From: Nitrososphaerota archaeon
GTDB taxonomy: Archaea > Thermoproteota > Nitrososphaeria > Nitrososphaerales > Nitrosopumilaceae
DNA: 64,000 bases
Reading direction: 5' to 3'
Assembly: GCA_021323705.1 (NCBI GenBank)
Contig: JAJPKL010000027.1
Location: forward strand, 1 to 64,000
Shown here: positions 1 through 64,000 of the stretch, piece by piece
Position numbering within the stretch: position 1 is the stretch's first letter
Layout of the letters: each line of letters begins with the position of its first letter
Translations under genes and position numbers: made by a program
Notes under the pieces: generated by a model
Told to the model about the DNA's origin: nothing
Databases searched by the model: none
What the model saw: the letters and a program-made list of their open reading frames with translations, nothing else

Positions 1-179
1 GATAGCGGTGTACTATAACTGTGTCAGAGGCAGCAAGCATCCAAGATGTGTAAGATACATGCTGGGAAACTAACATTATTTTTGTGTGAAATTATGCCCA
101 TCCCTCGTATAAACACAAATTTGGCTAACCTCCTATTGATTAAAGAATTTTTATTGTTTTGTTGAAAATTCAGGTAAGA

Positions 180-731
180 CTAGTTACAATTGATCTTGTC
201 AATGATACTTGTTGCATTCTTTAGTTCATGTATTCTTATTGCCCGAGGGTCAGGAAAATCAAGATTCCAGGGCTGACTGTAAAGTATTATTGACTTTTTT
301 CTTGCCAGGATGCTTTTTGCGTTTAAAGGAGAGTCGTCTATAAAGACATCATAGTCAAGTTTTGCCTTTTCTGTTCCCTCTGATACTCCTACATAATTTT
401 TAAAGACCACGCCATGCATTTTGAGCCAGTTCCTTACGTCGCCATGTGTAGAATCTTCTCGTGCAGTAACTATATCCACGGTGCCCATCTTTGATAGTTC
501 TTCAGATGCATAAGAGAGGTCAGTTTCAGTTGGAGGAATATCTTTCCAAGATTTCCAGCACATGGATAGTTCTTTGTAGAAATCAAACTTGTTTATGTTA
601 TATCTCTTCCAAAAATCCCATTCTGATATATCCGACTTTAATATGGGCGTTGTCCTAATTTTGTTATTGTATAACAACCAGGCATGGATAACATCGGCAA
701 GAACACCGTCAACATCTAGTGCAATTTTCAA
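180..731 (-). CDS. HAD-family 5'(3')-deoxyribonucleotidase-like protein
   Basis: N-terminal MKIALDVDGVLADV (DxDGVLAD) and C-terminal VFIDDSPLNAKS HAD motifs. Confidence 0.75.
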   Translation of the reverse strand: MKIALDVDGVLADVIHAWLLYNNKIRTTPILKSDISEWDFWKRYNINKFDFYKELSMCWKSWKDIPPTETDLSYASEELSKMGTVDIVTAREDSTHGDVRNWLKMHGVVFKNYVGVSEGTEKAKLDYDVFIDDSPLNAKSILARKKSIILYSQPWNLDFPDPRAIRIHELKNATSIIDKINCN

Positions 732-734
732 GAT

Positions 735-1844
735 TTATTCCTCTTTATTCAAACTATCCCGAAGTTCTTCAAGCAATTTGCGTTGATGTTTGTCTAATTT
801 TTTTGGAATGTCCACAACAAGTCTGATATATTCATCTCCCTTGCTGCGAGATCCTTGATGCGGCAAGCCTTTCCCTTTTAGTTTTATTATTGTATTTGGC
901 TGGCTGCCCGGTTCAACATCAATTTTCTCAGTTCCTTCCAGTGTTGGTACAATTATTTTCTTTCCTAATGTGGCATCAATCATTGATATGTTTTCATCGT
1001 AAAATATGTCTGCCCCATCTCGCTTGAATTTGGGGTGAGGTTTGACCTTGACTCTAACTATGAGATCACCGCTTATTCCATTTGATATCTGTTCCCCTTC
1101 TCCTTTTATTCGATATTCACCATTTTCAATACCTGGAGGAAGTTCAAATGAAAAACGTCTCGTTCCCTTCTGTTTTCCAGATCCTTTGCATTTGGAACAG
1201 GGCCTTTCAATTATCTTGCCTTGTCCTCTGCATGTATTGCACGGTTGAACTGTGACAAAGGTGGAAAAGCCGCTACTGCGAGATGTTCTTATTTGGCCGT
1301 GACCGTTGCAAACAGAGCATGTTCTCATTGATGTTCCCGGCGTAGCTCCAGTTCCTTTGCAGTCGCCACAGGGATTCTCGCTTGGTAGCTCAACCTCTTC
1401 TTGTTTTCCCTTCAGAACATCCTCAAGTGTTAGCTCTGCATTATATACCAGATCTGCTCCCCTTTCCCTCCCAAATCCAAAATCAAATCCACCAAACCTG
1501 AAACCTCCTCCACCCCTGCCACCAAAGAGATTTTCAAAAATTGAATCAAATCCAGACCCAAAAATGTCTTCAAAATTCACTCTTGAGCCCTGGAATATGT
1601 CTTCAGTGCTGTACTTGCCGTCTACGCCTGCGTGACCGTACGTATCGTAAATCTTGCGTTTTTCAACATCAGACAATACCGCATAAGCCTCAGATATTTC
1701 CTTAAAGTGCTCTGCCGCATCGGGAGATTTATTCCTGTCTGGATGAAATTTGAGAGCAAGTTTCCTGTACTGAGACTTTATTTCATCTTGAGATGCATTT
1801 TTCTCAAGGCCCAAGACCTCATAATAATCGCGTTTAGTACTCAT
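735..1844 (-). CDS. dnaJ: Chaperone protein DnaJ (type I)
   Basis: J domain with HPD, G/F region, four CxxCxGxG zinc-finger repeats. Confidence 0.97.
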
Positions 1845-1878
1845 GATTGTACAATGTTACTTGTTCTCAAATATAACA

Positions 1879-3729
1879 TCAGATTGTAGCACCTCCAGTA
1901 GCCGGGCCTGAGGATCCTGCAGATTCTTGTGCGCCCGTTCCTGCAGCTCCTTGTGCGCCAGCCCCTGGAGGCGGGGTTACATTTTTGTAAAGTTCAGTAC
2001 TAACGTCATTTACTATTTTCTTTAGTGCATCAAGTTTTGGTTTAATCTCAGCAGGTCCCTTGTCAAGAACATCTTTTAGTTCCTTTATGGCATTACTTAC
2101 TTTTATTCCCTGATCTTGCGATATCTTGTCTTTTAGATCTTGATTTATCAGTTTTTCAGTGGTATAGAGGTACTGCTCTGCCTCATTTTTTACCTCTACC
2201 TCTTCTTTCTTCTTCTTGTCTTGTTCGGCAAAGGTTTCAGCATCCTTTTTCATTTTTTCAATGTCGTCTTTTGAGAGTTTTGTGCTTGCAGTAATTGTAA
2301 TCTTGGCTTCTTTTTGAGTTGCAAGATCTTTTGCTGTGACATTGAGAATCCCGTTTGCGTCGATATCAAATTTGACTTCAATCTGCGGTATTCCCCTTGG
2401 CGCAGGGGGAATGCCAGAAAGGTTGAAACTTCCAAGCGAGACATTATCAGATGCCATAGGCCTTTCACCTTGTACTATATGGATAGTTACAGCAGTTTGG
2501 TTGTCTGCTGCAGTGGTGAAGGTTTTGCTTTTGGATGTTGGTATGGTAGTATTTCTGTCGATAATGGGCTCACGTAATCCTCCAAGGACCTCTACTCCCA
2601 GAGTCAACGGAGTAACATCTAAGAGGACAATATCGCTTGTTACCTCGCCTGCTATGATTCCTGCTTGTATGGCAGCACCTAATGCAACTGCTTCCATCGG
2701 ATCCACACCGGCCTCTGGCTCTTTACCCATCACATTTGCAACAAATTTTCGGATTTGAGGAATTCTCGTAGGTCCTCCTACCAGTATAATCTTACTTACA
2801 TCTCCTGGAGATAATTTTGCATCTTCCAGCGCCTTTGTCATAGAAGGCCTGCATCTTTCAACAATTGGGTTTATGAGCTCTTCAAACTTTGCTCTTGTTA
2901 TTTTTAGTTCCAGATTTTTTGGGCCAGACGAGGGGTCATAGGATATGAAAGGGAGATTAACGTCTGTCTCAAATACGGAGGAAAGTTCTATCTTTGCTTT
3001 TTCAGCTGCTTCTCGTACTCTGACCATGGCTGCGTTATCCTTGCTGAGATCTATTCCAGATGATTTTCTAAAATTATCAACAATATAATCAATGAGAACT
3101 TTGTCCATGTCGGTTCCGCCCAGCTGTGTATCTCCTGAAGTGCTCATTACCTCAAAGACACCACCGCCCATTTCCATAATTGTTACATCAAGAGTACCTC
3201 CTCCCAAATCAAAGACCATTATTTTCATGTCTTGTTTTGATTTATCAAGCCCAAAGGCAAGTGCTGCAGCTGTAGGTTCGTTGATTATTCTAACAACCTC
3301 TAGCCCTGCTATTTGTCCTGCATCTTTGGTGGCCTGTCTCTGATTATCATTAAAGTAAGCTGGAACAGTTATCACAGCCTTGTCAATCTTTTCTCCAATG
3401 AATGCTTCTGCATCTTTCTTTATTTTTTGTAGGATGAAGGCAGAGATTTGTTGCGGTCGGTATTCTTTGTCATGTATCTTAAATGCATGATCTGTTCCCA
3501 TCTTCCTTTTTGCTGCTACCACAGTTCCTTCTGGATTTGTTACCGCCTGCCTCCTTGCCGGTTCACCCACTATGAGTTGGCCGTCTTTGGTAAATGCTAC
3601 CACGGATGGAAAGGCCTTACCTCCGATAGTTGTTCCCTCAGCAGCTGGAATCAGGGTGGGTTTTCCGCCCATCATAACTGCAGCAGCAGAGTTACTAGTT
3701 CCCAAATCGATGCCGATAATTTTAGCCAT
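1879..3729 (-). CDS. dnaK: Chaperone protein DnaK (Hsp70)
   Basis: [47 protein letters not shown]; adjacent to dnaJ and grpE. Confidence 0.98.
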
Positions 3730-3730
3730 G

Positions 3731-4309
3731 TTAATTCATCTCTTTGATACGTTTTTTAGATATTTCTACTAGACTAGGTCTAATAATCCTGTCTTTCAAA
3801 ATATATCCCTTGCGCAGTTCTGCCGTAATCGTATTATCATCAAGCGCGGGATCATTTTTTATCGAAATTGCTTCATGCAGTCTAGGATCAAAAACTTCGC
3901 CTAATGCTTCAATGGGTTTTACTCCATATTCAGACAAGAAGGAATTCATGTTCTTTAAAATGGCATCAAGTCCGTCAGTATTTACATTTTGTTTGGATAA
4001 CACGTCCTTGGCCCGAACAAAATCGTCATAAATTGACAAGAATTTCAAAATCATATTATCAGCAATGGAATCTACTTTGGTCTGGACATCCAATTCTGTC
4101 CTTTTCTTCAGATTTTCAAAATCGGCAAGCAGGTATTGAATTTTTTTTTCTTGTGCTGCTGTCTTTTCTTTTTCTTTTTCTAATTTTATTTTTAATTCTT
4201 TGATATTTTCTGTTTCCTGCTGTTCTGTAATTTCTTCGTTCAATTCTGTTTCCTGTACGGTTTTCTCATTATCCTCAACTTCATTTTCATTGCCTGACAT
4301 GTCCATCAT
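3731..4309 (-). CDS. grpE: Nucleotide exchange factor GrpE
   Basis: Acidic coiled-coil N-terminus then [10 protein letters not shown] and RLHEAI; operon with dnaK/dnaJ. Confidence 0.93.
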
Positions 4310-4331
4310 ATCCTTTCACTTTATACCCTTA

Positions 4332-5465
4332 TTACAATATCTCACATAGAGGGTTAGTTTTTATTATTATTACATCTGAGTCTTTGCCGTTTTTTGCAAC
4401 CTTGTCATAATCAGTTTTTGAACATGCCACTATGATAGTGGTTTTATCACTATGGAAAAGATCAATACCCGGACCCTGTTGCACTTCTACGTCTCCTATA
4501 TAATCACGCAGTTTAGTAACAAGAGAATTTAGCATGTCAACTTTGTCTCCCCTCATCTCGTAAGAATCTTGCGTCCAAACCAAAACTACCTTAGTTCTGC
4601 TGGCCTTGAGCTCATTCTTTTTTAAAGTAGACCTTATCTCATCTATGAGTCTCTTGACATATCCTTCAATTCCCTTTATACTTCCGTTAACTAGATACAT
4701 CATTGTACCGGCTCCCTCAACTGAGGTACCAAGAGACCTTAGATCATACAATCCGTTTGTCATGTCATCTAAAAATAGATCCTTGTAATCAGTGAACACA
4801 AGATCGTTTCTTGTAGCTGGATCTTGTGCAAACTTGCAAACCTCAAGAATGCTTGACAAGCTAGAAAATTGTGTCAAGACTTTGATTGCGTGAATAATCT
4901 CGGCAGAAGACATGGAAACAAACTTTTTTGTCTTTTTTTCTGTTTCCAACAGTTTGCCAAGTTTATCATCGGATTTACCATTAAAGGAACCGACAATTTC
5001 CGGAGCGTATCCCTTTGAGAGCGGATAATAAAAATATGATATTCCTTTTCCCATCTCAAGCCCTGTGATGTGTTCGAGAAGCGATATGGTTTCATTGTTG
5101 CCGCCTATACCGGTAGGAAGATTGTATATGACGGAACCTCCTTTTTTTAGTGGAGAGGTGGCATCTTTGAATTTTGAGTGGATTTCCATCTTTGCTTCCT
5201 GACCAGTTTTTCTGATTCGTGGTGCAAAGAAAAGATACTCAGCATGAGATATTGCCACATCAATTGGTTCCACGCCAAGCAACGGCTCGTCCTCCTTTAA
5301 CGATGTAACATTTGGATATGTCTTAGCTATCTCTGATTTGAGAGAAATTGCCATGTGTGCTGATTCATCCACAATGAAGACGTCTGCACCCTTTATTGCC
5401 ATTTGGCACGCAATTGAGTATCCTTCAGTGCTGAGTCCGTAAACAACAACTTTTGTGGCTACCAA
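4332..5465 (-). CDS. Conserved protein with N-terminal Rossmann-like dehydrogenase fold, function unknown
   Basis: VVVYGLSTEGYSIACQMAIKGADVFIVDE resembles a dinucleotide-binding start; no clear family motif beyond that. Confidence 0.5.
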   Translation of the reverse strand: MVATKVVVYGLSTEGYSIACQMAIKGADVFIVDESAHMAISLKSEIAKTYPNVTSLKEDEPLLGVEPIDVAISHAEYLFFAPRIRKTGQEAKMEIHSKFKDATSPLKKGGSVIYNLPTGIGGNNETISLLEHITGLEMGKGISYFYYPLSKGYAPEIVGSFNGKSDDKLGKLLETEKKTKKFVSMSSAEIIHAIKVLTQFSSLSSILEVCKFAQDPATRNDLVFTDYKDLFLDDMTNGLYDLRSLGTSVEGAGTMMYLVNGSIKGIEGYVKRLIDEIRSTLKKNELKASRTKVVLVWTQDSYEMRGDKVDMLNSLVTKLRDYIGDVEVQQGPGIDLFHSDKTTIIVACSKTDYDKVAKNGKDSDVIIIKTNPLCEIL

Positions 5466-5598
5466 ATCATGCGAACTATGAGTGCAGGCTAAGAAAAACT
5501 TTGCCCAGCACTGATACAGGGGTCAAAAGATAAGATTTTCTTGCAGTAAGATAGTCATAAGAAAAACTTTTTCCACCCTCAAATTCTATTCAGAATGT

Positions 5599-6624
5599 TT
5601 GAAAATTTGGTTTGACATACTTACACCGAAACAGTTGCTATTTTTTGGTCCAATGATACAAAAACTTGGTAAAAATCACAAAATATTATGTACTTCAAGG
5701 AATTACGGCCAAGTTGTAGACCTTGCCAAGCTAAAACATGTCAATCTTCTACTAGTAGGACGACATGGAGGCTCTGGAAGGGAAGAGAAGCTCCGAGCAA
5801 GCACGCAAAGAATTGATCGCTTGACTGATATCATATCAAAATTCTCTCCTGACCTAGTCATCAGCTTCTGCTCTCCTGAAGCCTCTCGGGTTGCATTTGG
5901 TCTCGGCATCAACCATGTGGTTTTTTCAGATTCTCCTCATGCAGAAGCTGTAATGAGACTCGCCCTACCATTTGCACAAAAACTCTTGATCCCATGGATA
6001 ATACCAAAAGAGGATTTTGTGAAATACGGGATTTCAAAAAATAACATAATTCAGTACAAGGCAATTGATGCTGCGATCATAGTAAAAGGCAGGTCAGAGG
6101 GAAAATCTCTCAAGGTTGATAAACAAAAAAAGACCATCGTCATACGACCTGAAGAGTCAGCCGCAGCCTATGCCCTTGGAAAAGCCAGCATCAGCAACGA
6201 CATAATTTCAGAGTTTAGTAAGGAAAAAGAAAAATACAATGTTCTAGTACTAGGAAGATACAAACCTCAGATAAATAGGATAAAAAAGGAATTTGGAAAT
6301 GAGGTGAGGATCATAAGCAAGGTTGTAGACGGCAAGGCTCTACTTTCTGTTACTGACCTTTTCATAGGTTCAGGCGGTACTATGACTGCAGAAGCTGCCT
6401 TGATGGGCATCCCAACCATTTCTTATGATGCAGTGCCCAACCATGTTGAAAAATATCTAGTAAAGATTGGTCTTGTAAAGCGGGAAAGAAATCCGAAAAA
6501 TATACTTCAAGTAGCCAAGAAAATGCTCAGCGACGGACCGGCAAACAGAGCAAAAGCGAAAAAAGTTTTGGATTCGATGGAAGATCCTTTCACAAAACTA
6601 ATGTTGGCAATTAGGACCCTGTAA
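5599..6624 (+). CDS. DUF354 family predicted glycosyltransferase
   Basis: MKIWFDILTPKQLLFFGPM start and C-terminal IGSGGTMTAEAALMGIPTISYD (GT-B/MurG-like). Confidence 0.8.
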   Translation: MKIWFDILTPKQLLFFGPMIQKLGKNHKILCTSRNYGQVVDLAKLKHVNLLLVGRHGGSGREEKLRASTQRIDRLTDIISKFSPDLVISFCSPEASRVAFGLGINHVVFSDSPHAEAVMRLALPFAQKLLIPWIIPKEDFVKYGISKNNIIQYKAIDAAIIVKGRSEGKSLKVDKQKKTIVIRPEESAAAYALGKASISNDIISEFSKEKEKYNVLVLGRYKPQINRIKKEFGNEVRIISKVVDGKALLSVTDLFIGSGGTMTAEAALMGIPTISYDAVPNHVEKYLVKIGLVKRERNPKNILQVAKKMLSDGPANRAKAKKVLDSMEDPFTKLMLAIRTL

Positions 6625-6631
6625 GATATTT

Positions 6632-7948
6632 TTATGCATTCACTAGTGTCTTGTACAGCGCAATTGCAGAATCTTCATCTTTTTCTCCCACAATAACTGC
6701 CGAGCCTCTCTTTAGGAAGCTGACAAAGATGTCATTTGTAGACATGGAAAGACCAAGTTCACCTTGGTTTTGAACCTTGAATCCCTTTGTAGATGCCGCA
6801 TTTGTAATTTTTGGCACATCAATTTCAAACATTTTTGTAGGAGTAATCGAAAAAGTTCGTTTTCCTCTGTTGCGACCACAGAGCTCTTCAATTATCAATT
6901 CTTGTTTTGGCAATTCCTCTTTCTTGCCTTTTCCACAGATAGAGCACTCATCAACTTTCTTGAACTCAGCGGTACTAAAATCCAAGTTGTCTAAATCAAT
7001 GTAAAGCAATTTGTTTGTCAAAGTTGGTTGTCGCCCAATCAATATTTTAACAGCTTCTGCAACTTCGATTCCACCCACAATTGAAAGAATTGACGGATGG
7101 ACGCCTTCTGTACTACATGTTGGCATTGAGTTTTCATCAAGAGAGGGAAAGACACAGTGATAACAAGCAGTAGTGTTTGGCAAAATAGTAAATACTTGTC
7201 CTGAGACTCCAACTGCCGCTCCCGTAATAAATGGAATATTTTTTCTCACGCAAGCCTTGTTGAGTGAATATCTTGCGTTTACACTATCAAGAGCGTCTAT
7301 TACTACATCACATCCTTCCACTATATCCAAAGCTGTGTAATCGTTTACTGATACAGGAAGAGCTTCAATTACCACATCAGAATTCATTTTTTTTAACTTC
7401 TTTGCAGCCGCCTCCACTTTTACCTGTCCAATATCTGATTCATCAAACATGGTCTGCCTATGCAGGTTAGACAATTCTACAACATCTCTGTCTACTATTC
7501 TTATTTTGCCAATACCCATAGCAACCAGTCTACTTACTATAGGGTTGCCAAGCCCCCCTACTCCTACAACACATGCTTTCTTGCTTCTAAGCTTCAGTTG
7601 TCCTTCATATCCTATTTCCTCCAACATGACTTGTCTGGAATATCGTTCAAGTTCTTTACTAGAAAGTTCAGAACCTCCTGCTACTGCAGGAAGTATGTAA
7701 ATTTCGTCACCGTCCTTTAGAGCAGTTTCCATCCCTCCTGAGAAGCGCATGTTTTTGCCGTTCACGTATATGTTGATAAGAGAACGTGGAGTGCCATCAG
7801 GATTTAGAACTCGACGTTTGAATTCATCACCTAGTTGTTCTGAGATCTTGGCAAATGCTTCGCTTAGAGTAATGGCTGAGATATCGACCTTTTTCTCTCC
7901 CCCACCCTTGTTTAATACCGAAGGTATTGTGAATTTGATGCTGGCCAT
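6632..7948 (-). CDS. MoaD/ThiS-like beta-grasp domain fused to ThiF/MoeB/UbaA-like E1 activating enzyme
   Basis: N-terminal MASIKFTIPSVL...ILPAVAGG (MoaD-like) continuing in frame into ELERYSRQVMLEEIGYEGQ...VGVGGLGNP (E1 adenylation) with CxxC pairs. Start trimmed from the ORF track to MASIKF, just upstream of which thrC ends. Confidence 0.9.
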   Translation of the reverse strand: MASIKFTIPSVLNKGGGEKKVDISAITLSEAFAKISEQLGDEFKRRVLNPDGTPRSLINIYVNGKNMRFSGGMETALKDGDEIYILPAVAGGSELSSKELERYSRQVMLEEIGYEGQLKLRSKKACVVGVGGLGNPIVSRLVAMGIGKIRIVDRDVVELSNLHRQTMFDESDIGQVKVEAAAKKLKKMNSDVVIEALPVSVNDYTALDIVEGCDVVIDALDSVNARYSLNKACVRKNIPFITGAAVGVSGQVFTILPNTTACYHCVFPSLDENSMPTCSTEGVHPSILSIVGGIEVAEAVKILIGRQPTLTNKLLYIDLDNLDFSTAEFKKVDECSICGKGKKEELPKQELIIEELCGRNRGKRTFSITPTKMFEIDVPKITNAASTKGFKVQNQGELGLSMSTNDIFVSFLKRGSAVIVGEKDEDSAIALYKTLVNA

Positions 7949-7950
7949 AT

Positions 7951-9168
7951 CTATCTCACCAGCGCTGCAATCTTGGCTACGTCTGCCTGCATGGTCTGTG
8001 GCTTGGGCAGTACTTCCATCATTACTTCGGTGGTCTTCAGGCCATTTCCTGTCACATAGCATATAACAGAATCATTTTTGTCAACCTTTCCTGCTTCCAC
8101 CATCTTTTTGAGCACTGCAACAGACACACCTCCGGCAGGTTCTGTAAAGATGCCCTCAGTTCTTGCAAGCAGTAGTATGGCATCCAGAATCTCACGGTTT
8201 GACGATTCTTCAGCATAGCCGTTGTATTGTTTTAATCGTTTTAGGACGTATTGTCCATCACCTGGGTCTCCAATAGCAAGGCTCTTTGCAATTGTATCTG
8301 GGTTTTCTACTGGTGTGACCTCCGTCTTGTTTTTCTTAAATGCCTCTACTACTGGTGCACATCCATGAGGCTGTGCTGCAATCATGTGCATGTTGGAAAC
8401 GTTATTCACTAGAGATAATCTTTCAAGTTCCTCAAATCCCTTGCAGATTGCATTTAGCATTGCACCGCTCCCTACTGGTACAATTAACTGATCAGGCACT
8501 TTCCAGTCAAGCTGCTCTGCAACCTCAAAGGCAAGTGTTTTTGATCCCTCAACATAGTAAGAACGCATGTTTATGTTAACTATCCCTATTCCTTTACTAT
8601 CTCCTATTTGAGCTGCAATTCTATTCGCATCGTCATATGTTCCATCAACTGCTATGAAATTGGCGCCGTAGGAAAGAGCTTGTGTAATTTTTGCGTGTTC
8701 AATGTCGCTTGGTGCAAAGATATAGCACGGAAATCCCCCTTTTGCAGCATGAGCCGCAGTAGCTGACGCAAGATTTCCAGTGGACGCGCAGCCAACAGCA
8801 GAAAGACCAAACTCTTTTGCTTTTGAGATTGCAACTCCAGCAGGTCTATCTTTGAATGAAAAAGTAGGGTTTACAGAATCATTTTTTATATACAAATTAT
8901 TCAGGCCGAGTTTTTCTCCAAGTTTGTCTGCTTTAATGAGTGGAGTAAGTCCAGCACCAATGCTTACTATATTTGATTTTGATTCAATTGGCAACAGTTC
9001 GTGATATCGCCAGTAAGTGTGTTCACGATTTGCAAAGGTATTCTTGTTTACTTGAGGAAAGTCATACTGTACATCAAGAGGGCCAAAACATTCTTCACAG
9101 ATGTACCTAAATGTAGGAGTATACTCTTTCTTACATTCCCTACACTGCAGTGATTTTATCTTAGCCAA
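7951..9168 (-). CDS. thrC: Threonine synthase
   Basis: N-terminal zinc-ribbon CRECKKEY...CEECFGPL, PLP motif FSFKDRPAGVA. Confidence 0.93.
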   Translation of the reverse strand: MAKIKSLQCRECKKEYTPTFRYICEECFGPLDVQYDFPQVNKNTFANREHTYWRYHELLPIESKSNIVSIGAGLTPLIKADKLGEKLGLNNLYIKNDSVNPTFSFKDRPAGVAISKAKEFGLSAVGCASTGNLASATAAHAAKGGFPCYIFAPSDIEHAKITQALSYGANFIAVDGTYDDANRIAAQIGDSKGIGIVNINMRSYYVEGSKTLAFEVAEQLDWKVPDQLIVPVGSGAMLNAICKGFEELERLSLVNNVSNMHMIAAQPHGCAPVVEAFKKNKTEVTPVENPDTIAKSLAIGDPGDGQYVLKRLKQYNGYAEESSNREILDAILLLARTEGIFTEPAGGVSVAVLKKMVEAGKVDKNDSVICYVTGNGLKTTEVMMEVLPKPQTMQADVAKIAALVR

Positions 9169-9401
9169 GATAATTCTGACTTTGTAAAATAATAGATAAA
9201 AAATCCTAATATTAATTTAAGTGATACTTAATTTTAATGGCTGCTGAATTCAGTGAAAATTAATATAAATTCACGGATTAACACAAAAAGTTCACTACAA
9301 AATTGGTTTGCAGTGTTGAAAATTATGGTGATCTGAATATTTTATGAATTTTTTACAATTAGAAGAGATATTAATGATGCAAGAGGATCGTTAAACGAAA
9401 A

Positions 9402-9896
9402 TTGAAAAAGCCCGCGGGTAGAAAAAAGAAAAACGCAATCAGTGCAATAATCGCCGTGGTTGTAATAGTAGCTGTTTCTGCTACTGCTATCTATTATTAC
9501 AATCAGTATGGAACTACAGGAGGCGGCACTGCACGGTGGGTCACCTCTGGACCATTTGCCATTACTAATTCAACATACAGGCTTGGTGACAATATCTTCA
9601 TGGTAGTCACGGGTTTAAAACCGACCGATGTAGGTACAATGTTGATATATGATCCCAAAGGCGGAGTCTTCTCACATGTACCGTTTAACGGAACGATGAA
9701 GTCAGATTTTAATTACTTTTTCAAACCAGTCACTTTAAGATCAGAAAAACTTTGTACAGCGCAGGATCTGGTAGGAAATTGGACAATAGTTTTCCAAGGA
9801 ACGTCCTACAAACCCTTACATTTTCAAGTCGTAAATGAATGGGTAGCAGGTGCGCAAGCAGGCGAAGATCTGAAACCAGTCCCACCCCCCTGTTAG
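9402..9896 (+). CDS. Hypothetical membrane-anchored extracytoplasmic protein
   Basis: KKK-rich N-terminus plus one TM segment (AIIAVVVIVAVSATAIYYY); probable TTG start. Confidence 0.6.
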   Translation: MKKPAGRKKKNAISAIIAVVVIVAVSATAIYYYNQYGTTGGGTARWVTSGPFAITNSTYRLGDNIFMVVTGLKPTDVGTMLIYDPKGGVFSHVPFNGTMKSDFNYFFKPVTLRSEKLCTAQDLVGNWTIVFQGTSYKPLHFQVVNEWVAGAQAGEDLKPVPPPC

Positions 9897-9897
9897 A

Positions 9898-10227
9898 TTA
9901 TTTGTCAAGTTGATTATGGAAACAGACCCGGTCTCCCGTATGACAGGCAGGACCTGACGGTTCAACTAGATATATTATTGCGTCAGAATCACAGTCAACT
10001 AAGATTTCTTTTACTTTTTGTACGTTGCCTGACTCTTCGCCTTTCATCCACAGCTTGTTTCTAGATCTGCTCCAAAACCAAGAGTTGCCTGTCTTTTGAG
10101 TTAGCTCAAGCGACTCTTTGTTTGCATAGGCCAGGGTTAGCACCTCCTTTGTATTGGCATCTTGAACTATGACTGGAACAAGACCCTCTCCCTTTGCAAA
10201 GTCAATGTCTGAAACTTTCATCCTCAT
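9898..10227 (-). CDS. hisI: Phosphoribosyl-AMP cyclohydrolase
   Basis: [47 protein letters not shown]; no HisE domain. Confidence 0.96.
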
Positions 10228-10246
10228 CTCATTTCATCCTCGTTTC

Positions 10247-11050
10247 CTATATTCTTACAGGAACGCCGTTTTCTTTAAGGTATTCTTTTACCCTGTCTAC
10301 AGAATGTGTCTTGTAGTGAAATATCGAGGCTGCAAGTGCAGCATCTACATTGGTTTGTAGAAATACGTCAAGCATGTGCTTTGGTTTTCCTGCCCCCCCT
10401 GATGCAATAACAGGAATGTTTACCGAATTGACTATCTCCTTTGTGAGCTGGATGTCGTATCCTTCCTTTGTACCATCCATGTCTATGCTTGTCAGCAGAA
10501 TCTCGCCTGCGCCGCGTCTTTCTACCTCTTTTGCCCACTCTATAGCATCAAGGCCTGTAGGTGTTTTTCCACCATAAATGTAGACCTCAAACCAGAATTT
10601 TTTAGAATCCAAAGTAAAGATGTGTTTTCCTTCCTTGATGTCGTAGTTGCGTCTTACATCCATTGCAACTACAATGCACTGCTTACCAAAAATTTCCATT
10701 AGCTTGGTGATTACATCAGGGTTCTTTACGGCACCTGTGTTGATGGCCACTTTATCAGCACCACTAAGCAGGATATCCCTTGCATCTTGCAGTGTCTTTA
10801 CCCCACCTCCAACTGTAAATGGTATATCTATTACCTGTGCTACCTTTTTGACAAGACTCTTGATGGTCTCTCGCTGTTGCTCTGATGCGGTAATGTCAAG
10901 AAAGATTAGTTCGTCTGCTCCTTCATTGCTATACTTTTCTGCCAGCAACACTGGATCACCTGCATCCTTTATTGACTTGAAATGCATTCCTTTCACAACC
11001 CTGCCGTTATCTACGTCAAGACACGGTATGACGCGCTTGGTCAGGGTCAT
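10247..11050 (-). CDS. hisF: Imidazole glycerol phosphate synthase cyclase subunit
   Basis: [25 protein letters not shown]; his operon. Confidence 0.97.
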
Positions 11051-11763
11051 GCTATGGCCTTGACCTCCTCAATTGTTAGCTTTTCATCATAGAGTGCCTT
11101 GCCCAGTATCACGCCTGCAGCACCAACTTGTTTTACAGCTATTGTATCATGTAGTTTAGAAATTCCTCCACTTGCTATGATTTTTGCACCCCTTACGTTG
11201 CATGCCTTCTTTAGGGAATCAAGGTCAGGTCCACTAAGAGTACCGTCACGGTCTACACTAGTGATAAGAAATTCCGAGAACCCCAAATTCACAAATTCTT
11301 CAACTCCAGCTATGAGGTTTAATCCAGTGTTTTCTTTCCAACCACTTACTACTATTTTTCCATCTAATTGGTCAGCTGATATCACAATCCTCTTGCTGCC
11401 ATACTTTTTTGATAGTTTCTGTACCAAGTCTTTATTTTTGAATGCCAATGTGCCCAGCACCACCTTTGGTGCAAAATCCAGTACGTCTTCTACGGTATTT
11501 TCTGACCTTAGACCTCCTGCAACCTCCACTGGTATCGAGATCTCTTGCACTACCTTCTTTATTGTTTGTAAATTAGAGCCAAGGCCAAGCGTTGCATCAA
11601 GGTCAACAACATGTAACATGTCTGCTCCTGCACCCTCCCACCTCTTGGCAGTCTCTATCGGGTTGCTGCTGTAGACAGTTTTGTTCTTTGGATCGCCTTT
11701 TACCAAACGCACCACTTTGCCTTCCATGATATCTATTGCCGGAATGACTTTCACTTTTTGCAC
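11047..11763 (-). CDS. hisA: ProFAR isomerase
   Basis: VIPAIDIMEGKVVRLVKGD, GGLRS; his operon. Confidence 0.97.
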   Translation of the reverse strand: MQKVKVIPAIDIMEGKVVRLVKGDPKNKTVYSSNPIETAKRWEGAGADMLHVVDLDATLGLGSNLQTIKKVVQEISIPVEVAGGLRSENTVEDVLDFAPKVVLGTLAFKNKDLVQKLSKKYGSKRIVISADQLDGKIVVSGWKENTGLNLIAGVEEFVNLGFSEFLITSVDRDGTLSGPDLDSLKKACNVRGAKIIASGGISKLHDTIAVKQVGAAGVILGKALYDEKLTIEEVKAIA

Positions 11764-12356
11764 GCCCGCAAAAAGTTTTTGATCATTTGAGCGCCTACTT
11801 TGCCAGACTTTTCGGGATGAAACTGTGTACCAAATAGTGTTCCACTCTCTATCACCGCTGGAACGCTGATGCCATAGTCAGAATCAGCTTTTACAATATC
11901 TTCGTTTTTTGGTTTGATCCTATACGAGTGGACAAAGTAGACCCAAGAGCCTTCCTTTACTCCATCCAGCAGCACACTTGGTTTCTTTACCTGCAAATCA
12001 TTCCATCCCATATGTGGGATTTTGAACTTGTTTGGAAGTATGATAACCTCTCCCTCCAGAACTCCAAGCCCAGGCATCTTGCCCTCCTCGCTTTTTTCAA
12101 AGAACATCTCCATTCCAAGACATATGCCAAGAACTGGAACCTGCTTTTTTGCAAGATCCTCAAATGCTACCTTTGAGGTACTGAGGCTTTTGATTGCAGG
12201 ATCAAAGTTTCCAACACCAGGAAGCAACAGGCCGGAATAACCGTTCATTTTGTCTAAATCGGTTATTACGTTAACCTCCGCCCCATTTTTTTCAAGAGAT
12301 GACTTGAGACTGAATATGTTGCCTGCACCATAATCAAAGATTGCCACCTTAACCAT
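11751..12356 (-). CDS. hisH: Imidazole glycerol phosphate synthase glutaminase subunit
   Basis: FDYGAGNIFSLKSSL, PVLGICLGMEMFFE, GTQFHPEKSG. Confidence 0.97.
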   Translation of the reverse strand: MVKVAIFDYGAGNIFSLKSSLEKNGAEVNVITDLDKMNGYSGLLLPGVGNFDPAIKSLSTSKVAFEDLAKKQVPVLGICLGMEMFFEKSEEGKMPGLGVLEGEVIILPNKFKIPHMGWNDLQVKKPSVLLDGVKEGSWVYFVHSYRIKPKNEDIVKADSDYGISVPAVIESGTLFGTQFHPEKSGKVGAQMIKNFLRACKK

Positions 12357-12944
12357 TTACATGACACCTTTTGTGCTTGGAGGACCTTTTTGTCTTTTGT
12401 CTTGGCTTGCTGCACTTCGCAGTGCTACCGCCAAGGCCTTGAGTGCTGCCTCGATTTTGTGGTGATCGTTTTCTCCATATTTGACTGATATGTGAACGCA
12501 CATGTTTAGGCTCTGGGCAAGAGATCTGAAAAAGTGCTCGAGATCCTCTTTTGATATCTCTTCGATTTTGTCGCGAATTATTGATAATTCAATCCTGTGA
12601 TATTGTCTTTTTACAAGATCAAGTGAGGCATCTGCCAATGCTTCATCCATAGGTACTGATGCATAGCCAAAGCGGGTGATTCCTGTTCTGTTTCCAAGAG
12701 ATTCATCTATGGCACTGCCTAGTGCGATTGCTGTATCTTCAACTAGGTGGTGGTCTATTCCATCTTTTGATGATGCGACAAGTTTGAGATCAAACATTGC
12801 GTGTTTTGCAAAGGAGGAAACCAAGTGATCAAGGAATGGAAGACCTGTCTTTGCAGAGATCTTTCCACTACCATCCACGTTAATGGATATGGATACCTCC
12901 GTCTCCTTGGTTTTTCTAATAATGTGTCCTGTCCTAGATTTCAT
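12357..12944 (-). CDS. hisB: Imidazoleglycerol-phosphate dehydratase
   Basis: [43 protein letters not shown]-type motif. Confidence 0.97.
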
Positions 12945-12969
12945 GAAATCCCCTTTAGAGAGAAGTGCC

Positions 12970-13953
12970 TTATGCCCTAACTAGATTTAATGTCTTCGGA
13001 AGCAGGCTTATTGATTCGAGTATCATGTCAGCGCCCTTTTGTTCAAAAAAGTCCTTCTTGGCCTGCGGGTCTTTGCTTGTACCATATATACCACAAAACA
13101 GAGTTGGGATTCCAGACTCGTCTGCCTTGCGTGCCATGATATAGTCTTCCGTGGAATCTCCTACAAAGGCTGTGTGGGATGCCCCCATTCCCTTAATTGA
13201 TGATATGAGCGGCAGAGGGTTTGGTTTTGCCATTTCACGTGGCTTGTCTTCAAGAAACCACGAGTTTTTCAAATCAAACTCGTCAAACAGTTTCTTAAGT
13301 GAGTGGCTTGCTGAGACTTCTCCTCTTCCTGTAACAATTGCAATTTTTTTGTCAAACCTTTGGTGTAGCTCATCTAATAGATTTTTTGTTACAAGCACGA
13401 TATCGTTTTCGATGAGTCCTTGTCCATTGAAAAATTTTGGATTTCTTCCATATAGTTTAGTGTACAGGTCTGTTCCGTAAAATATCTCGTCAAATACTGA
13501 CGAGAGTGGACTCTCAAATCTTTTTGCTGGATAGGTAAGCTTCTTTTTTATTTCAGCCAGATCCATCTTTGTCATGTCAAGATACCTTTCAACCGATCTT
13601 ATTCCTGTCGAGTCTGCATTTGTTGCAAGCTCAGACACCACATTGGAAAAACCGTGTCCTGTTTTCTGCGATGTCACTGCTGCAAGTATCAAGGCATAGG
13701 TCACATCAACTTCATCGTTGAATCCACCTGTCCTTTTGAAGATGTCTATCATTTCTGTTGTAACCTGCGGTATCTTCACTGAGGCAAAGTTGGTTGTGAC
13801 AAAATCCACAGTTTTTTTTATTGCAAGATCGTATGAATTTGAGACGTTGATCAGTACACCGTCGCAATCAAATATTATAGAATCGAGTTTTTTGATTCTT
13901 GCCGTCTTTTGTGCATCTATGTAGATGCCTTCATTCATTTTTTTTAAGGTCAA
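12970..13953 (-). CDS. HAD-superfamily IA hydrolase in his operon, candidate histidinol-phosphate phosphatase
   Basis: [42 protein letters not shown] motifs; between hisB and hisC with translational-coupling overlap to hisC. Confidence 0.8.
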
Positions 13954-15020
13954 TTCAGCAGATCACGTATTGCAGTTAGAAACCTAGAATTCATTTCTTG
14001 GGTGCCAACGGTAACTCTCAGGCATCCCTCATACTTGCCAACTTTTCCAAGATTTTTTATCACAATTCCCTGTTCTATGAGTGCCTTGTGTATCCTCTTG
14101 CTTGCACCATCTGCCGAAAACAGGACAAAGTTTGCCTTGGAGTCAAATACTCTAAAAACATTCATCTCTCTTAGCTTCTCAATTATGCGGCTGCGTTCCT
14201 TTTTTACAAGGTTTGCAACGTTTTCAAAGTATTTGGATCTCTTCAATGCGAGAATTCCTGCCTCTATTGCAACAGTGTTTAATGGATAAGGATATTGGAT
14301 GACCCTAGAGAAGGCATCTATCGTTTTCTTGTTTGCTACAAAGTAGCCAATCCTAAGCCCTGCAAGTCCAAATGACTTGGAAAGCGTTCGTAACACTATC
14401 AAGTTGTTCATCTTTTTTGTTGCATCAACTATGCTGTAATCTGCAAATTCTACATAGGCCTCATCTATGATTACGGGGCCGTCAAATGACTGGACTAGTT
14501 TTTCAAGCTGCTTTCTTGGAAATTGGAATCCGGTTGGATTGTTTGGAGAGTCTAGATAAAGTATGTCTGCCTTCTTTGAGTTGGCAACAAAATCCTCCAA
14601 GCGCAGACTCATCTGGCCGTCAAACTGGATTTTTTTTGTTGGTATGGCATACAGTTTGCACCTTTCCTCAAAAAAGCCAAAAGTCGGCTCTGATGTAAGA
14701 ATTCTTGTTTCCTTCGAGGCAAGATTTCCAAGCATGAGATCAATTATTTGGTCAGAGCCATTGCCTACACCTATCATCTCCTTTGGCATTTTTATGTAAT
14801 CGGCAAGCGATGCAACAAGCCTCTCCGTGCCTCCAAGTGGATATTCCCGTACGTCCATCTTTTCTTTTGTTTGGTTTATGAGATCTTGGAAGAAAGAAAT
14901 GTCAACTGCGTAGTTTTCATTAGAGTCAAGCTTGATTGCATTTGAGTATTTGTCTGGTTTTTTGTATCCGCTAAGCTTGGATATGTTTTCTATCTTTTTT
15001 TCAAACCAATTTTTTTTCAT
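13950..15020 (-). CDS. hisC: Histidinol-phosphate aminotransferase
   Basis: KLDSNENYAVD, SPNNPTGFQFP, RTLSKSFGLAGLRIGY. Confidence 0.95.
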   Translation of the reverse strand: MKKNWFEKKIENISKLSGYKKPDKYSNAIKLDSNENYAVDISFFQDLINQTKEKMDVREYPLGGTERLVASLADYIKMPKEMIGVGNGSDQIIDLMLGNLASKETRILTSEPTFGFFEERCKLYAIPTKKIQFDGQMSLRLEDFVANSKKADILYLDSPNNPTGFQFPRKQLEKLVQSFDGPVIIDEAYVEFADYSIVDATKKMNNLIVLRTLSKSFGLAGLRIGYFVANKKTIDAFSRVIQYPYPLNTVAIEAGILALKRSKYFENVANLVKKERSRIIEKLREMNVFRVFDSKANFVLFSADGASKRIHKALIEQGIVIKNLGKVGKYEGCLRVTVGTQEMNSRFLTAIRDLLN

Positions 15021-16288
15021 GTCCTACTCCACACTGCTTCATAGTGATTTGGCAGTCCCTCTGCGTCAGTGAATGCCTTCATGTATTTTGAGATCTTCTC
15101 AAGCGACGCTTTGGATGACTCTACCCTAGTCTGTAGCTTCATGTAATCAAGCACGCCAAGCGAGCCTCTTGTCTTTCCAAATCCACCTGTAGGCAATACG
15201 TGGTTTGAGCCCAAGAGGTAGTCGCTTGCCGACGAAGGAGTGTCTTGTCCCACAAGCACTAGGCCTGCAGATCTTATCTTTCTTGCCACCTTCTGAGGAT
15301 TTCGGGTCATGACCTGGAGGTGCTCGGGGGCAAGTTTGTTTGCAAGGTCTATCATTTGGGATTCGGTCTTGCAGATGGCAATAAAGCCATTATTTTTGAA
15401 GCTTGCCTTGACTATATCAGAGCGCGATATTAGGTTGATTCTTTCTTTGAGTGATTTTATTACCTCATCCTTTAGAGACCTGGAGTTTGTTATCAGGCAA
15501 CATGTGGTATCTGAGCTGTGCTCTGCCTGCGATATCAGGTCTACTGCTACAAGAGCAGGATCTGCTGACGAGTCGGCAACGATTGCAAGCTCTGTGGGAC
15601 CTGCAATCATATCAATTGAAACCACATCGCTAAGAATTGACTTTGCCAGTGTTACAAACATGCCTCCTGGGCCAACTATCTTATCCACCTTTGGGATTGA
15701 CTGAGTGCCATATGCAAGTGCGGCTATTGCCTGAGCTCCACCTATTTTGTAAAACTCGTCTACACCACAGATATCAGCTGCAACTAGGGTGAGGGGATCA
15801 ATCACCCCTTCTTCATCTGCAGGAGATACTGCAACAATTCTTTTTACTCCAGCCACCCTTGCGGGTACGACCGACATTACAACAGTACTTGGGTAGCGGG
15901 CCTTACCGCCTGGTATATAGCATGCAACACTGTCAAGAGGTAAGAATGTCTTTTCTATCCTTGTCCCATCAGTTTTAAGAAAAACGCTTTTGAGTTGGCT
16001 CTTTATTAGACTTTCAGATTTTTCTAGCCTTCTCTTTGCGATCTTTATTGCTTCAATCTGGTCCTTTGATACATAAGCATAGGAATTTTTTATCTCGTTT
16101 GAGGTAACCTTAAATGATTTTGGGTTTGCGCGGCTGAACCTACGCTCATATTCCCGCAGTGCCTTGTCCTTTCGTTTTTGTACGTCAGATATGATAGAGG
16201 CTACTTTTTTCCTAAGCTTGCCATCAGGCCTAGACCTCAGAGACTCTAGTACAGAATCTGTATTTTTGACATCTATGATTCGCATCAA
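15017..16288 (-). CDS. hisD: Histidinol dehydrogenase
   Basis: YIPGGKARYPSTVVM, AQAIAALAYGT, LAPEHLQVM, SDYLLGSNHVLPTGG. Confidence 0.97.
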   Translation of the reverse strand: MMRIIDVKNTDSVLESLRSRPDGKLRKKVASIISDVQKRKDKALREYERRFSRANPKSFKVTSNEIKNSYAYVSKDQIEAIKIAKRRLEKSESLIKSQLKSVFLKTDGTRIEKTFLPLDSVACYIPGGKARYPSTVVMSVVPARVAGVKRIVAVSPADEEGVIDPLTLVAADICGVDEFYKIGGAQAIAALAYGTQSIPKVDKIVGPGGMFVTLAKSILSDVVSIDMIAGPTELAIVADSSADPALVAVDLISQAEHSSDTTCCLITNSRSLKDEVIKSLKERINLISRSDIVKASFKNNGFIAICKTESQMIDLANKLAPEHLQVMTRNPQKVARKIRSAGLVLVGQDTPSSASDYLLGSNHVLPTGGFGKTRGSLGVLDYMKLQTRVESSKASLEKISKYMKAFTDAEGLPNHYEAVWSRT

Positions 16289-17262
16289 CTTTCCTCGTCA
16301 CGCTTTATCTCCTCAAGTGCAAGAATCTGCTTTGGCTCGTGCACAACCAAGCCTTGAGCTATCTTTCTTAGCTGTGGAATTAGTTTGTGGAATTCCGACT
16401 TTGGAATCACAGTGTTAATGCCGTACCACCCTTTCTCGCTTAGCGGGCTTATAGTTGGACGCTTAAGTGAGGGCAGCTCTTTGAGCAACTTGTTGAGGTT
16501 TTCCTGCTTTACATTTAGGAACAGGTGCAGGTGTTTTTTGCCCTCGACTGCTCCATGCAGCATGGTTACAATGTCGTAGATCTTTTCTCGTTTTATCTTG
16601 TCCTTGAGCGATGCCTTGTTTGCAATCAAGACTGCAGTAGATTCCATAACAGTATCAACTATTTTTAGTTGGTTTTGTGTAAGAGTCGTTCCAGTCTCGG
16701 TCACATCCATTATAGCATCGACATCTTCTGGAGGTTTTGCTTCAGTTGCCCCAAAGGAAAGGAAGATCTGTACGTTCTTGTTAGAACCAAGTCTCAGCCA
16801 AGGAGTTACAATCATTGGCTGTTTTGAGCCATAAAGTTTCTTGTAATTTTTACACTGAGTTATGAACTTGGATGCTGTAGTGAGATACTCAGAAGAGATT
16901 CTCAGAATTTTTTTCTTCTTTGCATAAGCAAGTATCATCTCATCAAGAGACTTGAAGTTGTAAGAATCTGGAATTGCAATTACAAGTTTAATTCTTCCAT
17001 ATTCCAAGTCAAGAAGAATCTCAACGTCAGACTTTGTTTCGGCAACCCAATCTCTGCCCGTTATTCCAACATCATACAAGCCGTCGCTTACCAAGTTTGG
17101 AATCTCTTGCGGGCGAAGCATCTTAACTGAGATTTCAGGATCATCAAGCATTACACGATATGTTCTTTCTCGCCTGACAACTCTTGTCCAAGACTTTTCA
17201 AGTATCTTGAAGGTTGATTCTTCAATACTGCCTTTTGGTACTGCAAATTTTACTCTAGCCAA
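16285..17262 (-). CDS. hisG: ATP phosphoribosyltransferase (long form with C-terminal regulatory domain)
   Basis: VKFAVPKGSIEESTF, DVGITGRDWVAE, IMDVTETGTTL; about 325 aa; first gene of his operon. Confidence 0.95.
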   Translation of the reverse strand: MARVKFAVPKGSIEESTFKILEKSWTRVVRRERTYRVMLDDPEISVKMLRPQEIPNLVSDGLYDVGITGRDWVAETKSDVEILLDLEYGRIKLVIAIPDSYNFKSLDEMILAYAKKKKILRISSEYLTTASKFITQCKNYKKLYGSKQPMIVTPWLRLGSNKNVQIFLSFGATEAKPPEDVDAIMDVTETGTTLTQNQLKIVDTVMESTAVLIANKASLKDKIKREKIYDIVTMLHGAVEGKKHLHLFLNVKQENLNKLLKELPSLKRPTISPLSEKGWYGINTVIPKSEFHKLIPQLRKIAQGLVVHEPKQILALEEIKRDEES

Positions 17263-17294
17263 CGTAGCCCCTACCGAGCCTTTTGGATATATAT

Positions 17295-18551
17295 CTAGTC
17301 GCCGGAGTTGAGTATTTCTTTGGCTCGGGTGACTGAGACGTTGTTTTCCTGTATCATCTTTGAGGCCACCTCATGTATCTTGTCTCTTGGCACTCCTGCG
17401 CTTATTGCTATATTTTTTGCATGTAGCCTCATGTGCCCCCTCTGTATTCCCTCTGAGGCAAGGGCCCTTATTGCGCTAAAGTTTTGAGCCAACCCTACTG
17501 CTCCAATCACACATGCAAGCTCCTTTGCAGATTTGACACCAAGAATCTTCAAGCACACACGTATCATGGGATGGACGTTTATTATTCCGCCAACAATTCC
17601 AACTGGCATTGGCACCTCAATTTCCCCCACCAGATTTCCGTTCTTGTCTTTTTTCCATCTTGTCAGAGACGTGTATCTGCCATCTTTTGATGCAAAGGCA
17701 TGTGATGCTGCCTCTATTGCTCTAGTATCCTGTCCTATGGAGTTCGCAACCGCAATGATTCCGTTCATAACACCCTTGTTGTGAGTTACCGCACGGTAGG
17801 GATCGTTTGCGGCAAAATTGTATGCATGTATTATATTGTCAACAATTTGTTTTCCTCCAACCTCTTCTTTGTCAAAGATGGCTCTTCCCCTCACAAGCCT
17901 CTTTGTAGAATAGTTTGATAAAATTTTGAGAACCGTTCTGCCGCCGGTGATCTCCTCTATTAACGGAGCTACTCCTTCACACATGGTGTTTGTGACATTT
18001 GCACCCATTGCGTCTCCGACATCGATTAGCAGTTCAACTACAAGCATGGTTCCAGATTTTGTCTCAAGTTTTTTGCATGTCACCTTCTTTGCTCCCTTGT
18101 TCATCTTGGACAGCGTCTTGCTTTTTGAGTTGGCTAGTTTGAGAATCCTTTTTGATGCCTTGAGCACTTTGGGGATGGCAGACTTGATATTTACATCAAC
18201 TACCTGAATCTGGCCTATGCTGTATGATTCGTCAGATTCCATTGTAAATCCGCCGTGTTTTCTTGCTATCTTTGCTGCCTTTGATGCTGCAGCAACTACC
18301 GACGATTCTTCAATTACCATTGGGATTAGATACTCTTTGCCATTTATCACAAAATTGGTCGCAATTCCAAGCGGAAACGAGAAGGTGCCAATCACATTTT
18401 CTACCATGTGATCTGCCTCAGCAAATGAGATCCCACCGTTACTTTTGAGAATCTCAACATCTTCTTTTGAGAGGCGTGCAAAGGATCTTACCACATCAAT
18501 TCTTCCCTCTCTGCTTTTTTCATGAAATCTGGAAGTGGGTGAGTCGGCCAA
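17295..18551 (-). CDS. Hydroxymethylglutaryl-CoA reductase, class II-like
   Basis: ENVIGTFSFPLGIATNF, DVGDAMGANVTNTMCEGVAP (DAMGAN type), HNKGVMNGI. Confidence 0.93.
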   Translation of the reverse strand: MADSPTSRFHEKSREGRIDVVRSFARLSKEDVEILKSNGGISFAEADHMVENVIGTFSFPLGIATNFVINGKEYLIPMVIEESSVVAAASKAAKIARKHGGFTMESDESYSIGQIQVVDVNIKSAIPKVLKASKRILKLANSKSKTLSKMNKGAKKVTCKKLETKSGTMLVVELLIDVGDAMGANVTNTMCEGVAPLIEEITGGRTVLKILSNYSTKRLVRGRAIFDKEEVGGKQIVDNIIHAYNFAANDPYRAVTHNKGVMNGIIAVANSIGQDTRAIEAASHAFASKDGRYTSLTRWKKDKNGNLVGEIEVPMPVGIVGGIINVHPMIRVCLKILGVKSAKELACVIGAVGLAQNFSAIRALASEGIQRGHMRLHAKNIAISAGVPRDKIHEVASKMIQENNVSVTRAKEILNSGD

Positions 18552-18552
18552 C

Positions 18553-19647
18553 TTATTTTACAATCCTCAAAAGTTTGTCGTCATTGTTATCAGGAAAACC
18601 CCTACCGTCTGTGTTCGAAGTAAGAATGTACAGATATCCATCTGGTCCCTCGCTGGCATCTCGGATTCTTCCAACCCCATCCAATATGATTTTTTGTCCA
18701 AGGATAGTGCCATTTTCAAGGGGCAGTTGGTAAAGGCTGTGCCCAAGCAGTGTGGCCAAGATGAGGCTGTTTTTGATATCAAGTTTGCCTGCTTGATAAT
18801 ATGCAATTCCGGCAGGACCTATACTTGGGTTATAACACACAAGTGCTGCTTGATATTGTTGCGAACCAGAACATTCTTGGGCGGGCCAGCCGTAATTATG
18901 CCCCGGCTTGATTAGGTTAATCTCATCGTTTCTTGTGGGCCCCTCCTCGGTCTCATACAGGTTTCCCTTGTCATCCCACGCAAGCCCCTGAGGGTTTCTG
19001 TGGCCGTAGGAATAGACAGGAGAGTTTGGAAACGGGTTATCTTGCGGTATAGAGCCGTCATCATTTAGGCGCAGGATCTTTCCTGCAAGAGATTTTAGGT
19101 CTTGGGTAGAGTTTTGATCCGTGGCATCACCTGTGCCGATGTAGAGCTTTTTGTCAGGCCCAAACTTTAGTACCCCGCCGTTGTCAAACTCTGCTCCAGG
19201 TATTCTGTCAAGTATAACTTTGGCGTCAGTTATTTTGTCATTGGACTCGGTGATTCGCAATACCTTGTTCCATAGATTATCCCCATCCTTGTATGTATAA
19301 TAGACGTAAATGAAATGATTTTTTTCAAAGTCTGGGTGCAGCGCTATTCCAAGCAGTCCGGCGTCTGTAATGTCTGCAACATGCAGATCTGCTACAGAGT
19401 CATTTACAAGTGTGCCGTTGTCAATTACCCTTATTCTCCCCACTTTTTCTGTAAAGAAAATTTTATTGTCTCCAAAACTCATTGCCCATGGCTTTTGCAA
19501 GTTTGTTGCAACAATTTGTACAGCATCTGTGCCAGTAGGACTTGAAGTTGGTTTTGGGATTACAATTGGATTGGATGGAGATGAGATGATAATTATCGAG
19601 GCAGCAACTGCGGCAGCTATTGCTATAATTCTAGTTTTTTTGTCCAC
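18553..19647 (-). CDS. PQQ-dependent sugar dehydrogenase (glucose/sorbosone dehydrogenase family), membrane-anchored
   Basis: LQKPWAMSF, LGIALHPDFEKNHFIYVYYT, GHRNPQGLAWD, EEGPTRNDEINLI; N-terminal TM. Confidence 0.88.
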   Translation of the reverse strand: MDKKTRIIAIAAAVAASIIIISSPSNPIVIPKPTSSPTGTDAVQIVATNLQKPWAMSFGDNKIFFTEKVGRIRVIDNGTLVNDSVADLHVADITDAGLLGIALHPDFEKNHFIYVYYTYKDGDNLWNKVLRITESNDKITDAKVILDRIPGAEFDNGGVLKFGPDKKLYIGTGDATDQNSTQDLKSLAGKILRLNDDGSIPQDNPFPNSPVYSYGHRNPQGLAWDDKGNLYETEEGPTRNDEINLIKPGHNYGWPAQECSGSQQYQAALVCYNPSIGPAGIAYYQAGKLDIKNSLILATLLGHSLYQLPLENGTILGQKIILDGVGRIRDASEGPDGYLYILTSNTDGRGFPDNNDDKLLRIVK

Positions 19648-19729
19648 AGGTCTTGAACCGTTGAAATCTTATTAATTATTTCTAAAATTAGATAAAGCGT
19701 ATATATCACCCCGAAACTTCTTTTCACTT

Positions 19730-19834
19730 AGCGGGGTGGGGAAGCCAGACTATTGGGCTAGGTCATCCCGGCGGGCTCATAATCAATCCAGATGAGAAAC
19801 CCGCAAGTCAGTAGTTCAAATCTACTCCCCGCTA
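19730..19834 (+). tRNA. Initiator tRNA-Met (CAU) with two introns (19749-19761 and 19782-19798)
   Basis: Acceptor AGCGGGG/CCCCGCT (A1-U72), D stem GGGA/TCCC after removing intron 1, anticodon arm GCGGG CTCATAA CCCGC after removing intron 2, T arm AGTAG-TTCAAAT-CTACT. Both introns show 4-bp central helices (AGCC/GGCT; CTCA/TGAG) with 3-nt bulges. TATATAT box about 24-30 bp upstream. Confidence 0.93.
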
Positions 19835-21154
19835 TCTTTTCAAACTATAAAACCACTCCGAGTCATCAAACTCTATCTTTTTGTTGGATCTAGAAATTCT
19901 CTGCAACGGCCTTGTCAGGTGCCTGTGAGCTGATGGAATAGGAAGGTATAGTTGTTCTTTTATCTTGCGTGGAATCTCTTCAGATATTTTTGCATGCAAA
20001 ACTTGGCCGCATTTTGAACATTTGTATCCCTGCCCCCTGCCTTTTGATTTCATGCGTTTTGTGCACTTTGTACATGTGGGGTTTACAAGGACGGCGTTTT
20101 TTGCAAGTTTTATGACATCGATGAATTCAACGTTTATTGTCCTGCCGTATCTCTTTGAGGCTTTCCGTACTCCACCACCGATTTTTATCAAGTCTCCTTT
20201 GATCAAGCTTGATGCAATATTAGCAAGACCTGTCGGTTTGTATACAGCGCAGTTTGCCTTTTTGCCGGAGTTGGAAATTGTAAACATTACATGGCCTCCA
20301 ATCTCAGTTTGAGGTGTTGTTGATACATGACCAACTACATATCCAGAAGAGAACGGTCTTAGGTCCCCAAGGTCCAGTTCATTTTGCAGATGGTCACCTG
20401 TACCTTGATTTGATCGAAAGACCATATAGCCTGCAAACTTTTCAGCAGATTTTACAAGAGATGCGCCTCTAACAACTGACTGGACATCTTCCCCTCTGAC
20501 TCCAAAAAATACGGGATCAGGCCCATGTGGTGCAATAAGCACTCGTTTCTTGGTATCGTCATAGCTGTTAAATGTCTTGGGGGAAGTAAGATCTTGCATC
20601 TTCCTGACACTGTCTTTGAAGATAAGCCTCTTCTTGCCAAAATTTGATTTGTGTCTGTATGAAATGAGCTCAAAGGTATGATCAGCAAAGTCATATCCTA
20701 TAGCACCTATTGCACCCACCAGTCCCTGGCCATTTCCCATATGAAATGTCTCAATCTTGTTTTGAGCTGCAAACTTTTTTGCCTTGCCGCGGTTTACAAG
20801 AGCACGCAAAGCCAGCCTGCCAAACTCGGAAAATTCCTTTGGGGTTTTGCTATTTTCATAAAAGACAAGGCCGGGATTTGCTCCCTCTTGTACGGCAGAA
20901 TATTTCTTGATGTAATTAATTACACTTTTCTTGATTGTGTTGGGATTTTGGGTTTGAATCTTTAATGCTACGGCACCGTTTCCTCTAGTCTTCCATGGAA
21001 TATTTGGATTGAATCTTATCAGATACGGATAGTCAAGAAACCTGACTTTTTTCTTTCGTAAATGTTCGACAATTTTGTATGCAAGAAATGTGGTACACAT
21101 GCCATTTCTTGAATCGGTATCATCAAATCCGATGTGCAGAACACTTTGTTTCAT
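19832..21154 (-). CDS. tiaS: tRNA(Ile2) 2-agmatinylcytidine synthetase TiaS
   Basis: HIGFDDTDSRNGMCTTFLA start, OB-fold region and C-terminal zinc ribbon CTKCTKRMKSKGRGQGYKCSKCG. Confidence 0.92.
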   Translation of the reverse strand: MKQSVLHIGFDDTDSRNGMCTTFLAYKIVEHLRKKKVRFLDYPYLIRFNPNIPWKTRGNGAVALKIQTQNPNTIKKSVINYIKKYSAVQEGANPGLVFYENSKTPKEFSEFGRLALRALVNRGKAKKFAAQNKIETFHMGNGQGLVGAIGAIGYDFADHTFELISYRHKSNFGKKRLIFKDSVRKMQDLTSPKTFNSYDDTKKRVLIAPHGPDPVFFGVRGEDVQSVVRGASLVKSAEKFAGYMVFRSNQGTGDHLQNELDLGDLRPFSSGYVVGHVSTTPQTEIGGHVMFTISNSGKKANCAVYKPTGLANIASSLIKGDLIKIGGGVRKASKRYGRTINVEFIDVIKLAKNAVLVNPTCTKCTKRMKSKGRGQGYKCSKCGQVLHAKISEEIPRKIKEQLYLPIPSAHRHLTRPLQRISRSNKKIEFDDSEWFYSLKR

Positions 21155-21384
21155 TCTATTACTGTCATTGTAAGCGTAGAGCGCACATTTTTGAGTTGCC
21201 TTATACGGCTGGATATGGTCTTTTTGAGCGTCTCGTTGTCTGGCGCCTCTATCTTAACCACAAGATCATAGGCGCCATAAAGAACATAGACGTACTTGAC
21301 GTGCTCGATTGATTTTACCTCGGCGAGCAATTCGTTTTCTTTTCCTAGTTCGGCGTTAAGCAAGACAAACGCTATTGGCATCAC
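21151..21384 (-). CDS. Lrp/AsnC ligand-binding (RAM) domain protein lacking HTH
   Basis: 77 aa, YVLYGAYDLVVKIEAPDNETLKKTI typical RAM domain. Confidence 0.88.
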   Translation of the reverse strand: MMPIAFVLLNAELGKENELLAEVKSIEHVKYVYVLYGAYDLVVKIEAPDNETLKKTISSRIRQLKNVRSTLTMTVIE

Positions 21385-21462
21385 TTGGTCTTGATATGGT
21401 ATGATATTAAATATTGTGCGGGTTCGTTTGGTTTAAATTAAAAAAATAATCCTAGATAGCGT

Positions 21463-22458
21463 TTGATAGTAATAGATGAAAAAACGATCTTCGATGAGAT
21501 CCAAAGAAGAAAACCTGTATCAGTTGCACTGAATGGACCAGATGGAATTTTACCGAAGATACAGGAAACTGCATCAAAGATAATGGAAAGGTTTGGAATT
21601 CCTGCCTATGTTCTTGCAGACAGCTGTTTTGGAACATGTGACATGAACACAAATGGCGCCAAAGTGCTTGGAGCAGAGATTCTTTTCCACATTGGACATA
21701 CGATAAATTCCACAAGTTTTGGCGACAACATAGTTCTTGTCGATGCGTTTGACAACATTTCATTTGACACCATAGCGGAGAAATGTGCGGAAGAGTTTAG
21801 AGGAAAGACAGTATCACTTGTAACAGACAGCCAGCACCTCCATGAGGTAGATAAGGTAAGGACCATACTTGAACATGGAGGGGTCCAAGTCTTGGTAGGA
21901 AAGGGGAAGGGACAGCTAAATGACGGCCAAGTTTTTGGTTGCGAGTTTTATCCTGTGATGGAAACAAGAGATAGTGTAGATGCCAACATCTTCTTGGGCC
22001 AGAGCAACTTTCATGCAGCTGGTATTGCATTATCAACAAACAGACCCACCTATGTTCTTGATCCATACTTTAATGAGATAAGAGAAGTGACAGGGTTTGC
22101 TCAGACGCTTCAAAAAAAGTCCATACTTGCAGTCTACAAGGCTGCCGAGGCCGAATCATTTGGCATAATTGTCGGCCTAAAGGAAGGGCAGTTCTCAAAG
22201 ACAACTGCTCTCAAGTTCAAAAAAGAACTGGAAACCCTTGGAAGAAAAGTTCAGCTCTTTGCACTAACTGAGATAACAGATGACAAGCTGCGAAATCTAA
22301 AAGGGATTGATGCCTTCATACAGGTAGCATGCCCTCGAATTTCAACCGACAATCAGTTCCACAAGCCGGTCTTGTCCACCCCACAGGCAAATGCACTTGT
22401 CAAGCTGTTAAAAAAAGAAAATGTAGACAGCATATTTCAAATTCCACACTGGCTATAG
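21463..22458 (+). CDS. dph2: Diphthamide biosynthesis enzyme Dph2
   Basis: YVLADSCFGTCDMN, DAFDNI, FLGQSNFHAAGIAL, ACPRISTDNQ; N-terminal start not certain. Confidence 0.93.
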   Translation: MIVIDEKTIFDEIQRRKPVSVALNGPDGILPKIQETASKIMERFGIPAYVLADSCFGTCDMNTNGAKVLGAEILFHIGHTINSTSFGDNIVLVDAFDNISFDTIAEKCAEEFRGKTVSLVTDSQHLHEVDKVRTILEHGGVQVLVGKGKGQLNDGQVFGCEFYPVMETRDSVDANIFLGQSNFHAAGIALSTNRPTYVLDPYFNEIREVTGFAQTLQKKSILAVYKAAEAESFGIIVGLKEGQFSKTTALKFKKELETLGRKVQLFALTEITDDKLRNLKGIDAFIQVACPRISTDNQFHKPVLSTPQANALVKLLKKENVDSIFQIPHWL

Positions 22459-22503
22459 TCAGTATCAATCAATCAAGCGGCACTAAATCAATAGAGAGCA
22501 GAT

Positions 22504-23256
22504 TCATTTTTGTTCTACTAGAATCGAGTTTTTCCTGTATTGAATCGGCAGATCAATTACAATAAGCTCTGTATCTCTTTGGGCACGAACTTTTAAGATT
22601 TCTTCATTTTCTATCTGTGCAGCATCTCTAGTATAGAGTGTTTTTCCGTTGAGGTCTAGTTTTCCATCAATAACAAAGAGGTATGCAATTCTGCTCTTTT
22701 CTAGGACATGACTCAATTCTGTGCCCGTTTCAATATTTGAGATGTAAAATGTTGCATCTTGACTTATTGCAAGCTTGTCTTTTTGATTAGAGTTCTTTGG
22801 CACTATAACAGAAAGTAGTTTGTTTCTTCTGTCGTCTTTTGAATATATCTTCTGTTCCCATGATGGCTGCAGTCCCCTCGTATCACTGAAGATCCACATC
22901 TGCAAGAGCCGCAGTGGTTTTTCATTTGAATGGTTAAATTCGGAATGAAACACTCCAGTTCCCGCAGACATTCTCTGTATTTCCCTTGGCTGTATTATTC
23001 CATGGTTTCCAAGGTTGTCCTTGTGCTCAAGTACACCATCTATTACGTAGGTTACTATCTCCATGTCTTGATGTTTGTGAAAGTCAAAGCCAGTTCCAGG
23101 CTTGATTGTATCATCGTTGAAGACACGCAGCGGTCCAAAGTTGATGTTGTTTGGGTCATAGTATTCAGCAAAGGAAAAGTGATGATATGTTGTTAACCAG
23201 TCAGTTTCTCCTTTGTATTGTTCCTGTTCTTTTATTATTCGAATCACGTATATCAT
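22504..23256 (-). CDS. Pirin family protein
   Basis: FGPLRVFNDDTIKPGTGFDFHKHQDMEIVTYVIDGVLEHKDNLGN. Confidence 0.92.
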   Translation of the reverse strand: MIYVIRIIKEQEQYKGETDWLTTYHHFSFAEYYDPNNINFGPLRVFNDDTIKPGTGFDFHKHQDMEIVTYVIDGVLEHKDNLGNHGIIQPREIQRMSAGTGVFHSEFNHSNEKPLRLLQMWIFSDTRGLQPSWEQKIYSKDDRRNKLLSVIVPKNSNQKDKLAISQDATFYISNIETGTELSHVLEKSRIAYLFVIDGKLDLNGKTLYTRDAAQIENEEILKVRAQRDTELIVIDLPIQYRKNSILVEQK

Positions 23257-23373
23257 ATGGCTGAAAATCTACTTAAAACACACCCTGCAGAAAACCATTC
23301 CTAGTAGATGCATCTGCAGATAGAGAAAAAATTGGAATAAACAATTATAATCGTCAAAACCGCAGGTGCTACG

Positions 23374-23928
23374 TTGTCAAGCAAACAGGCACTTCCCGGA
23401 GACAAGATTGCAATAATTGAGGAATTTGAGACAGGTCAGAACACATTTGATGACGGCCACTCGATAAGATCCCTTGTAGTTGGCACACCTGAATTTGACA
23501 AGGCAAACAGAGTGGCCAAGATTAGCGAGATGAAAAAAGTAGCAGTGCCCAAGCCAGGCAATGTCATAGTGGGAAATGTGTCTGCGTTGATGAACAACAT
23601 GTTTGCAATTAATGTGGTATACATTGATGGCAGGCCTACTCATGCCGGCCTTGAAGTCATTTGCCAGGCAAAAGGTGCAAAAAAGAGAATTCTTGTCAGG
23701 GTAGGAGACATTGCAACTGCCAAAGTAATCAGTCTGCTAAATGGTGTAATTCACGCAGTAATCAGCGAACCTGAGCTTGGGGTCTTGTTTACCAAGTGTA
23801 ACAAATGTGCTGGAAGTGTTGTGGCGCTTGGGAGTAACGTAAAATGTATAGATTGTGGATATATTGAAGAAAGAAAGCTGTCAACCAAATTTGGAAACAG
23901 CGATTTTATAAAATTCGATTCTAATTAA
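23374..23928 (+). CDS. csl4: Exosome complex RNA-binding protein Csl4
   Basis: N-terminal PGDKIAIIEEFETG, central S1-like domain, C-terminal zinc ribbon CNKC..CIDCG. Confidence 0.93.
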   Translation: MSSKQALPGDKIAIIEEFETGQNTFDDGHSIRSLVVGTPEFDKANRVAKISEMKKVAVPKPGNVIVGNVSALMNNMFAINVVYIDGRPTHAGLEVICQAKGAKKRILVRVGDIATAKVISLLNGVIHAVISEPELGVLFTKCNKCAGSVVALGSNVKCIDCGYIEERKLSTKFGNSDFIKFDSN

Positions 23929-23932
23929 AAAC

Positions 23933-24748
23933 ATGCTCAAAGCCGCATTTCAGGGAGAGCGTGGCGCGTACAGCGAAGCCGCCGCCATGGCCTTTTTCAA
24001 GGATTCAATTGAGACCGTTCCCTTTCCTACCTTCCACGAAGTCTTGGAATCTGCAGAGACTGGCAAGACAGACTATGCGATACTGCCTGTTGAAAACTCG
24101 CTTGAAGGCAGCGTTGGCGAGAGCTACGACCTGCTTTTGACCACCAAACTAGACGTTACAGGGGAGATCTACCACAGGATAAAGCACTGTCTTATCGGAT
24201 TTGAGAGGCTGGAAAAAATTGATACCGTATATTCGCATCCACAGGCACTTGGCCAGTGTAGGAAATTCATACAGGATCACCACCTCAAGGCAATACCCAC
24301 TTATGATACTGCAGGAAGTGTCAAGATCCTGCTTGAATTAAAACAGAACAACATTGCATGCATAGCAAGCAGAAGAGCTGCTGAGATATACAAGGTTCCC
24401 ATAATAAAAGAAGGCATAGAAGACAATGCCAGCAACTACACTAGATTTCTTGTCCTTTCAAATAAAGCGCACAGCAAAACTGCAAAAGACAAGACATCCA
24501 TCATATTCTCAATAAAGCACGTTCCAGGTGCGCTGTACAACGTGCTTGAGAAATTTCATGCAAACAAAATAAATCTCACAAAGATAGAGTCGCGCCCTAC
24601 AAAGACCACGCCGTGGGAATACAACTTTTATGTCGATTTTGAAGGGAGCCAGAACGACAGAAACATCAAGGATGCACTTGAAAAGATAAGACCTAATACC
24701 ATATTCCTAAAAATCCTAGGTTCGTACCCAAGGGCAGAGCTTGGCTAA
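23933..24748 (+). CDS. pheA: Prephenate dehydratase
   Basis: FQGERGAYSEAAA, ILPVENSLEGSVGESYD, NYTRFLVL, C-terminal ACT domain KINLTKIESRP. Confidence 0.95.
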   Translation: MLKAAFQGERGAYSEAAAMAFFKDSIETVPFPTFHEVLESAETGKTDYAILPVENSLEGSVGESYDLLLTTKLDVTGEIYHRIKHCLIGFERLEKIDTVYSHPQALGQCRKFIQDHHLKAIPTYDTAGSVKILLELKQNNIACIASRRAAEIYKVPIIKEGIEDNASNYTRFLVLSNKAHSKTAKDKTSIIFSIKHVPGALYNVLEKFHANKINLTKIESRPTKTTPWEYNFYVDFEGSQNDRNIKDALEKIRPNTIFLKILGSYPRAELG

Positions 24749-25209
24749 AAGCCCCGCGGCTTTCTAATCGAAAAGGCTGCGCTAAATCCAATTATCAGGA
24801 CTCCTGACGATATCACTAGGATGTGGGACATGAATATCAGCGGGCTTTGGACAGCTTCAAGATTTCCTGTAACATGTACAGTAGAGCCGCCGGTATTTGT
24901 CACATTGATAAAGTGCTTCCCATCTGCAAGACTGTACCAGTCAAAGCTTGTATTATTTTGAAAATCTTGGTCCACCTGCAATCCATTAGACGGAGTCTTC
25001 AGAGTTACATGGAAGGAGCTTCCAGTCACGTTAAGAAACTCGTGGAAATGTTTCTGCGCATCAAATAGGAATACATCGCTTTTTCCAATATCTACAGAAT
25101 CATTGACTACATTAACGTTGGATACAAGCGACTGTATCAGAAAAAAAGTTCCAAGTCCAATTGCAAGTGCACCTATGCCAATTCCTATTGCAGTCTTTTT
25201 TGTCAGCAC
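24745..25209 (-). CDS. Hypothetical protein with two TM segments
   Basis: TM helices at both ends; no recognisable family. Confidence 0.6.
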   Translation of the reverse strand: MLTKKTAIGIGIGALAIGLGTFFLIQSLVSNVNVVNDSVDIGKSDVFLFDAQKHFHEFLNVTGSSFHVTLKTPSNGLQVDQDFQNNTSFDWYSLADGKHFINVTNTGGSTVHVTGNLEAVQSPLIFMSHILVISSGVLIIGFSAAFSIRKPRGF

Positions 25210-25246
25210 TACTCGAGACTAGATATCATCTATATTTATGAATTTT

Positions 25247-26686
25247 TTACATCAGTTCGACGTCATGAGGCTGGCTTTCTGCGTATCCGGCAGTTGACAT
25301 TTTTATAAATTCTGCATTTTGCTGCATTTGCGGTATGGTATTTGCACCACAGTAGCTTAGGCCTGAGCGTATTCCTCCGGTGAGTTGTTTTACTATATCT
25401 ACAACACTTCCCTTGTACGGAACCATTGCCTCTACACCCTCTGCAACGTAATCGTTGAGGTCCTCACTCATTGCTGCAGTTCCAGTCTCCTTTGACTTTC
25501 TGCCAAGCGCTGCATAAAATGACGCCATTCCTCGGTATATCTTGTACCTCTTGCCGTTTTTCATCACATAAGAGCCGGGACTTTCGTCGGTTCCCCCAAG
25601 CAGGCTTCCAACCATAACTGTTGATGCACCAGCTGCAAGAGCCTTTGTGGCATCACCCGAGTTTCTGACTCCGCCGTCAGAGATTATTGGGATGTCATAC
25701 TTTTTGCCGACTTGGGCGCAGTCAACTACTGCAGTAAGTTGCGGTACGCCAGAGCCTGTGATTACTCTAGTAATGCAGATAGAGCCAGAGCCCACACCGA
25801 CCTTGACTGCATCCACTCCTGCCTTGATCAGATCTTCAGCTCCCTGTGAGGTTGCAACATTTCCTGCAATCAGTTCGCAGTTTGGAAATGCCTTTTTGAT
25901 GAGCCGTACTGTATTGATTGCATTATCGCTGTGTCCGTGTGCAATATCAACTACAATTACATCGGTTCCTGCATCAAGCAGTGCCTCCGTCCTTTCCATA
26001 AAGTCTCCCTTTACCCCTACTGCTGCGCCGACAAGCGGCCTTCCCTTTTTATCCTTTGATGCATGCGGAAAGTTTCCCGCATTTATGATGTCCTTACTTG
26101 TTATCAATCCCTTTACATTTCCCCGCTCGTCTAAGAGCGGCAGTTTTTCAATGCAGTTTTTTCGTATGAGTTCACGCGCTTCCTGTATGCTTACTCCAGC
26201 CTTTGCAGTAATTACATCACTTGTCATTATTTCCTTAACCTGCTTTTTTTCGTCTGCTGGTTCTAACATTGCAATGTCTCTTCGTGTAAGTATTCCCACA
26301 AGTTTGCCTTCCGGCTCTGTAACAAGCAGTCCTGAGACTCCCTTTTCCCTCATGTTCTCGATTGCCTCTCGAATTGTCTGGGTAGGGCCTATTGTGTAGG
26401 GGTTTTCAATTATTACGCTTCCTGAGCGCTTAACCTTGAGTACCTCTGTGACCTGTTCAGATATTGTAAGGAATCTGTGTATTATTCCGATTCCTCCCTC
26501 TCTTGCCATAGCCACTGCCATGGCAGACTCGGTAACAGTATCCATGTTGGCGCTGATGATTGGAATGTTAAGTGATATGTTGCGTGAAAGTTTTGTCTGC
26601 AAATTGGTTTGAGATCTAGTAGCTATGCTGGAGCGTTTGGGAACAAGGAGTACGTCATCGAAAGTTAGTCCTTCCCTGATATCCAA
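25247..26686 (-). CDS. guaB: IMP dehydrogenase with CBS domains
   Basis: GLTFDDVLLVP, CBS pair, VGVGSGSICITR, GGVRNSGDATKALAAGA. Confidence 0.97.
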   Translation of the reverse strand: MDIREGLTFDDVLLVPKRSSIATRSQTNLQTKLSRNISLNIPIISANMDTVTESAMAVAMAREGGIGIIHRFLTISEQVTEVLKVKRSGSVIIENPYTIGPTQTIREAIENMREKGVSGLLVTEPEGKLVGILTRRDIAMLEPADEKKQVKEIMTSDVITAKAGVSIQEARELIRKNCIEKLPLLDERGNVKGLITSKDIINAGNFPHASKDKKGRPLVGAAVGVKGDFMERTEALLDAGTDVIVVDIAHGHSDNAINTVRLIKKAFPNCELIAGNVATSQGAEDLIKAGVDAVKVGVGSGSICITRVITGSGVPQLTAVVDCAQVGKKYDIPIISDGGVRNSGDATKALAAGASTVMVGSLLGGTDESPGSYVMKNGKRYKIYRGMASFYAALGRKSKETGTAAMSEDLNDYVAEGVEAMVPYKGSVVDIVKQLTGGIRSGLSYCGANTIPQMQQNAEFIKMSTAGYAESQPHDVELM

Positions 26687-26730
26687 TGAAACCTTCTTGA
26701 TTAGATTTACATTCTGTTATAAGCCTTTTC

Positions 26731-27609
26731 CTACTTTTTTAGCTCTTGTGCAATTTGTATCGCGTCACAAGTTGCCTTCACATTATGTGTTCTGATTACA
26801 TCGGCACCGTTTAGTACTGCTATGGTTTCTGCTGCAAGCGATCCGGCAAGCCTCTTTTCTGGATCTTTTTGATCCAATATCTGTCCAATGAAAGATTTTC
26901 TAGAGACAGATATGAGAAGAGGCTGACCGAGTTTTATAGATCTGAGATTCCGCATTACAACAAGATCCCTTTTGAGCCAATCAGAATCTATCGTGGTAAA
27001 GAATATTCCTTTTGCCTTTTTTCTAAAAAATCCTATTGCTGGATCGACTACAACCTTGTTTTTTGGTATGCCACACTTGGTTGCAATTGATACACTTTGG
27101 CGCAGTAGGTTTCTTGCCCGCATTACTTGGTTTCCAGTCACTTTCTTTTTGCTAAAGGCGCACACTATAACAGAGGGACGGTACTCTTCCAAAACTTGGG
27201 CCATGTTCACATCATATTGTAATCCTGTAACGTCATTTAGAATCTCTACGCCAAGGGCAAGTGCGGCTCTTGCAACGCTTGCCCTACAGGTATCAATTGA
27301 GATTGGAAGTTTTGATACCTTTTGTATGGCATTAATTGCTTGTGTGACTCTCTTGATCTCAAGACTTTCTGGTACCAACGTCTCAAGATACGGCGCAGTA
27401 GACATGCCCCCAACGTCAACAAAATCTGCGCCGTCTTCTTCCATCTGTTTTACTATATTGGCTATTTCTCTTTGTTCTGTGTATACAGATTTTTTGTAAA
27501 ATGACTCTGGACTGGTGTTGAGTATTCCCATCACCCTTACTTGGTTTGTTCCTCCAACAGGTAGAGAACCCAGTCTGTTCATATGGTTTAATGATTGGAG
27601 CATCGACAT
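26731..27609 (-). CDS. folP: Dihydropteroate synthase-like protein
   Basis: VMGILNTSPESF, DVGGMSTAPY, ISIDTCRASVARAAL, NDVTGL; start may be internal (27582). Confidence 0.88.
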   Translation of the reverse strand: MSMLQSLNHMNRLGSLPVGGTNQVRVMGILNTSPESFYKKSVYTEQREIANIVKQMEEDGADFVDVGGMSTAPYLETLVPESLEIKRVTQAINAIQKVSKLPISIDTCRASVARAALALGVEILNDVTGLQYDVNMAQVLEEYRPSVIVCAFSKKKVTGNQVMRARNLLRQSVSIATKCGIPKNKVVVDPAIGFFRKKAKGIFFTTIDSDWLKRDLVVMRNLRSIKLGQPLLISVSRKSFIGQILDQKDPEKRLAGSLAAETIAVLNGADVIRTHNVKATCDAIQIAQELKK

Positions 27610-28376
27610 TTAGACCTATGAGATTGCAGAGATGGGAACGCAAGTATGGCGAAATACTGCGTGAGTTTGGCTTTAGCAGAAAAGAAGATTTGCATGCGGC
27701 CAAGTTTCTCAACTCACTTCTCCAAAGCAAGGCTCCTTTGGGCAAGCTTGAACGTAAGATAAGAGATAGGACCGTATTTGTAATCGGCGCAGGCCCCTCT
27801 CTTTCTGCATCGATACCACATATCAAAAAATTCAAGGGGGTGACAAAGATTGTAGCCGATGGGGTTGCCAAGGCACTGCTTGAGAATGGTGTAAGGCCGG
27901 ATGTTGTAGTGACAGACCTTGACGGTAACTTGGAATATCTGAAAAAAGCCTCACAGAAAAATGCCGTAATGGTTGTACACTCTCATGGTGATAACATAGG
28001 TGTACTGCCTCTAGCGTTACTCTTTAGAGGCTGTATTGGAACAACGGAAGGAAAGCCTTTTGACAAGATAAGAAACTTTGGTGGATTCACGGATGGTGAC
28101 AGGTGTGTTTTCCTTGCCAGATACTTTGGGGCAAAAAGAATAATCATGTTCGGAATGGACTTTGGAAATAAGGTTGGAATTTATTCAAAAGAGGGCAAAT
28201 ATGATAGAACGGTAAAGATTGCAAAACTTGCAAAGGCAAGAGAACTTTTAGAATGGCTTGCATCAAAAGGCGGATGTAAATTTTACACTACATCAGAAAA
28301 GATCATTGGGTTTGAGAAGATCAGATTTTCTGATATTGCAGAGTTGTTAAGAGAGCAGAAATTGTTTTGTACTTAG
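27591..28376 (+). CDS. mptE: MptE-like (DUF115) 6-hydroxymethyl-7,8-dihydropterin pyrophosphokinase
   Basis: VFVIGAGPSLSASIPHIKKFKG, VVTDLDGNLEYLKKAS; start placed at MIGAS (ORF track starts at 27546). Confidence 0.85.
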   Translation: MIGASTFRPMRLQRWERKYGEILREFGFSRKEDLHAAKFLNSLLQSKAPLGKLERKIRDRTVFVIGAGPSLSASIPHIKKFKGVTKIVADGVAKALLENGVRPDVVVTDLDGNLEYLKKASQKNAVMVVHSHGDNIGVLPLALLFRGCIGTTEGKPFDKIRNFGGFTDGDRCVFLARYFGAKRIIMFGMDFGNKVGIYSKEGKYDRTVKIAKLAKARELLEWLASKGGCKFYTTSEKIIGFEKIRFSDIAELLREQKLFCT

Positions 28377-28421
28377 ATCTTTTATGCAAATGATTATCTC
28401 GATATCTTGTGATATGACAAT

Positions 28422-29222
28422 ATGGAAATAAGGATAGGGTGTACGGGGTGGAACTACGATGGATGGAAAGGATCATTTTACCCTCCAAAACTAGAACCCA
28501 TTGATTATCTAAAACATTATTCATCTGCATTCGATATCACAGAGATCAACTCTACGTTTTATAGAATCCCTTCCGTATCCATGACAAAAAAGTGGTTCGC
28601 CGATACGCCCCCGAACTTTGTCTTTACTGCCAAGCTTCCAAGGATGATAACGCACGAGAACAGGCTGAGACCTGGGCCTTACCTTGACCAGTTTCTGGAT
28701 TCTATCAAGCCGCTTGAATCAAAGATGAAAATATTGGTAATACAACTGCCTCCCTCGCTCTCGTTTTCTGAGGCAAGACCTCAGCTTGAAAAGATGGTAA
28801 ACCATCTGCCTGTGCGGTATAGGTATGCGGTAGAGGGGAGACACCCGTCATGGTTTTCAGACGAGTCGTACAGGTTTATGTCGGAGAGAAACCTCTGCCT
28901 TGCGTGGAGCGAGGTTGAAGGTGTGGCAAACCCAGCTCCTGTTACGGCAGATTTTGTGTATCTACGACTGATTGGGGACAGGTCTATACCTGATAGTGAA
29001 TTTGGTAAGATACGCAGAGACGGAACAGAATTAATACAAAGGTGGGCGGATAAGATTGAATCAATCAAAGATAAGGTAGCGTTTGCAATTGCGATGGCAA
29101 ATAACCACCTGGAAGGCTTTGCTCCTATAACTGCAAATAAGCTACGCGTCTTACTGGGTTTACAATATGTAACGTGGAAAGATGCAAGACAAAGATCACT
29201 TTCTGATTTTACCATGTCATAG
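28422..29222 (+). CDS. DUF72 domain-containing protein
   Basis: EIRIGCTGWNYDGWKGSFYP, YSSAFDITEINSTFYRIPS. Confidence 0.93.
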   Translation: MEIRIGCTGWNYDGWKGSFYPPKLEPIDYLKHYSSAFDITEINSTFYRIPSVSMTKKWFADTPPNFVFTAKLPRMITHENRLRPGPYLDQFLDSIKPLESKMKILVIQLPPSLSFSEARPQLEKMVNHLPVRYRYAVEGRHPSWFSDESYRFMSERNLCLAWSEVEGVANPAPVTADFVYLRLIGDRSIPDSEFGKIRRDGTELIQRWADKIESIKDKVAFAIAMANNHLEGFAPITANKLRVLLGLQYVTWKDARQRSLSDFTMS

Positions 29223-29382
29223 CTAGCTACTTTGTTTATGTGATATACACTAGTTTATTCAACAATACTATTCAAAGAATTGTTTGTTCGGCAATTACTG
29301 TAAAATACTTGAATGGGTGTTACTCTTGGCTCAATTCTAAACCTGTTTTAATATTTATTATCCGTTCATCATTAGAACAAGT

Positions 29383-29949
29383 ATGGACTACCACTCTGAA
29401 GAAGAAATTCGCGACATCTTGGAGCTACGTGAGTGGATAGCAGAAGAGATAGAAAAACGCCAAAAAGAGATAGAAAAACTAACACAAAATATCAGAATTT
29501 TAGATTCGCTTGTAAAACAGTCAAGTTTCAGCAAGGCATCACACCTTGTATCATCGTCTACCAAAAAGAGCTCCCAACCTACGGTGCAGGAGACTGCAAG
29601 TGTGATTCCAATGAAGACTCCAGATAATCAGATAATAGCTAATGCTCACGTCACCCAAGACGAGCTTGTAATTATACCATCAGAGGAGGTATCGCTTGAT
29701 ATAGAGGTACAGCCGTTCAAGTCATTTTTCCTTGGCAGGATAATTGGCAACATGGAAAGCCAGGACAGTACAGACGTCAAGAGCGGCAAGATTCCACAAA
29801 ACACTGCCATAAGCTGCATGGTAAACAAGGAAGGAAACAGAATAAGGGAGATACTTATCAAGAACTATAGGCAGAAAGAGAGGTTAAACGAGATAATCAA
29901 CACAGCAACATGGTCATTTGCGCGAATGGTAGAAAATTCGAGAAAGTAA
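29383..29949 (+). CDS. Conserved hypothetical protein with N-terminal coiled coil
   Basis: LELREWIAEEIEKRQKEIEKLTQNIRILDSL coiled coil; C-terminal NREGNRIREILIKNY-like conserved domain. Confidence 0.7.
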   Translation: MDYHSEEEIRDILELREWIAEEIEKRQKEIEKLTQNIRILDSLVKQSSFSKASHLVSSSTKKSSQPTVQETASVIPMKTPDNQIIANAHVTQDELVIIPSEEVSLDIEVQPFKSFFLGRIIGNMESQDSTDVKSGKIPQNTAISCMVNKEGNRIREILIKNYRQKERLNEIINTATWSFARMVENSRK

Positions 29950-30119
29950 ATTTAGATAAATTCGGATCAGTTGTGCTAATGTTGCCTTTAACCTAGGTGC
30001 TTTGTTGGCAATCATTTTAATAAATATGAGAGGTTGTACTCCCGCAATAGATTCTGTTAAACCTTCAAATCAATAGATTCTGCTGTAATAATCATACTAA
30101 AAGTTAATACCTCTCTTGA

Positions 30120-30232
30120 CATCTACCTTAAGGTAGGTGAGTAAAGTCTACTAGGCAACTAGTAGGATCTGGGCTGAAAGGTAGATGCCCGTGGAACGGG
30201 ATGGGACAAGTAAGCTCAGAGTCACCAATTAA
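30120..30232 (+). pseudogene. Orphan 3' end of an IS200/IS605-type tnpB with omegaRNA-like structured RNA
   Basis: Frame 30185-30232 reads MPVERDGTSKLRVTN*, resembling the tail of the tnpB at 43112-44281 (...GVDGSKLRTRS*). Hairpin CTACTAG-GCAA-CTAGTAG, hairpin CCCGT-GGA-ACGGG, long-range pairs CATCTACC/GGTAGATG and TCTGGGCT/AGCTCAGA, GGTGA/TCACC. Confidence 0.6.
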
Positions 30233-30914
30233 TTCTATTATGCCAATCCCACTGGTCTTTATGTTTTATCTTTTCCTTGATTAAATCGTAATACCTGTTA
30301 TCTAGTCTCTCAGATTTTGCAAAAACACTTCCTGAGATGTAATCGGCAATCTGCAAACATACATCATTTCTAGAATCTACGTGTTTGATCTTTACAATGA
30401 TGTCCCCTTTGAACTGTCTGCTTTTCTTTACATAGGAAATCTTTTCTTCGCAGTATTCATCAAAATGCTTGATCGCCTTCTGGGACAAGCTTCTGTCTAT
30501 TGTATAATGAATTTCATTGTATGGTACCCATGGCTTCAGATATGAATTAACAATGGTCTTGATTACATAGTCAACTGCAAGATAGTTGTATAGGATAGTT
30601 TGATTCCCTTTCAAACTGTCTTTAACGCTGTCTTTCATGACTGCTACAGTACCTAGAGATAGATCAAATGTCTTGATCTTTCTCAGGAATCTTTCACGGG
30701 TTATATGCTCGTCATTTGAAAATTTGAATTCCTCAGCTTTACCTCTGATTCGACGCCTAGTATTGATATTTTTCAGCAATCGTCTAACCTTGTTACGAAT
30801 GAATAGAGGCGTATCATTTACCATGATTACATAGCTTAACACAAAAGATCTAGTAGAATTCTGAGAAAATCCCAGATCTCCTGCCTCATCTACAAATACA
30901 TTGACTACTGGCAA
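30222..30914 (-). CDS. DUF3800 family protein (RNase H-like fold)
   Basis: VNVFVDEAGDLGF start and C-terminal HVDSRNDVCLQIADYISGSVF. Confidence 0.85.
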   Translation of the reverse strand: MPVVNVFVDEAGDLGFSQNSTRSFVLSYVIMVNDTPLFIRNKVRRLLKNINTRRRIRGKAEEFKFSNDEHITRERFLRKIKTFDLSLGTVAVMKDSVKDSLKGNQTILYNYLAVDYVIKTIVNSYLKPWVPYNEIHYTIDRSLSQKAIKHFDEYCEEKISYVKKSRQFKGDIIVKIKHVDSRNDVCLQIADYISGSVFAKSERLDNRYYDLIKEKIKHKDQWDWHNRINW

Positions 30915-30990
30915 ATACTACAGGGGGCAACATCAAGAAGTTAAGCATTATGAGTATTTGGAACCAATACTAGGACTATGGTCATTAATC

Positions 30991-31191
30991 TCAGTTGGAA
31001 CCAACCAAAATGTGCCTAAACTCTAGAAAGTCTTCTCCTGGCATATCAAAGTCAACATCTGTAGTTGATGGCTTTGCCCCAAGTAACGTCATCGCAGTAC
31101 CCCCTACTGCTACCACCGTTATTCTTCTGTTCAACTCCTTGTCAAGTTCAAGAAACCCAAGTAGCTTTGAGTTATCAAGCTTAGTAGACAT
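30991..31191 (-). pseudogene. Truncated nucleotidyltransferase (MNT/AbiEii-like)
   Basis: VVAVGGTAMTLLGAKPSTTDVDFDM nucleotidyltransferase motif (GG...DxD); ORF ends after 66 aa, far shorter than a typical NTase domain. Confidence 0.6.
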
Positions 31192-32254
31192 TGTACAGCC
31201 TCAAGACCTCCTTCATGCTCTTTTGGTCAGCCTTAACCTCCCCTGTTTTTGTGCCCTCAAGTAACCTTATTGGACTGTCAATTTCTGCCATCCCATGCGA
31301 TACCAAGTTTCTTAGCGTTCGAAGTATTCCTAGAAGCTTTTCTGCAAAATTATACTTTCGGGCAAGAAAGAGAAGCAGGTCATAATTTGTCCTCCCAGAA
31401 TTTTTTGCAAGTATAACTGGGATGGCGTTTATCCTCCTTGCGTTGTTTTGGAGCATTATTGCGCTGATTAGATATTCTATGCAGATCATCTTTCCCTGTC
31501 TTATTTGAGGTCCAAATTCCGTATAGCCAAATCTTGCAAGATTAAAAACTTGGTCTTCTTCTGTCATTTTTGCAGGATGCATCTCATGCTCACCTGCCAT
31601 TATCTTGATTCCCTCCCCTCCCGCCTTTTTGATCTCCATCCAGAAATCCTGCGGATTTAAAATGACTATCTTATTTGATAACATTTCTCTAGCAGGATTG
31701 ATTTCGTCAGATCGTAGTAGATTAAGGAACATCTTGTCCTCTAACGTCACGTGATCTATCCTTATGTTGTGTATTTTTTGTATATGATCTAAAATATCAT
31801 AAATCCCAATCTTTGCCTCTTCCATCTTTTTTCTTTCTGTTTTTCTCAAGTGAATCAATAGCTCGGCCTTGTTTAGTTTTGTATTTCTTTCCGGGTTCAT
31901 AAGAGAGATTGACTTTATCAAAAGAAAGCTGTGTAATTGCGTGTAAATCTCCATTATCATCATCTGCATCTCCTCTCTTCCTCTGAGAAAGTCTTGTTTT
32001 CTCCTCAGCTCCGTCTCTGCAAGTAGGTCAATCATGAGATAATTGTTGAAATTGATTGATATCAGTGAAGATCTGCCAGCTTTTGAAAGCGAGGTTATTC
32101 CCTCCTTTGCCATGTCATGGATCTTTTCATTGGTATTTGCATAGTACGCACCTCCATAGACCTCCTCTATCTTGCTTGTGAGCTCGTTTATTGATAGTGA
32201 CTTGCCAAGATTCCGTGTCAATATGTCAAGTATTCTGTACGTCAGCTCGTCCAT
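31181..32254 (-). CDS. HTH protein with C-terminal HEPN-like motif, partner of the overlapping NTase ORF
   Basis: N-terminal wHTH-like ILDILTRNLGKSLSINELTSKIEEVYGG; C-terminal LGILRTLRNLVSHGMAEI (RNxxxH); 11-bp overlap with NTase ORF. Confidence 0.6.
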   Translation of the reverse strand: MDELTYRILDILTRNLGKSLSINELTSKIEEVYGGAYYANTNEKIHDMAKEGITSLSKAGRSSLISINFNNYLMIDLLAETELRRKQDFLRGREEMQMMIMEIYTQLHSFLLIKSISLMNPERNTKLNKAELLIHLRKTERKKMEEAKIGIYDILDHIQKIHNIRIDHVTLEDKMFLNLLRSDEINPAREMLSNKIVILNPQDFWMEIKKAGGEGIKIMAGEHEMHPAKMTEEDQVFNLARFGYTEFGPQIRQGKMICIEYLISAIMLQNNARRINAIPVILAKNSGRTNYDLLLFLARKYNFAEKLLGILRTLRNLVSHGMAEIDSPIRLLEGTKTGEVKADQKSMKEVLRLYNVY

Positions 32255-32261
32255 CTCAATT

Positions 32262-32299
32262 TATAGTAGTTTACTATAATATTATAGTTTTTTACTATA
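32262..32299. promoter_or_regulatory. Tandem palindromic operator (two 17-bp inverted repeats, centres 21 bp apart)
   Basis: TATAGTAGTTTACTATA (32262-32278) and TATAGTTTTTTACTATA (32283-32299), 8 bp upstream of the 31181-32254 start codon. Confidence 0.6.
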
Positions 32300-32371
32300 G
32301 ATTTCAGCACGATAAAATCACCCTGACAGCAGAATTATGATATATACATCCGATAACTTGACAGTACATAC

Positions 32372-33895
32372 ATGGACAAGATTATAGTTCTAGATTTTGG
32401 TTCACAGTACAGCCATCTCATATGCAGAAGGATAAGAGAATTTTCAGTATATGCAGAGCTTGTGCCGTTTGACATATCACTTGAGGAACTAAAAAAGCTC
32501 AACCCCAAGGGGATTGTCTTTTCCGGCGGCCCTGCAAGTGTATACAACAAGGACTCGCCCCAACCCTCCTCCAAGATATTTGAGATTGGACTGCCGGTGC
32601 TTGGAATATGCTACGGCCACCAGTTGATTGTAAACAATTTTGGAGGCAAGGTAAAGCGTGCAAACAAGGAGTACGGCTCGTCTACATTGAAGATAGACAA
32701 CGGTTCTGACCTCCTTGCAGGAATGGGCCCGTCAACTAGAGCATGGATGAGCCACGGTGATGCTGCAGAGAGCCTCCCCCAAGGGTTTGAGGTAATAGGG
32801 CATACGGAGAGTTCCTTTGCTGCAGCAATTGCGAACAGGCAGAAGCTCATCTACGGCATACAGTTCCATCCCGAAGTGGTGCATACGGAAAACGGAATCC
32901 AGGTTCTCAAAAACTTTGTACTAGACATATGCAAGGCAAAGCAGGACTGGACACTTGAGAACTTTATCGAGGATACGGTATCCCAGATATCAAAGATTGA
33001 CGGCAACGTTTTATGCGGGATAAGCGGCGGTGTGGACTCGACAGTTGCAGCACTCCTGATTCAAAAGGCAATAGGAAACAGGCTCAAGTGCGTCTTTGTT
33101 GACAACGGCCTTTTGCGGTTAAACGAGGAAAAAGAGGTCGAAGAAATGTTTGAAAAAAATTTTGGGATGAACTTTACTGCAATCAATGCCAAGCAGAGGT
33201 TCCTCTCAAGGCTGAAGGGAGTGACCGATCCTGAGCAAAAGCGAAAGATTGTGGGAGAAGAGTTTGTCAAGGTGTTTACCGAGTTTGCAGAAAAAAACGG
33301 GCCGTTCAAGTGGCTTGCCCAAGGAACGCTGTACCCTGATGTGATTGAAAGCGGAGTATCAAAGGGACCTGCTGCCGTAATCAAGACGCACCACAATGTT
33401 GGCGGACTTCCTTCATGGCTCCATTTGCAGGTGCTGGAACCATTGAGGTTTCTGTACAAGGACGAGGTAAGAAGAGTAGGCAAGATACTTGGAGTCCCTG
33501 ATAATCTTTTGTACCGCCATCCGTTCCCAGGACCCGGCCTTGCCGTACGAATAATGGGTGAGGTAACGAAAGAGAAATTGCAGATATGCAAGCAGGCAAG
33601 CAAGATAGTGGAAGACGAGCTTTTTACTGCAGGGTGGTACGACAGGGTCTGGCAGGCATTTGCAGCAGTTGGCGATGACAGGGCAGTCGGAGTTGTGGGC
33701 GATGAAAGAAAGTATGGCCACGTGGTGCTTGTTAGGATAGTGGATTCAATTGATGCCATGACTGCAGACTGGACAAGGCTGCCAAACGATATTCTTGAGA
33801 AGATAAGTAACAGGATAACAAACGAGGTGGAAGATGTGGCATGGGTCAGTTATGTTGTATCAAGCAAGCCTCCTGCAACCATAGAGCCTCAGTAA
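32372..33895 (+). CDS. guaA: GMP synthase (glutamine-hydrolysing)
   Basis: IIVLDFGSQYSHLICRRIRE, GICYGHQL, GISGGVDSTVAALL, HPFPGPGLAVRIMGE. Confidence 0.98.
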   Translation: MDKIIVLDFGSQYSHLICRRIREFSVYAELVPFDISLEELKKLNPKGIVFSGGPASVYNKDSPQPSSKIFEIGLPVLGICYGHQLIVNNFGGKVKRANKEYGSSTLKIDNGSDLLAGMGPSTRAWMSHGDAAESLPQGFEVIGHTESSFAAAIANRQKLIYGIQFHPEVVHTENGIQVLKNFVLDICKAKQDWTLENFIEDTVSQISKIDGNVLCGISGGVDSTVAALLIQKAIGNRLKCVFVDNGLLRLNEEKEVEEMFEKNFGMNFTAINAKQRFLSRLKGVTDPEQKRKIVGEEFVKVFTEFAEKNGPFKWLAQGTLYPDVIESGVSKGPAAVIKTHHNVGGLPSWLHLQVLEPLRFLYKDEVRRVGKILGVPDNLLYRHPFPGPGLAVRIMGEVTKEKLQICKQASKIVEDELFTAGWYDRVWQAFAAVGDDRAVGVVGDERKYGHVVLVRIVDSIDAMTADWTRLPNDILEKISNRITNEVEDVAWVSYVVSSKPPATIEPQ

Positions 33896-33898
33896 AAA
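33881..33898. repeat. 18-bp direct repeat, copy 1 (3' end of guaA)
   Basis: atagagcctcagtaaaaa, identical to 34991-35008. Confidence 0.85.
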
Positions 33899-34067
33899 TA
33901 GTCTACCCCCATTTTGAGCGTAGAAACATGACGTTTCTCGTAAAAGATATAGTTCAGAATAATGATCAATTCCCTGAGAAAACACTAACCTTGAATTTTG
34001 TACTTTGATCGAGAGGCCGTAGCCATGATGGAAGAGAGATTTCATATCTATCTACTTAAAGTGACTG

Positions 34068-34910
34068 TTATGTATCTTTTATCACATAAAATCTGCGTAA
34101 TATGGTAAACGAAACTAGTACAGATAATGCTACATAGAACGTTTGTAAAAGAAACCTACTATTTGATACGAATTTGAAGAAGCCGCGTAGTGTGAAAGTC
34201 CTTGTTATTTCTTCACTCTTGGGTCCAGTATTGAATACAATTTGAATCTTATTGGATTTTAACTTAAAATCAAAATGTGATAAGGCATTCCTAATTACCT
34301 TTGTATCTGTTTTCAAAACACCATCTTTATCCTTCCATTTTCCAGTAACAGAGAACATTTCAACCAAATCATAATCTTTAATGTCATATTTTTTTAAACC
34401 TCTTTCTATTTCACCATGAAGAATTTTTTCCATCACTTCATGTGAAGTGATTAGTGCAAAAAATAATGCGTATAGATCAACCTCTTCTACCATTTTCCTA
34501 TTGATCTTTCTTAGTACCTGCTCAAATACAGTATTAGCACTGAGAAAACGTTCTCTTTCTTCAATTATCGTTTTCATTGGATTATAATTGTCTTTTTTTG
34601 AATTTGATTTTTTACCAATTGCAAGATACGCATCTACATAGTCCTTAACATTTTTTGATATGTCTTTATTCCAATTAATTATAATACCTAAAACATCATC
34701 ATAGAGATCTTGTACGTATTCTTTTTTCAGGAAAGGTGACTTTGCTGTATTCATCTTTCTTTGAATTATGCTCAATTTTGCTGCAGTTTCATTATAAATC
34801 GGATAGGGATCTTGATCGCCTATTTTTTCAATAAATTCAGAGATGTAACCAAAAAATCCTCCAAAATGTTTTGCTATCTCTTCGTAATTTACAGATTTAT
34901 CATGAGACAT
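34068..34910 (-). CDS. Hypothetical HEPN-like protein with C-terminal TM helix
   Basis: VIRNALSHFDFKL (RNxxxH motif); LLQTFYVALSVLVSFTILRRFYV TM segment. Confidence 0.55.
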   Translation of the reverse strand: MSHDKSVNYEEIAKHFGGFFGYISEFIEKIGDQDPYPIYNETAAKLSIIQRKMNTAKSPFLKKEYVQDLYDDVLGIIINWNKDISKNVKDYVDAYLAIGKKSNSKKDNYNPMKTIIEERERFLSANTVFEQVLRKINRKMVEEVDLYALFFALITSHEVMEKILHGEIERGLKKYDIKDYDLVEMFSVTGKWKDKDGVLKTDTKVIRNALSHFDFKLKSNKIQIVFNTGPKSEEITRTFTLRGFFKFVSNSRFLLQTFYVALSVLVSFTILRRFYVIKDT

Positions 34911-34990
34911 GAGAGGAGATTATTCTAACAGACAAAATACTTTACGACAGCGTCATGTTTTTGTGAGTAGAATGGAGGTGTTCTATTTTT

Positions 34991-35008
34991 ATAGAGCCTC
35001 AGTAAAAA
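34991..35008. repeat. 18-bp direct repeat, copy 2
   Basis: atagagcctcagtaaaaa, identical to guaA 3' end at 33881-33898. Confidence 0.85.
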
Positions 35009-35073
35009 GCGTCCTACTGTGCCATTAATTCCCAGAATCCTTCACTTATATATGCATGAAAGTCTGAGTAGAC

Positions 35074-35175
35074 ATGTTAAAAAAAATAATTGCAAAGATA
35101 ATGTCTTGCTCTTGTAACAAAAAAGCTTCTGATGACATAAACGCAGTAAAAGAAGCCGAAGAATCAAAAAAATAG
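35074..35175 (+). CDS. Putative small protein (33 aa)
   Basis: Reads MLKKIIAKIMSCSCNKKASDDINAVKEAEESKK*; TATATA-like box about 27 bp upstream; not in ORF track because of length. Confidence 0.35.
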   Translation: MLKKIIAKIMSCSCNKKASDDINAVKEAEESKK

Positions 35176-35236
35176 AATTTTACATTCTACACCTTTTTTT
35201 CCTAACAAACCCATACAACCGAATTGCAAAATCGAA

Positions 35237-35578
35237 TTATTTGCCAAGCTCTTTCATTTTTGCTTCAAGAGTGGATAACCTTCTTTGTGTAACATCCATT
35301 GTACGTTTTAAAACATCAACCTCACCCCGGTTCTGCCTTTCCATCTCGTTTATGCTGTCAAACAAGACTTTGGCCTCTGTTGTCATTCCATTGTCATTCT
35401 TATCTATCCGGGCTGCAAGATGCTTATAGTCCTCTTCTAACTTTTCCAGCCTATTCAAAGTCTCTTCCATTCTTGCATTTACTCCATTAACTTCCGTATG
35501 AATTGCGCTCAATTCTTCCTCAATTTTGTTCAAGGAAGGAGCAAGAAACCTTCCGATTCCTGAAATCTTATTGTCCAT
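35237..35578 (-). CDS. Hypothetical coiled-coil protein
   Basis: Heptad-rich KIEEELSAIHTEVNGVNARMEETLNRLEKLEEDYKHL. Confidence 0.65.
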   Translation of the reverse strand: MDNKISGIGRFLAPSLNKIEEELSAIHTEVNGVNARMEETLNRLEKLEEDYKHLAARIDKNDNGMTTEAKVLFDSINEMERQNRGEVDVLKRTMDVTQRRLSTLEAKMKELGK

Positions 35579-35702
35579 GATTAGCCATGTGTGCAGTTCC
35601 TAGTTAAAGAGTACTAGTACCAGACTACAATTGCACCCTCTTTCTTCGTGAAAATCTGACGTTTCTCGTAAAGCTTAAGATCTGTACGAGATCAGTAATT
35701 TT

Positions 35703-35960
35703 ATGCATGCAAAGACTGCTATTCTGATTTTAGGAATTGTTGTAATCATAATAGGGATCTCAATTCCTGCAATATCATCTCAGATGTGGTGGTCTAAGCC
35801 AAGCAAGGTTCAAAACGGTATTGGAATCATGCGACCAGCTACAGCATCAGACTTGTTTTTGATGTCTCTGAGTAGAATATGGCTGCAGATTACAGCAGGT
35901 GGCATAGGAATAATCTTGATCGATGTTGCATTTTTCTTCTTGAAAAGAAAGAAATTCTAG
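35703..35960 (+). CDS. Small protein with two TM segments
   Basis: AILILGIVVIIIGISIPAIS and LQITAGGIGIILIDVAFFFL. Confidence 0.6.
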   Translation: MHAKTAILILGIVVIIIGISIPAISSQMWWSKPSKVQNGIGIMRPATASDLFLMSLSRIWLQITAGGIGIILIDVAFFFLKRKKF

Positions 35961-36091
35961 AACTGCCAGCGGGTACTTGCCCATTTGACAAGGTCATAAT
36001 CCATAATTGAAAACTTTGTAACATTTGTCGGTTTGTTCACAATGAGGCATCTAGACTAATTTTAAACCAAGTCAGAATTGCTCAGGATTGC

Positions 36092-37498
36092 TTGCAAATC
36101 ATATCAAGTGAGAACCAACGTGACACAGAAATAGTATCAGCCCTAGCCAATGATGAAGGCTGGAAAATGATTCTACAAGACTGGTGGTTTACTACACTGA
36201 TGGGAATTAAAGAACCTATTCGACCTCCACTTAAAGGCGATGTTAAAACTGATGTTTTGATTGTGGGCGCAGGTGCATCTGGAATAGCAGCAGCGCTGCG
36301 CCTAGCAGGCTCAGGTAAAAAGGTTGTGCTGCTTGACAAAAACATCTGTGGCGGAAGCTCTACAGGGAAGAGCGCAGGTTTTCTAACGCCAGACAGCGAA
36401 CTTGAACTATCCCAGTTATTGCGCAAGTATGGTACAAAGGGTGCAAAGGATCTGTGGGAAGTTGCAGCTAAAGGAGTGGACATTATGGTAGACAACATCA
36501 AAAAACACAAGATAGAGTGCGACCTGCAGGTCCAAGACTGCCTCTTTCTTGGCAAGGGAACTAGCGGCTGGAAGGATGTGGAAGATGAGGTCAATGCACG
36601 AAAGAAACTTGGCTATTCAAGTACGGTGTACAAAGAGCCCGAAGTTCCTTCGGTTATAGGGTCAAAAGCATATTCTGGGGCAATTAGATATACTGGAACA
36701 TACGGAGTCAATCCTCTTTTATACGCACAGGGTATGAAGCAAGTTCTTTTGGATGCTGGAATAGAGATCTTCGAGTCATCAGAGGTGCTTTCCTGGAAAG
36801 AGAAAACTGTCTTCACACATCTTGGTTCTGTTACTGCCGACAAGATAATCTTCTGCATAGACAAACCAAAACCGAATGTAACAAAGTACAGCGAGTCAGT
36901 ATACCATGCCCAAACATTTCTCTCCGTTAGCGAACCATTAGGAGATAGTGATATTGCAGATCTTTTTCCACAGGGGCCTCTACAATGCTGGGACTCGGAT
37001 CTTATCTATACTTATTTTCGGCTGACAGGAACAAAACGACTCTTGGTCGGAGGCGGAGATATGTTAACCACGTATGCAAAAAATGACACCACCACAACAC
37101 GCGTCATAGACAAGGTCATAAATGGATTGAAGGAAAAGATTCCGACAATACGCCCGCTCAGGTTCATCCAATATTGGCAAGGCCGCATAGACATGACAAG
37201 AGACCTTATCCCAACAGTGCTTGTCGACCCTGAACGCCCATGGGCTCACTTTGTTCTTGGCTGTGTAGGATTACCGTGGGCCACCTTTTGTGGAGATTTT
37301 GCTGCAAGAAACGTACTTGATGACAAGGAACTTGACAACGAAAAGTATTATCGGTACTTTTCTCCATACAGAAAGTTTCTTCTGCCGCTCTGGCTGGAAC
37401 AAGTACTTGGTAAGAGAATAGTCTTTACCGTAAATAATGCATGGGCAAAGTACAGACAAAAGGACAGGTCTGCCGCAAACTCGGCTGGTGATATATAA
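36092..37498 (+). CDS. FAD-dependent oxidoreductase (DAO family)
   Basis: TDVLIVGAGASGIAAALRLAGSGKKVVLLDK, CGGSSTGKSAGFLTPD; start uncertain (36092 or about 36170). Confidence 0.88.
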   Translation: MQIISSENQRDTEIVSALANDEGWKMILQDWWFTTLMGIKEPIRPPLKGDVKTDVLIVGAGASGIAAALRLAGSGKKVVLLDKNICGGSSTGKSAGFLTPDSELELSQLLRKYGTKGAKDLWEVAAKGVDIMVDNIKKHKIECDLQVQDCLFLGKGTSGWKDVEDEVNARKKLGYSSTVYKEPEVPSVIGSKAYSGAIRYTGTYGVNPLLYAQGMKQVLLDAGIEIFESSEVLSWKEKTVFTHLGSVTADKIIFCIDKPKPNVTKYSESVYHAQTFLSVSEPLGDSDIADLFPQGPLQCWDSDLIYTYFRLTGTKRLLVGGGDMLTTYAKNDTTTTRVIDKVINGLKEKIPTIRPLRFIQYWQGRIDMTRDLIPTVLVDPERPWAHFVLGCVGLPWATFCGDFAARNVLDDKELDNEKYYRYFSPYRKFLLPLWLEQVLGKRIVFTVNNAWAKYRQKDRSAANSAGDI

Positions 37499-37776
37499 TC
37501 ATCTTTGAATCTGCAGCAAAACCATGTTATTGTCTAACGTTGTAACGGAACAATATTAAGCAAATCTTATTTGATAATACAAGAAAAACCGTAATGAAAC
37601 TGTAGGATTCATGACTTGAGAAATACGACTGCTGATCTTCTTACCTACCTACAGTTTCGATTTTTATCCCCGGATAAAATTATAACAGAAAATTTTGGGA
37701 GGTTTGGCCTTGTTCAGATACACAAAACCAGCAGAACCAAAGGAATCTTTAAGACAAGTGCGGAATCTGTGACTGT

Positions 37777-38004
37777 ATGCAACGCGGCACAATTATAATG
37801 ATAGTCGGTCTTGCCATGCAGGTGGCAAACTGGATTATTTCCTCAACTATTTCAAATTCGCCAAGCCTTCAGCCATTCAAAGGTACTTTGGGAACTGTGA
37901 CAATTTTTGGCTGGATTCTCTTTTTTGCAGGTTTTGCAATTAGACACTTTGACAAAAAGAAAGCGTCGTTGAACGAATCAAAAAGAAAACTAAATCACAA
38001 GTGA
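37777..38004 (+). CDS. Small membrane protein, hypothetical
   Basis: Two hydrophobic segments, charged C-terminus. Confidence 0.5.
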   Translation: MQRGTIIMIVGLAMQVANWIISSTISNSPSLQPFKGTLGTVTIFGWILFFAGFAIRHFDKKKASLNESKRKLNHK

Positions 38005-38212
38005 TGATTACCAAAGTTTAACGATTAATAAACACCTCAATAATCCAATGCAGTTTGTTTTGATCACTGTATTTGCTGCATCTAGTGAGTGGTAGTGAAA
38101 TGACTTGAAGGCATCTTTCATTTTTAATGTAAAAGTATGTTGATGTAAAACTTGAGGTTAATACGGTACAAATGATCATGATTATTAATTTTGAAAAGTA
38201 TCGTCTCAATTA

Positions 38213-38734
38213 TTGATATACGCAGATCCGCCTCATACGTTAACACCATTCCAGAGATGGGCACTTTTGCACCTTCACAACTCTGAGACAAGCAGCAGTG
38301 GCTTGAGCATACTGAAAGCTTGCTGCATCACAGCCATGACAGACAACTTTCAGAAAAAAGATGTGATAGAGGGGCTGGCCAGACTTGAAAAGATGGGGCT
38401 GATACGGAAAAATCAACAGGCAGTTAAAAATCCTGCACAAACCGATCCTGAACTGGCCGATCTTTATTCCATTACAGGAGACGGTGTAATCTATACAAAG
38501 AAGATGTTAAGGCCTGTCTTGGACATTTTGGGTGATTCAGAAAAGTCAGAAAAAATTGCCCAAAAATTGATAGACGGTAAAACAAGAAGCTGGCTTCGCA
38601 GTGCTCTGAAATCCTCAGCCGGCATGGTCCAACAGCAAATTCTTGAAAAAATAATAGCATATGGCTTGGGAAACATAAGCGGACTGAGGCAGCTTTTAGA
38701 AATCTTGCGGAAAAATATTCCTCCGCCAAGCTAG
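38213..38734 (+). CDS. Winged-helix-like putative transcriptional regulator
   Basis: DVIEGLARLEKMGLIRKNQQ...YSITGDGVIYTKKML resembles wHTH recognition helix/wing. Confidence 0.55.
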   Translation: MIYADPPHTLTPFQRWALLHLHNSETSSSGLSILKACCITAMTDNFQKKDVIEGLARLEKMGLIRKNQQAVKNPAQTDPELADLYSITGDGVIYTKKMLRPVLDILGDSEKSEKIAQKLIDGKTRSWLRSALKSSAGMVQQQILEKIIAYGLGNISGLRQLLEILRKNIPPPS

Positions 38735-38872
38735 CATCCAATAACTGTATTCATCTACTTGCCAAAATGTGAAAAAACAGACTGCAACTAGAATTGCAAT
38801 GTAAATTATGACATATTGAAAAGAATGATTCAATCCAAATGTTTTTCAGGTTTTATGTGAAGACACCTTACA

Positions 38873-40093
38873 ATGCCGAAAATCTGGTGGGCATTGCTTT
38901 TTGTTCAAATTGTGCTGCTCTCTAGTTTGCATTCATCGTACGCAAGTCAGTCACTTGCAAGCTACACAGTAAATGGAACAATTACCACACTTGGCTGCAA
39001 TATCCTAAACGGTACCATAGCAAACCAAACAACCAACATGTATCCAATTCAGATATGCCATTATGACAACTCGTATTTCCAGATAAAAGAACTTACACCA
39101 GATTCAGTATGCAGTCAAGTAATCACAACTTGGAAAGATCCTTCCGGCCGTGTCTTTACTTTTCCAAATCCATGTGTTGGGCCACAGTTTTACAGTCCAA
39201 GCGCTGGCAACCACACCAGTTCCCAAGTTGTAGAGCCTCCGCTCAAACAGATGAGATCTCAGGGCATACCTGCAGAGAGCGTTACCTGTGCTCAAGGGTT
39301 GGTCCTGATGAAATCACGTGACAACCTGCCAGCCTGCGTAACGCCAGATACAGCTCGGAAACTTGTGCAACGCGGATGGGGAACAACTGTTACACAGCCA
39401 ACTTTCTCTGAGCTTTCAAATCCCGCCAACTATACATCAGGGCAAAAGGTTGGGGTGTTTACCATATCAAAGATAAACCCAGATAACGTCACTGGATACT
39501 ACAACAGTCCCTATCCAATAGCGCATCCAGGTCTTGGAGTCTTTACAACAATGCATGTCGGCGATACACTCAACCCAACATGTGACGGTTCTGCACCTCT
39601 TGTAATAACGTCAATCAATTATCCAGATTCCATAACAGTGTCAACAGGCAAATCAAAAGGAGTCCAGCCAGGAGGATGTCCAATCTGCCTGTCAGCAGAT
39701 TCCACCATCAAGACACCAGAGGGAGGCATTAACATCAAAGATATCAAAGACGGCATGGCCGTATGGTCTGCAGATTCGGACGGAACCATGATCAAATCCA
39801 AGGTAATCAAGACAAGCAAGGTGTTTGTCGGAAGCACACACCAAGTAATAGATCTAAAACTTGCAGACGGCAGAGAGCTTTTTGCCTCTGCAAACCATCC
39901 AACATATGACGGCAGAACAATTGGAGACCTCAAGGTTGGGGAAGTGTACGACGGATCTGCAGTAAAATCGGCAGATTTGATGCCATACAAGCACCAATTT
40001 ACGTACGATATTCTTCCAGACAGTACAACTGGGAATTATTTTGCAGATGGGATACTTGTTGGAAGCACGCTCAAGGGATCTAATTCCGGCTGA
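38873..40093 (+). CDS. Secreted protein with C-terminal Hint (hedgehog/intein-type) domain
   Basis: Signal peptide MPKIWWALLFVQIVLLSSLHSSYAS; CLSADSTIKTPEGGINIKDIKDG ... LFASANHPTYDGRTIGDLKVGE ... TYDILPDSTTGNYFADGILVGST. Confidence 0.82.
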   Translation: MPKIWWALLFVQIVLLSSLHSSYASQSLASYTVNGTITTLGCNILNGTIANQTTNMYPIQICHYDNSYFQIKELTPDSVCSQVITTWKDPSGRVFTFPNPCVGPQFYSPSAGNHTSSQVVEPPLKQMRSQGIPAESVTCAQGLVLMKSRDNLPACVTPDTARKLVQRGWGTTVTQPTFSELSNPANYTSGQKVGVFTISKINPDNVTGYYNSPYPIAHPGLGVFTTMHVGDTLNPTCDGSAPLVITSINYPDSITVSTGKSKGVQPGGCPICLSADSTIKTPEGGINIKDIKDGMAVWSADSDGTMIKSKVIKTSKVFVGSTHQVIDLKLADGRELFASANHPTYDGRTIGDLKVGEVYDGSAVKSADLMPYKHQFTYDILPDSTTGNYFADGILVGSTLKGSNSG

Positions 40094-40175
40094 TACAGCG
40101 TTCCTGCCATGGGTGCATTGCAGTTCACTGCATACATACTGAATAAATCCCACAGCACCAAATTACTAGATGACC

Positions 40176-40337
40176 ATGGCCTCAAGCAACAAGCTTACGC
40201 TCCTGAACTTCTTTGGAGTGAAGAGTTCAAGAAGGCACATCCTTATTTGCATAAGATGCGGTTCTGAGAACCTTTACAGGGGCCAAGACCGCATCGAGTG
40301 CAGGGATTGCAGCAAGGTCCTCTCGCTCAAACAATAA
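40176..40337 (+). CDS. Small zinc-ribbon protein (53 aa)
   Basis: Reads MASSNKLTLLNFFGVKSSRRHILICIRCGSENLYRGQDRIECRDCSKVLSLKQ* with two CxxC knuckles; not in ORF track (<60 aa). Confidence 0.6.
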   Translation: MASSNKLTLLNFFGVKSSRRHILICIRCGSENLYRGQDRIECRDCSKVLSLKQ

Positions 40338-40345
40338 GCCGAGTT

Positions 40346-41347
40346 TTATGTTCTAGCAAGTGACAGCGTTTCATCCATGGTTGGCGGAATCCCCTTTGGA
40401 TTTGCAATGTATAGAGCAGACGCGGCGTTTGCAAACAGCAGCCGTTCTCGGGGCTCAAGGCCTGCCATGTATCCAACAGCATTTGCAGCATCCCATACAT
40501 CTCCTGCGCCAGTCACAAGTATGGGCTTGACAGGAAATGATTTTGCAAACTCTACCCCTTTACCATCGCTCCAAAAGGAGCCTGCAACGGCATGCAGGTC
40601 AATTGTTATTGAAGATTTTTTTGTAAGCTCCATGACAAGTTTCTTTGTTTCTTCAATTCCAGACAGCTTTCCAAGACCGTATTGTGCCAAAAGTATGTTG
40701 CATTCGTTTTCATTCATGCACAGAGAGTCAAGCTCAGAATCAACTTTGAGCAGGGCTTCCTTGAATTCCTTTGGTCTTGTATGTATGTCTGCAGGGTCTA
40801 GGAGATGAAGCGCGCCCTTTGATTTTTCAAATGCAAACTTGGCAAGGTCCGTCCCTTTCTTGTTGCTTGCCCAGTTGGTAACAATTACTGCAGCGGCCTT
40901 TTTTATTGCATCCTGTTCCTTTGTTCCAAGTTTTTCAGGGCCAAAGTTTTCATTGTCGCCAAGATCGGAGAACATTATATTTACAATGTTGTTGCCATTT
41001 TGAAATTCTAGTGCAGTGGTTCTGCCCGGCTTGCCATCAATCACATAAAGCGTCGCGTTATCAAGTCCAGAAAACGTCTCTTTTAGTAATGCCGCTCCTG
41101 CCTTGTCTGAAATTGTGACAAGAGATACAGGGCATCCAAGCCTTGCAAGTGCATAGGCAACGTTTGTGGCATTTCCCCCCTTGAGGTCTTTTTGAGGTAT
41201 TCCTCTGATGCTTCCTCCAAAGTTTATCTTCTCCATGATCTGGCTGTAAAAACTTCCAACATCAGGTACGGAAATTATCCTGTCAAGGAAAAAATCGTTT
41301 AGAACAACAACTGGGCCTAGGTCAATGTTTTGCAGTTTTTTTAGCAT
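40346..41347 (-). CDS. PfkB-family carbohydrate kinase
   Basis: GGNATNVAYALARLG and VTGAGDVWDAANAVGYMAG. Confidence 0.9.
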   Translation of the reverse strand: MLKKLQNIDLGPVVVLNDFFLDRIISVPDVGSFYSQIMEKINFGGSIRGIPQKDLKGGNATNVAYALARLGCPVSLVTISDKAGAALLKETFSGLDNATLYVIDGKPGRTTALEFQNGNNIVNIMFSDLGDNENFGPEKLGTKEQDAIKKAAAVIVTNWASNKKGTDLAKFAFEKSKGALHLLDPADIHTRPKEFKEALLKVDSELDSLCMNENECNILLAQYGLGKLSGIEETKKLVMELTKKSSITIDLHAVAGSFWSDGKGVEFAKSFPVKPILVTGAGDVWDAANAVGYMAGLEPRERLLFANAASALYIANPKGIPPTMDETLSLART

Positions 41348-41359
41348 GAAGGGGTTCTT

Positions 41360-42991
41360 CTAGCCCATTGGTGGCATTGGAGGACCGCCTCTACCGCCGC
41401 CCTTGCCAGATGATGCTATGACATCATCGATTCTTAGAATCATGCATGCTGCCTCTGTTGCAGACTTGATTATCTGCTCCTTTACTGCAACAGGCTCGAT
41501 AATATCAAGAGCGTACATGTCAGCTACCCTTGTGTTTCGTGCATCAATTCCAGTCCATTTCTTGCCTTGGCTCTGCTTGGCACGCAGGGTAACCATGGTA
41601 TTGATTGGGTCCATGCCGGCATTTTCTGCAATTGTCAAAGGAATGATCTCTAGTGCTTCAGCATATTTTTTGATTGCAAGCTGCTCTCGTCCCTCAAACC
41701 TATCTGCCCAGTCTTTGAGGCTTGATGAAAGATATTCTTCTGGAGCGCCTCCGCCTGCAACTACTGCTGGCTTTTCGATTACATCTTTTACTACCATCAA
41801 CGCGTCGTGAAGTGATCTGTCTACTTCATCCACAACTCTCTGTGATCCTCCCCTGATGAGCACAGTGATTGCGCGCGGGTTCTTGCATCCCTCAATGAAG
41901 ACCCATTTTTCTGTCTCCACCTTTCTCTGCTCTACTGTTTCGGCAGTACCGAGATCTTTTGATGTCATGTCATCAATGTTGCTGCTGATTCTTCCACCAG
42001 TAGCTTTTGCAAGTTTTGTCATGTCGCTTTCCTTTACGCGTCTTACTGAAAGAATTCCTTGTTTTGCAAGGTAGTGCTGTGCAATATCATCAATTCCCTT
42101 CTGGCAGATGAGCACGTTTGCTCCAATCTCATGAATCTTGTCCACCATGGATTTTAGCATCCTGTTTTCTTCTTCCAAGAACATCTGCATCTGTGTTGGG
42201 TCAGTAATTCTTATTTCTGCACTCATCTCAGTCTTTTCAATCTCAAGTGCAGAATTTAGCAGTGCTATCTTTGCCTTTTCCATCTTTGTAGGCATGCCGC
42301 TGTGGACAACCTCCTTGTCAAGAACTATACCTTTGATTAGCTGTGTATTTCGAATCGAACCGCCGGCCTTCTTTTCTACCTTGATGTTGTCAAGGTCAAC
42401 CTTGTTGCCGCGTTCTTCTTTTTCAACTACCTGCAGTATTGCATCTACAACTAGTTTTGAAAGCATGTCGCTGTCTTCTGAAATAAGCTTTGATTCCATG
42501 CTTGTCTTTGCAACTTTTAAGAGAACGTCCTTCTCATTTGGACTCACAGATTTGGCAAGCTCCTGAAGCAGTGAAAGGGCCTTTTCTGAGGCGGCTTGGA
42601 AGCCTTCAATGATTACGGTAGCATGAACATCTTTTTCCAGCAGCTCCTCTGCCTTTGCCAAAAGCGATCCGCCAAAGACTACAGAGGATGTTGTTCCGTC
42701 TCCTACCTCCGTATCTACTGTTTTTGAGATCTCTACCATCATCTTTGCTGCGGGATGCTGGACATCGATCTCTTTTAGAATGGTAGCGCCGTCGTTTGTA
42801 ATTGTAACATCGCCTAAAGAATCCACAAGCATCTTGTCCATCCCTCTTGGACCAAGGCTTGTTCGAACAAGTTCAGCGACCAGTTTTGCCGCTGTAATAT
42901 TGTTTTTCTGGGCATCGCGTCCCTTTTGCTGCAACGCGCTCTCCTTGAGCACCAGAACTGGACCCTGTGGTGTTTGTTGAATTGAAGCCAA
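41360..42991 (-). CDS. Thermosome subunit (group II chaperonin)
   Basis: [41 protein letters not shown]-terminal [12 protein letters not shown]. Confidence 0.97.
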
Positions 42992-43111
42992 AATTATTAC
43001 CTGAGATTCGTAGTTAAATTTCCCCTTTTAATAGTTTATCCGTTTTGCCTCAAACTCGACTAATTATGATATTACCAGCCATTTTTCTTCTAATAGTGTA
43101 ATTTTCGATCA

Positions 43112-44281
43112 ATGGTGGCACTAAAATCAGTCAAACAATCCATTGTACCTATACCTGAATTAGCATCCATGATGGAAAAATTCCGGCAAATGATAAACCA
43201 TTGCATCAGGATAGGTCTTGAGAATAACGTAACAACACCAGAAAATTCTCATCACTGTACTATCATGAACTTGATCCCTATGACATTCAATCAAAATACA
43301 AGCTTACAGCAATGGCTCAAGCTTGTGGCAGACTCGCTCAGATGAAATCCAGTATCAGAAAAGGTGTCAAAACCAAATCTCCATTTATAAAAAAGCCATA
43401 CCTTGTATCTTGCTATGGTTTTAAAATAAACGGAATATTAATTTCAATACCAATAGGCAACAGAAAATATATCAACATCGTACTGAACAACTACATTGTA
43501 TCAAAATTATCAGAGAAAGGAGTAGAGCCAAGGTCATTTACTATAACGCCAGACTCTCTATCAATTTCAATAAGAAGAAAAGTGGATGAAATCATACCAG
43601 AAAACGTAATTGGTATTGATAGAAACCTCAGAAATACTACCATATCAACTATGGATGGATCCGTCATGTATAAGACAAACAAACTTCTTTCAATAAAGGA
43701 GAATTCTATGCATGTACGAGCATCATTTCGACGAAACGACAGACGAGTGAAAAACAAATTCTTTACACAAAAAAAGAACAGGCAGTCAAGACGTATACAA
43801 CAGCATTTACACAAAATATCAAAAGATATTGTGAATAGAGCCAGAGTCAAGATCTGTGATTGTATTTGAAGAGATTAAGGGAATACGTAAGCTGTACCGG
43901 AGGGGAAACGGTCAAGGCAAAAAGTTTAGGCGTAAGCTAAACTCGTGGTCTTTTTACGAGTTACAACGACAAATACAGTATAAGGCTGCATGGGAAGGAA
44001 TACCAGTACAGTTTGTAGATCCAAGGTGCACCAGCCAACTCTGTCCAATATGCGGAGAGAGAATCCAAGAGGACAGGTTTCAACATCATAAATTGTGGTG
44101 CCATAATTGTAAGAGAGTGATGGACCGTGATGTAGTCGCGGCCATGAATGTATCTTACAAGGGGTGGAGTAGGTTTTGCCATCCTAGAGGACTTTCAAGT
44201 GAATTGATGAAGAGGAACGTGGACAACTTACAGCCGCTAATCCTTGGAGTAGATGGAAGCAAGTTGCGGACTCGTAGTTGA
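43112..44281 (+). pseudogene. tnpB: IS200/IS605-type tnpB, frameshifted (three ORF fragments)
   Basis: Fragments in different frames: 43112-, 43312-43869 (GIDRNLRN RuvC-I), 43856-44281 (FEEIKGIRK; CPICG...CHNC; MDRDVVAAMN). Frame changes near 43240 and 43855. Confidence 0.88.
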
Positions 44282-44314
44282 TGATATAGTCAGCTGAATT
44301 TGTAACAGAACCGT

Positions 44315-46087
44315 TTATCCGTGTAAAATCTTAAGAAAAGCTCTGTTTTTAACATCTACTACTCCGCTGTACAAAATTCTAATCTCTGGCAGTGCAAGGA
44401 AGGGAAGAAAGAGCGGAATGAGGTGAGGCTGACCAAACTTGCAGCCTGCTTCTACTATCTTTTCGTCGATCTCGTTGTATTTTGTGACAGCTTGCTCAAG
44501 CGGGATCTTGGAGATTAGCCCAGCTACTGGCATATCAAACTTTGATATTATTTTGCCATCTTTTGCAACAGCCATGCCGCCCTGCATCTTTACAAGTTCG
44601 TTTGCCACAAGTGCCATCTGGCTTTCGTCTGAGCCTATTACAATCAAGTCATTTTCGTGAAAGCTCTGCGTGGACCCAAATGCACCAATGTTTGCACCAA
44701 AGTTTTTCAAAAATCCTACACACTGCTTTCCAGTTCCGTATGTTCTGTCAACTGCAGCCACCTTCCAAATGTCCTTATCTTTTGAAGATGCAACATTGCC
44801 TTCCTTTACGTAAAGCTCATCCTGATCTTTTTTTGTTATGATTTCAGTCTCCAGCCGGATTACAGTAGCTTGAACAGAGCTTGCCTTGCTCTTTACCTGG
44901 AAATCTTTTTCTGTAAACTTGCGTCTTGCCTTTACTGTCTTTGTAATCCATTTAGAAAGTGCAGGCTTTGGAGTTGAAGATACAAGTTGGCCGTGCGCCA
45001 CAAGCAGTTTACCTCCCACAAAGACCTTGTCAGGCTTTAACTTGTTTGGATCATCAAAAACAAGAATGTCAGCAAGTTTTCCCGGAGCGATTCCTCCAAG
45101 GTCGTTTCCCATCTTGTAATATTCAAAACAATTTCGCGATGCTACAGTTACCGCATCTATCAAATCCATGCCAATTGAGACAGACTTTCGGACACAGTGG
45201 TCAATCATGCCAAACTCCAATAGATCTTTTGGTGTTACTCCGTCGGTGCAAAACATCAGCCTGTCAAAGTATGTCTTGTGCAAGAGAACGTTTGGCATTA
45301 TTCTTTCAAGGTCTCGTCGTATCGAGCCTTCCCTCATCATGACCCACATGCCAAGCCTCAGCCGTTCTATTACCTGATCATAGTCTATCGGCTCGTGGCA
45401 TGAAAATATTCCAGATGAGATGTAGGCATTTAGTTTTTTGTCGCTTGCACCAGCGGTATGTCCGTTTACAATTCCTCCATTTTCCAAAATGTAGCTTATG
45501 TTTTGAATTGTAACTGGGTCACGTGTTGTGACTTTGGTCCAGGAAAACACTTCTCCCATGCCAAGTACACTTGGAAGCTCAAAGGCCTTTTTCTGCTCTG
45601 CCTTTGACATGGTTCTTGCATGGCTGAACTTTCTGTCAACTGGAAGGCCACCTGGTATCATGTGAAATATCCTGATTGGCAGGTTCTCTGTCATACTGAC
45701 AAATTCTCTAAATCCCTTGTATCCACAAACGCTTACAAAATCAATAGGGTCTGAAAATAATGATGTAGTTCCACAAAGCAGAGAATGCTTTGCAAGCTCA
45801 GAAGGCAAGATGTACTGGTCTATGTGTATGTGCGGGTCTGCAAATCCCGGCGTGACAAACTTTTCTTCGAGGTCTATCACCGCGGTCTTTTCACCTACCG
45901 TATGTGCTGCGTCCTTGCCAACGTATGCAATCCTGTCTTTTAGAATTGAGATCTGAACTTGCGGTATAATCTCCCTAGAGTAGACGTTGACTAGCTTGCA
46001 GTTTTTCAATACAATGTCTGCCTTTTTTTCGCCCATTGCAACTTGGTTCAGTGAACCTGCCATTGCTGCAAGAGAGCTTGCCTTCAC
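44315..46087 (-). CDS. ade: Adenine deaminase
   Basis: GFADPHIHID, GTTSLFSDP, LPFLALPEIRIL. Confidence 0.93.
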   Translation of the reverse strand: MKASSLAAMAGSLNQVAMGEKKADIVLKNCKLVNVYSREIIPQVQISILKDRIAYVGKDAAHTVGEKTAVIDLEEKFVTPGFADPHIHIDQYILPSELAKHSLLCGTTSLFSDPIDFVSVCGYKGFREFVSMTENLPIRIFHMIPGGLPVDRKFSHARTMSKAEQKKAFELPSVLGMGEVFSWTKVTTRDPVTIQNISYILENGGIVNGHTAGASDKKLNAYISSGIFSCHEPIDYDQVIERLRLGMWVMMREGSIRRDLERIMPNVLLHKTYFDRLMFCTDGVTPKDLLEFGMIDHCVRKSVSIGMDLIDAVTVASRNCFEYYKMGNDLGGIAPGKLADILVFDDPNKLKPDKVFVGGKLLVAHGQLVSSTPKPALSKWITKTVKARRKFTEKDFQVKSKASSVQATVIRLETEIITKKDQDELYVKEGNVASSKDKDIWKVAAVDRTYGTGKQCVGFLKNFGANIGAFGSTQSFHENDLIVIGSDESQMALVANELVKMQGGMAVAKDGKIISKFDMPVAGLISKIPLEQAVTKYNEIDEKIVEAGCKFGQPHLIPLFLPFLALPEIRILYSGVVDVKNRAFLKILHG

Positions 46088-46177
46088 AAAATGATTCTAG
46101 GCTGATACTCTATTAAAGCAATGTTCAGCATAAGACTTGACGAACCTTAATTTCTGGAAAATCCATAAACTGTAACC

Positions 46178-46402
46178 ATGAAATGGTCAGGTCTGCCACT
46201 AACGCTTCTGATAATTGCTGCATCGTTAGCTGTGTCCTTTCTTTTGTTCCAGCTTGGAATCTACTTTTTCTTTTTGCCAATAATCTTTATTCCGTTCATG
46301 AGGTTTTTCAAAAGGCCTGCCAATACATCACACACATGCACTGTATGCGGATTTCGTTCGGACGGCAACTACTGCCCCAGATGCGGCACCAAGATTTCGT
46401 GA
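46178..46402 (+). CDS. Small membrane protein with C-terminal zinc ribbon
   Basis: Two TM segments then CTVCGFRSDGNYCPRCGTKIS. Confidence 0.7.
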   Translation: MKWSGLPLTLLIIAASLAVSFLLFQLGIYFFFLPIIFIPFMRFFKRPANTSHTCTVCGFRSDGNYCPRCGTKIS

Positions 46403-46450
46403 AATTTGAATCGTAACACCTTAAATTACGGTCAGAAGCCGACATCTTTT

Positions 46451-46732
46451 ATGAACATGCCCAAGGAGATCAGAAGGTATTGCCCCAAGTGTAAGAAGCA
46501 TACGCTACAGAAGGTCTCCTTGTACAAGGCAGGAAAGAGAAGAGGCTCTGCAATAGGTGAAAGAAGACACGCCGAAGACAAAAAGGGATATGGCGGTCAG
46601 AAATTCCCCAAGCTAGCCAAGCCAGCTAAAACAACAAAGAAGATGACGCCAATCTTGTTGTGCCCAGAATGTAAAAAGAAATTTAACGTGGCTGGAATAA
46701 GACTAAGAAAGTTAGAGTTGGTAGCACAATGA
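46451..46732 (+). CDS. rpl44e: Ribosomal protein L44e
   Basis: MPKEIRRYCPKCKKHTLQKVSLYKAGKRRGSAIGERRH...; start trimmed to MNMPKEI. Confidence 0.95.
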   Translation: MNMPKEIRRYCPKCKKHTLQKVSLYKAGKRRGSAIGERRHAEDKKGYGGQKFPKLAKPAKTTKKMTPILLCPECKKKFNVAGIRLRKLELVAQ

Positions 46733-46926
46733 AAAAGGCCCAAGTTCTCATCCCAAGACCCGGAAGCAAATTCCAAAGAGTTCAGTGTAAAGAGTGCGGA
46801 GAAGAAAGTGTTGTTTATTCTCACGTATCTACCACAGTTGCATGCAAAGCATGCGGCAATACTTTGGCTGAGCCAACAGGTTCTATTGCAAGAATTAACG
46901 GCAAAGTACTAGGCAGCGCCGAGTAG
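46729..46926 (+). CDS. rps27e: Ribosomal protein S27e
   Basis: LIPRPGSKFQRVQCKECGEESVVYSHVSTTVACKACGNTLAEPTG. Confidence 0.96.
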   Translation: MKKAQVLIPRPGSKFQRVQCKECGEESVVYSHVSTTVACKACGNTLAEPTGSIARINGKVLGSAE

Positions 46927-47493
46927 ATCATAATCTCTTTTTGTGTTAAGATTTATTGCAAGACGTTTGTCGTCAATTAAGATGTAAGACTCTTTTACTT
47001 GTTTCATGTCTGAAACATCTTTTGGATTTACTATTGATATTCCAGTAAACGCACATTCTTGTCCATTGTGAGTTACGAGGTACTCTGGCGTGACTCCAAC
47101 CATATCCAAAAATTTCTTGCTCACAAGAACGCTAGTCCACGGATTCTTGCCCCCATATTGAGCCGCAATTTTTTTTATGATTTCATGGTCTAGCAATGCA
47201 AGGTCGCCTGATACAACAAATACATGCTCATCAAAACTTTTCAGCGCTTCTGCCAAGTCCTCGACGTATCCATTTCCTCCAGTTTCTATGACTGGCATAC
47301 CAAGTTCTCTGACAAACTCCGATGTCTTTGGTGCATTAGGGCTTGTGGCACATACTATTTTTGAAAAGCATCCAGAGTCTTTTAGCGCAGAAATAACATG
47401 CTCTATTACAGGTTTTTTGTACTTGAGAAGTAATTTTTCCTGTGCAGTTGCCATCCTTGTCCCCCTGCCACCACACATCACAAGTCCTATCAT
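46909..47493 (-). CDS. cobY: Adenosylcobinamide-phosphate guanylyltransferase CobY-like NTP transferase
   Basis: MCGGRGTRM nucleotidyltransferase start, VVSGDLALLD; upstream genes are late cobalamin genes. Confidence 0.85.
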   Translation of the reverse strand: MIGLVMCGGRGTRMATAQEKLLLKYKKPVIEHVISALKDSGCFSKIVCATSPNAPKTSEFVRELGMPVIETGGNGYVEDLAEALKSFDEHVFVVSGDLALLDHEIIKKIAAQYGGKNPWTSVLVSKKFLDMVGVTPEYLVTHNGQECAFTGISIVNPKDVSDMKQVKESYILIDDKRLAINLNTKRDYDLLGAA

Positions 47494-48248
47494 CGTGACG
47501 CAAAAATTATCAATGATGCAAGCCTTACAAGTTCATTGCTTGCACCAAAGACATCTCCTGAGATCCCGCCAAAGCTTCTGTTTGATACTCCAAGAAGTAG
47601 AAATGACATACCGACCGTAGCTCCAATTACAATTATTCCGGTAACTCCACCAAGCACTACTGCAGGTATGACCGTCAGTGCAGCCGCTGCAGCCAGCTTG
47701 GTAGGGCTTTTCATGTATTGAGTAAATGGAGAACTGAGTCCCTGCCATGCCGAAGATCCGCGGTTTGCCTGTAAAACCATTGCAAATTTTGCCATGATCT
47801 CGCTGACAAGTATTGCCTCCAAGAGTACAACCCCCTTCATCATGGAAATTGACATTATCATGCCTGCAGCATAGAGAACTACGGTTACCACGCCTGCCGA
47901 GCCGACTGCAGGGTCCCGCATTGCCTTGAGTTTCTTTTCCTTTGTCCCTTTTGCCATCATGCCGTCTGCAAAGTCGCAGAGTGCATCGGTGTGGTGTACT
48001 CCAGTCATGATGACCAGCGCTCCAGTAAGAACAAGGCCCACAATTAGCGGCTGCACATACAAAGAGAGTTCATAGCCTGCGCCGCCGATCAATAATCCAA
48101 TGATTGCTCCCGCAACTGGAAAGAGGTACATGTTTTTTGCAACAGTGTCAAGCTCGGCGCTTTTTGATGGAATAATTGTTAGAAATGATATTACTGAAGA
48201 GATTCCCTTAAGCAATGTTCCACCATCCCAAGTAAGACAACAGTACAA
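47490..48248 (-). CDS. cobS: Adenosylcobinamide-GDP ribazoletransferase
   Basis: HHTDALCDFADGMMAKGTKEKKLKAMRDPAVGSAGV. Confidence 0.93.
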   Translation of the reverse strand: MYCCLTWDGGTLLKGISSVISFLTIIPSKSAELDTVAKNMYLFPVAGAIIGLLIGGAGYELSLYVQPLIVGLVLTGALVIMTGVHHTDALCDFADGMMAKGTKEKKLKAMRDPAVGSAGVVTVVLYAAGMIMSISMMKGVVLLEAILVSEIMAKFAMVLQANRGSSAWQGLSSPFTQYMKSPTKLAAAAALTVIPAVVLGGVTGIIVIGATVGMSFLLLGVSNRSFGGISGDVFGASNELVRLASLIIFASR

Positions 48249-49197
48249 TCACAGGAATTGTAAACAGTGCAGCAAACAAGACTGCAGTTACCTTCATCAT
48301 AGATACGGCCGTCTTGAAATGTTTTTCTGTAAATTCCGTGCTGCCGTCTCCCAGTACATAATGATCTAGTTTTTCAAATTTTACTCCAAGTGCTCCTGCC
48401 ATTGTGGCCATTGGATATCCAGCGTTTGGGCTCTCTGTCTTTGGCCCATCACGCTTCATTATTGCAGCAGAATGTCTCCAGTTGGACCCCACAATCATTC
48501 CTGCAAGTATCATAATCGTGCTTGTCAGCCTTGACGGTACAAAGTTTAGCACCTTGTCACAGTTTGCTCCAAACCATCCCAAGTTTCTAAAGAGATCTGT
48601 CTTATATCCTACCATCGAGTCAACTGTGTTTACAGCTCTGTAAACAAATGCACCGGCGAGTCCAAAAAATGCAAAGTAGAACAGCGGTCCTGTTATGCCG
48701 TCAACAATGTTCTCGCTTATGCTCTCAAGGGTGGCAGAAATGATGTGCTGTCTGTCAAGGTTCTTTGTGTTTCTCTTTACAATCATCGATAGGTTTTCCC
48801 GCGCCCCCTCCAAGTCATCGCGTGAGAGAGATTCCATTATTTTAGATGCGTGCCTCTGCATCCCCCTGATTGCAATTGTAGTCTTGAGCAAAATTCCAAC
48901 CGCTATTACAGAAGATGCTACGACTAGAATTTTTGAAAGCCCCAAATCCAAATTATTGAGATATGCAAACGTGCCATAAGTAAGGTACAGCAGAGTGCCA
49001 ACAAGTGTAGTTACACCAACAACAAGAGCTACACCTCCCAGTTTTTCTAAACTAGGGTTGTCTGATTTTCCATACGGCGCAAATTTTCCAATGAGGATTC
49101 CGACCCACGCTGTTGGGTGGTATTTGTTTTTTGGATCACCTAGAACAAGATCAAGTACAAGAGCAAATACAACCGAGAAAACAAGTATCAACATCAT
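48208..49197 (-). CDS. cbiB: Cobalamin biosynthesis protein CbiB/CobD
   Basis: DLVLGDPKNKYHPTAWVG, ESISENIVDGITGPLFYF, NTVDSMVGYK. Confidence 0.93.
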   Translation of the reverse strand: MMLILVFSVVFALVLDLVLGDPKNKYHPTAWVGILIGKFAPYGKSDNPSLEKLGGVALVVGVTTLVGTLLYLTYGTFAYLNNLDLGLSKILVVASSVIAVGILLKTTIAIRGMQRHASKIMESLSRDDLEGARENLSMIVKRNTKNLDRQHIISATLESISENIVDGITGPLFYFAFFGLAGAFVYRAVNTVDSMVGYKTDLFRNLGWFGANCDKVLNFVPSRLTSTIMILAGMIVGSNWRHSAAIMKRDGPKTESPNAGYPMATMAGALGVKFEKLDHYVLGDGSTEFTEKHFKTAVSMMKVTAVLFAALFTIPVIVLLSYLGWWNIA

Positions 49198-50033
49198 TTC
49201 AAAAGATCGCCTATTGCCTTCATGTCAAGATTTGATTTCACGGTGCGACTTAAATTCTCTATCTCTTTTTCCAGCAGTTTGACATATTTTGAAGTAAACG
49301 ATACCTGCTTTGGGTTTGCGTGAAGCGAGTCTTCGTCTGGTATGTCAAATTTCAAGAGTGGAACAGTACCAAGTACAGGCCTGCCAGTCTTGTTCTTCAA
49401 AAATACAAGTCCTGGACGTAAAATTCTCGAGTCTCCCCTGAATTTGTTTATCACATATCCCTTGACAAATTTCCTGTCTGCCCCAAGCAATTCCATCGTT
49501 CCCACTATACCTGCAAAGGTTCCTCCCTTATCTATGTCAGAGACAAGCAAGACTGGCGACGAGCAGTGCTTTGCCATCCTCATGTTGGCAATGTCATATT
49601 TTTGCATGTTTACCTCTGCAGGAGACCCCGCCCCTTCTAGGATAACAAGATCATAGCGGGATCTTAGTTTATCAAGTGATTTTTTTGCAATCTCGAGTCC
49701 TTTTGTCAAGGCAAACTTTTTGTAATATTCATCAGCATGCATTTTCTTGTAGCGTTTCCCCATGACAAACACCTCGCTTTTGTAGTCACCAAGGGGTTTT
49801 AGCATGATTGGGTTCATGAGGGCAGAGACCTCAGTCTTGGCTGCAATTGCCTGAATTGCCTGGGCTCGCGAGATCTCAAAGTCATCTCCCCGATAAGAGT
49901 ACGATGACATGTTTTGTGACTTGAATGGAGCCACTCTGTATCCCTTTTCTGCAAAAATTCTGCACAGTGCAGTGACAAGAGTTGTCTTGCCTGCGCCGGA
50001 AGACGTACCTTGGATCATTAGCGTTTTTGTCAT
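49194..50033 (-). CDS. Short cobyric acid synthase (CobQ/CbiP synthetase domain, no GATase domain)
   Basis: LMIQGTSSGAGKTTLVTALCRIFAEKGYRVAPFKSQNMS, VILEGAGSPAEVNM, VSDIDKGGTFAGIVGT; only 279 aa. Confidence 0.85.
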   Translation of the reverse strand: MTKTLMIQGTSSGAGKTTLVTALCRIFAEKGYRVAPFKSQNMSSYSYRGDDFEISRAQAIQAIAAKTEVSALMNPIMLKPLGDYKSEVFVMGKRYKKMHADEYYKKFALTKGLEIAKKSLDKLRSRYDLVILEGAGSPAEVNMQKYDIANMRMAKHCSSPVLLVSDIDKGGTFAGIVGTMELLGADRKFVKGYVINKFRGDSRILRPGLVFLKNKTGRPVLGTVPLLKFDIPDEDSLHANPKQVSFTSKYVKLLEKEIENLSRTVKSNLDMKAIGDLLK

Positions 50034-51130
50034 ATCTTACTCAGTTCTTTTGCAAGTTTTTGGTTTTCACTGTGTGTCTTCACTGCTACTCTGATGAATC
50101 TGTCATCAAGTCCTTTAAACGAGCTGCAATCCCTTACCAGTATATTTTTTTTCAACAGTTTTTTTTGCAGTTGTTTTGAGCGAATTTTTGATTCTATCAA
50201 AACAAAGTTTGTGTCAGAGTCATAGCACTGAAATTTGTTTATCTTGGATATTGAATTTTTTAGAAATTTTCGTTCTTTTTCAATTAATTTTCTGGTCTTG
50301 TCAAGGTGTGACCTGTTTGATAATGCCTTTATCGCAATGTTTTGAGCAATGCCGCTTATGTTCCACGGTATCTTTATTCTGTTTAGCACCTCAATCATGT
50401 TTCGGCTTCCAAGTCCATATCCTACCCGCAGACCTGCAAGGCCAAATGATTTTGTCATTGACCTCAGGATGAATAGGTTATCAAATTTATGCAATCCTGA
50501 TACGATGCTTTCGTTCAAATTTGAAAGCTCGATGAAACACTCATCGACGAAGACCAACGAAGAGTTTCTGCGTGAAGCTTCCAGTATCTTGAGCATGTTT
50601 TTTTTACTAGTTAGAATGCCTGTCGGATTGTTGGGGTTGCAGACAAAGGTGCAATAATTTTTTGGGATTTCCCTCACAAATTCATCAATGTCACAGTTGA
50701 GATTCATGGTTTTGAAATAAGAAATTTTTGCATTTTCTAGTCTTGCTGCTGCTTCGTATTCTCCAAAGGTAGGTATCGGAATCAGGACTCGGCGCTTGTT
50801 CAAAAATGCTTTGCAAAAGTTGTAAATTATTTCTGTGGCACCGCTGCCTACAACAATTTGCTCTTTTGGAACCTTGGTATATTTTTCCAAGCTTTTCCTA
50901 AGATTGACTGAATCAGAATCTGGATACACGGAAAATAACTTGGAATTTTTTTTCAAGTCATTTCTTATTGAAGGTGGAAACCCAAGTGGATTGACGTTGG
51001 AACTAAAGTCTAGTATCTTTGGATCAAAACCCAGACCTGTGGAATAAATGCCGCCATGGGCTACTTTCCTGTGGCTGGCAACTGACGGTGCCACCCCCAG
51101 TCTCATGTTTTTTGAACGGCGCGTGGACAT
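50030..51130 (-). CDS. Aminotransferase class I/II in cobalamin operon (threonine-phosphate decarboxylase-like)
   Basis: HGGIYSTGLGFDPKILDFSSNVNPLGFP, NPNNPTGIL, RSMTKSFGLAGLRVGY. Confidence 0.85.
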   Translation of the reverse strand: MSTRRSKNMRLGVAPSVASHRKVAHGGIYSTGLGFDPKILDFSSNVNPLGFPPSIRNDLKKNSKLFSVYPDSDSVNLRKSLEKYTKVPKEQIVVGSGATEIIYNFCKAFLNKRRVLIPIPTFGEYEAAARLENAKISYFKTMNLNCDIDEFVREIPKNYCTFVCNPNNPTGILTSKKNMLKILEASRRNSSLVFVDECFIELSNLNESIVSGLHKFDNLFILRSMTKSFGLAGLRVGYGLGSRNMIEVLNRIKIPWNISGIAQNIAIKALSNRSHLDKTRKLIEKERKFLKNSISKINKFQCYDSDTNFVLIESKIRSKQLQKKLLKKNILVRDCSSFKGLDDRFIRVAVKTHSENQKLAKELSKI

Positions 51131-51230
51131 TTTGTGTTTTGGTTGGGGTACTAGGTTAGTACTAAGTTTTTACTAACTTGTGCCGGCAAGTACTAAAGAA
51201 ATATTAATTGTATGAGAGGAATTTTTTCAT

Positions 51231-52310
51231 ATGAAGAAACGTGTAGCTATCATAGGCGTTACTGGAGCAGTAGGACAGGAGTTCGTGGTAGCCCTCAATA
51301 ACCACCCATGGTTTGAGGTAAAGCAGATAGCTGCATCAGAGAGGTCTGCAAAGAAGAAGTTTGTTGATGCAATAAGAGACCAAAATAGCGGCATTCTCAG
51401 ATGGCATATCAGAGACCCCGTTCCCGATTATGTTAAAGAAATGATTGTAGAATCAGTTGACGACATCAAGCCAGAAAATCTTGATTTGATATTTAGCTCT
51501 GTTGAAAGCGAGGCTGCAAGAAAGATAGAGACAAAATTTGCGCAGTACGTGCCTGTCATCAGTACGTCTGCTGCATACAGGTATGAATCCGACGTACCCA
51601 TTCTAATTCCAGGCATAAATGACGACCACATTGCACTCTTAGATCAGCAAAAAAAGAACAGGGGTTGGAAGGGATTTGTGGCACCGCTGCCAAACTGTAC
51701 TACTACGGGATTAGCAATCACGATGAAGCCTCTCCTTGACAAGTTTGGAGCTCAGAAAATAATCATGACTTCAATGCAGTCAATGTCCGGTGCAGGAAGG
51801 TCTCCCGGCGTTTCTGCTCTAGATATTACAGATAACATTATTCCGTATATTCCAAAAGAGGAAGACAAGGTAAGGGTAGAGACAGGAAAGATTCTCGGCA
51901 AACTGGTAGACGGAAAGATAGACCCAGCCAAGCTAAAGGTCAGTTGCACTTGCACAAGAGTGCCTGTCATCGATGGCCACACAGAGACCGTATTTGTGGA
52001 GACAGCGGCCCACACCGATCCAGAAGGCGTAAAGAACGCAATGAAGGAGTTTTCAAGTAAGGTAAGTGTTGCCGGTCTGCCTTCTGCTCCAAAAGAGTAT
52101 CTGATGGTCAACGAAGATCCAACAAGGCCACAGCCAAGACTTGATCGTGAAATAAATGGGGGCATGACAACAGTGGTTGGTAGGATAAGAGAAGATACAG
52201 TCTTTGATAACGGCATCAAGTACGTGTTATTTTCACACAACGAAAAGATGGGCTCTGCCAAAGGAGCTGTGTTGTTAGCCGAGATGCTGTACAAAAAAGG
52301 CTACGTCTAG
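51231..52310 (+). CDS. asd: Aspartate-semialdehyde dehydrogenase
   Basis: VAIIGVTGAVGQEFVVAL, PLPNCTTTGLAI, SGAGRSPGVSALD. Confidence 0.94.
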   Translation: MKKRVAIIGVTGAVGQEFVVALNNHPWFEVKQIAASERSAKKKFVDAIRDQNSGILRWHIRDPVPDYVKEMIVESVDDIKPENLDLIFSSVESEAARKIETKFAQYVPVISTSAAYRYESDVPILIPGINDDHIALLDQQKKNRGWKGFVAPLPNCTTTGLAITMKPLLDKFGAQKIIMTSMQSMSGAGRSPGVSALDITDNIIPYIPKEEDKVRVETGKILGKLVDGKIDPAKLKVSCTCTRVPVIDGHTETVFVETAAHTDPEGVKNAMKEFSSKVSVAGLPSAPKEYLMVNEDPTRPQPRLDREINGGMTTVVGRIREDTVFDNGIKYVLFSHNEKMGSAKGAVLLAEMLYKKGYV

Positions 52311-52356
52311 CCAGATGCAAATTTTAGAAAAATTATAATAACAAGTTTATTAAGAT

Positions 52357-52377
52357 CCATTTATTCACAATAAATGG
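52357..52377. promoter_or_regulatory. 21-bp perfect inverted repeat upstream of Lrp/AsnC gene
   Basis: CCATTTATT-CAC-AATAAATGG, 8 bp upstream of ATG at 52386. Confidence 0.6.
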
Positions 52378-52385
52378 TGTTTTGA

Positions 52386-52844
52386 ATGGCAAAAGTTGAT
52401 GATTTAGATATGATAATTTTATCGGAGTTATCTCAGGATGCAAACATCTCCGTTCCACGCATCTCAAAGAAGATAAACGTAAACTCGTCAGTTGTTTACA
52501 GCAGGATCAAGAGGCTTATCAAAAGGAAGCTCATCGAGCGCTTTACTATCGTAGTAAATGACAGGGAGCTCGGCTACACTGTAAAGGCCCTCACAGGCAT
52601 AAACATGGACTCTAAGATGAGAGACCATGTAATTGAGGAGTTGTTGAAGATAGCAGAGGTAAGAGAGATTTCAGAGGTGACAGGCAGATTTGACATCATA
52701 GTTACCATGTATGCCAAAAACCTCGATGAGATGCACAGGCTTATCTCTGAAAGAGTAGGACGGATACAAGGGGTCCAGCGCTCTGAGAGCTTCATTGAGA
52801 TGAAGCGAACCACAAAGCCGATGCCCTACAAGCCCTCAAAATAA
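52386..52844 (+). CDS. Lrp/AsnC family transcriptional regulator
   Basis: DLDMIILSELSQDANISVPRISKKINVNSSVVYSRIKRL HTH plus RAM domain. Confidence 0.95.
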   Translation: MAKVDDLDMIILSELSQDANISVPRISKKINVNSSVVYSRIKRLIKRKLIERFTIVVNDRELGYTVKALTGINMDSKMRDHVIEELLKIAEVREISEVTGRFDIIVTMYAKNLDEMHRLISERVGRIQGVQRSESFIEMKRTTKPMPYKPSK

Positions 52845-52896
52845 TTGCCAAATTTTCAACCTATAAATATCAAAAAGGCTCCAAAAAGGGACAAGC

Positions 52897-53805
52897 GTGT
52901 TAACCACAAAAGCTAGTTCCAGAATTAAGACATACTATGAAGTAACCAAGCCAAAGATATGGTATCTTCTTGTCTTTACAGCAATGGGTGCAACCTATAC
53001 TGCTTCCAACCTTTATCACATTCCAGTCTCGGCCCTGACTTGGGCACTTGTCACCTTTGGTGTTATAGCAGGCTCTGCTGCAGCAAACACCCTGACAAAC
53101 TACAATGACAGAGACATTGACGCAATCATGGAAAGGACAAAAGAAAGACCAATCCCAAGTCGAAGAATCTATCCTGCAAAAAAAGCTCTCCACTTTGGGT
53201 TAATTCTTGCAGGAATTTCTCTTGCCTGCGCATTTGCAATCAACATGTGGGCCGGCATCTTTATGGCATTTGGCCTTGCAGACAACATTCTAGTTTACAG
53301 CAAGCTACTGAAGCGAAGAAGCAGAACAAACATTGTGCTTGGTGGATTCTCAGGCGGAGCGCCTGCAATGATTGGCTATGTAGCGGTGACAACAACTGGT
53401 CTTTGGGACCTTGGACTGATCATGGCAGGACTTGTCTTTGTCTGGATTCCAATGCACATCTGGAGCCTTACCTTGCATGTCAAAGAAGATTACAACAAAG
53501 TAAGAGTGCCGATGCTTACTGCCGTAGAATCTGAAAAGACATCGGTCCGAGTGATTGCAGGAACCACACTAATGATGGTGTTGTTTAGTGTTCTGCCATT
53601 TTTCATGACAGACAGTTCTGGAAAACACTTGTTCCATGAAATTTATCTCTACACCGCAATAGCATCTGGGGCAATAATGGTAGCACTAAGCTTGTGGCTG
53701 CTTGTAAAACCTTCCGAGAGGGCATCGTGGACACTTTTCAAGTTCTCAAGTCCATATCTTGCAATCTTGTTTATTGCACTGATGATAGACTCCGCTCTAA
53801 GATGA
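52897..53805 (+). CDS. ctaB: Protoheme IX farnesyltransferase (heme o synthase)
   Basis: TKPKIWYLLVFTAMGA, NYNDRDIDAIMERTKERPIPS, WIPMHIWSL. Confidence 0.93.
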   Translation: MLTTKASSRIKTYYEVTKPKIWYLLVFTAMGATYTASNLYHIPVSALTWALVTFGVIAGSAAANTLTNYNDRDIDAIMERTKERPIPSRRIYPAKKALHFGLILAGISLACAFAINMWAGIFMAFGLADNILVYSKLLKRRSRTNIVLGGFSGGAPAMIGYVAVTTTGLWDLGLIMAGLVFVWIPMHIWSLTLHVKEDYNKVRVPMLTAVESEKTSVRVIAGTTLMMVLFSVLPFFMTDSSGKHLFHEIYLYTAIASGAIMVALSLWLLVKPSERASWTLFKFSSPYLAILFIALMIDSALR

Positions 53806-53806
53806 G

Positions 53807-55138
53807 CTAGAGATATTTTTTGACAGATATTTTTTCAAACCCCGGGATCTTTGCAATCTCAAATCCTTCGGGACGTTTTGAGAATGACCGCGTCGCATCT
53901 ATTCCCATTTTTGTTGTAAGCAAATTTTTTTGATCACTTGACGGGTCAAGGCTTGAGCCCCGCACCTTTGGAATTACGACAAGTTTCTTGTCTGCCTGAA
54001 ATCTTGTAGCTATTGCATATTCAACCTCTACTGGATTTGACGGATTGATGTCATTGTCTACTACAATCACGTGTTTGAGCGACCTGTGGGCACCAAAGGC
54101 TGCATCAATTGCTTTTTTCGGATCGGATTCTTTCTTCTTTGAGATCTGTACAATTGCGTGCAGCCAGTTACATCCTCCATCACTTAGCACTACTCTCCTT
54201 ATCTGCGGCATGGCCTGTCTGAGATTTTTGTTTAGTTTTGCTTCAATAGGCATGCCCATCAACAACCTGTGCTCTGCATATCCTGATAAAATGTCATGAA
54301 ATATGGGATTGTTTCTATAGTACATCCTTTCAAGCTCAAAGACCGGCTGTTCTCTCTTAAAGTCATAGGTGCGGAGCATCTCCACCATCCACTCCTTGTG
54401 GGTCTTGTCCTTCAGTATGCGCCCTTCAAGGACAATCTCGGCTTCAGACGGCACAAATAATCCAGAATAAGGACACATCGCAAGCATTAGTCTCTTATTT
54501 AGTAAAACGTTGGCAATCTCTAGTTCATCTTTGCCCCACTCGGCTTGATACGCCCCTGCTATAGATACGGCTGGATGCACTCCTACAGTAATGGCTACAC
54601 GCAGGTCTTCTCCACGCTCTTTTGCAAACATGAAGGATCTGTGGAGGTGCCTTCCTTCCACCATCCTCACTGAAAAATGGCGTTCATCTAGTCTTAGCAG
54701 CCTATGAAACGAAGAGTTTTGCGTTCCAGTCTCTTGGTTTTGTGTGTAAATTACAGACGATGTGATAAAGGCTCCAGGCTCTTTTTCAAAGTGAGTTATG
54801 ATTGGCAAGTCATAGAGGTCTCTTGAATGATTTTCCATGAACCTTGCTTTTGTTGCTATTTTTGGTTTTGATGCGTGGTTGATGGCGTAGCTTACCTTAT
54901 CGTGAATCTTGTCTTCTGTTGTACCTACAGCTAATGCAAACCTCTTCTTTGTGCCAACAAGATTTGATACAACGCGAAATTTGCTTTCCTTAATATTTTC
55001 AAAGAGTGCTGCTTTTGAGCCGTCAAGTTTTGCAGTTATGGCAGCAATCTCATATTTTGTAGAAACTTTCTTTTTTACAACAGCAAGTTCTTTTGCCTTG
55101 GAAACCTGACTTAGGTATCCCCGCAGATCTGCTGTCAT
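53807..55138 (-). CDS. UbiD family decarboxylase
   Basis: GRHLHRSFMFAKERGEDLRVAITVGVHPA, SEAEIVLEG, VVDNDINPSNPVEVEYAIATR. Confidence 0.92.
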   Translation of the reverse strand: MTADLRGYLSQVSKAKELAVVKKKVSTKYEIAAITAKLDGSKAALFENIKESKFRVVSNLVGTKKRFALAVGTTEDKIHDKVSYAINHASKPKIATKARFMENHSRDLYDLPIITHFEKEPGAFITSSVIYTQNQETGTQNSSFHRLLRLDERHFSVRMVEGRHLHRSFMFAKERGEDLRVAITVGVHPAVSIAGAYQAEWGKDELEIANVLLNKRLMLAMCPYSGLFVPSEAEIVLEGRILKDKTHKEWMVEMLRTYDFKREQPVFELERMYYRNNPIFHDILSGYAEHRLLMGMPIEAKLNKNLRQAMPQIRRVVLSDGGCNWLHAIVQISKKKESDPKKAIDAAFGAHRSLKHVIVVDNDINPSNPVEVEYAIATRFQADKKLVVIPKVRGSSLDPSSDQKNLLTTKMGIDATRSFSKRPEGFEIAKIPGFEKISVKKYL

Positions 55139-55473
55139 TACTTGATAATCTCCATAATTTCGTTCATTAGGATCTTCATGCTTTCAAGATTTAGCTCTTT
55201 TTGTATGTTTAATGAAAAAATGCATATGCCGTTTATAGTTGACGCTACTCGTTCTGAAACCATCTTTAAAAAAATTGTTTCAGATTTTGAGGGTATTACT
55301 GTAGCAGTACTTGTACGACCCCCAGAACCTATTGAAACTACAAGCGTTCCAATCTTTTCTTTGCCCTCTGTTATAGAAATAAAATTTCCATTATCGAAGG
55401 GAACAATTTGAACCAAGAAATCCCGATTATCGACATTGACGGTTTTTTTTCTATAACCGACCTGCGATACCAT
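55138..55473 (-). CDS. Conserved hypothetical protein
   Basis: 111 aa uninterrupted ORF abutting ubiD-like gene; no family recognised. Confidence 0.55.
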   Translation of the reverse strand: MVSQVGYRKKTVNVDNRDFLVQIVPFDNGNFISITEGKEKIGTLVVSIGSGGRTSTATVIPSKSETIFLKMVSERVASTINGICIFSLNIQKELNLESMKILMNEIMEIIK

Positions 55474-55491
55474 CAGCTTACGACAGCTGTT

Positions 55492-55728
55492 CTACGCCTT
55501 TATTGCTATCGCTTCTAGCTGATCTGCTTCTACTCTTGCGCGTAGTTTTGCCTTGTACTTGAGGTTTCGTGGTTTAGTTCTGAGTCTGTATCCGCAGCAT
55601 GGACACCAAAGACCTTCCCATTTGATGAAGATCTCACAAATTTGACATCTTTTCTGTCCTGATGCGTAACGGCCCGTACCTACTGGCTTCTGTGCCTTGT
55701 ATCTTGTGCATATTCCTTTACATGTCAT
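55492..55728 (-). CDS. Zinc-ribbon protein
   Basis: CKGICTRY...RYASGQKRCQICEIFIKWEGLWCPCCGYRLRTKPR. Confidence 0.8.
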   Translation of the reverse strand: MTCKGICTRYKAQKPVGTGRYASGQKRCQICEIFIKWEGLWCPCCGYRLRTKPRNLKYKAKLRARVEADQLEAIAIKA

Positions 55729-55985
55729 TTTGAGTCACTTGTTACCTGTGTAATATATTGTAGTATTAGTATGATTTAAGCATAGATCAGAAATTTCCAT
55801 AATTTTAAACGTAAGTTTTTATAAAAATTATACATGGTCATCCATGGACAGATCAACAGTTTTCAGGAAAAACGAGGAAATGTTCTATAAATATGTATGC
55901 CTATTTGAAAATCAAAATTTTTCAAATTTTCCCGTACATTTTCAATCAAATATTTAAGGGTTTATGATCATTTTTCCGATTTTTT

Positions 55986-56600
55986 TCAACCAATTCTTGA
56001 TAGAGGAAGCACAAGATGTCTGTACCCTTCCCTTTGAGTGATGTACCGTGCAGACAGTCTGTCGCGTGTTCCGCGCTTGTTGTAGTTCTTTACTCTAACC
56101 GAGGTCTTGCGCTCATCGACAAATTCCAGCTCAAAGTGTGAGCAGAAGCGAAGATTTAGCATGTTGGTTATCTGCCTTGCAATCAACATGTTTCCATTTC
56201 CTACCTTGACAACTTTGCGTTCTGCCTGCAGCCCAACTAGAATTTTTACAATATGCGATATTAGCTCGTCAACTGATGTGTAAATCGAGCTCTCAATTTC
56301 TTTTTCATAATAAAACACAGAAAGTCCTATCCTATTGCCTGGGTCAATTCCGATTACAAGGGAGCTGTAGTGAATACCTGACTCGAGTTTTTTGACTATC
56401 TTTCCTCTTACAATTGTAGGATCATAGTCAAACTCATCATCGAACAGGACTAGGCTGGTCGGTATCTTTGATGATTCTCCAACTGTTGTTAAAATCAATC
56501 TTTTATCGGAGCTTGTGATTTCTTCAGGAAGTACGGAATCGTAGTTTAATTTCAGATTCTTTAGAGTATTTACAAATTTGAAATAGGATCTCCCGTACAC
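55986..56600 (-). CDS. Putative RuvC/RNase H-fold protein
   Basis: SLVIGIDPGNRIGLSVFYYEKEI (RuvC-like first strand) in a 204-aa ORF. Confidence 0.6.
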   Translation of the reverse strand: MYGRSYFKFVNTLKNLKLNYDSVLPEEITSSDKRLILTTVGESSKIPTSLVLFDDEFDYDPTIVRGKIVKKLESGIHYSSLVIGIDPGNRIGLSVFYYEKEIESSIYTSVDELISHIVKILVGLQAERKVVKVGNGNMLIARQITNMLNLRFCSHFELEFVDERKTSVRVKNYNKRGTRDRLSARYITQREGYRHLVLPLSRIG

Positions 56601-56701
56601 CGTTGCAACCGCAATGTTGTTTTGGGTTTGATATGCTATGCCTTAACTCTCTTCCTTGAAAATTTAAAGTTTTTTTGTATCTTTATGTTGATCATTGGGA
56701 A

Positions 56702-57043
56702 TCATTTAGTTGTCAACAAGAGTATTGCCCTTGCCAGATCACCTTTGGCCTCAACCAAAGCCTTGGTTGCTTCCTCTGGTGAGACATTGGCTTGCTGTGC
56801 AACTAGAGTAATGTCCTCTTGGCTAAAGACAGGCACTTCAAGCTCTCTTTCTTCATAGCTTTCAGCTATTACTTGAAAGATGGAGTTGTCTTTTGCCTTC
56901 ATTTCCGTTACTGCAGGTTTTACAATGATAATCTCCTTGGTATCGGTCTTGATTATAACCTCCTGGACATTATTGACCTCCTTCATCTCTAGGCCCATTC
57001 TATCCAACATTCTGCGCATTTCGCGGTTTCCGCCACGCATCAT
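56702..57043 (-). CDS. nac: Nascent polypeptide-associated complex protein
   Basis: NAC domain with C-terminal UBA (DITLVAQQANVSPEEATKALVEAKGDLARAILLL). Confidence 0.94.
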   Translation of the reverse strand: MMRGGNREMRRMLDRMGLEMKEVNNVQEVIIKTDTKEIIIVKPAVTEMKAKDNSIFQVIAESYEERELEVPVFSQEDITLVAQQANVSPEEATKALVEAKGDLARAILLLTTK

Positions 57044-57522
57044 TTCCTATCTATACTTCCTTCGTTTGGACTTTTTAAACTATCTCTGATTTTGATCGCG
57101 ACTCCCCGCTTTAGGGAACGCATCATTTTTGATGAAACAATGGCCTTTCCTACGGCAATTACTTTGTTTTCATGCAAAACAGGCACATCTGAACCGATTA
57201 GGATGTTTTTGCCGCACCAAGTTATATGGTTACAGAATACAGAGTTACCGTTTTCTACAAACGGCTTTGAATCATTATCTACCTCTACACAATTTTCGCG
57301 AAATTTCTTGCTTTTCATGAGCATTTGGGCAAAATTTGGAGTAATGGCAAGACCTCCATCAATTCTTAAGGTGCACAAAAGCGTGTCGTCTTGATACACA
57401 TGCTGTATTCTGCCTGTCTTCTTTGAATAGGTAAACCTGATGTTTTTTGGCAGGTATTTTGACACGCCTGCGCCAAAGAGCGCATCAACGGTATACCTTA
57501 TCTTGAGAGTTGAATCCAACAA
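57040..57522 (-). CDS. PUA domain-containing protein
   Basis: VFCNHITWCGKNILIGSDVPVLHENKVIAVGKAIVSSKMM PUA-like core. Confidence 0.82.
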   Translation of the reverse strand: MLDSTLKIRYTVDALFGAGVSKYLPKNIRFTYSKKTGRIQHVYQDDTLLCTLRIDGGLAITPNFAQMLMKSKKFRENCVEVDNDSKPFVENGNSVFCNHITWCGKNILIGSDVPVLHENKVIAVGKAIVSSKMMRSLKRGVAIKIRDSLKSPNEGSIDRK

Positions 57523-57567
57523 GATAACTTGTTTGCAAGCCCTAATTATTTCTACAAGGGATTCTTT

Positions 57568-57598
57568 ACTATATAGTAGAGCCTAACAACTATATAGA
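57568..57598. promoter_or_regulatory. Two ACTATATAG repeats 21 bp apart upstream of PhoU-like gene
   Basis: actatatag at 57569-57577 and 57590-57598; first embedded in TACTATATAGTA palindrome. Confidence 0.4.
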
Positions 57599-57619
57599 AT
57601 GTCCTAGAACATATTTTGT

Positions 57620-58663
57620 ATGGGAAATACTGAAGAGATGAGAAAAATACAGTTCACCGGCAAGTCTTCCTATATTGTGTCGTTGCCGAAAAACTGGATT
57701 GCAGACATGGGACTAAAACAGGGAGATCAAGTTGCAGTAGTCCGACAGGGAGTTTCCACGTTACAGATTGTTCCACTAAAGCATCACAACAAACCAGTTG
57801 TTACCGAAGACGCAACCATTGAGATAAAACCAGATGATGAAGGGCCTGTAATTATAAGGAAGCTTATATCGCTTTACTTGCTTGGCTTTAACATCATAAA
57901 TGTAAAACCAAAACTTGGAAGACTAAAGCCCACCCAAAGAAATGCAGTAAAAGAAGCTGTTAAAGGAGTTTTGATGGGAACTGAGATCATTGCAGATTCA
58001 ACGGAAGGCATCACCATCCAAGTTCTGATAAATCTCTTTGAGCTGTCAGTGGATGGCGCTTTGAAGAGAATGTTGATAATTGCCAAGTCAATGCAAAATG
58101 ACGCGCTGCTTGCACTTGGAGAAGCCAATTTTGACTTGGCAAAAGAAGTTATTGCAAGCGATGATGAAGTTGACAGGTTCAGCTTTTACATAATACGCCA
58201 GCTAAAGATTGCAATTCAAAACGAACACATGCTAAAGGAGATGGGAATAGAATATCCACATCACTGTCTTGGATACAGGCTGATTGTTAAAAACATAGAA
58301 CGTGTAGGTGACCACGCCACAGAATTGGCCAAGGACCTTCTTGAATTTAAAAAACCTGTCAAGAAATCTGTGCTAGAACCCATACAAGAACTCAGCACAT
58401 TTGCATTAACAGTACTTGATGAAGCATGTTTGTCGCTTTTTAAAAAGGACTTTAATCAGGCAGAACTTACAATAGAAAAAAGTGCTGAGATTTCCAAATA
58501 TGAAAAGAAGATCTTTGACAGCGTCAAGTCAATAAGGGACGATGAAGAGGTATACCGGGTCAGGCGCATGAATGAAAGCATACGCAGAATAGCAGAATAT
58601 GCAAGCGACATTGCCGAGATAGTCATGAATATGACTATAGAAAAAAGCCTGCGAAAGCAATAG
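57620..58663 (+). CDS. PhoU-like protein with N-terminal SpoVT/AbrB DNA-binding domain
   Basis: [35 protein letters not shown] plus PhoU helical repeats. Confidence 0.9.
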
Positions 58664-58689
58664 ATACGAATAGACAGGAACTGTATACA

Positions 58690-59817
58690 TTGAGAGATTC
58701 TGCCATCCTAATTACGTATGATAAAGAAGATGTGGTCAAGGAGGCATTAGCTCTCTGTGACGCCGCAGGCTATGAACCAAAAAAGATCATACAACAGAAG
58801 TTTCTCAACAGGGCAAAGTTTGGACTTGGTGAGGGAAAGGTTGACGAGCTCAAAGAGCTTGTCAGTTCCTTAAGGCCGGATGTGATAATTTATGACGAGA
58901 TACTAAGGCCAAGCCAAAACTACAATCTGGCATCTACCCTTAAGACCAAAATTTTAGACAGGGAAATGCTGATCTTGGAAATTTTTGAGCGAAGGGCTAG
59001 AAGTTCAGAATCAATGCTTCAAGTAAAGCTGGCTCAGCTGAGATACGAGATGTCAAGGGCCAAGGAACGAGTAAGGCTTGCAAAGATGGGAGAGCAACCA
59101 GGGTTTATGGGCATAGGTAAGTTCGAAGTTGACGTGTATCACAATGACATAAGAAACAGAATGAACAGCACCAAGGCAAAGCTTGTAAAAGCATCAAAAC
59201 AACGCGAGTTGCACAGGCAGGCAAGGAAAAGAATTGGATTTAAGACAGTCTCTCTTGCAGGATATACATCTGCAGGAAAAACTACACTGTTTAACATGCT
59301 TACTGGTGAGCAAAAAGAAGAAAGTCCAAATCTCTTTACCACCCTTTCAACTACCACAAGAAAAATTGTTCTTCAAAATCTGGAGATATTGATATCTGAT
59401 ACGGTAGGTTTCATAAGCAAACTTCCTGCTTATATGATTGAGGCATTCAAGTCTACGCTTGAGGAGCTTGTTTACACAGACATTGTCATAGTTGTGATAG
59501 ATGCAAGTGATCCCTTTCCAGAATTGAAGAAAAAATTCAGGAGTTGTGTATCTACTCTAGATGAGATTGGCGTAAACCATGACAGAATAGTTTTTGTCCT
59601 AAACAAATCGGACCTTGTCTCAGAAGAAGAAATTGTAGAAAAAGTACATCTGTTGGGTTTAAAGGAAAATAAAAAGTGGTTATCAGTATCTGCAGCAACG
59701 GGTCACAACATTTCAGCACTGAAAGATCGTGTCCACCACATTCTTGAAGACCAACCCATCTTAGAGGAGAAAAAACAGGCGGCAAAACCAGAGATAGAGA
59801 TTAACTATGAAGATTGA
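58690..59817 (+). CDS. hflX: GTPase HflX
   Basis: [52 protein letters not shown] start likely. Confidence 0.95.
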
Positions 59818-60367
59818 GGTTTTAAGAATCGGTCAAAGGCTTGTAAGAGACGACAGGGTAACAACACATGTTGCCCTAGTATCAAGAGCATTTGGTGCAT
59901 CAAAGATATTGATGTATGATGCAAATCCGGAAATCAAGGAAACAGTATCCAAGGTAAACAAGATGTGGGGAAGTGATTTTCAAGTTGAGATAATAGAAGA
60001 ATGGAAAAAAATTCTCAAATCAAAAAAATCAGACTCGTACAAAATTGTCCATCTTACAATGTATGGGGAAAACATCAATTCGGTGGAGCCCAAGCTAAGA
60101 AAGGAAGACAAAATTCTGGTGGTAGTTGGAGCAGAAAAGGTTCCAAGAGAAGTGTACGATCTGGCTGACTATAACGTAGCCATTGGAAGCCAGCCCCATT
60201 CTGAGATAGCCGCGCTTGCCATATTGCTTGACAGGATACTTGAAGGCAAGCAATTCCAAAAGAAGCACACCGACGCACAGCGCGAGATAGTCCCTACGAA
60301 AAGGGGAAAGCAGGTCATATCTAAAACCACGCTTAAATATGGAGACAGGAAGGAGGATTTTGAATGA
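59807..60367 (+). CDS. trm56: tRNA (cytidine(56)-2'-O)-methyltransferase
   Basis: [61 protein letters not shown]. Confidence 0.94.
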
Positions 60368-60873
60368 ACGTAGAGCACGAGGATCCTTTTGTAAAGATAG
60401 CCGCCTTGATTGGAGGAGATGAATATCTCAAGGTAGCAAGGTCCCTTCTAAATACAGAAGACGCAACAGACGAAGAGATTGCAAGTTCGACAGGTCTTAG
60501 AATAAACATTGTAAGAAAAGTGCTTTACGACCTTTTTGGAAAAGCCCTCATAACCGGAATAAGGGTAAAAGACGAAAAGAAGGGCTGGTTTGTCTACAGA
60601 TGGCGAGCAAGAAAAGACGAGGTAGACAACTTTATCGAGAATCAAAAGAAGAAGATTGTTGAGAGACTTCAACAAAGACTTGATTATGAAAATTCTGCAG
60701 ACTTTTACCACTGCGGAAACGCAGACTGCCAAAAACTGACCTTTGAGAAGGCGTTGGACCTATCCTTCAAGTGTCCCACCTGCGGAAAACTAGTCAATCT
60801 TTCAAAAAATGACAAGTTGAAAAAATCGCTCCAGGCAAAGATTGATCAATTGCGCGGCGATTTGAAGCATTAA
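60364..60873 (+). CDS. tfe: Transcription factor E (TFIIE alpha homologue)
   Basis: wHTH ATDEEIASSTGLRINIVRKVLYDLF and zinc ribbon CGNADCQ...FKCPTCG. Confidence 0.93.
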   Translation: MNVEHEDPFVKIAALIGGDEYLKVARSLLNTEDATDEEIASSTGLRINIVRKVLYDLFGKALITGIRVKDEKKGWFVYRWRARKDEVDNFIENQKKKIVERLQQRLDYENSADFYHCGNADCQKLTFEKALDLSFKCPTCGKLVNLSKNDKLKKSLQAKIDQLRGDLKH

Positions 60874-61517
60874 AGGACATAACGCAAAACTATTTCGTTT
60901 CCTATCCTTCTTACTTCTTTTAGCTTAAAAGAGTACGATATGTTGCTAAATCCATGCCCTTCTACAAGAGATACCGCACCCTTACCTCCTACTACATAAG
61001 GAGTTATTGTTACAAGAATTTCATCGACTAGATTTTCTTTTAGAAAGTGCCAGTTGGTGGTCCCCCCACCTTCAACAAGTATTTTTTTGATTCCCTGCTT
61101 TGCCAGCATATGCAATAGTTTTTTGAGCTCGATTCTTCTTTTGCCACATTTTATAACCTGCAGTCCTTTTCTTGCAAAAAGGGAGGTCTTTTTGGATGAT
61201 GCCATCTCAGACACTACTGTTATGGTTGGAACAGTTTTTGCAGTGTGCACAATTTTGGAATTAAGTGATATACCTGCCCTAGGATCCAAGATTATTCTTG
61301 TGGGGTTTTTGCCTCTGATATATCTAACAGTGAGAGACGGGTTGTCTACATCAACTGTATTTTTTCCGACAAGTACAGCATCTACAGACCCACGAAGCTT
61401 GTGCACCCGGCGCATATCCTTGTCTGAAGAAAATCTCGAGCTTCCCGTACGTGTAGCTATCTTTCCATCTATGCTCATTGCAGCGCTGAGTATCACATAT
61501 GGCTTAGATCTTGCCAT
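60870..61517 (-). CDS. 2,5-diamino-6-ribosylamino-4(3H)-pyrimidinone 5'-phosphate reductase (RibD C-terminal family)
   Basis: VILSAAMSIDGKIATRTG, VDAVLVGKNTVDVDNPSLTVR, ILVEGGGTTNWHFLKENLVDEI. Confidence 0.92.
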   Translation of the reverse strand: MARSKPYVILSAAMSIDGKIATRTGSSRFSSDKDMRRVHKLRGSVDAVLVGKNTVDVDNPSLTVRYIRGKNPTRIILDPRAGISLNSKIVHTAKTVPTITVVSEMASSKKTSLFARKGLQVIKCGKRRIELKKLLHMLAKQGIKKILVEGGGTTNWHFLKENLVDEILVTITPYVVGGKGAVSLVEGHGFSNISYSFKLKEVRRIGNEIVLRYVL

Positions 61518-62694
61518 GTACTATCTCTCCTTCAAACATCACTGCCCTGATTGTATTTTCTGACGCACGGTGCACTATTGCTGCATGTGGATTGTGCATC
61601 GGTTCTAGATCAATAGAGTGCTTTTCAATAAAGATACAGTCTGCAAAACTGTTTTTTTGGATGACCCCTATTTTACTGCCCAACACACCTGTAGCATTAA
61701 CAGTTGCCATCTCAAGTATGGATTTTGGAGATATTCGTGTCTTGGTCATTCCCATAGAGACCTTCCAGAGATAATCCATCTCCTTGAACATGTCAGGAGA
61801 GTTTACCATTACATTGTCAGTGCCAATGATTACATTGCACCCCGTTTCCATCATGAGGTTTACATCAGGTATGCCCTCTGCAAGTGCGCCGTTTGCACGC
61901 GGGCATACTGCAATGCTTGCCATGTTTCTTGCAGCAAGTGTTAGATCGGCTTTGGAAGCATATGTCATATGTACAAGTAAGTTAGGCCGTGCAAGCAAGG
62001 CCCTCTGCGTTTCTGTCTTTTTTGTCGTTTTCTTTGAAATGTTGTTGCTCTCCTCCGTTTCTGCAGAGTGAATTGCTCGTATGGTCTTTTGCCTTGCAAA
62101 ATACCTTAGTACAGAACTGCTAAACTCGTTTGGCCCACTTATTCCAAGGCCATTACAGTTTTTCACCAATATTTCAAGATCAGACTTTTTTGAATCTGGC
62201 AGCGGCATATCTTGTCTGATTAATTTTGAGTCTTGATAGTAGTTTATTCTGCCAAGAATTATGGGCCTTATTGGAATTCCAGATGATGCTTTCTTTAGTA
62301 TGTTTACTCCCTCAAGTCCGCCCTCCCTGAAATCAATGAAGGTGGTTATCCCTTTTCGAACCATTGAGATGCACGAATTTTTGATAAAATTTGTAAGATG
62401 TGAGACTTCAGAATTGTTTAGTATTTTTTGTTTAAAGCCACCTACGGGATGAATCTTTGACTCTACACTAGAGTTTATTCCAACATCTTTACCTATAGAA
62501 TCTCCTATATGGGTATGCGAGTTGACAAAGCCTGGGATCATCAAAAGCCCCTCGCAGTCAATCACCTGTTCTTTGCTGCTTGGTGTCAGATCTTTACCTA
62601 TCTGTCCTATGTATTTTCCAGAAACTCTAACATTTGTCCTGACGATATAGTTGAGTTCTTTGCCGTAAAGAAGACTGACATTTCGAATTAACAT
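61504..62694 (-). CDS. Amidohydrolase family protein in riboflavin operon
   Basis: IPGFVNSHTHIGDSI, IRAIHSAETEES, LLVHMTYAS, IGTDNVMVNSPDMF. Confidence 0.88.
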   Translation of the reverse strand: MLIRNVSLLYGKELNYIVRTNVRVSGKYIGQIGKDLTPSSKEQVIDCEGLLMIPGFVNSHTHIGDSIGKDVGINSSVESKIHPVGGFKQKILNNSEVSHLTNFIKNSCISMVRKGITTFIDFREGGLEGVNILKKASSGIPIRPIILGRINYYQDSKLIRQDMPLPDSKKSDLEILVKNCNGLGISGPNEFSSSVLRYFARQKTIRAIHSAETEESNNISKKTTKKTETQRALLARPNLLVHMTYASKADLTLAARNMASIAVCPRANGALAEGIPDVNLMMETGCNVIIGTDNVMVNSPDMFKEMDYLWKVSMGMTKTRISPKSILEMATVNATGVLGSKIGVIQKNSFADCIFIEKHSIDLEPMHNPHAAIVHRASENTIRAVMFEGEIVHGKI

Positions 62695-63440
62695 GTAAGC
62701 TCAAGAATTCTTTGTGCGTCTTTGCCAGAGTCTCGAATTTCTCGTATGGTATCAAGCGATTTTGTTGCCATCTTTGCAGCATCTCGGCCAGTCTTTGCAT
62801 TTCCTATCCCGCAGTTAAATGATATTCCATGTTGTTCTTTTATCAATTCTAGAAATTTGGAAATCTCTTCTTTTGCAATTTTAGAGCTGACTATCATAAA
62901 ATTATCTCCGCCCATAAAGAATGCAAGGGAGTTTTTCTTTAGGAAAAATTCTGACATGGAAGAATATAGTTTTACTATTAATGACGATATCTCGTAGGGC
63001 GATTTTTTGGCAGAAATTGATGTAGAACCGTCCACGTCCATGTGTATTATTTGAACATCATCATTGCCGTTTTGCAGTGGCCTGCCGAAGATATTGTGTT
63101 CCTCATCTAGGAAAATCTTTGTTCTTCTTGCATGGTCTGCATTTGAGTTTGCCTCAAATGGTGTATCTCCCTGGCCTATCGCCATAGAAAGACCTAGATC
63201 AAAAAGTTTTGCCAGCTTTTCCTGAATCTCTACATGGTCATTTACCGCAAGCCCGTTTGTGATAACAAAGATCTCATCAAATCTATTAGGAAAAGCAAGG
63301 CAGTTTTTCTCTGAAAACAGATTCTGAATCTCGCGATATAACGATGCCTGAAGCATCTGCAGTTTGTGTTCCCTATCGCTTCCAAGAGTCAGGGTCCACG
63401 GTCCGTATCCTGTAATCTTGACTATGGTAAGCTGAATCAT
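62688..63440 (-). CDS. GTP cyclohydrolase III (ArfA-type)
   Basis: MIQLTIVKITGYGPWTLTLGSDREHKLQMLQASLY and FFMGGDNFMIVSS; start trimmed from the ORF track. Confidence 0.93.
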   Translation of the reverse strand: MIQLTIVKITGYGPWTLTLGSDREHKLQMLQASLYREIQNLFSEKNCLAFPNRFDEIFVITNGLAVNDHVEIQEKLAKLFDLGLSMAIGQGDTPFEANSNADHARRTKIFLDEEHNIFGRPLQNGNDDVQIIHMDVDGSTSISAKKSPYEISSLIVKLYSSMSEFFLKKNSLAFFMGGDNFMIVSSKIAKEEISKFLELIKEQHGISFNCGIGNAKTGRDAAKMATKSLDTIREIRDSGKDAQRILELTC

Positions 63441-63441
63441 G

Positions 63442-63858
63442 TCAAATCTTTCCCAGCTCGTCGTGTAATCTTTGAGCGGCTTCAACTGCCCTTTCCGCAA
63501 CAGGCCTTATCCTTTGATGGGCCTGCCTGTCACTCATCCCAGGACCGGTTATTCCAAGTGAGACAGGTTTTTGATATTTTAGCGAAAGTTCAGTCAATGT
63601 CTTTGCAGCTACATTTGCAATTAGCTCATCATGTTTTGTCTGCCCTTTTATCACTGCCCCCAGCGTTACTACTGCATCCACTTCTTTCTTTTTTAGAAGA
63701 GCATCGATAACAATTGGCATATCAAACACTCCTGGAACTTTGCAGGTGTGGCTTATGTTCATACTAAGAGATCGTGCCTTTTCAAGGGCAACTTCAAGCA
63801 TTTTCGAGGTTACTTCATCGTTGAATTCCGATACGACAATTGCAATATTCAAAATCAA
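63442..63858 (-). CDS. ribH: 6,7-dimethyl-8-ribityllumazine synthase
   Basis: NIAIVVSEFNDEVTSKML, VPGVFDMPIVIDALL, VTLGAVIKGQTKHDELIAN; likely TTG start. Confidence 0.95.
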   Translation of the reverse strand: MILNIAIVVSEFNDEVTSKMLEVALEKARSLSMNISHTCKVPGVFDMPIVIDALLKKKEVDAVVTLGAVIKGQTKHDELIANVAAKTLTELSLKYQKPVSLGITGPGMSDRQAHQRIRPVAERAVEAAQRLHDELGKI

Positions 63859-64000
63859 TGCCCCTTTGCGTATTCTACAAGCTTGCTGCCGTCAAAATAT
63901 GGAACGGCGTTCTGCTTTGCGTATTTTTTTGCCTTTTCGGCAGAAAGTGCGCCGTATGTCTCAGAATCCAACATTTCACAAATTACGGTTATTGGAGAGA
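63855..64000 (-). CDS. ribB: 3,4-dihydroxy-2-butanone 4-phosphate synthase, C-terminal part, truncated by window edge
   Basis: Minus strand reads ...SPITVICEMLDSETYGALSAEKAKKYAKQNAVPYFDGSKLVEYAKGH*. Confidence 0.85.
   Translation of the reverse strand, partial: SPITVICEMLDSETYGALSAEKAKKYAKQNAVPYFDGSKLVEYAKGH

Follow-up and report, generated by a model that had tools for sequence, protein, structure and literature searches.

Nucleotidyltransferase (NTase) toxins have been described chiefly in bacteria and are exemplified by AbiEii and MenT. The AbiEi/AbiEii pairs are type IV toxin–antitoxin systems, formed by COG5340 and DUF1814 proteins, and include Rv2827c/Rv2826c and MenA3/MenT3. AbiEi represses its own operon via promoter repeats and neutralizes the NTase toxin by its C-terminal domain (PMC3985639, PMC7319586). 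The HEPN/MNT toxin–antitoxin systems are also two-gene modules with an NTase partner, and helical HEPN-like domains fused to NTases are often devoid of the HEPN motif (PMC3710099).

The 64-kb stretch of DNA analysed here, referred to as the window, carries a two-gene module that we read as a degraded copy of an archaea-wide, autoregulated operon of toxin–antitoxin type, similar to AbiEi/AbiEii but made up of unnamed families (probability roughly 0.6). The winged-helix (wHTH) protein is probably the antitoxin and repressor, and the DUF6036 NTase is probably the toxin, which reverses the roles assigned in the original prediction. Judged by its sequence, the putative toxin gene is dead in this genome and the regulator has been left as an orphan. 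The features of the region are as follows.

31181–32254, minus strand: regulator gene (probable antitoxin), 357 aa, intact, of an unnamed archaeal family; open reading frame with homologues 32–71% identical
32045–32254, minus strand: winged helix (residues 1–70) with the recognition region YGGAYYAN; AF2 model and Foldseek matches to wHTH regulators
31616–31918, minus strand: NTase-like alpha/beta core (residues 113–213), probably non-catalytic; AF2 strand/helix order, Foldseek and conservation
31196–31561, minus strand: C-terminal all-helical domain (residues 232–353); AF2 model and conservation
31295–31312, minus strand: RNLVSH (residues 315–320), a proposed HEPN motif, not conserved; alignment A3
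30991–31191, minus strand: truncated DUF6036 NTase (probable toxin), 66 aa, with GG and DVD motifs kept; alignment of relatives
32261–32299, no strand: candidate operator array of four half-sites TATAGT/ACTATA; repeat search and conservation
30064–30976, no strand: DUF3800/DUF3800-X RNA cassette, ∼82–83% identical over 916 nt to cassettes of relatives
30222–30914, minus strand: DUF3800 gene, part of the cassette; Pfam PF12686, 5.6e-13
30135–30227, plus strand: DUF3800-X structured RNA, part of the cassette; Rfam RF02984, 50.7 bits versus a cut-off of 38.2

The module shares with AbiEi/AbiEii a bicistronic arrangement with the regulator first and the NTase second, a regulator with an N-terminal wHTH and a larger C-terminal domain, promoter repeats, and a pol-beta-type NTase with hGG-x13-DhD. 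The AbiEi-like architecture, an N-terminal wHTH with a separate C-terminal domain, is seen in the AF2 model (pLDDT 91.8). The differences lie in the sequence families, the operator and the host range. The regulator has no sequence match to AbiEi families, and no member of its family matches AbiEi (COG5340) in Pfam or NCBIfam; AbiEi/Rv2827c is also absent among the 50 Foldseek matches listed. The partner is DUF6036 and not DUF1814, and AbiEii is matched by single members only (0.097 in Pfam, 0.0027 in PADLOC). The AbiE operator consists of 23-bp inverted repeats, whereas 6-bp half-sites at ∼10–11 bp steps are found here, and the present module is so far archaeal only. Thus the module appears to be AbiE-like in its working, yet on the basis of its sequence families it lies outside AbiE.

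The original prediction placed the two open reading frames exactly, as well as the 11 bp (31181–31191) that they have in common. Both are real genes, because more than 35 homologues of the regulator are found, all of them archaeal, and nearly all are followed by a DUF6036 NTase with the same short overlap; the proposed NTase partner is thereby borne out. Relatives of the regulator are present in Nitrosotalea, Nitrosotenuis, Nitrosopumilus, Nitrosarchaeum, Nitrososphaera, Bathyarchaeota, a Euryarchaeota MAG and Diapherotrites. Across several archaeal phyla the order is the same: the regulator, then a ∼170 aa DUF6036 NTase that overlaps the regulator 3′ end, usually by 8–14 nt. The regulator family has no convincing match in Pfam or NCBIfam. 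A single-sequence search of the genome contigs with the regulator gave no match; a profile search of genome contigs found 27 loci of the family. The distribution is patchy, with a real regulator in 14 of 101 related genomes. Within the same 101 genomes the NTase subfamily occurs in those 14, together with one C-terminal relic in G087. The genes around it vary between genomes, so that we regard this patchy module as probably mobile. The regulator protein of the window has changed no faster than those of its relatives (dN 0.19 versus 0.20, with dS saturated), and therefore either the regulator is still under selection or the loss of the NTase is recent.

Other gene pairs were encountered in the course of these searches. 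At L035 (G101:C11), a 268 aa HTH protein (1264–2070) has a helical region that resembles the regulator family (E 2.8e-6), and its gene adjoins a DUF2204/DUF6036-like NTase at 631–1110; this suggests that such operons form part of a wider superfamily. Another archaeal operon of a regulator and an NTase, distinct from the present one, was detected via weak NTase similarity at L096 (G026:C95, 548–2307), where a 312 aa HTH protein and a 274 aa NTase are encoded with a 4 bp overlap. Near the module in the window is a 280 aa open reading frame (34068–34910) that has no convincing Pfam or PADLOC match and lies where the sequence is AT-rich (GC 0.345 at 34001–36000).

The predicted structure of the regulator is based on an alignment of 27 sequences (mean pLDDT 91.8, pTM 0.88); a run without the alignment gave a pLDDT of 34.5 and was discarded. 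The N-terminal winged helix that had been proposed is present in the model at residues 1–70, with helices at 3–14, 22–33 and 38–50 and strands at 54–59 and 62–67. Two linker helices join it to an alpha/beta core whose strand–helix order is that of pol-beta NTases, and in our reading of the model residues 113–213 may be assigned to the pol-beta NTase fold. A conserved KLN[K/R]xE in the core replaces S-D-x-D. With N128-[K/R]129-x-E131 in its place at the catalytic site, the core is probably no working NTase. Residues N238, G243-Y244, E260, R273 and K284 are invariant in the C-terminal helical domain. No Foldseek match to the model has an E value below 0.001. The best full-length matches are the nucleotidyltransferases AAD(9) and AadA, at E 0.01–0.03, which is suggestive but not significant, and the best viral structure match is an annotated nucleotidyltransferase (E 0.056). 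AadA and AAD(9), like the regulator, have a helical domain after the NTase core, but the regulator adds a wHTH and has K/R and E at the two positions where catalytic Asp would be expected. Homology of the core to the partner NTase was considered and was not found (profile comparison probability 0.3%). A weak similarity between residues 221–355 and the C-terminus of the thermosome (E 7e-5 and 4.5e-4; L015 and L016) is attributed to chance: the hhalign probability is 8%, a PDB profile search was empty and the predicted structure of the region is all helical.

Upstream of the regulator gene are two tandem 18-nt repeats (32261–32278 and 32282–32299), in agreement with the tandem, autoregulatory-looking operators originally described. 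The half-sites TATAGT/ACTATA start at 32262, 32273, 32283 and 32294, in steps of 10–11 bp, and no other such cluster of four is found in the 64 kb. The core palindrome ACTATAATATTATAGT is at 32273–32288. Four of 101 genomes contain the palindrome ACYATAATATTATRGT, and in each it lies immediately upstream of the regulator gene and nowhere else. Nearly all homologues have related tandem half-site arrays in front of their genes, and this holds for Bathyarchaeota and a Diapherotrites MAG as well.

The array varies together with the recognition region of the winged helix. All seven regulators with the recognition region GDYKN have ACCATA/TATGGT half-sites (7/7), and those of YYxN type mostly have ACTATA. 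In a tree built from residue 71 onwards, which omits the wHTH, a single clade of the seven GDYKN regulators is rejected (p-AU 8e-5). Independent changes to GDYKN are matched by a change from ACTATA to ACCATA in three of three cases, although these three independent pairs alone give p = 0.25. The L047 regulator has a wHTH nearest to that of L051 (63%) and a remainder nearest to L045 (80%), and it looks like a swap of wHTH plus promoter. Such a mix, with the wHTH and promoter of one clade and the body of another, is what joint movement of winged helix and operator would produce. The conserved, co-varying array indirectly supports binding of the regulator to the promoter repeats and repression of its own operon.

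The 66 aa partner has the proposed GGTA...DVDF signature (VAVGGTA...STTDVDF), which corresponds to the GG-x13-DVD/DID (pol-beta motifs I/II, hGG ... DhD) that is near invariant in NTase alignment A2. Full-length relatives are ∼170 aa DUF6036 proteins; the partner is nearly always of this length among the homologous loci, and the window copy is cut short. DUF6036 (PF19502) is matched by all 11 of 11 aligned NTases (best 1.3e-13). Full-length L002 scores 47.8 bits against a cut-off of 23.6, whereas the window fragment scores 11.5 bits and falls below it. The fragment aligns to its relatives at residues 1–62 only, homology ending at 31006; the remainder of the domain is missing, and with it the conserved K/R motif. 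It also has a one-codon deletion and reads STTDVDF versus STIDVDF in relatives. The 66 aa protein is a truncated enzyme and not a natural short form, as had been suspected in the original prediction. Within the literature searched, DUF6036 is named in no paper.

The remainder of the NTase was sought within the 64-kb window and was not found, which argues for loss or replacement and not for simple insertion. The DUF3800 cassette starts ∼30 bp from the end of NTase homology. Copies of the cassette are found at other loci in two relatives (L079 and L081) with both ends coinciding, and its arrival therefore probably removed the end of the NTase. The DUF3800 gene with its DUF3800-X RNA behaves like a mobile cassette, and the RNA is present in 10 of 61 related genomes. 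Loss of the NTase is a recurrent theme. Where the regulator is intact, the NTase is intact at 29 loci and broken or missing at 8. The opposite occurs once, at L069 of a MAG, where the NTase is intact and a single frameshift breaks the regulator. The breakage of the NTase could also stem from errors in MAGs or, were the enzyme harmless, from relaxed constraint. At L013, in a one-contig genome (G006), the NTase frame is broken near 2653, in the run of G residues coding for the GG motif. The two genes differ in their nearest relatives: the NTase fragment of the window is nearest to that of L046 and the regulator to L043/L044, which suggests that the two genes can reassort.

The AbiEi precedent makes the regulator most likely an antitoxin and autorepressor, and the NTase most likely a toxin. 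According to this model, the wHTH protein would bind the tandem half-site array in its own promoter and repress the operon, and the NTase-like core and helical C-terminus (residues ∼74–357) would probably neutralize the DUF6036 NTase. If the NTase acts in the manner of AbiEii/MenT, it would arrest growth through the addition of nucleotides to tRNA or some other component of the cell. Strict co-occurrence of the two genes and the repeated loss of the NTase lend indirect support to an NTase that would be toxic alone and neutralized by its partner. The window copy was cut after ∼62 residues, probably on arrival of the DUF3800/RNA cassette, so that the repressor/antitoxin would now be an orphan, its operator still intact. 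Perhaps, and this is offered tentatively, the antitoxin is a catalytically dead NTase fused to a DNA-binding domain that neutralizes or mimics the active NTase via its pseudo-NTase core, with the operon tuned by a promoter array that evolves along with the winged helix and is exchanged with it. If so, dead-NTase antitoxins would represent a distinct, archaea-wide class of NTase toxin–antitoxin systems.

The original prediction was of a HEPN/MNT-type toxin–antitoxin module, in which the 357 aa protein, an HTH-fused HEPN RNase, would be the toxin and the NTase the antitoxin. LRNLVSHGM does fit R-N-x3-H when the window sequence is taken alone. Among homologues, R315 is present in 13 of 28 and H320 in 10 of 28, and the H column is a gap in 16 of 28 (alignment A3), so that a conserved HEPN RNase site is excluded. 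Poor conservation of R and H had been named in the original prediction itself as grounds for its refutation. The AF2 model shows the wHTH and a helical C-terminus but also an NTase-like core, with RNLVSH at the end of helix 304–317 and in the following loop. HEPN family profiles from Pfam, NCBIfam and PADLOC have no match in the regulator family, and although the C-terminus is all helical, no HEPN structure is among the 50 Foldseek matches listed. The regulator thus differs from HEPN toxins in having no conserved Rx4-6H and in carrying an extra wHTH and NTase-like core. In addition, the NTase is the gene that is repeatedly lost, and the opposite would be expected were it the antitoxin. Motif loss is common in NTase-fused HEPN-like domains (PMC3710099), and the C-terminal helices could have a remote HEPN-like origin, but a HEPN toxin here is very improbable. 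What stands of the original proposal is a probable autoregulated pair of toxin–antitoxin type.

Alternatively, the operon could be regulatory or metabolic and not toxic. The wHTH protein would then sense a ligand via its NTase-like/helical pocket and derepress an NTase whose substrate would be a small molecule, in the manner of antibiotic nucleotidyltransferases. The best full-length matches are indeed aminoglycoside adenylyltransferases, and the invariant polar residues N124, N128, E131, E260, R273 and K284 suggest that a pocket has been kept. Yet the patchiness (14 of 101 related genomes), the variable neighbours and the repeated NTase breakage better fit a selfish or defence module, and this explanation is possible but doubtful. 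Anti-virus abortive infection, in which the NTase is released from the regulator upon infection, would be a special case of the AbiE-like reading. AbiE is a phage-defence toxin–antitoxin system (PMC3985639), and the gene order is the same and the distribution patchy, but the neighbours are not consistently defence genes and the window regulator has no PADLOC match. Such a role is unlikely.

The AbiE-like toxin–antitoxin reading thus presents a familiar logic in a degraded local copy, with an unnamed family and a well-supported operator. As the regulator family is unnamed in Pfam and NCBIfam, its genes are currently annotated as hypothetical. The array and the recognition helix that changes with it provide a testable DNA-recognition rule: GDYKN with ACCATA, and YYxN mostly with ACTATA. 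An archaea-wide operon of unnamed families with such logic would extend NTase toxins to ammonia-oxidizing and related archaea.
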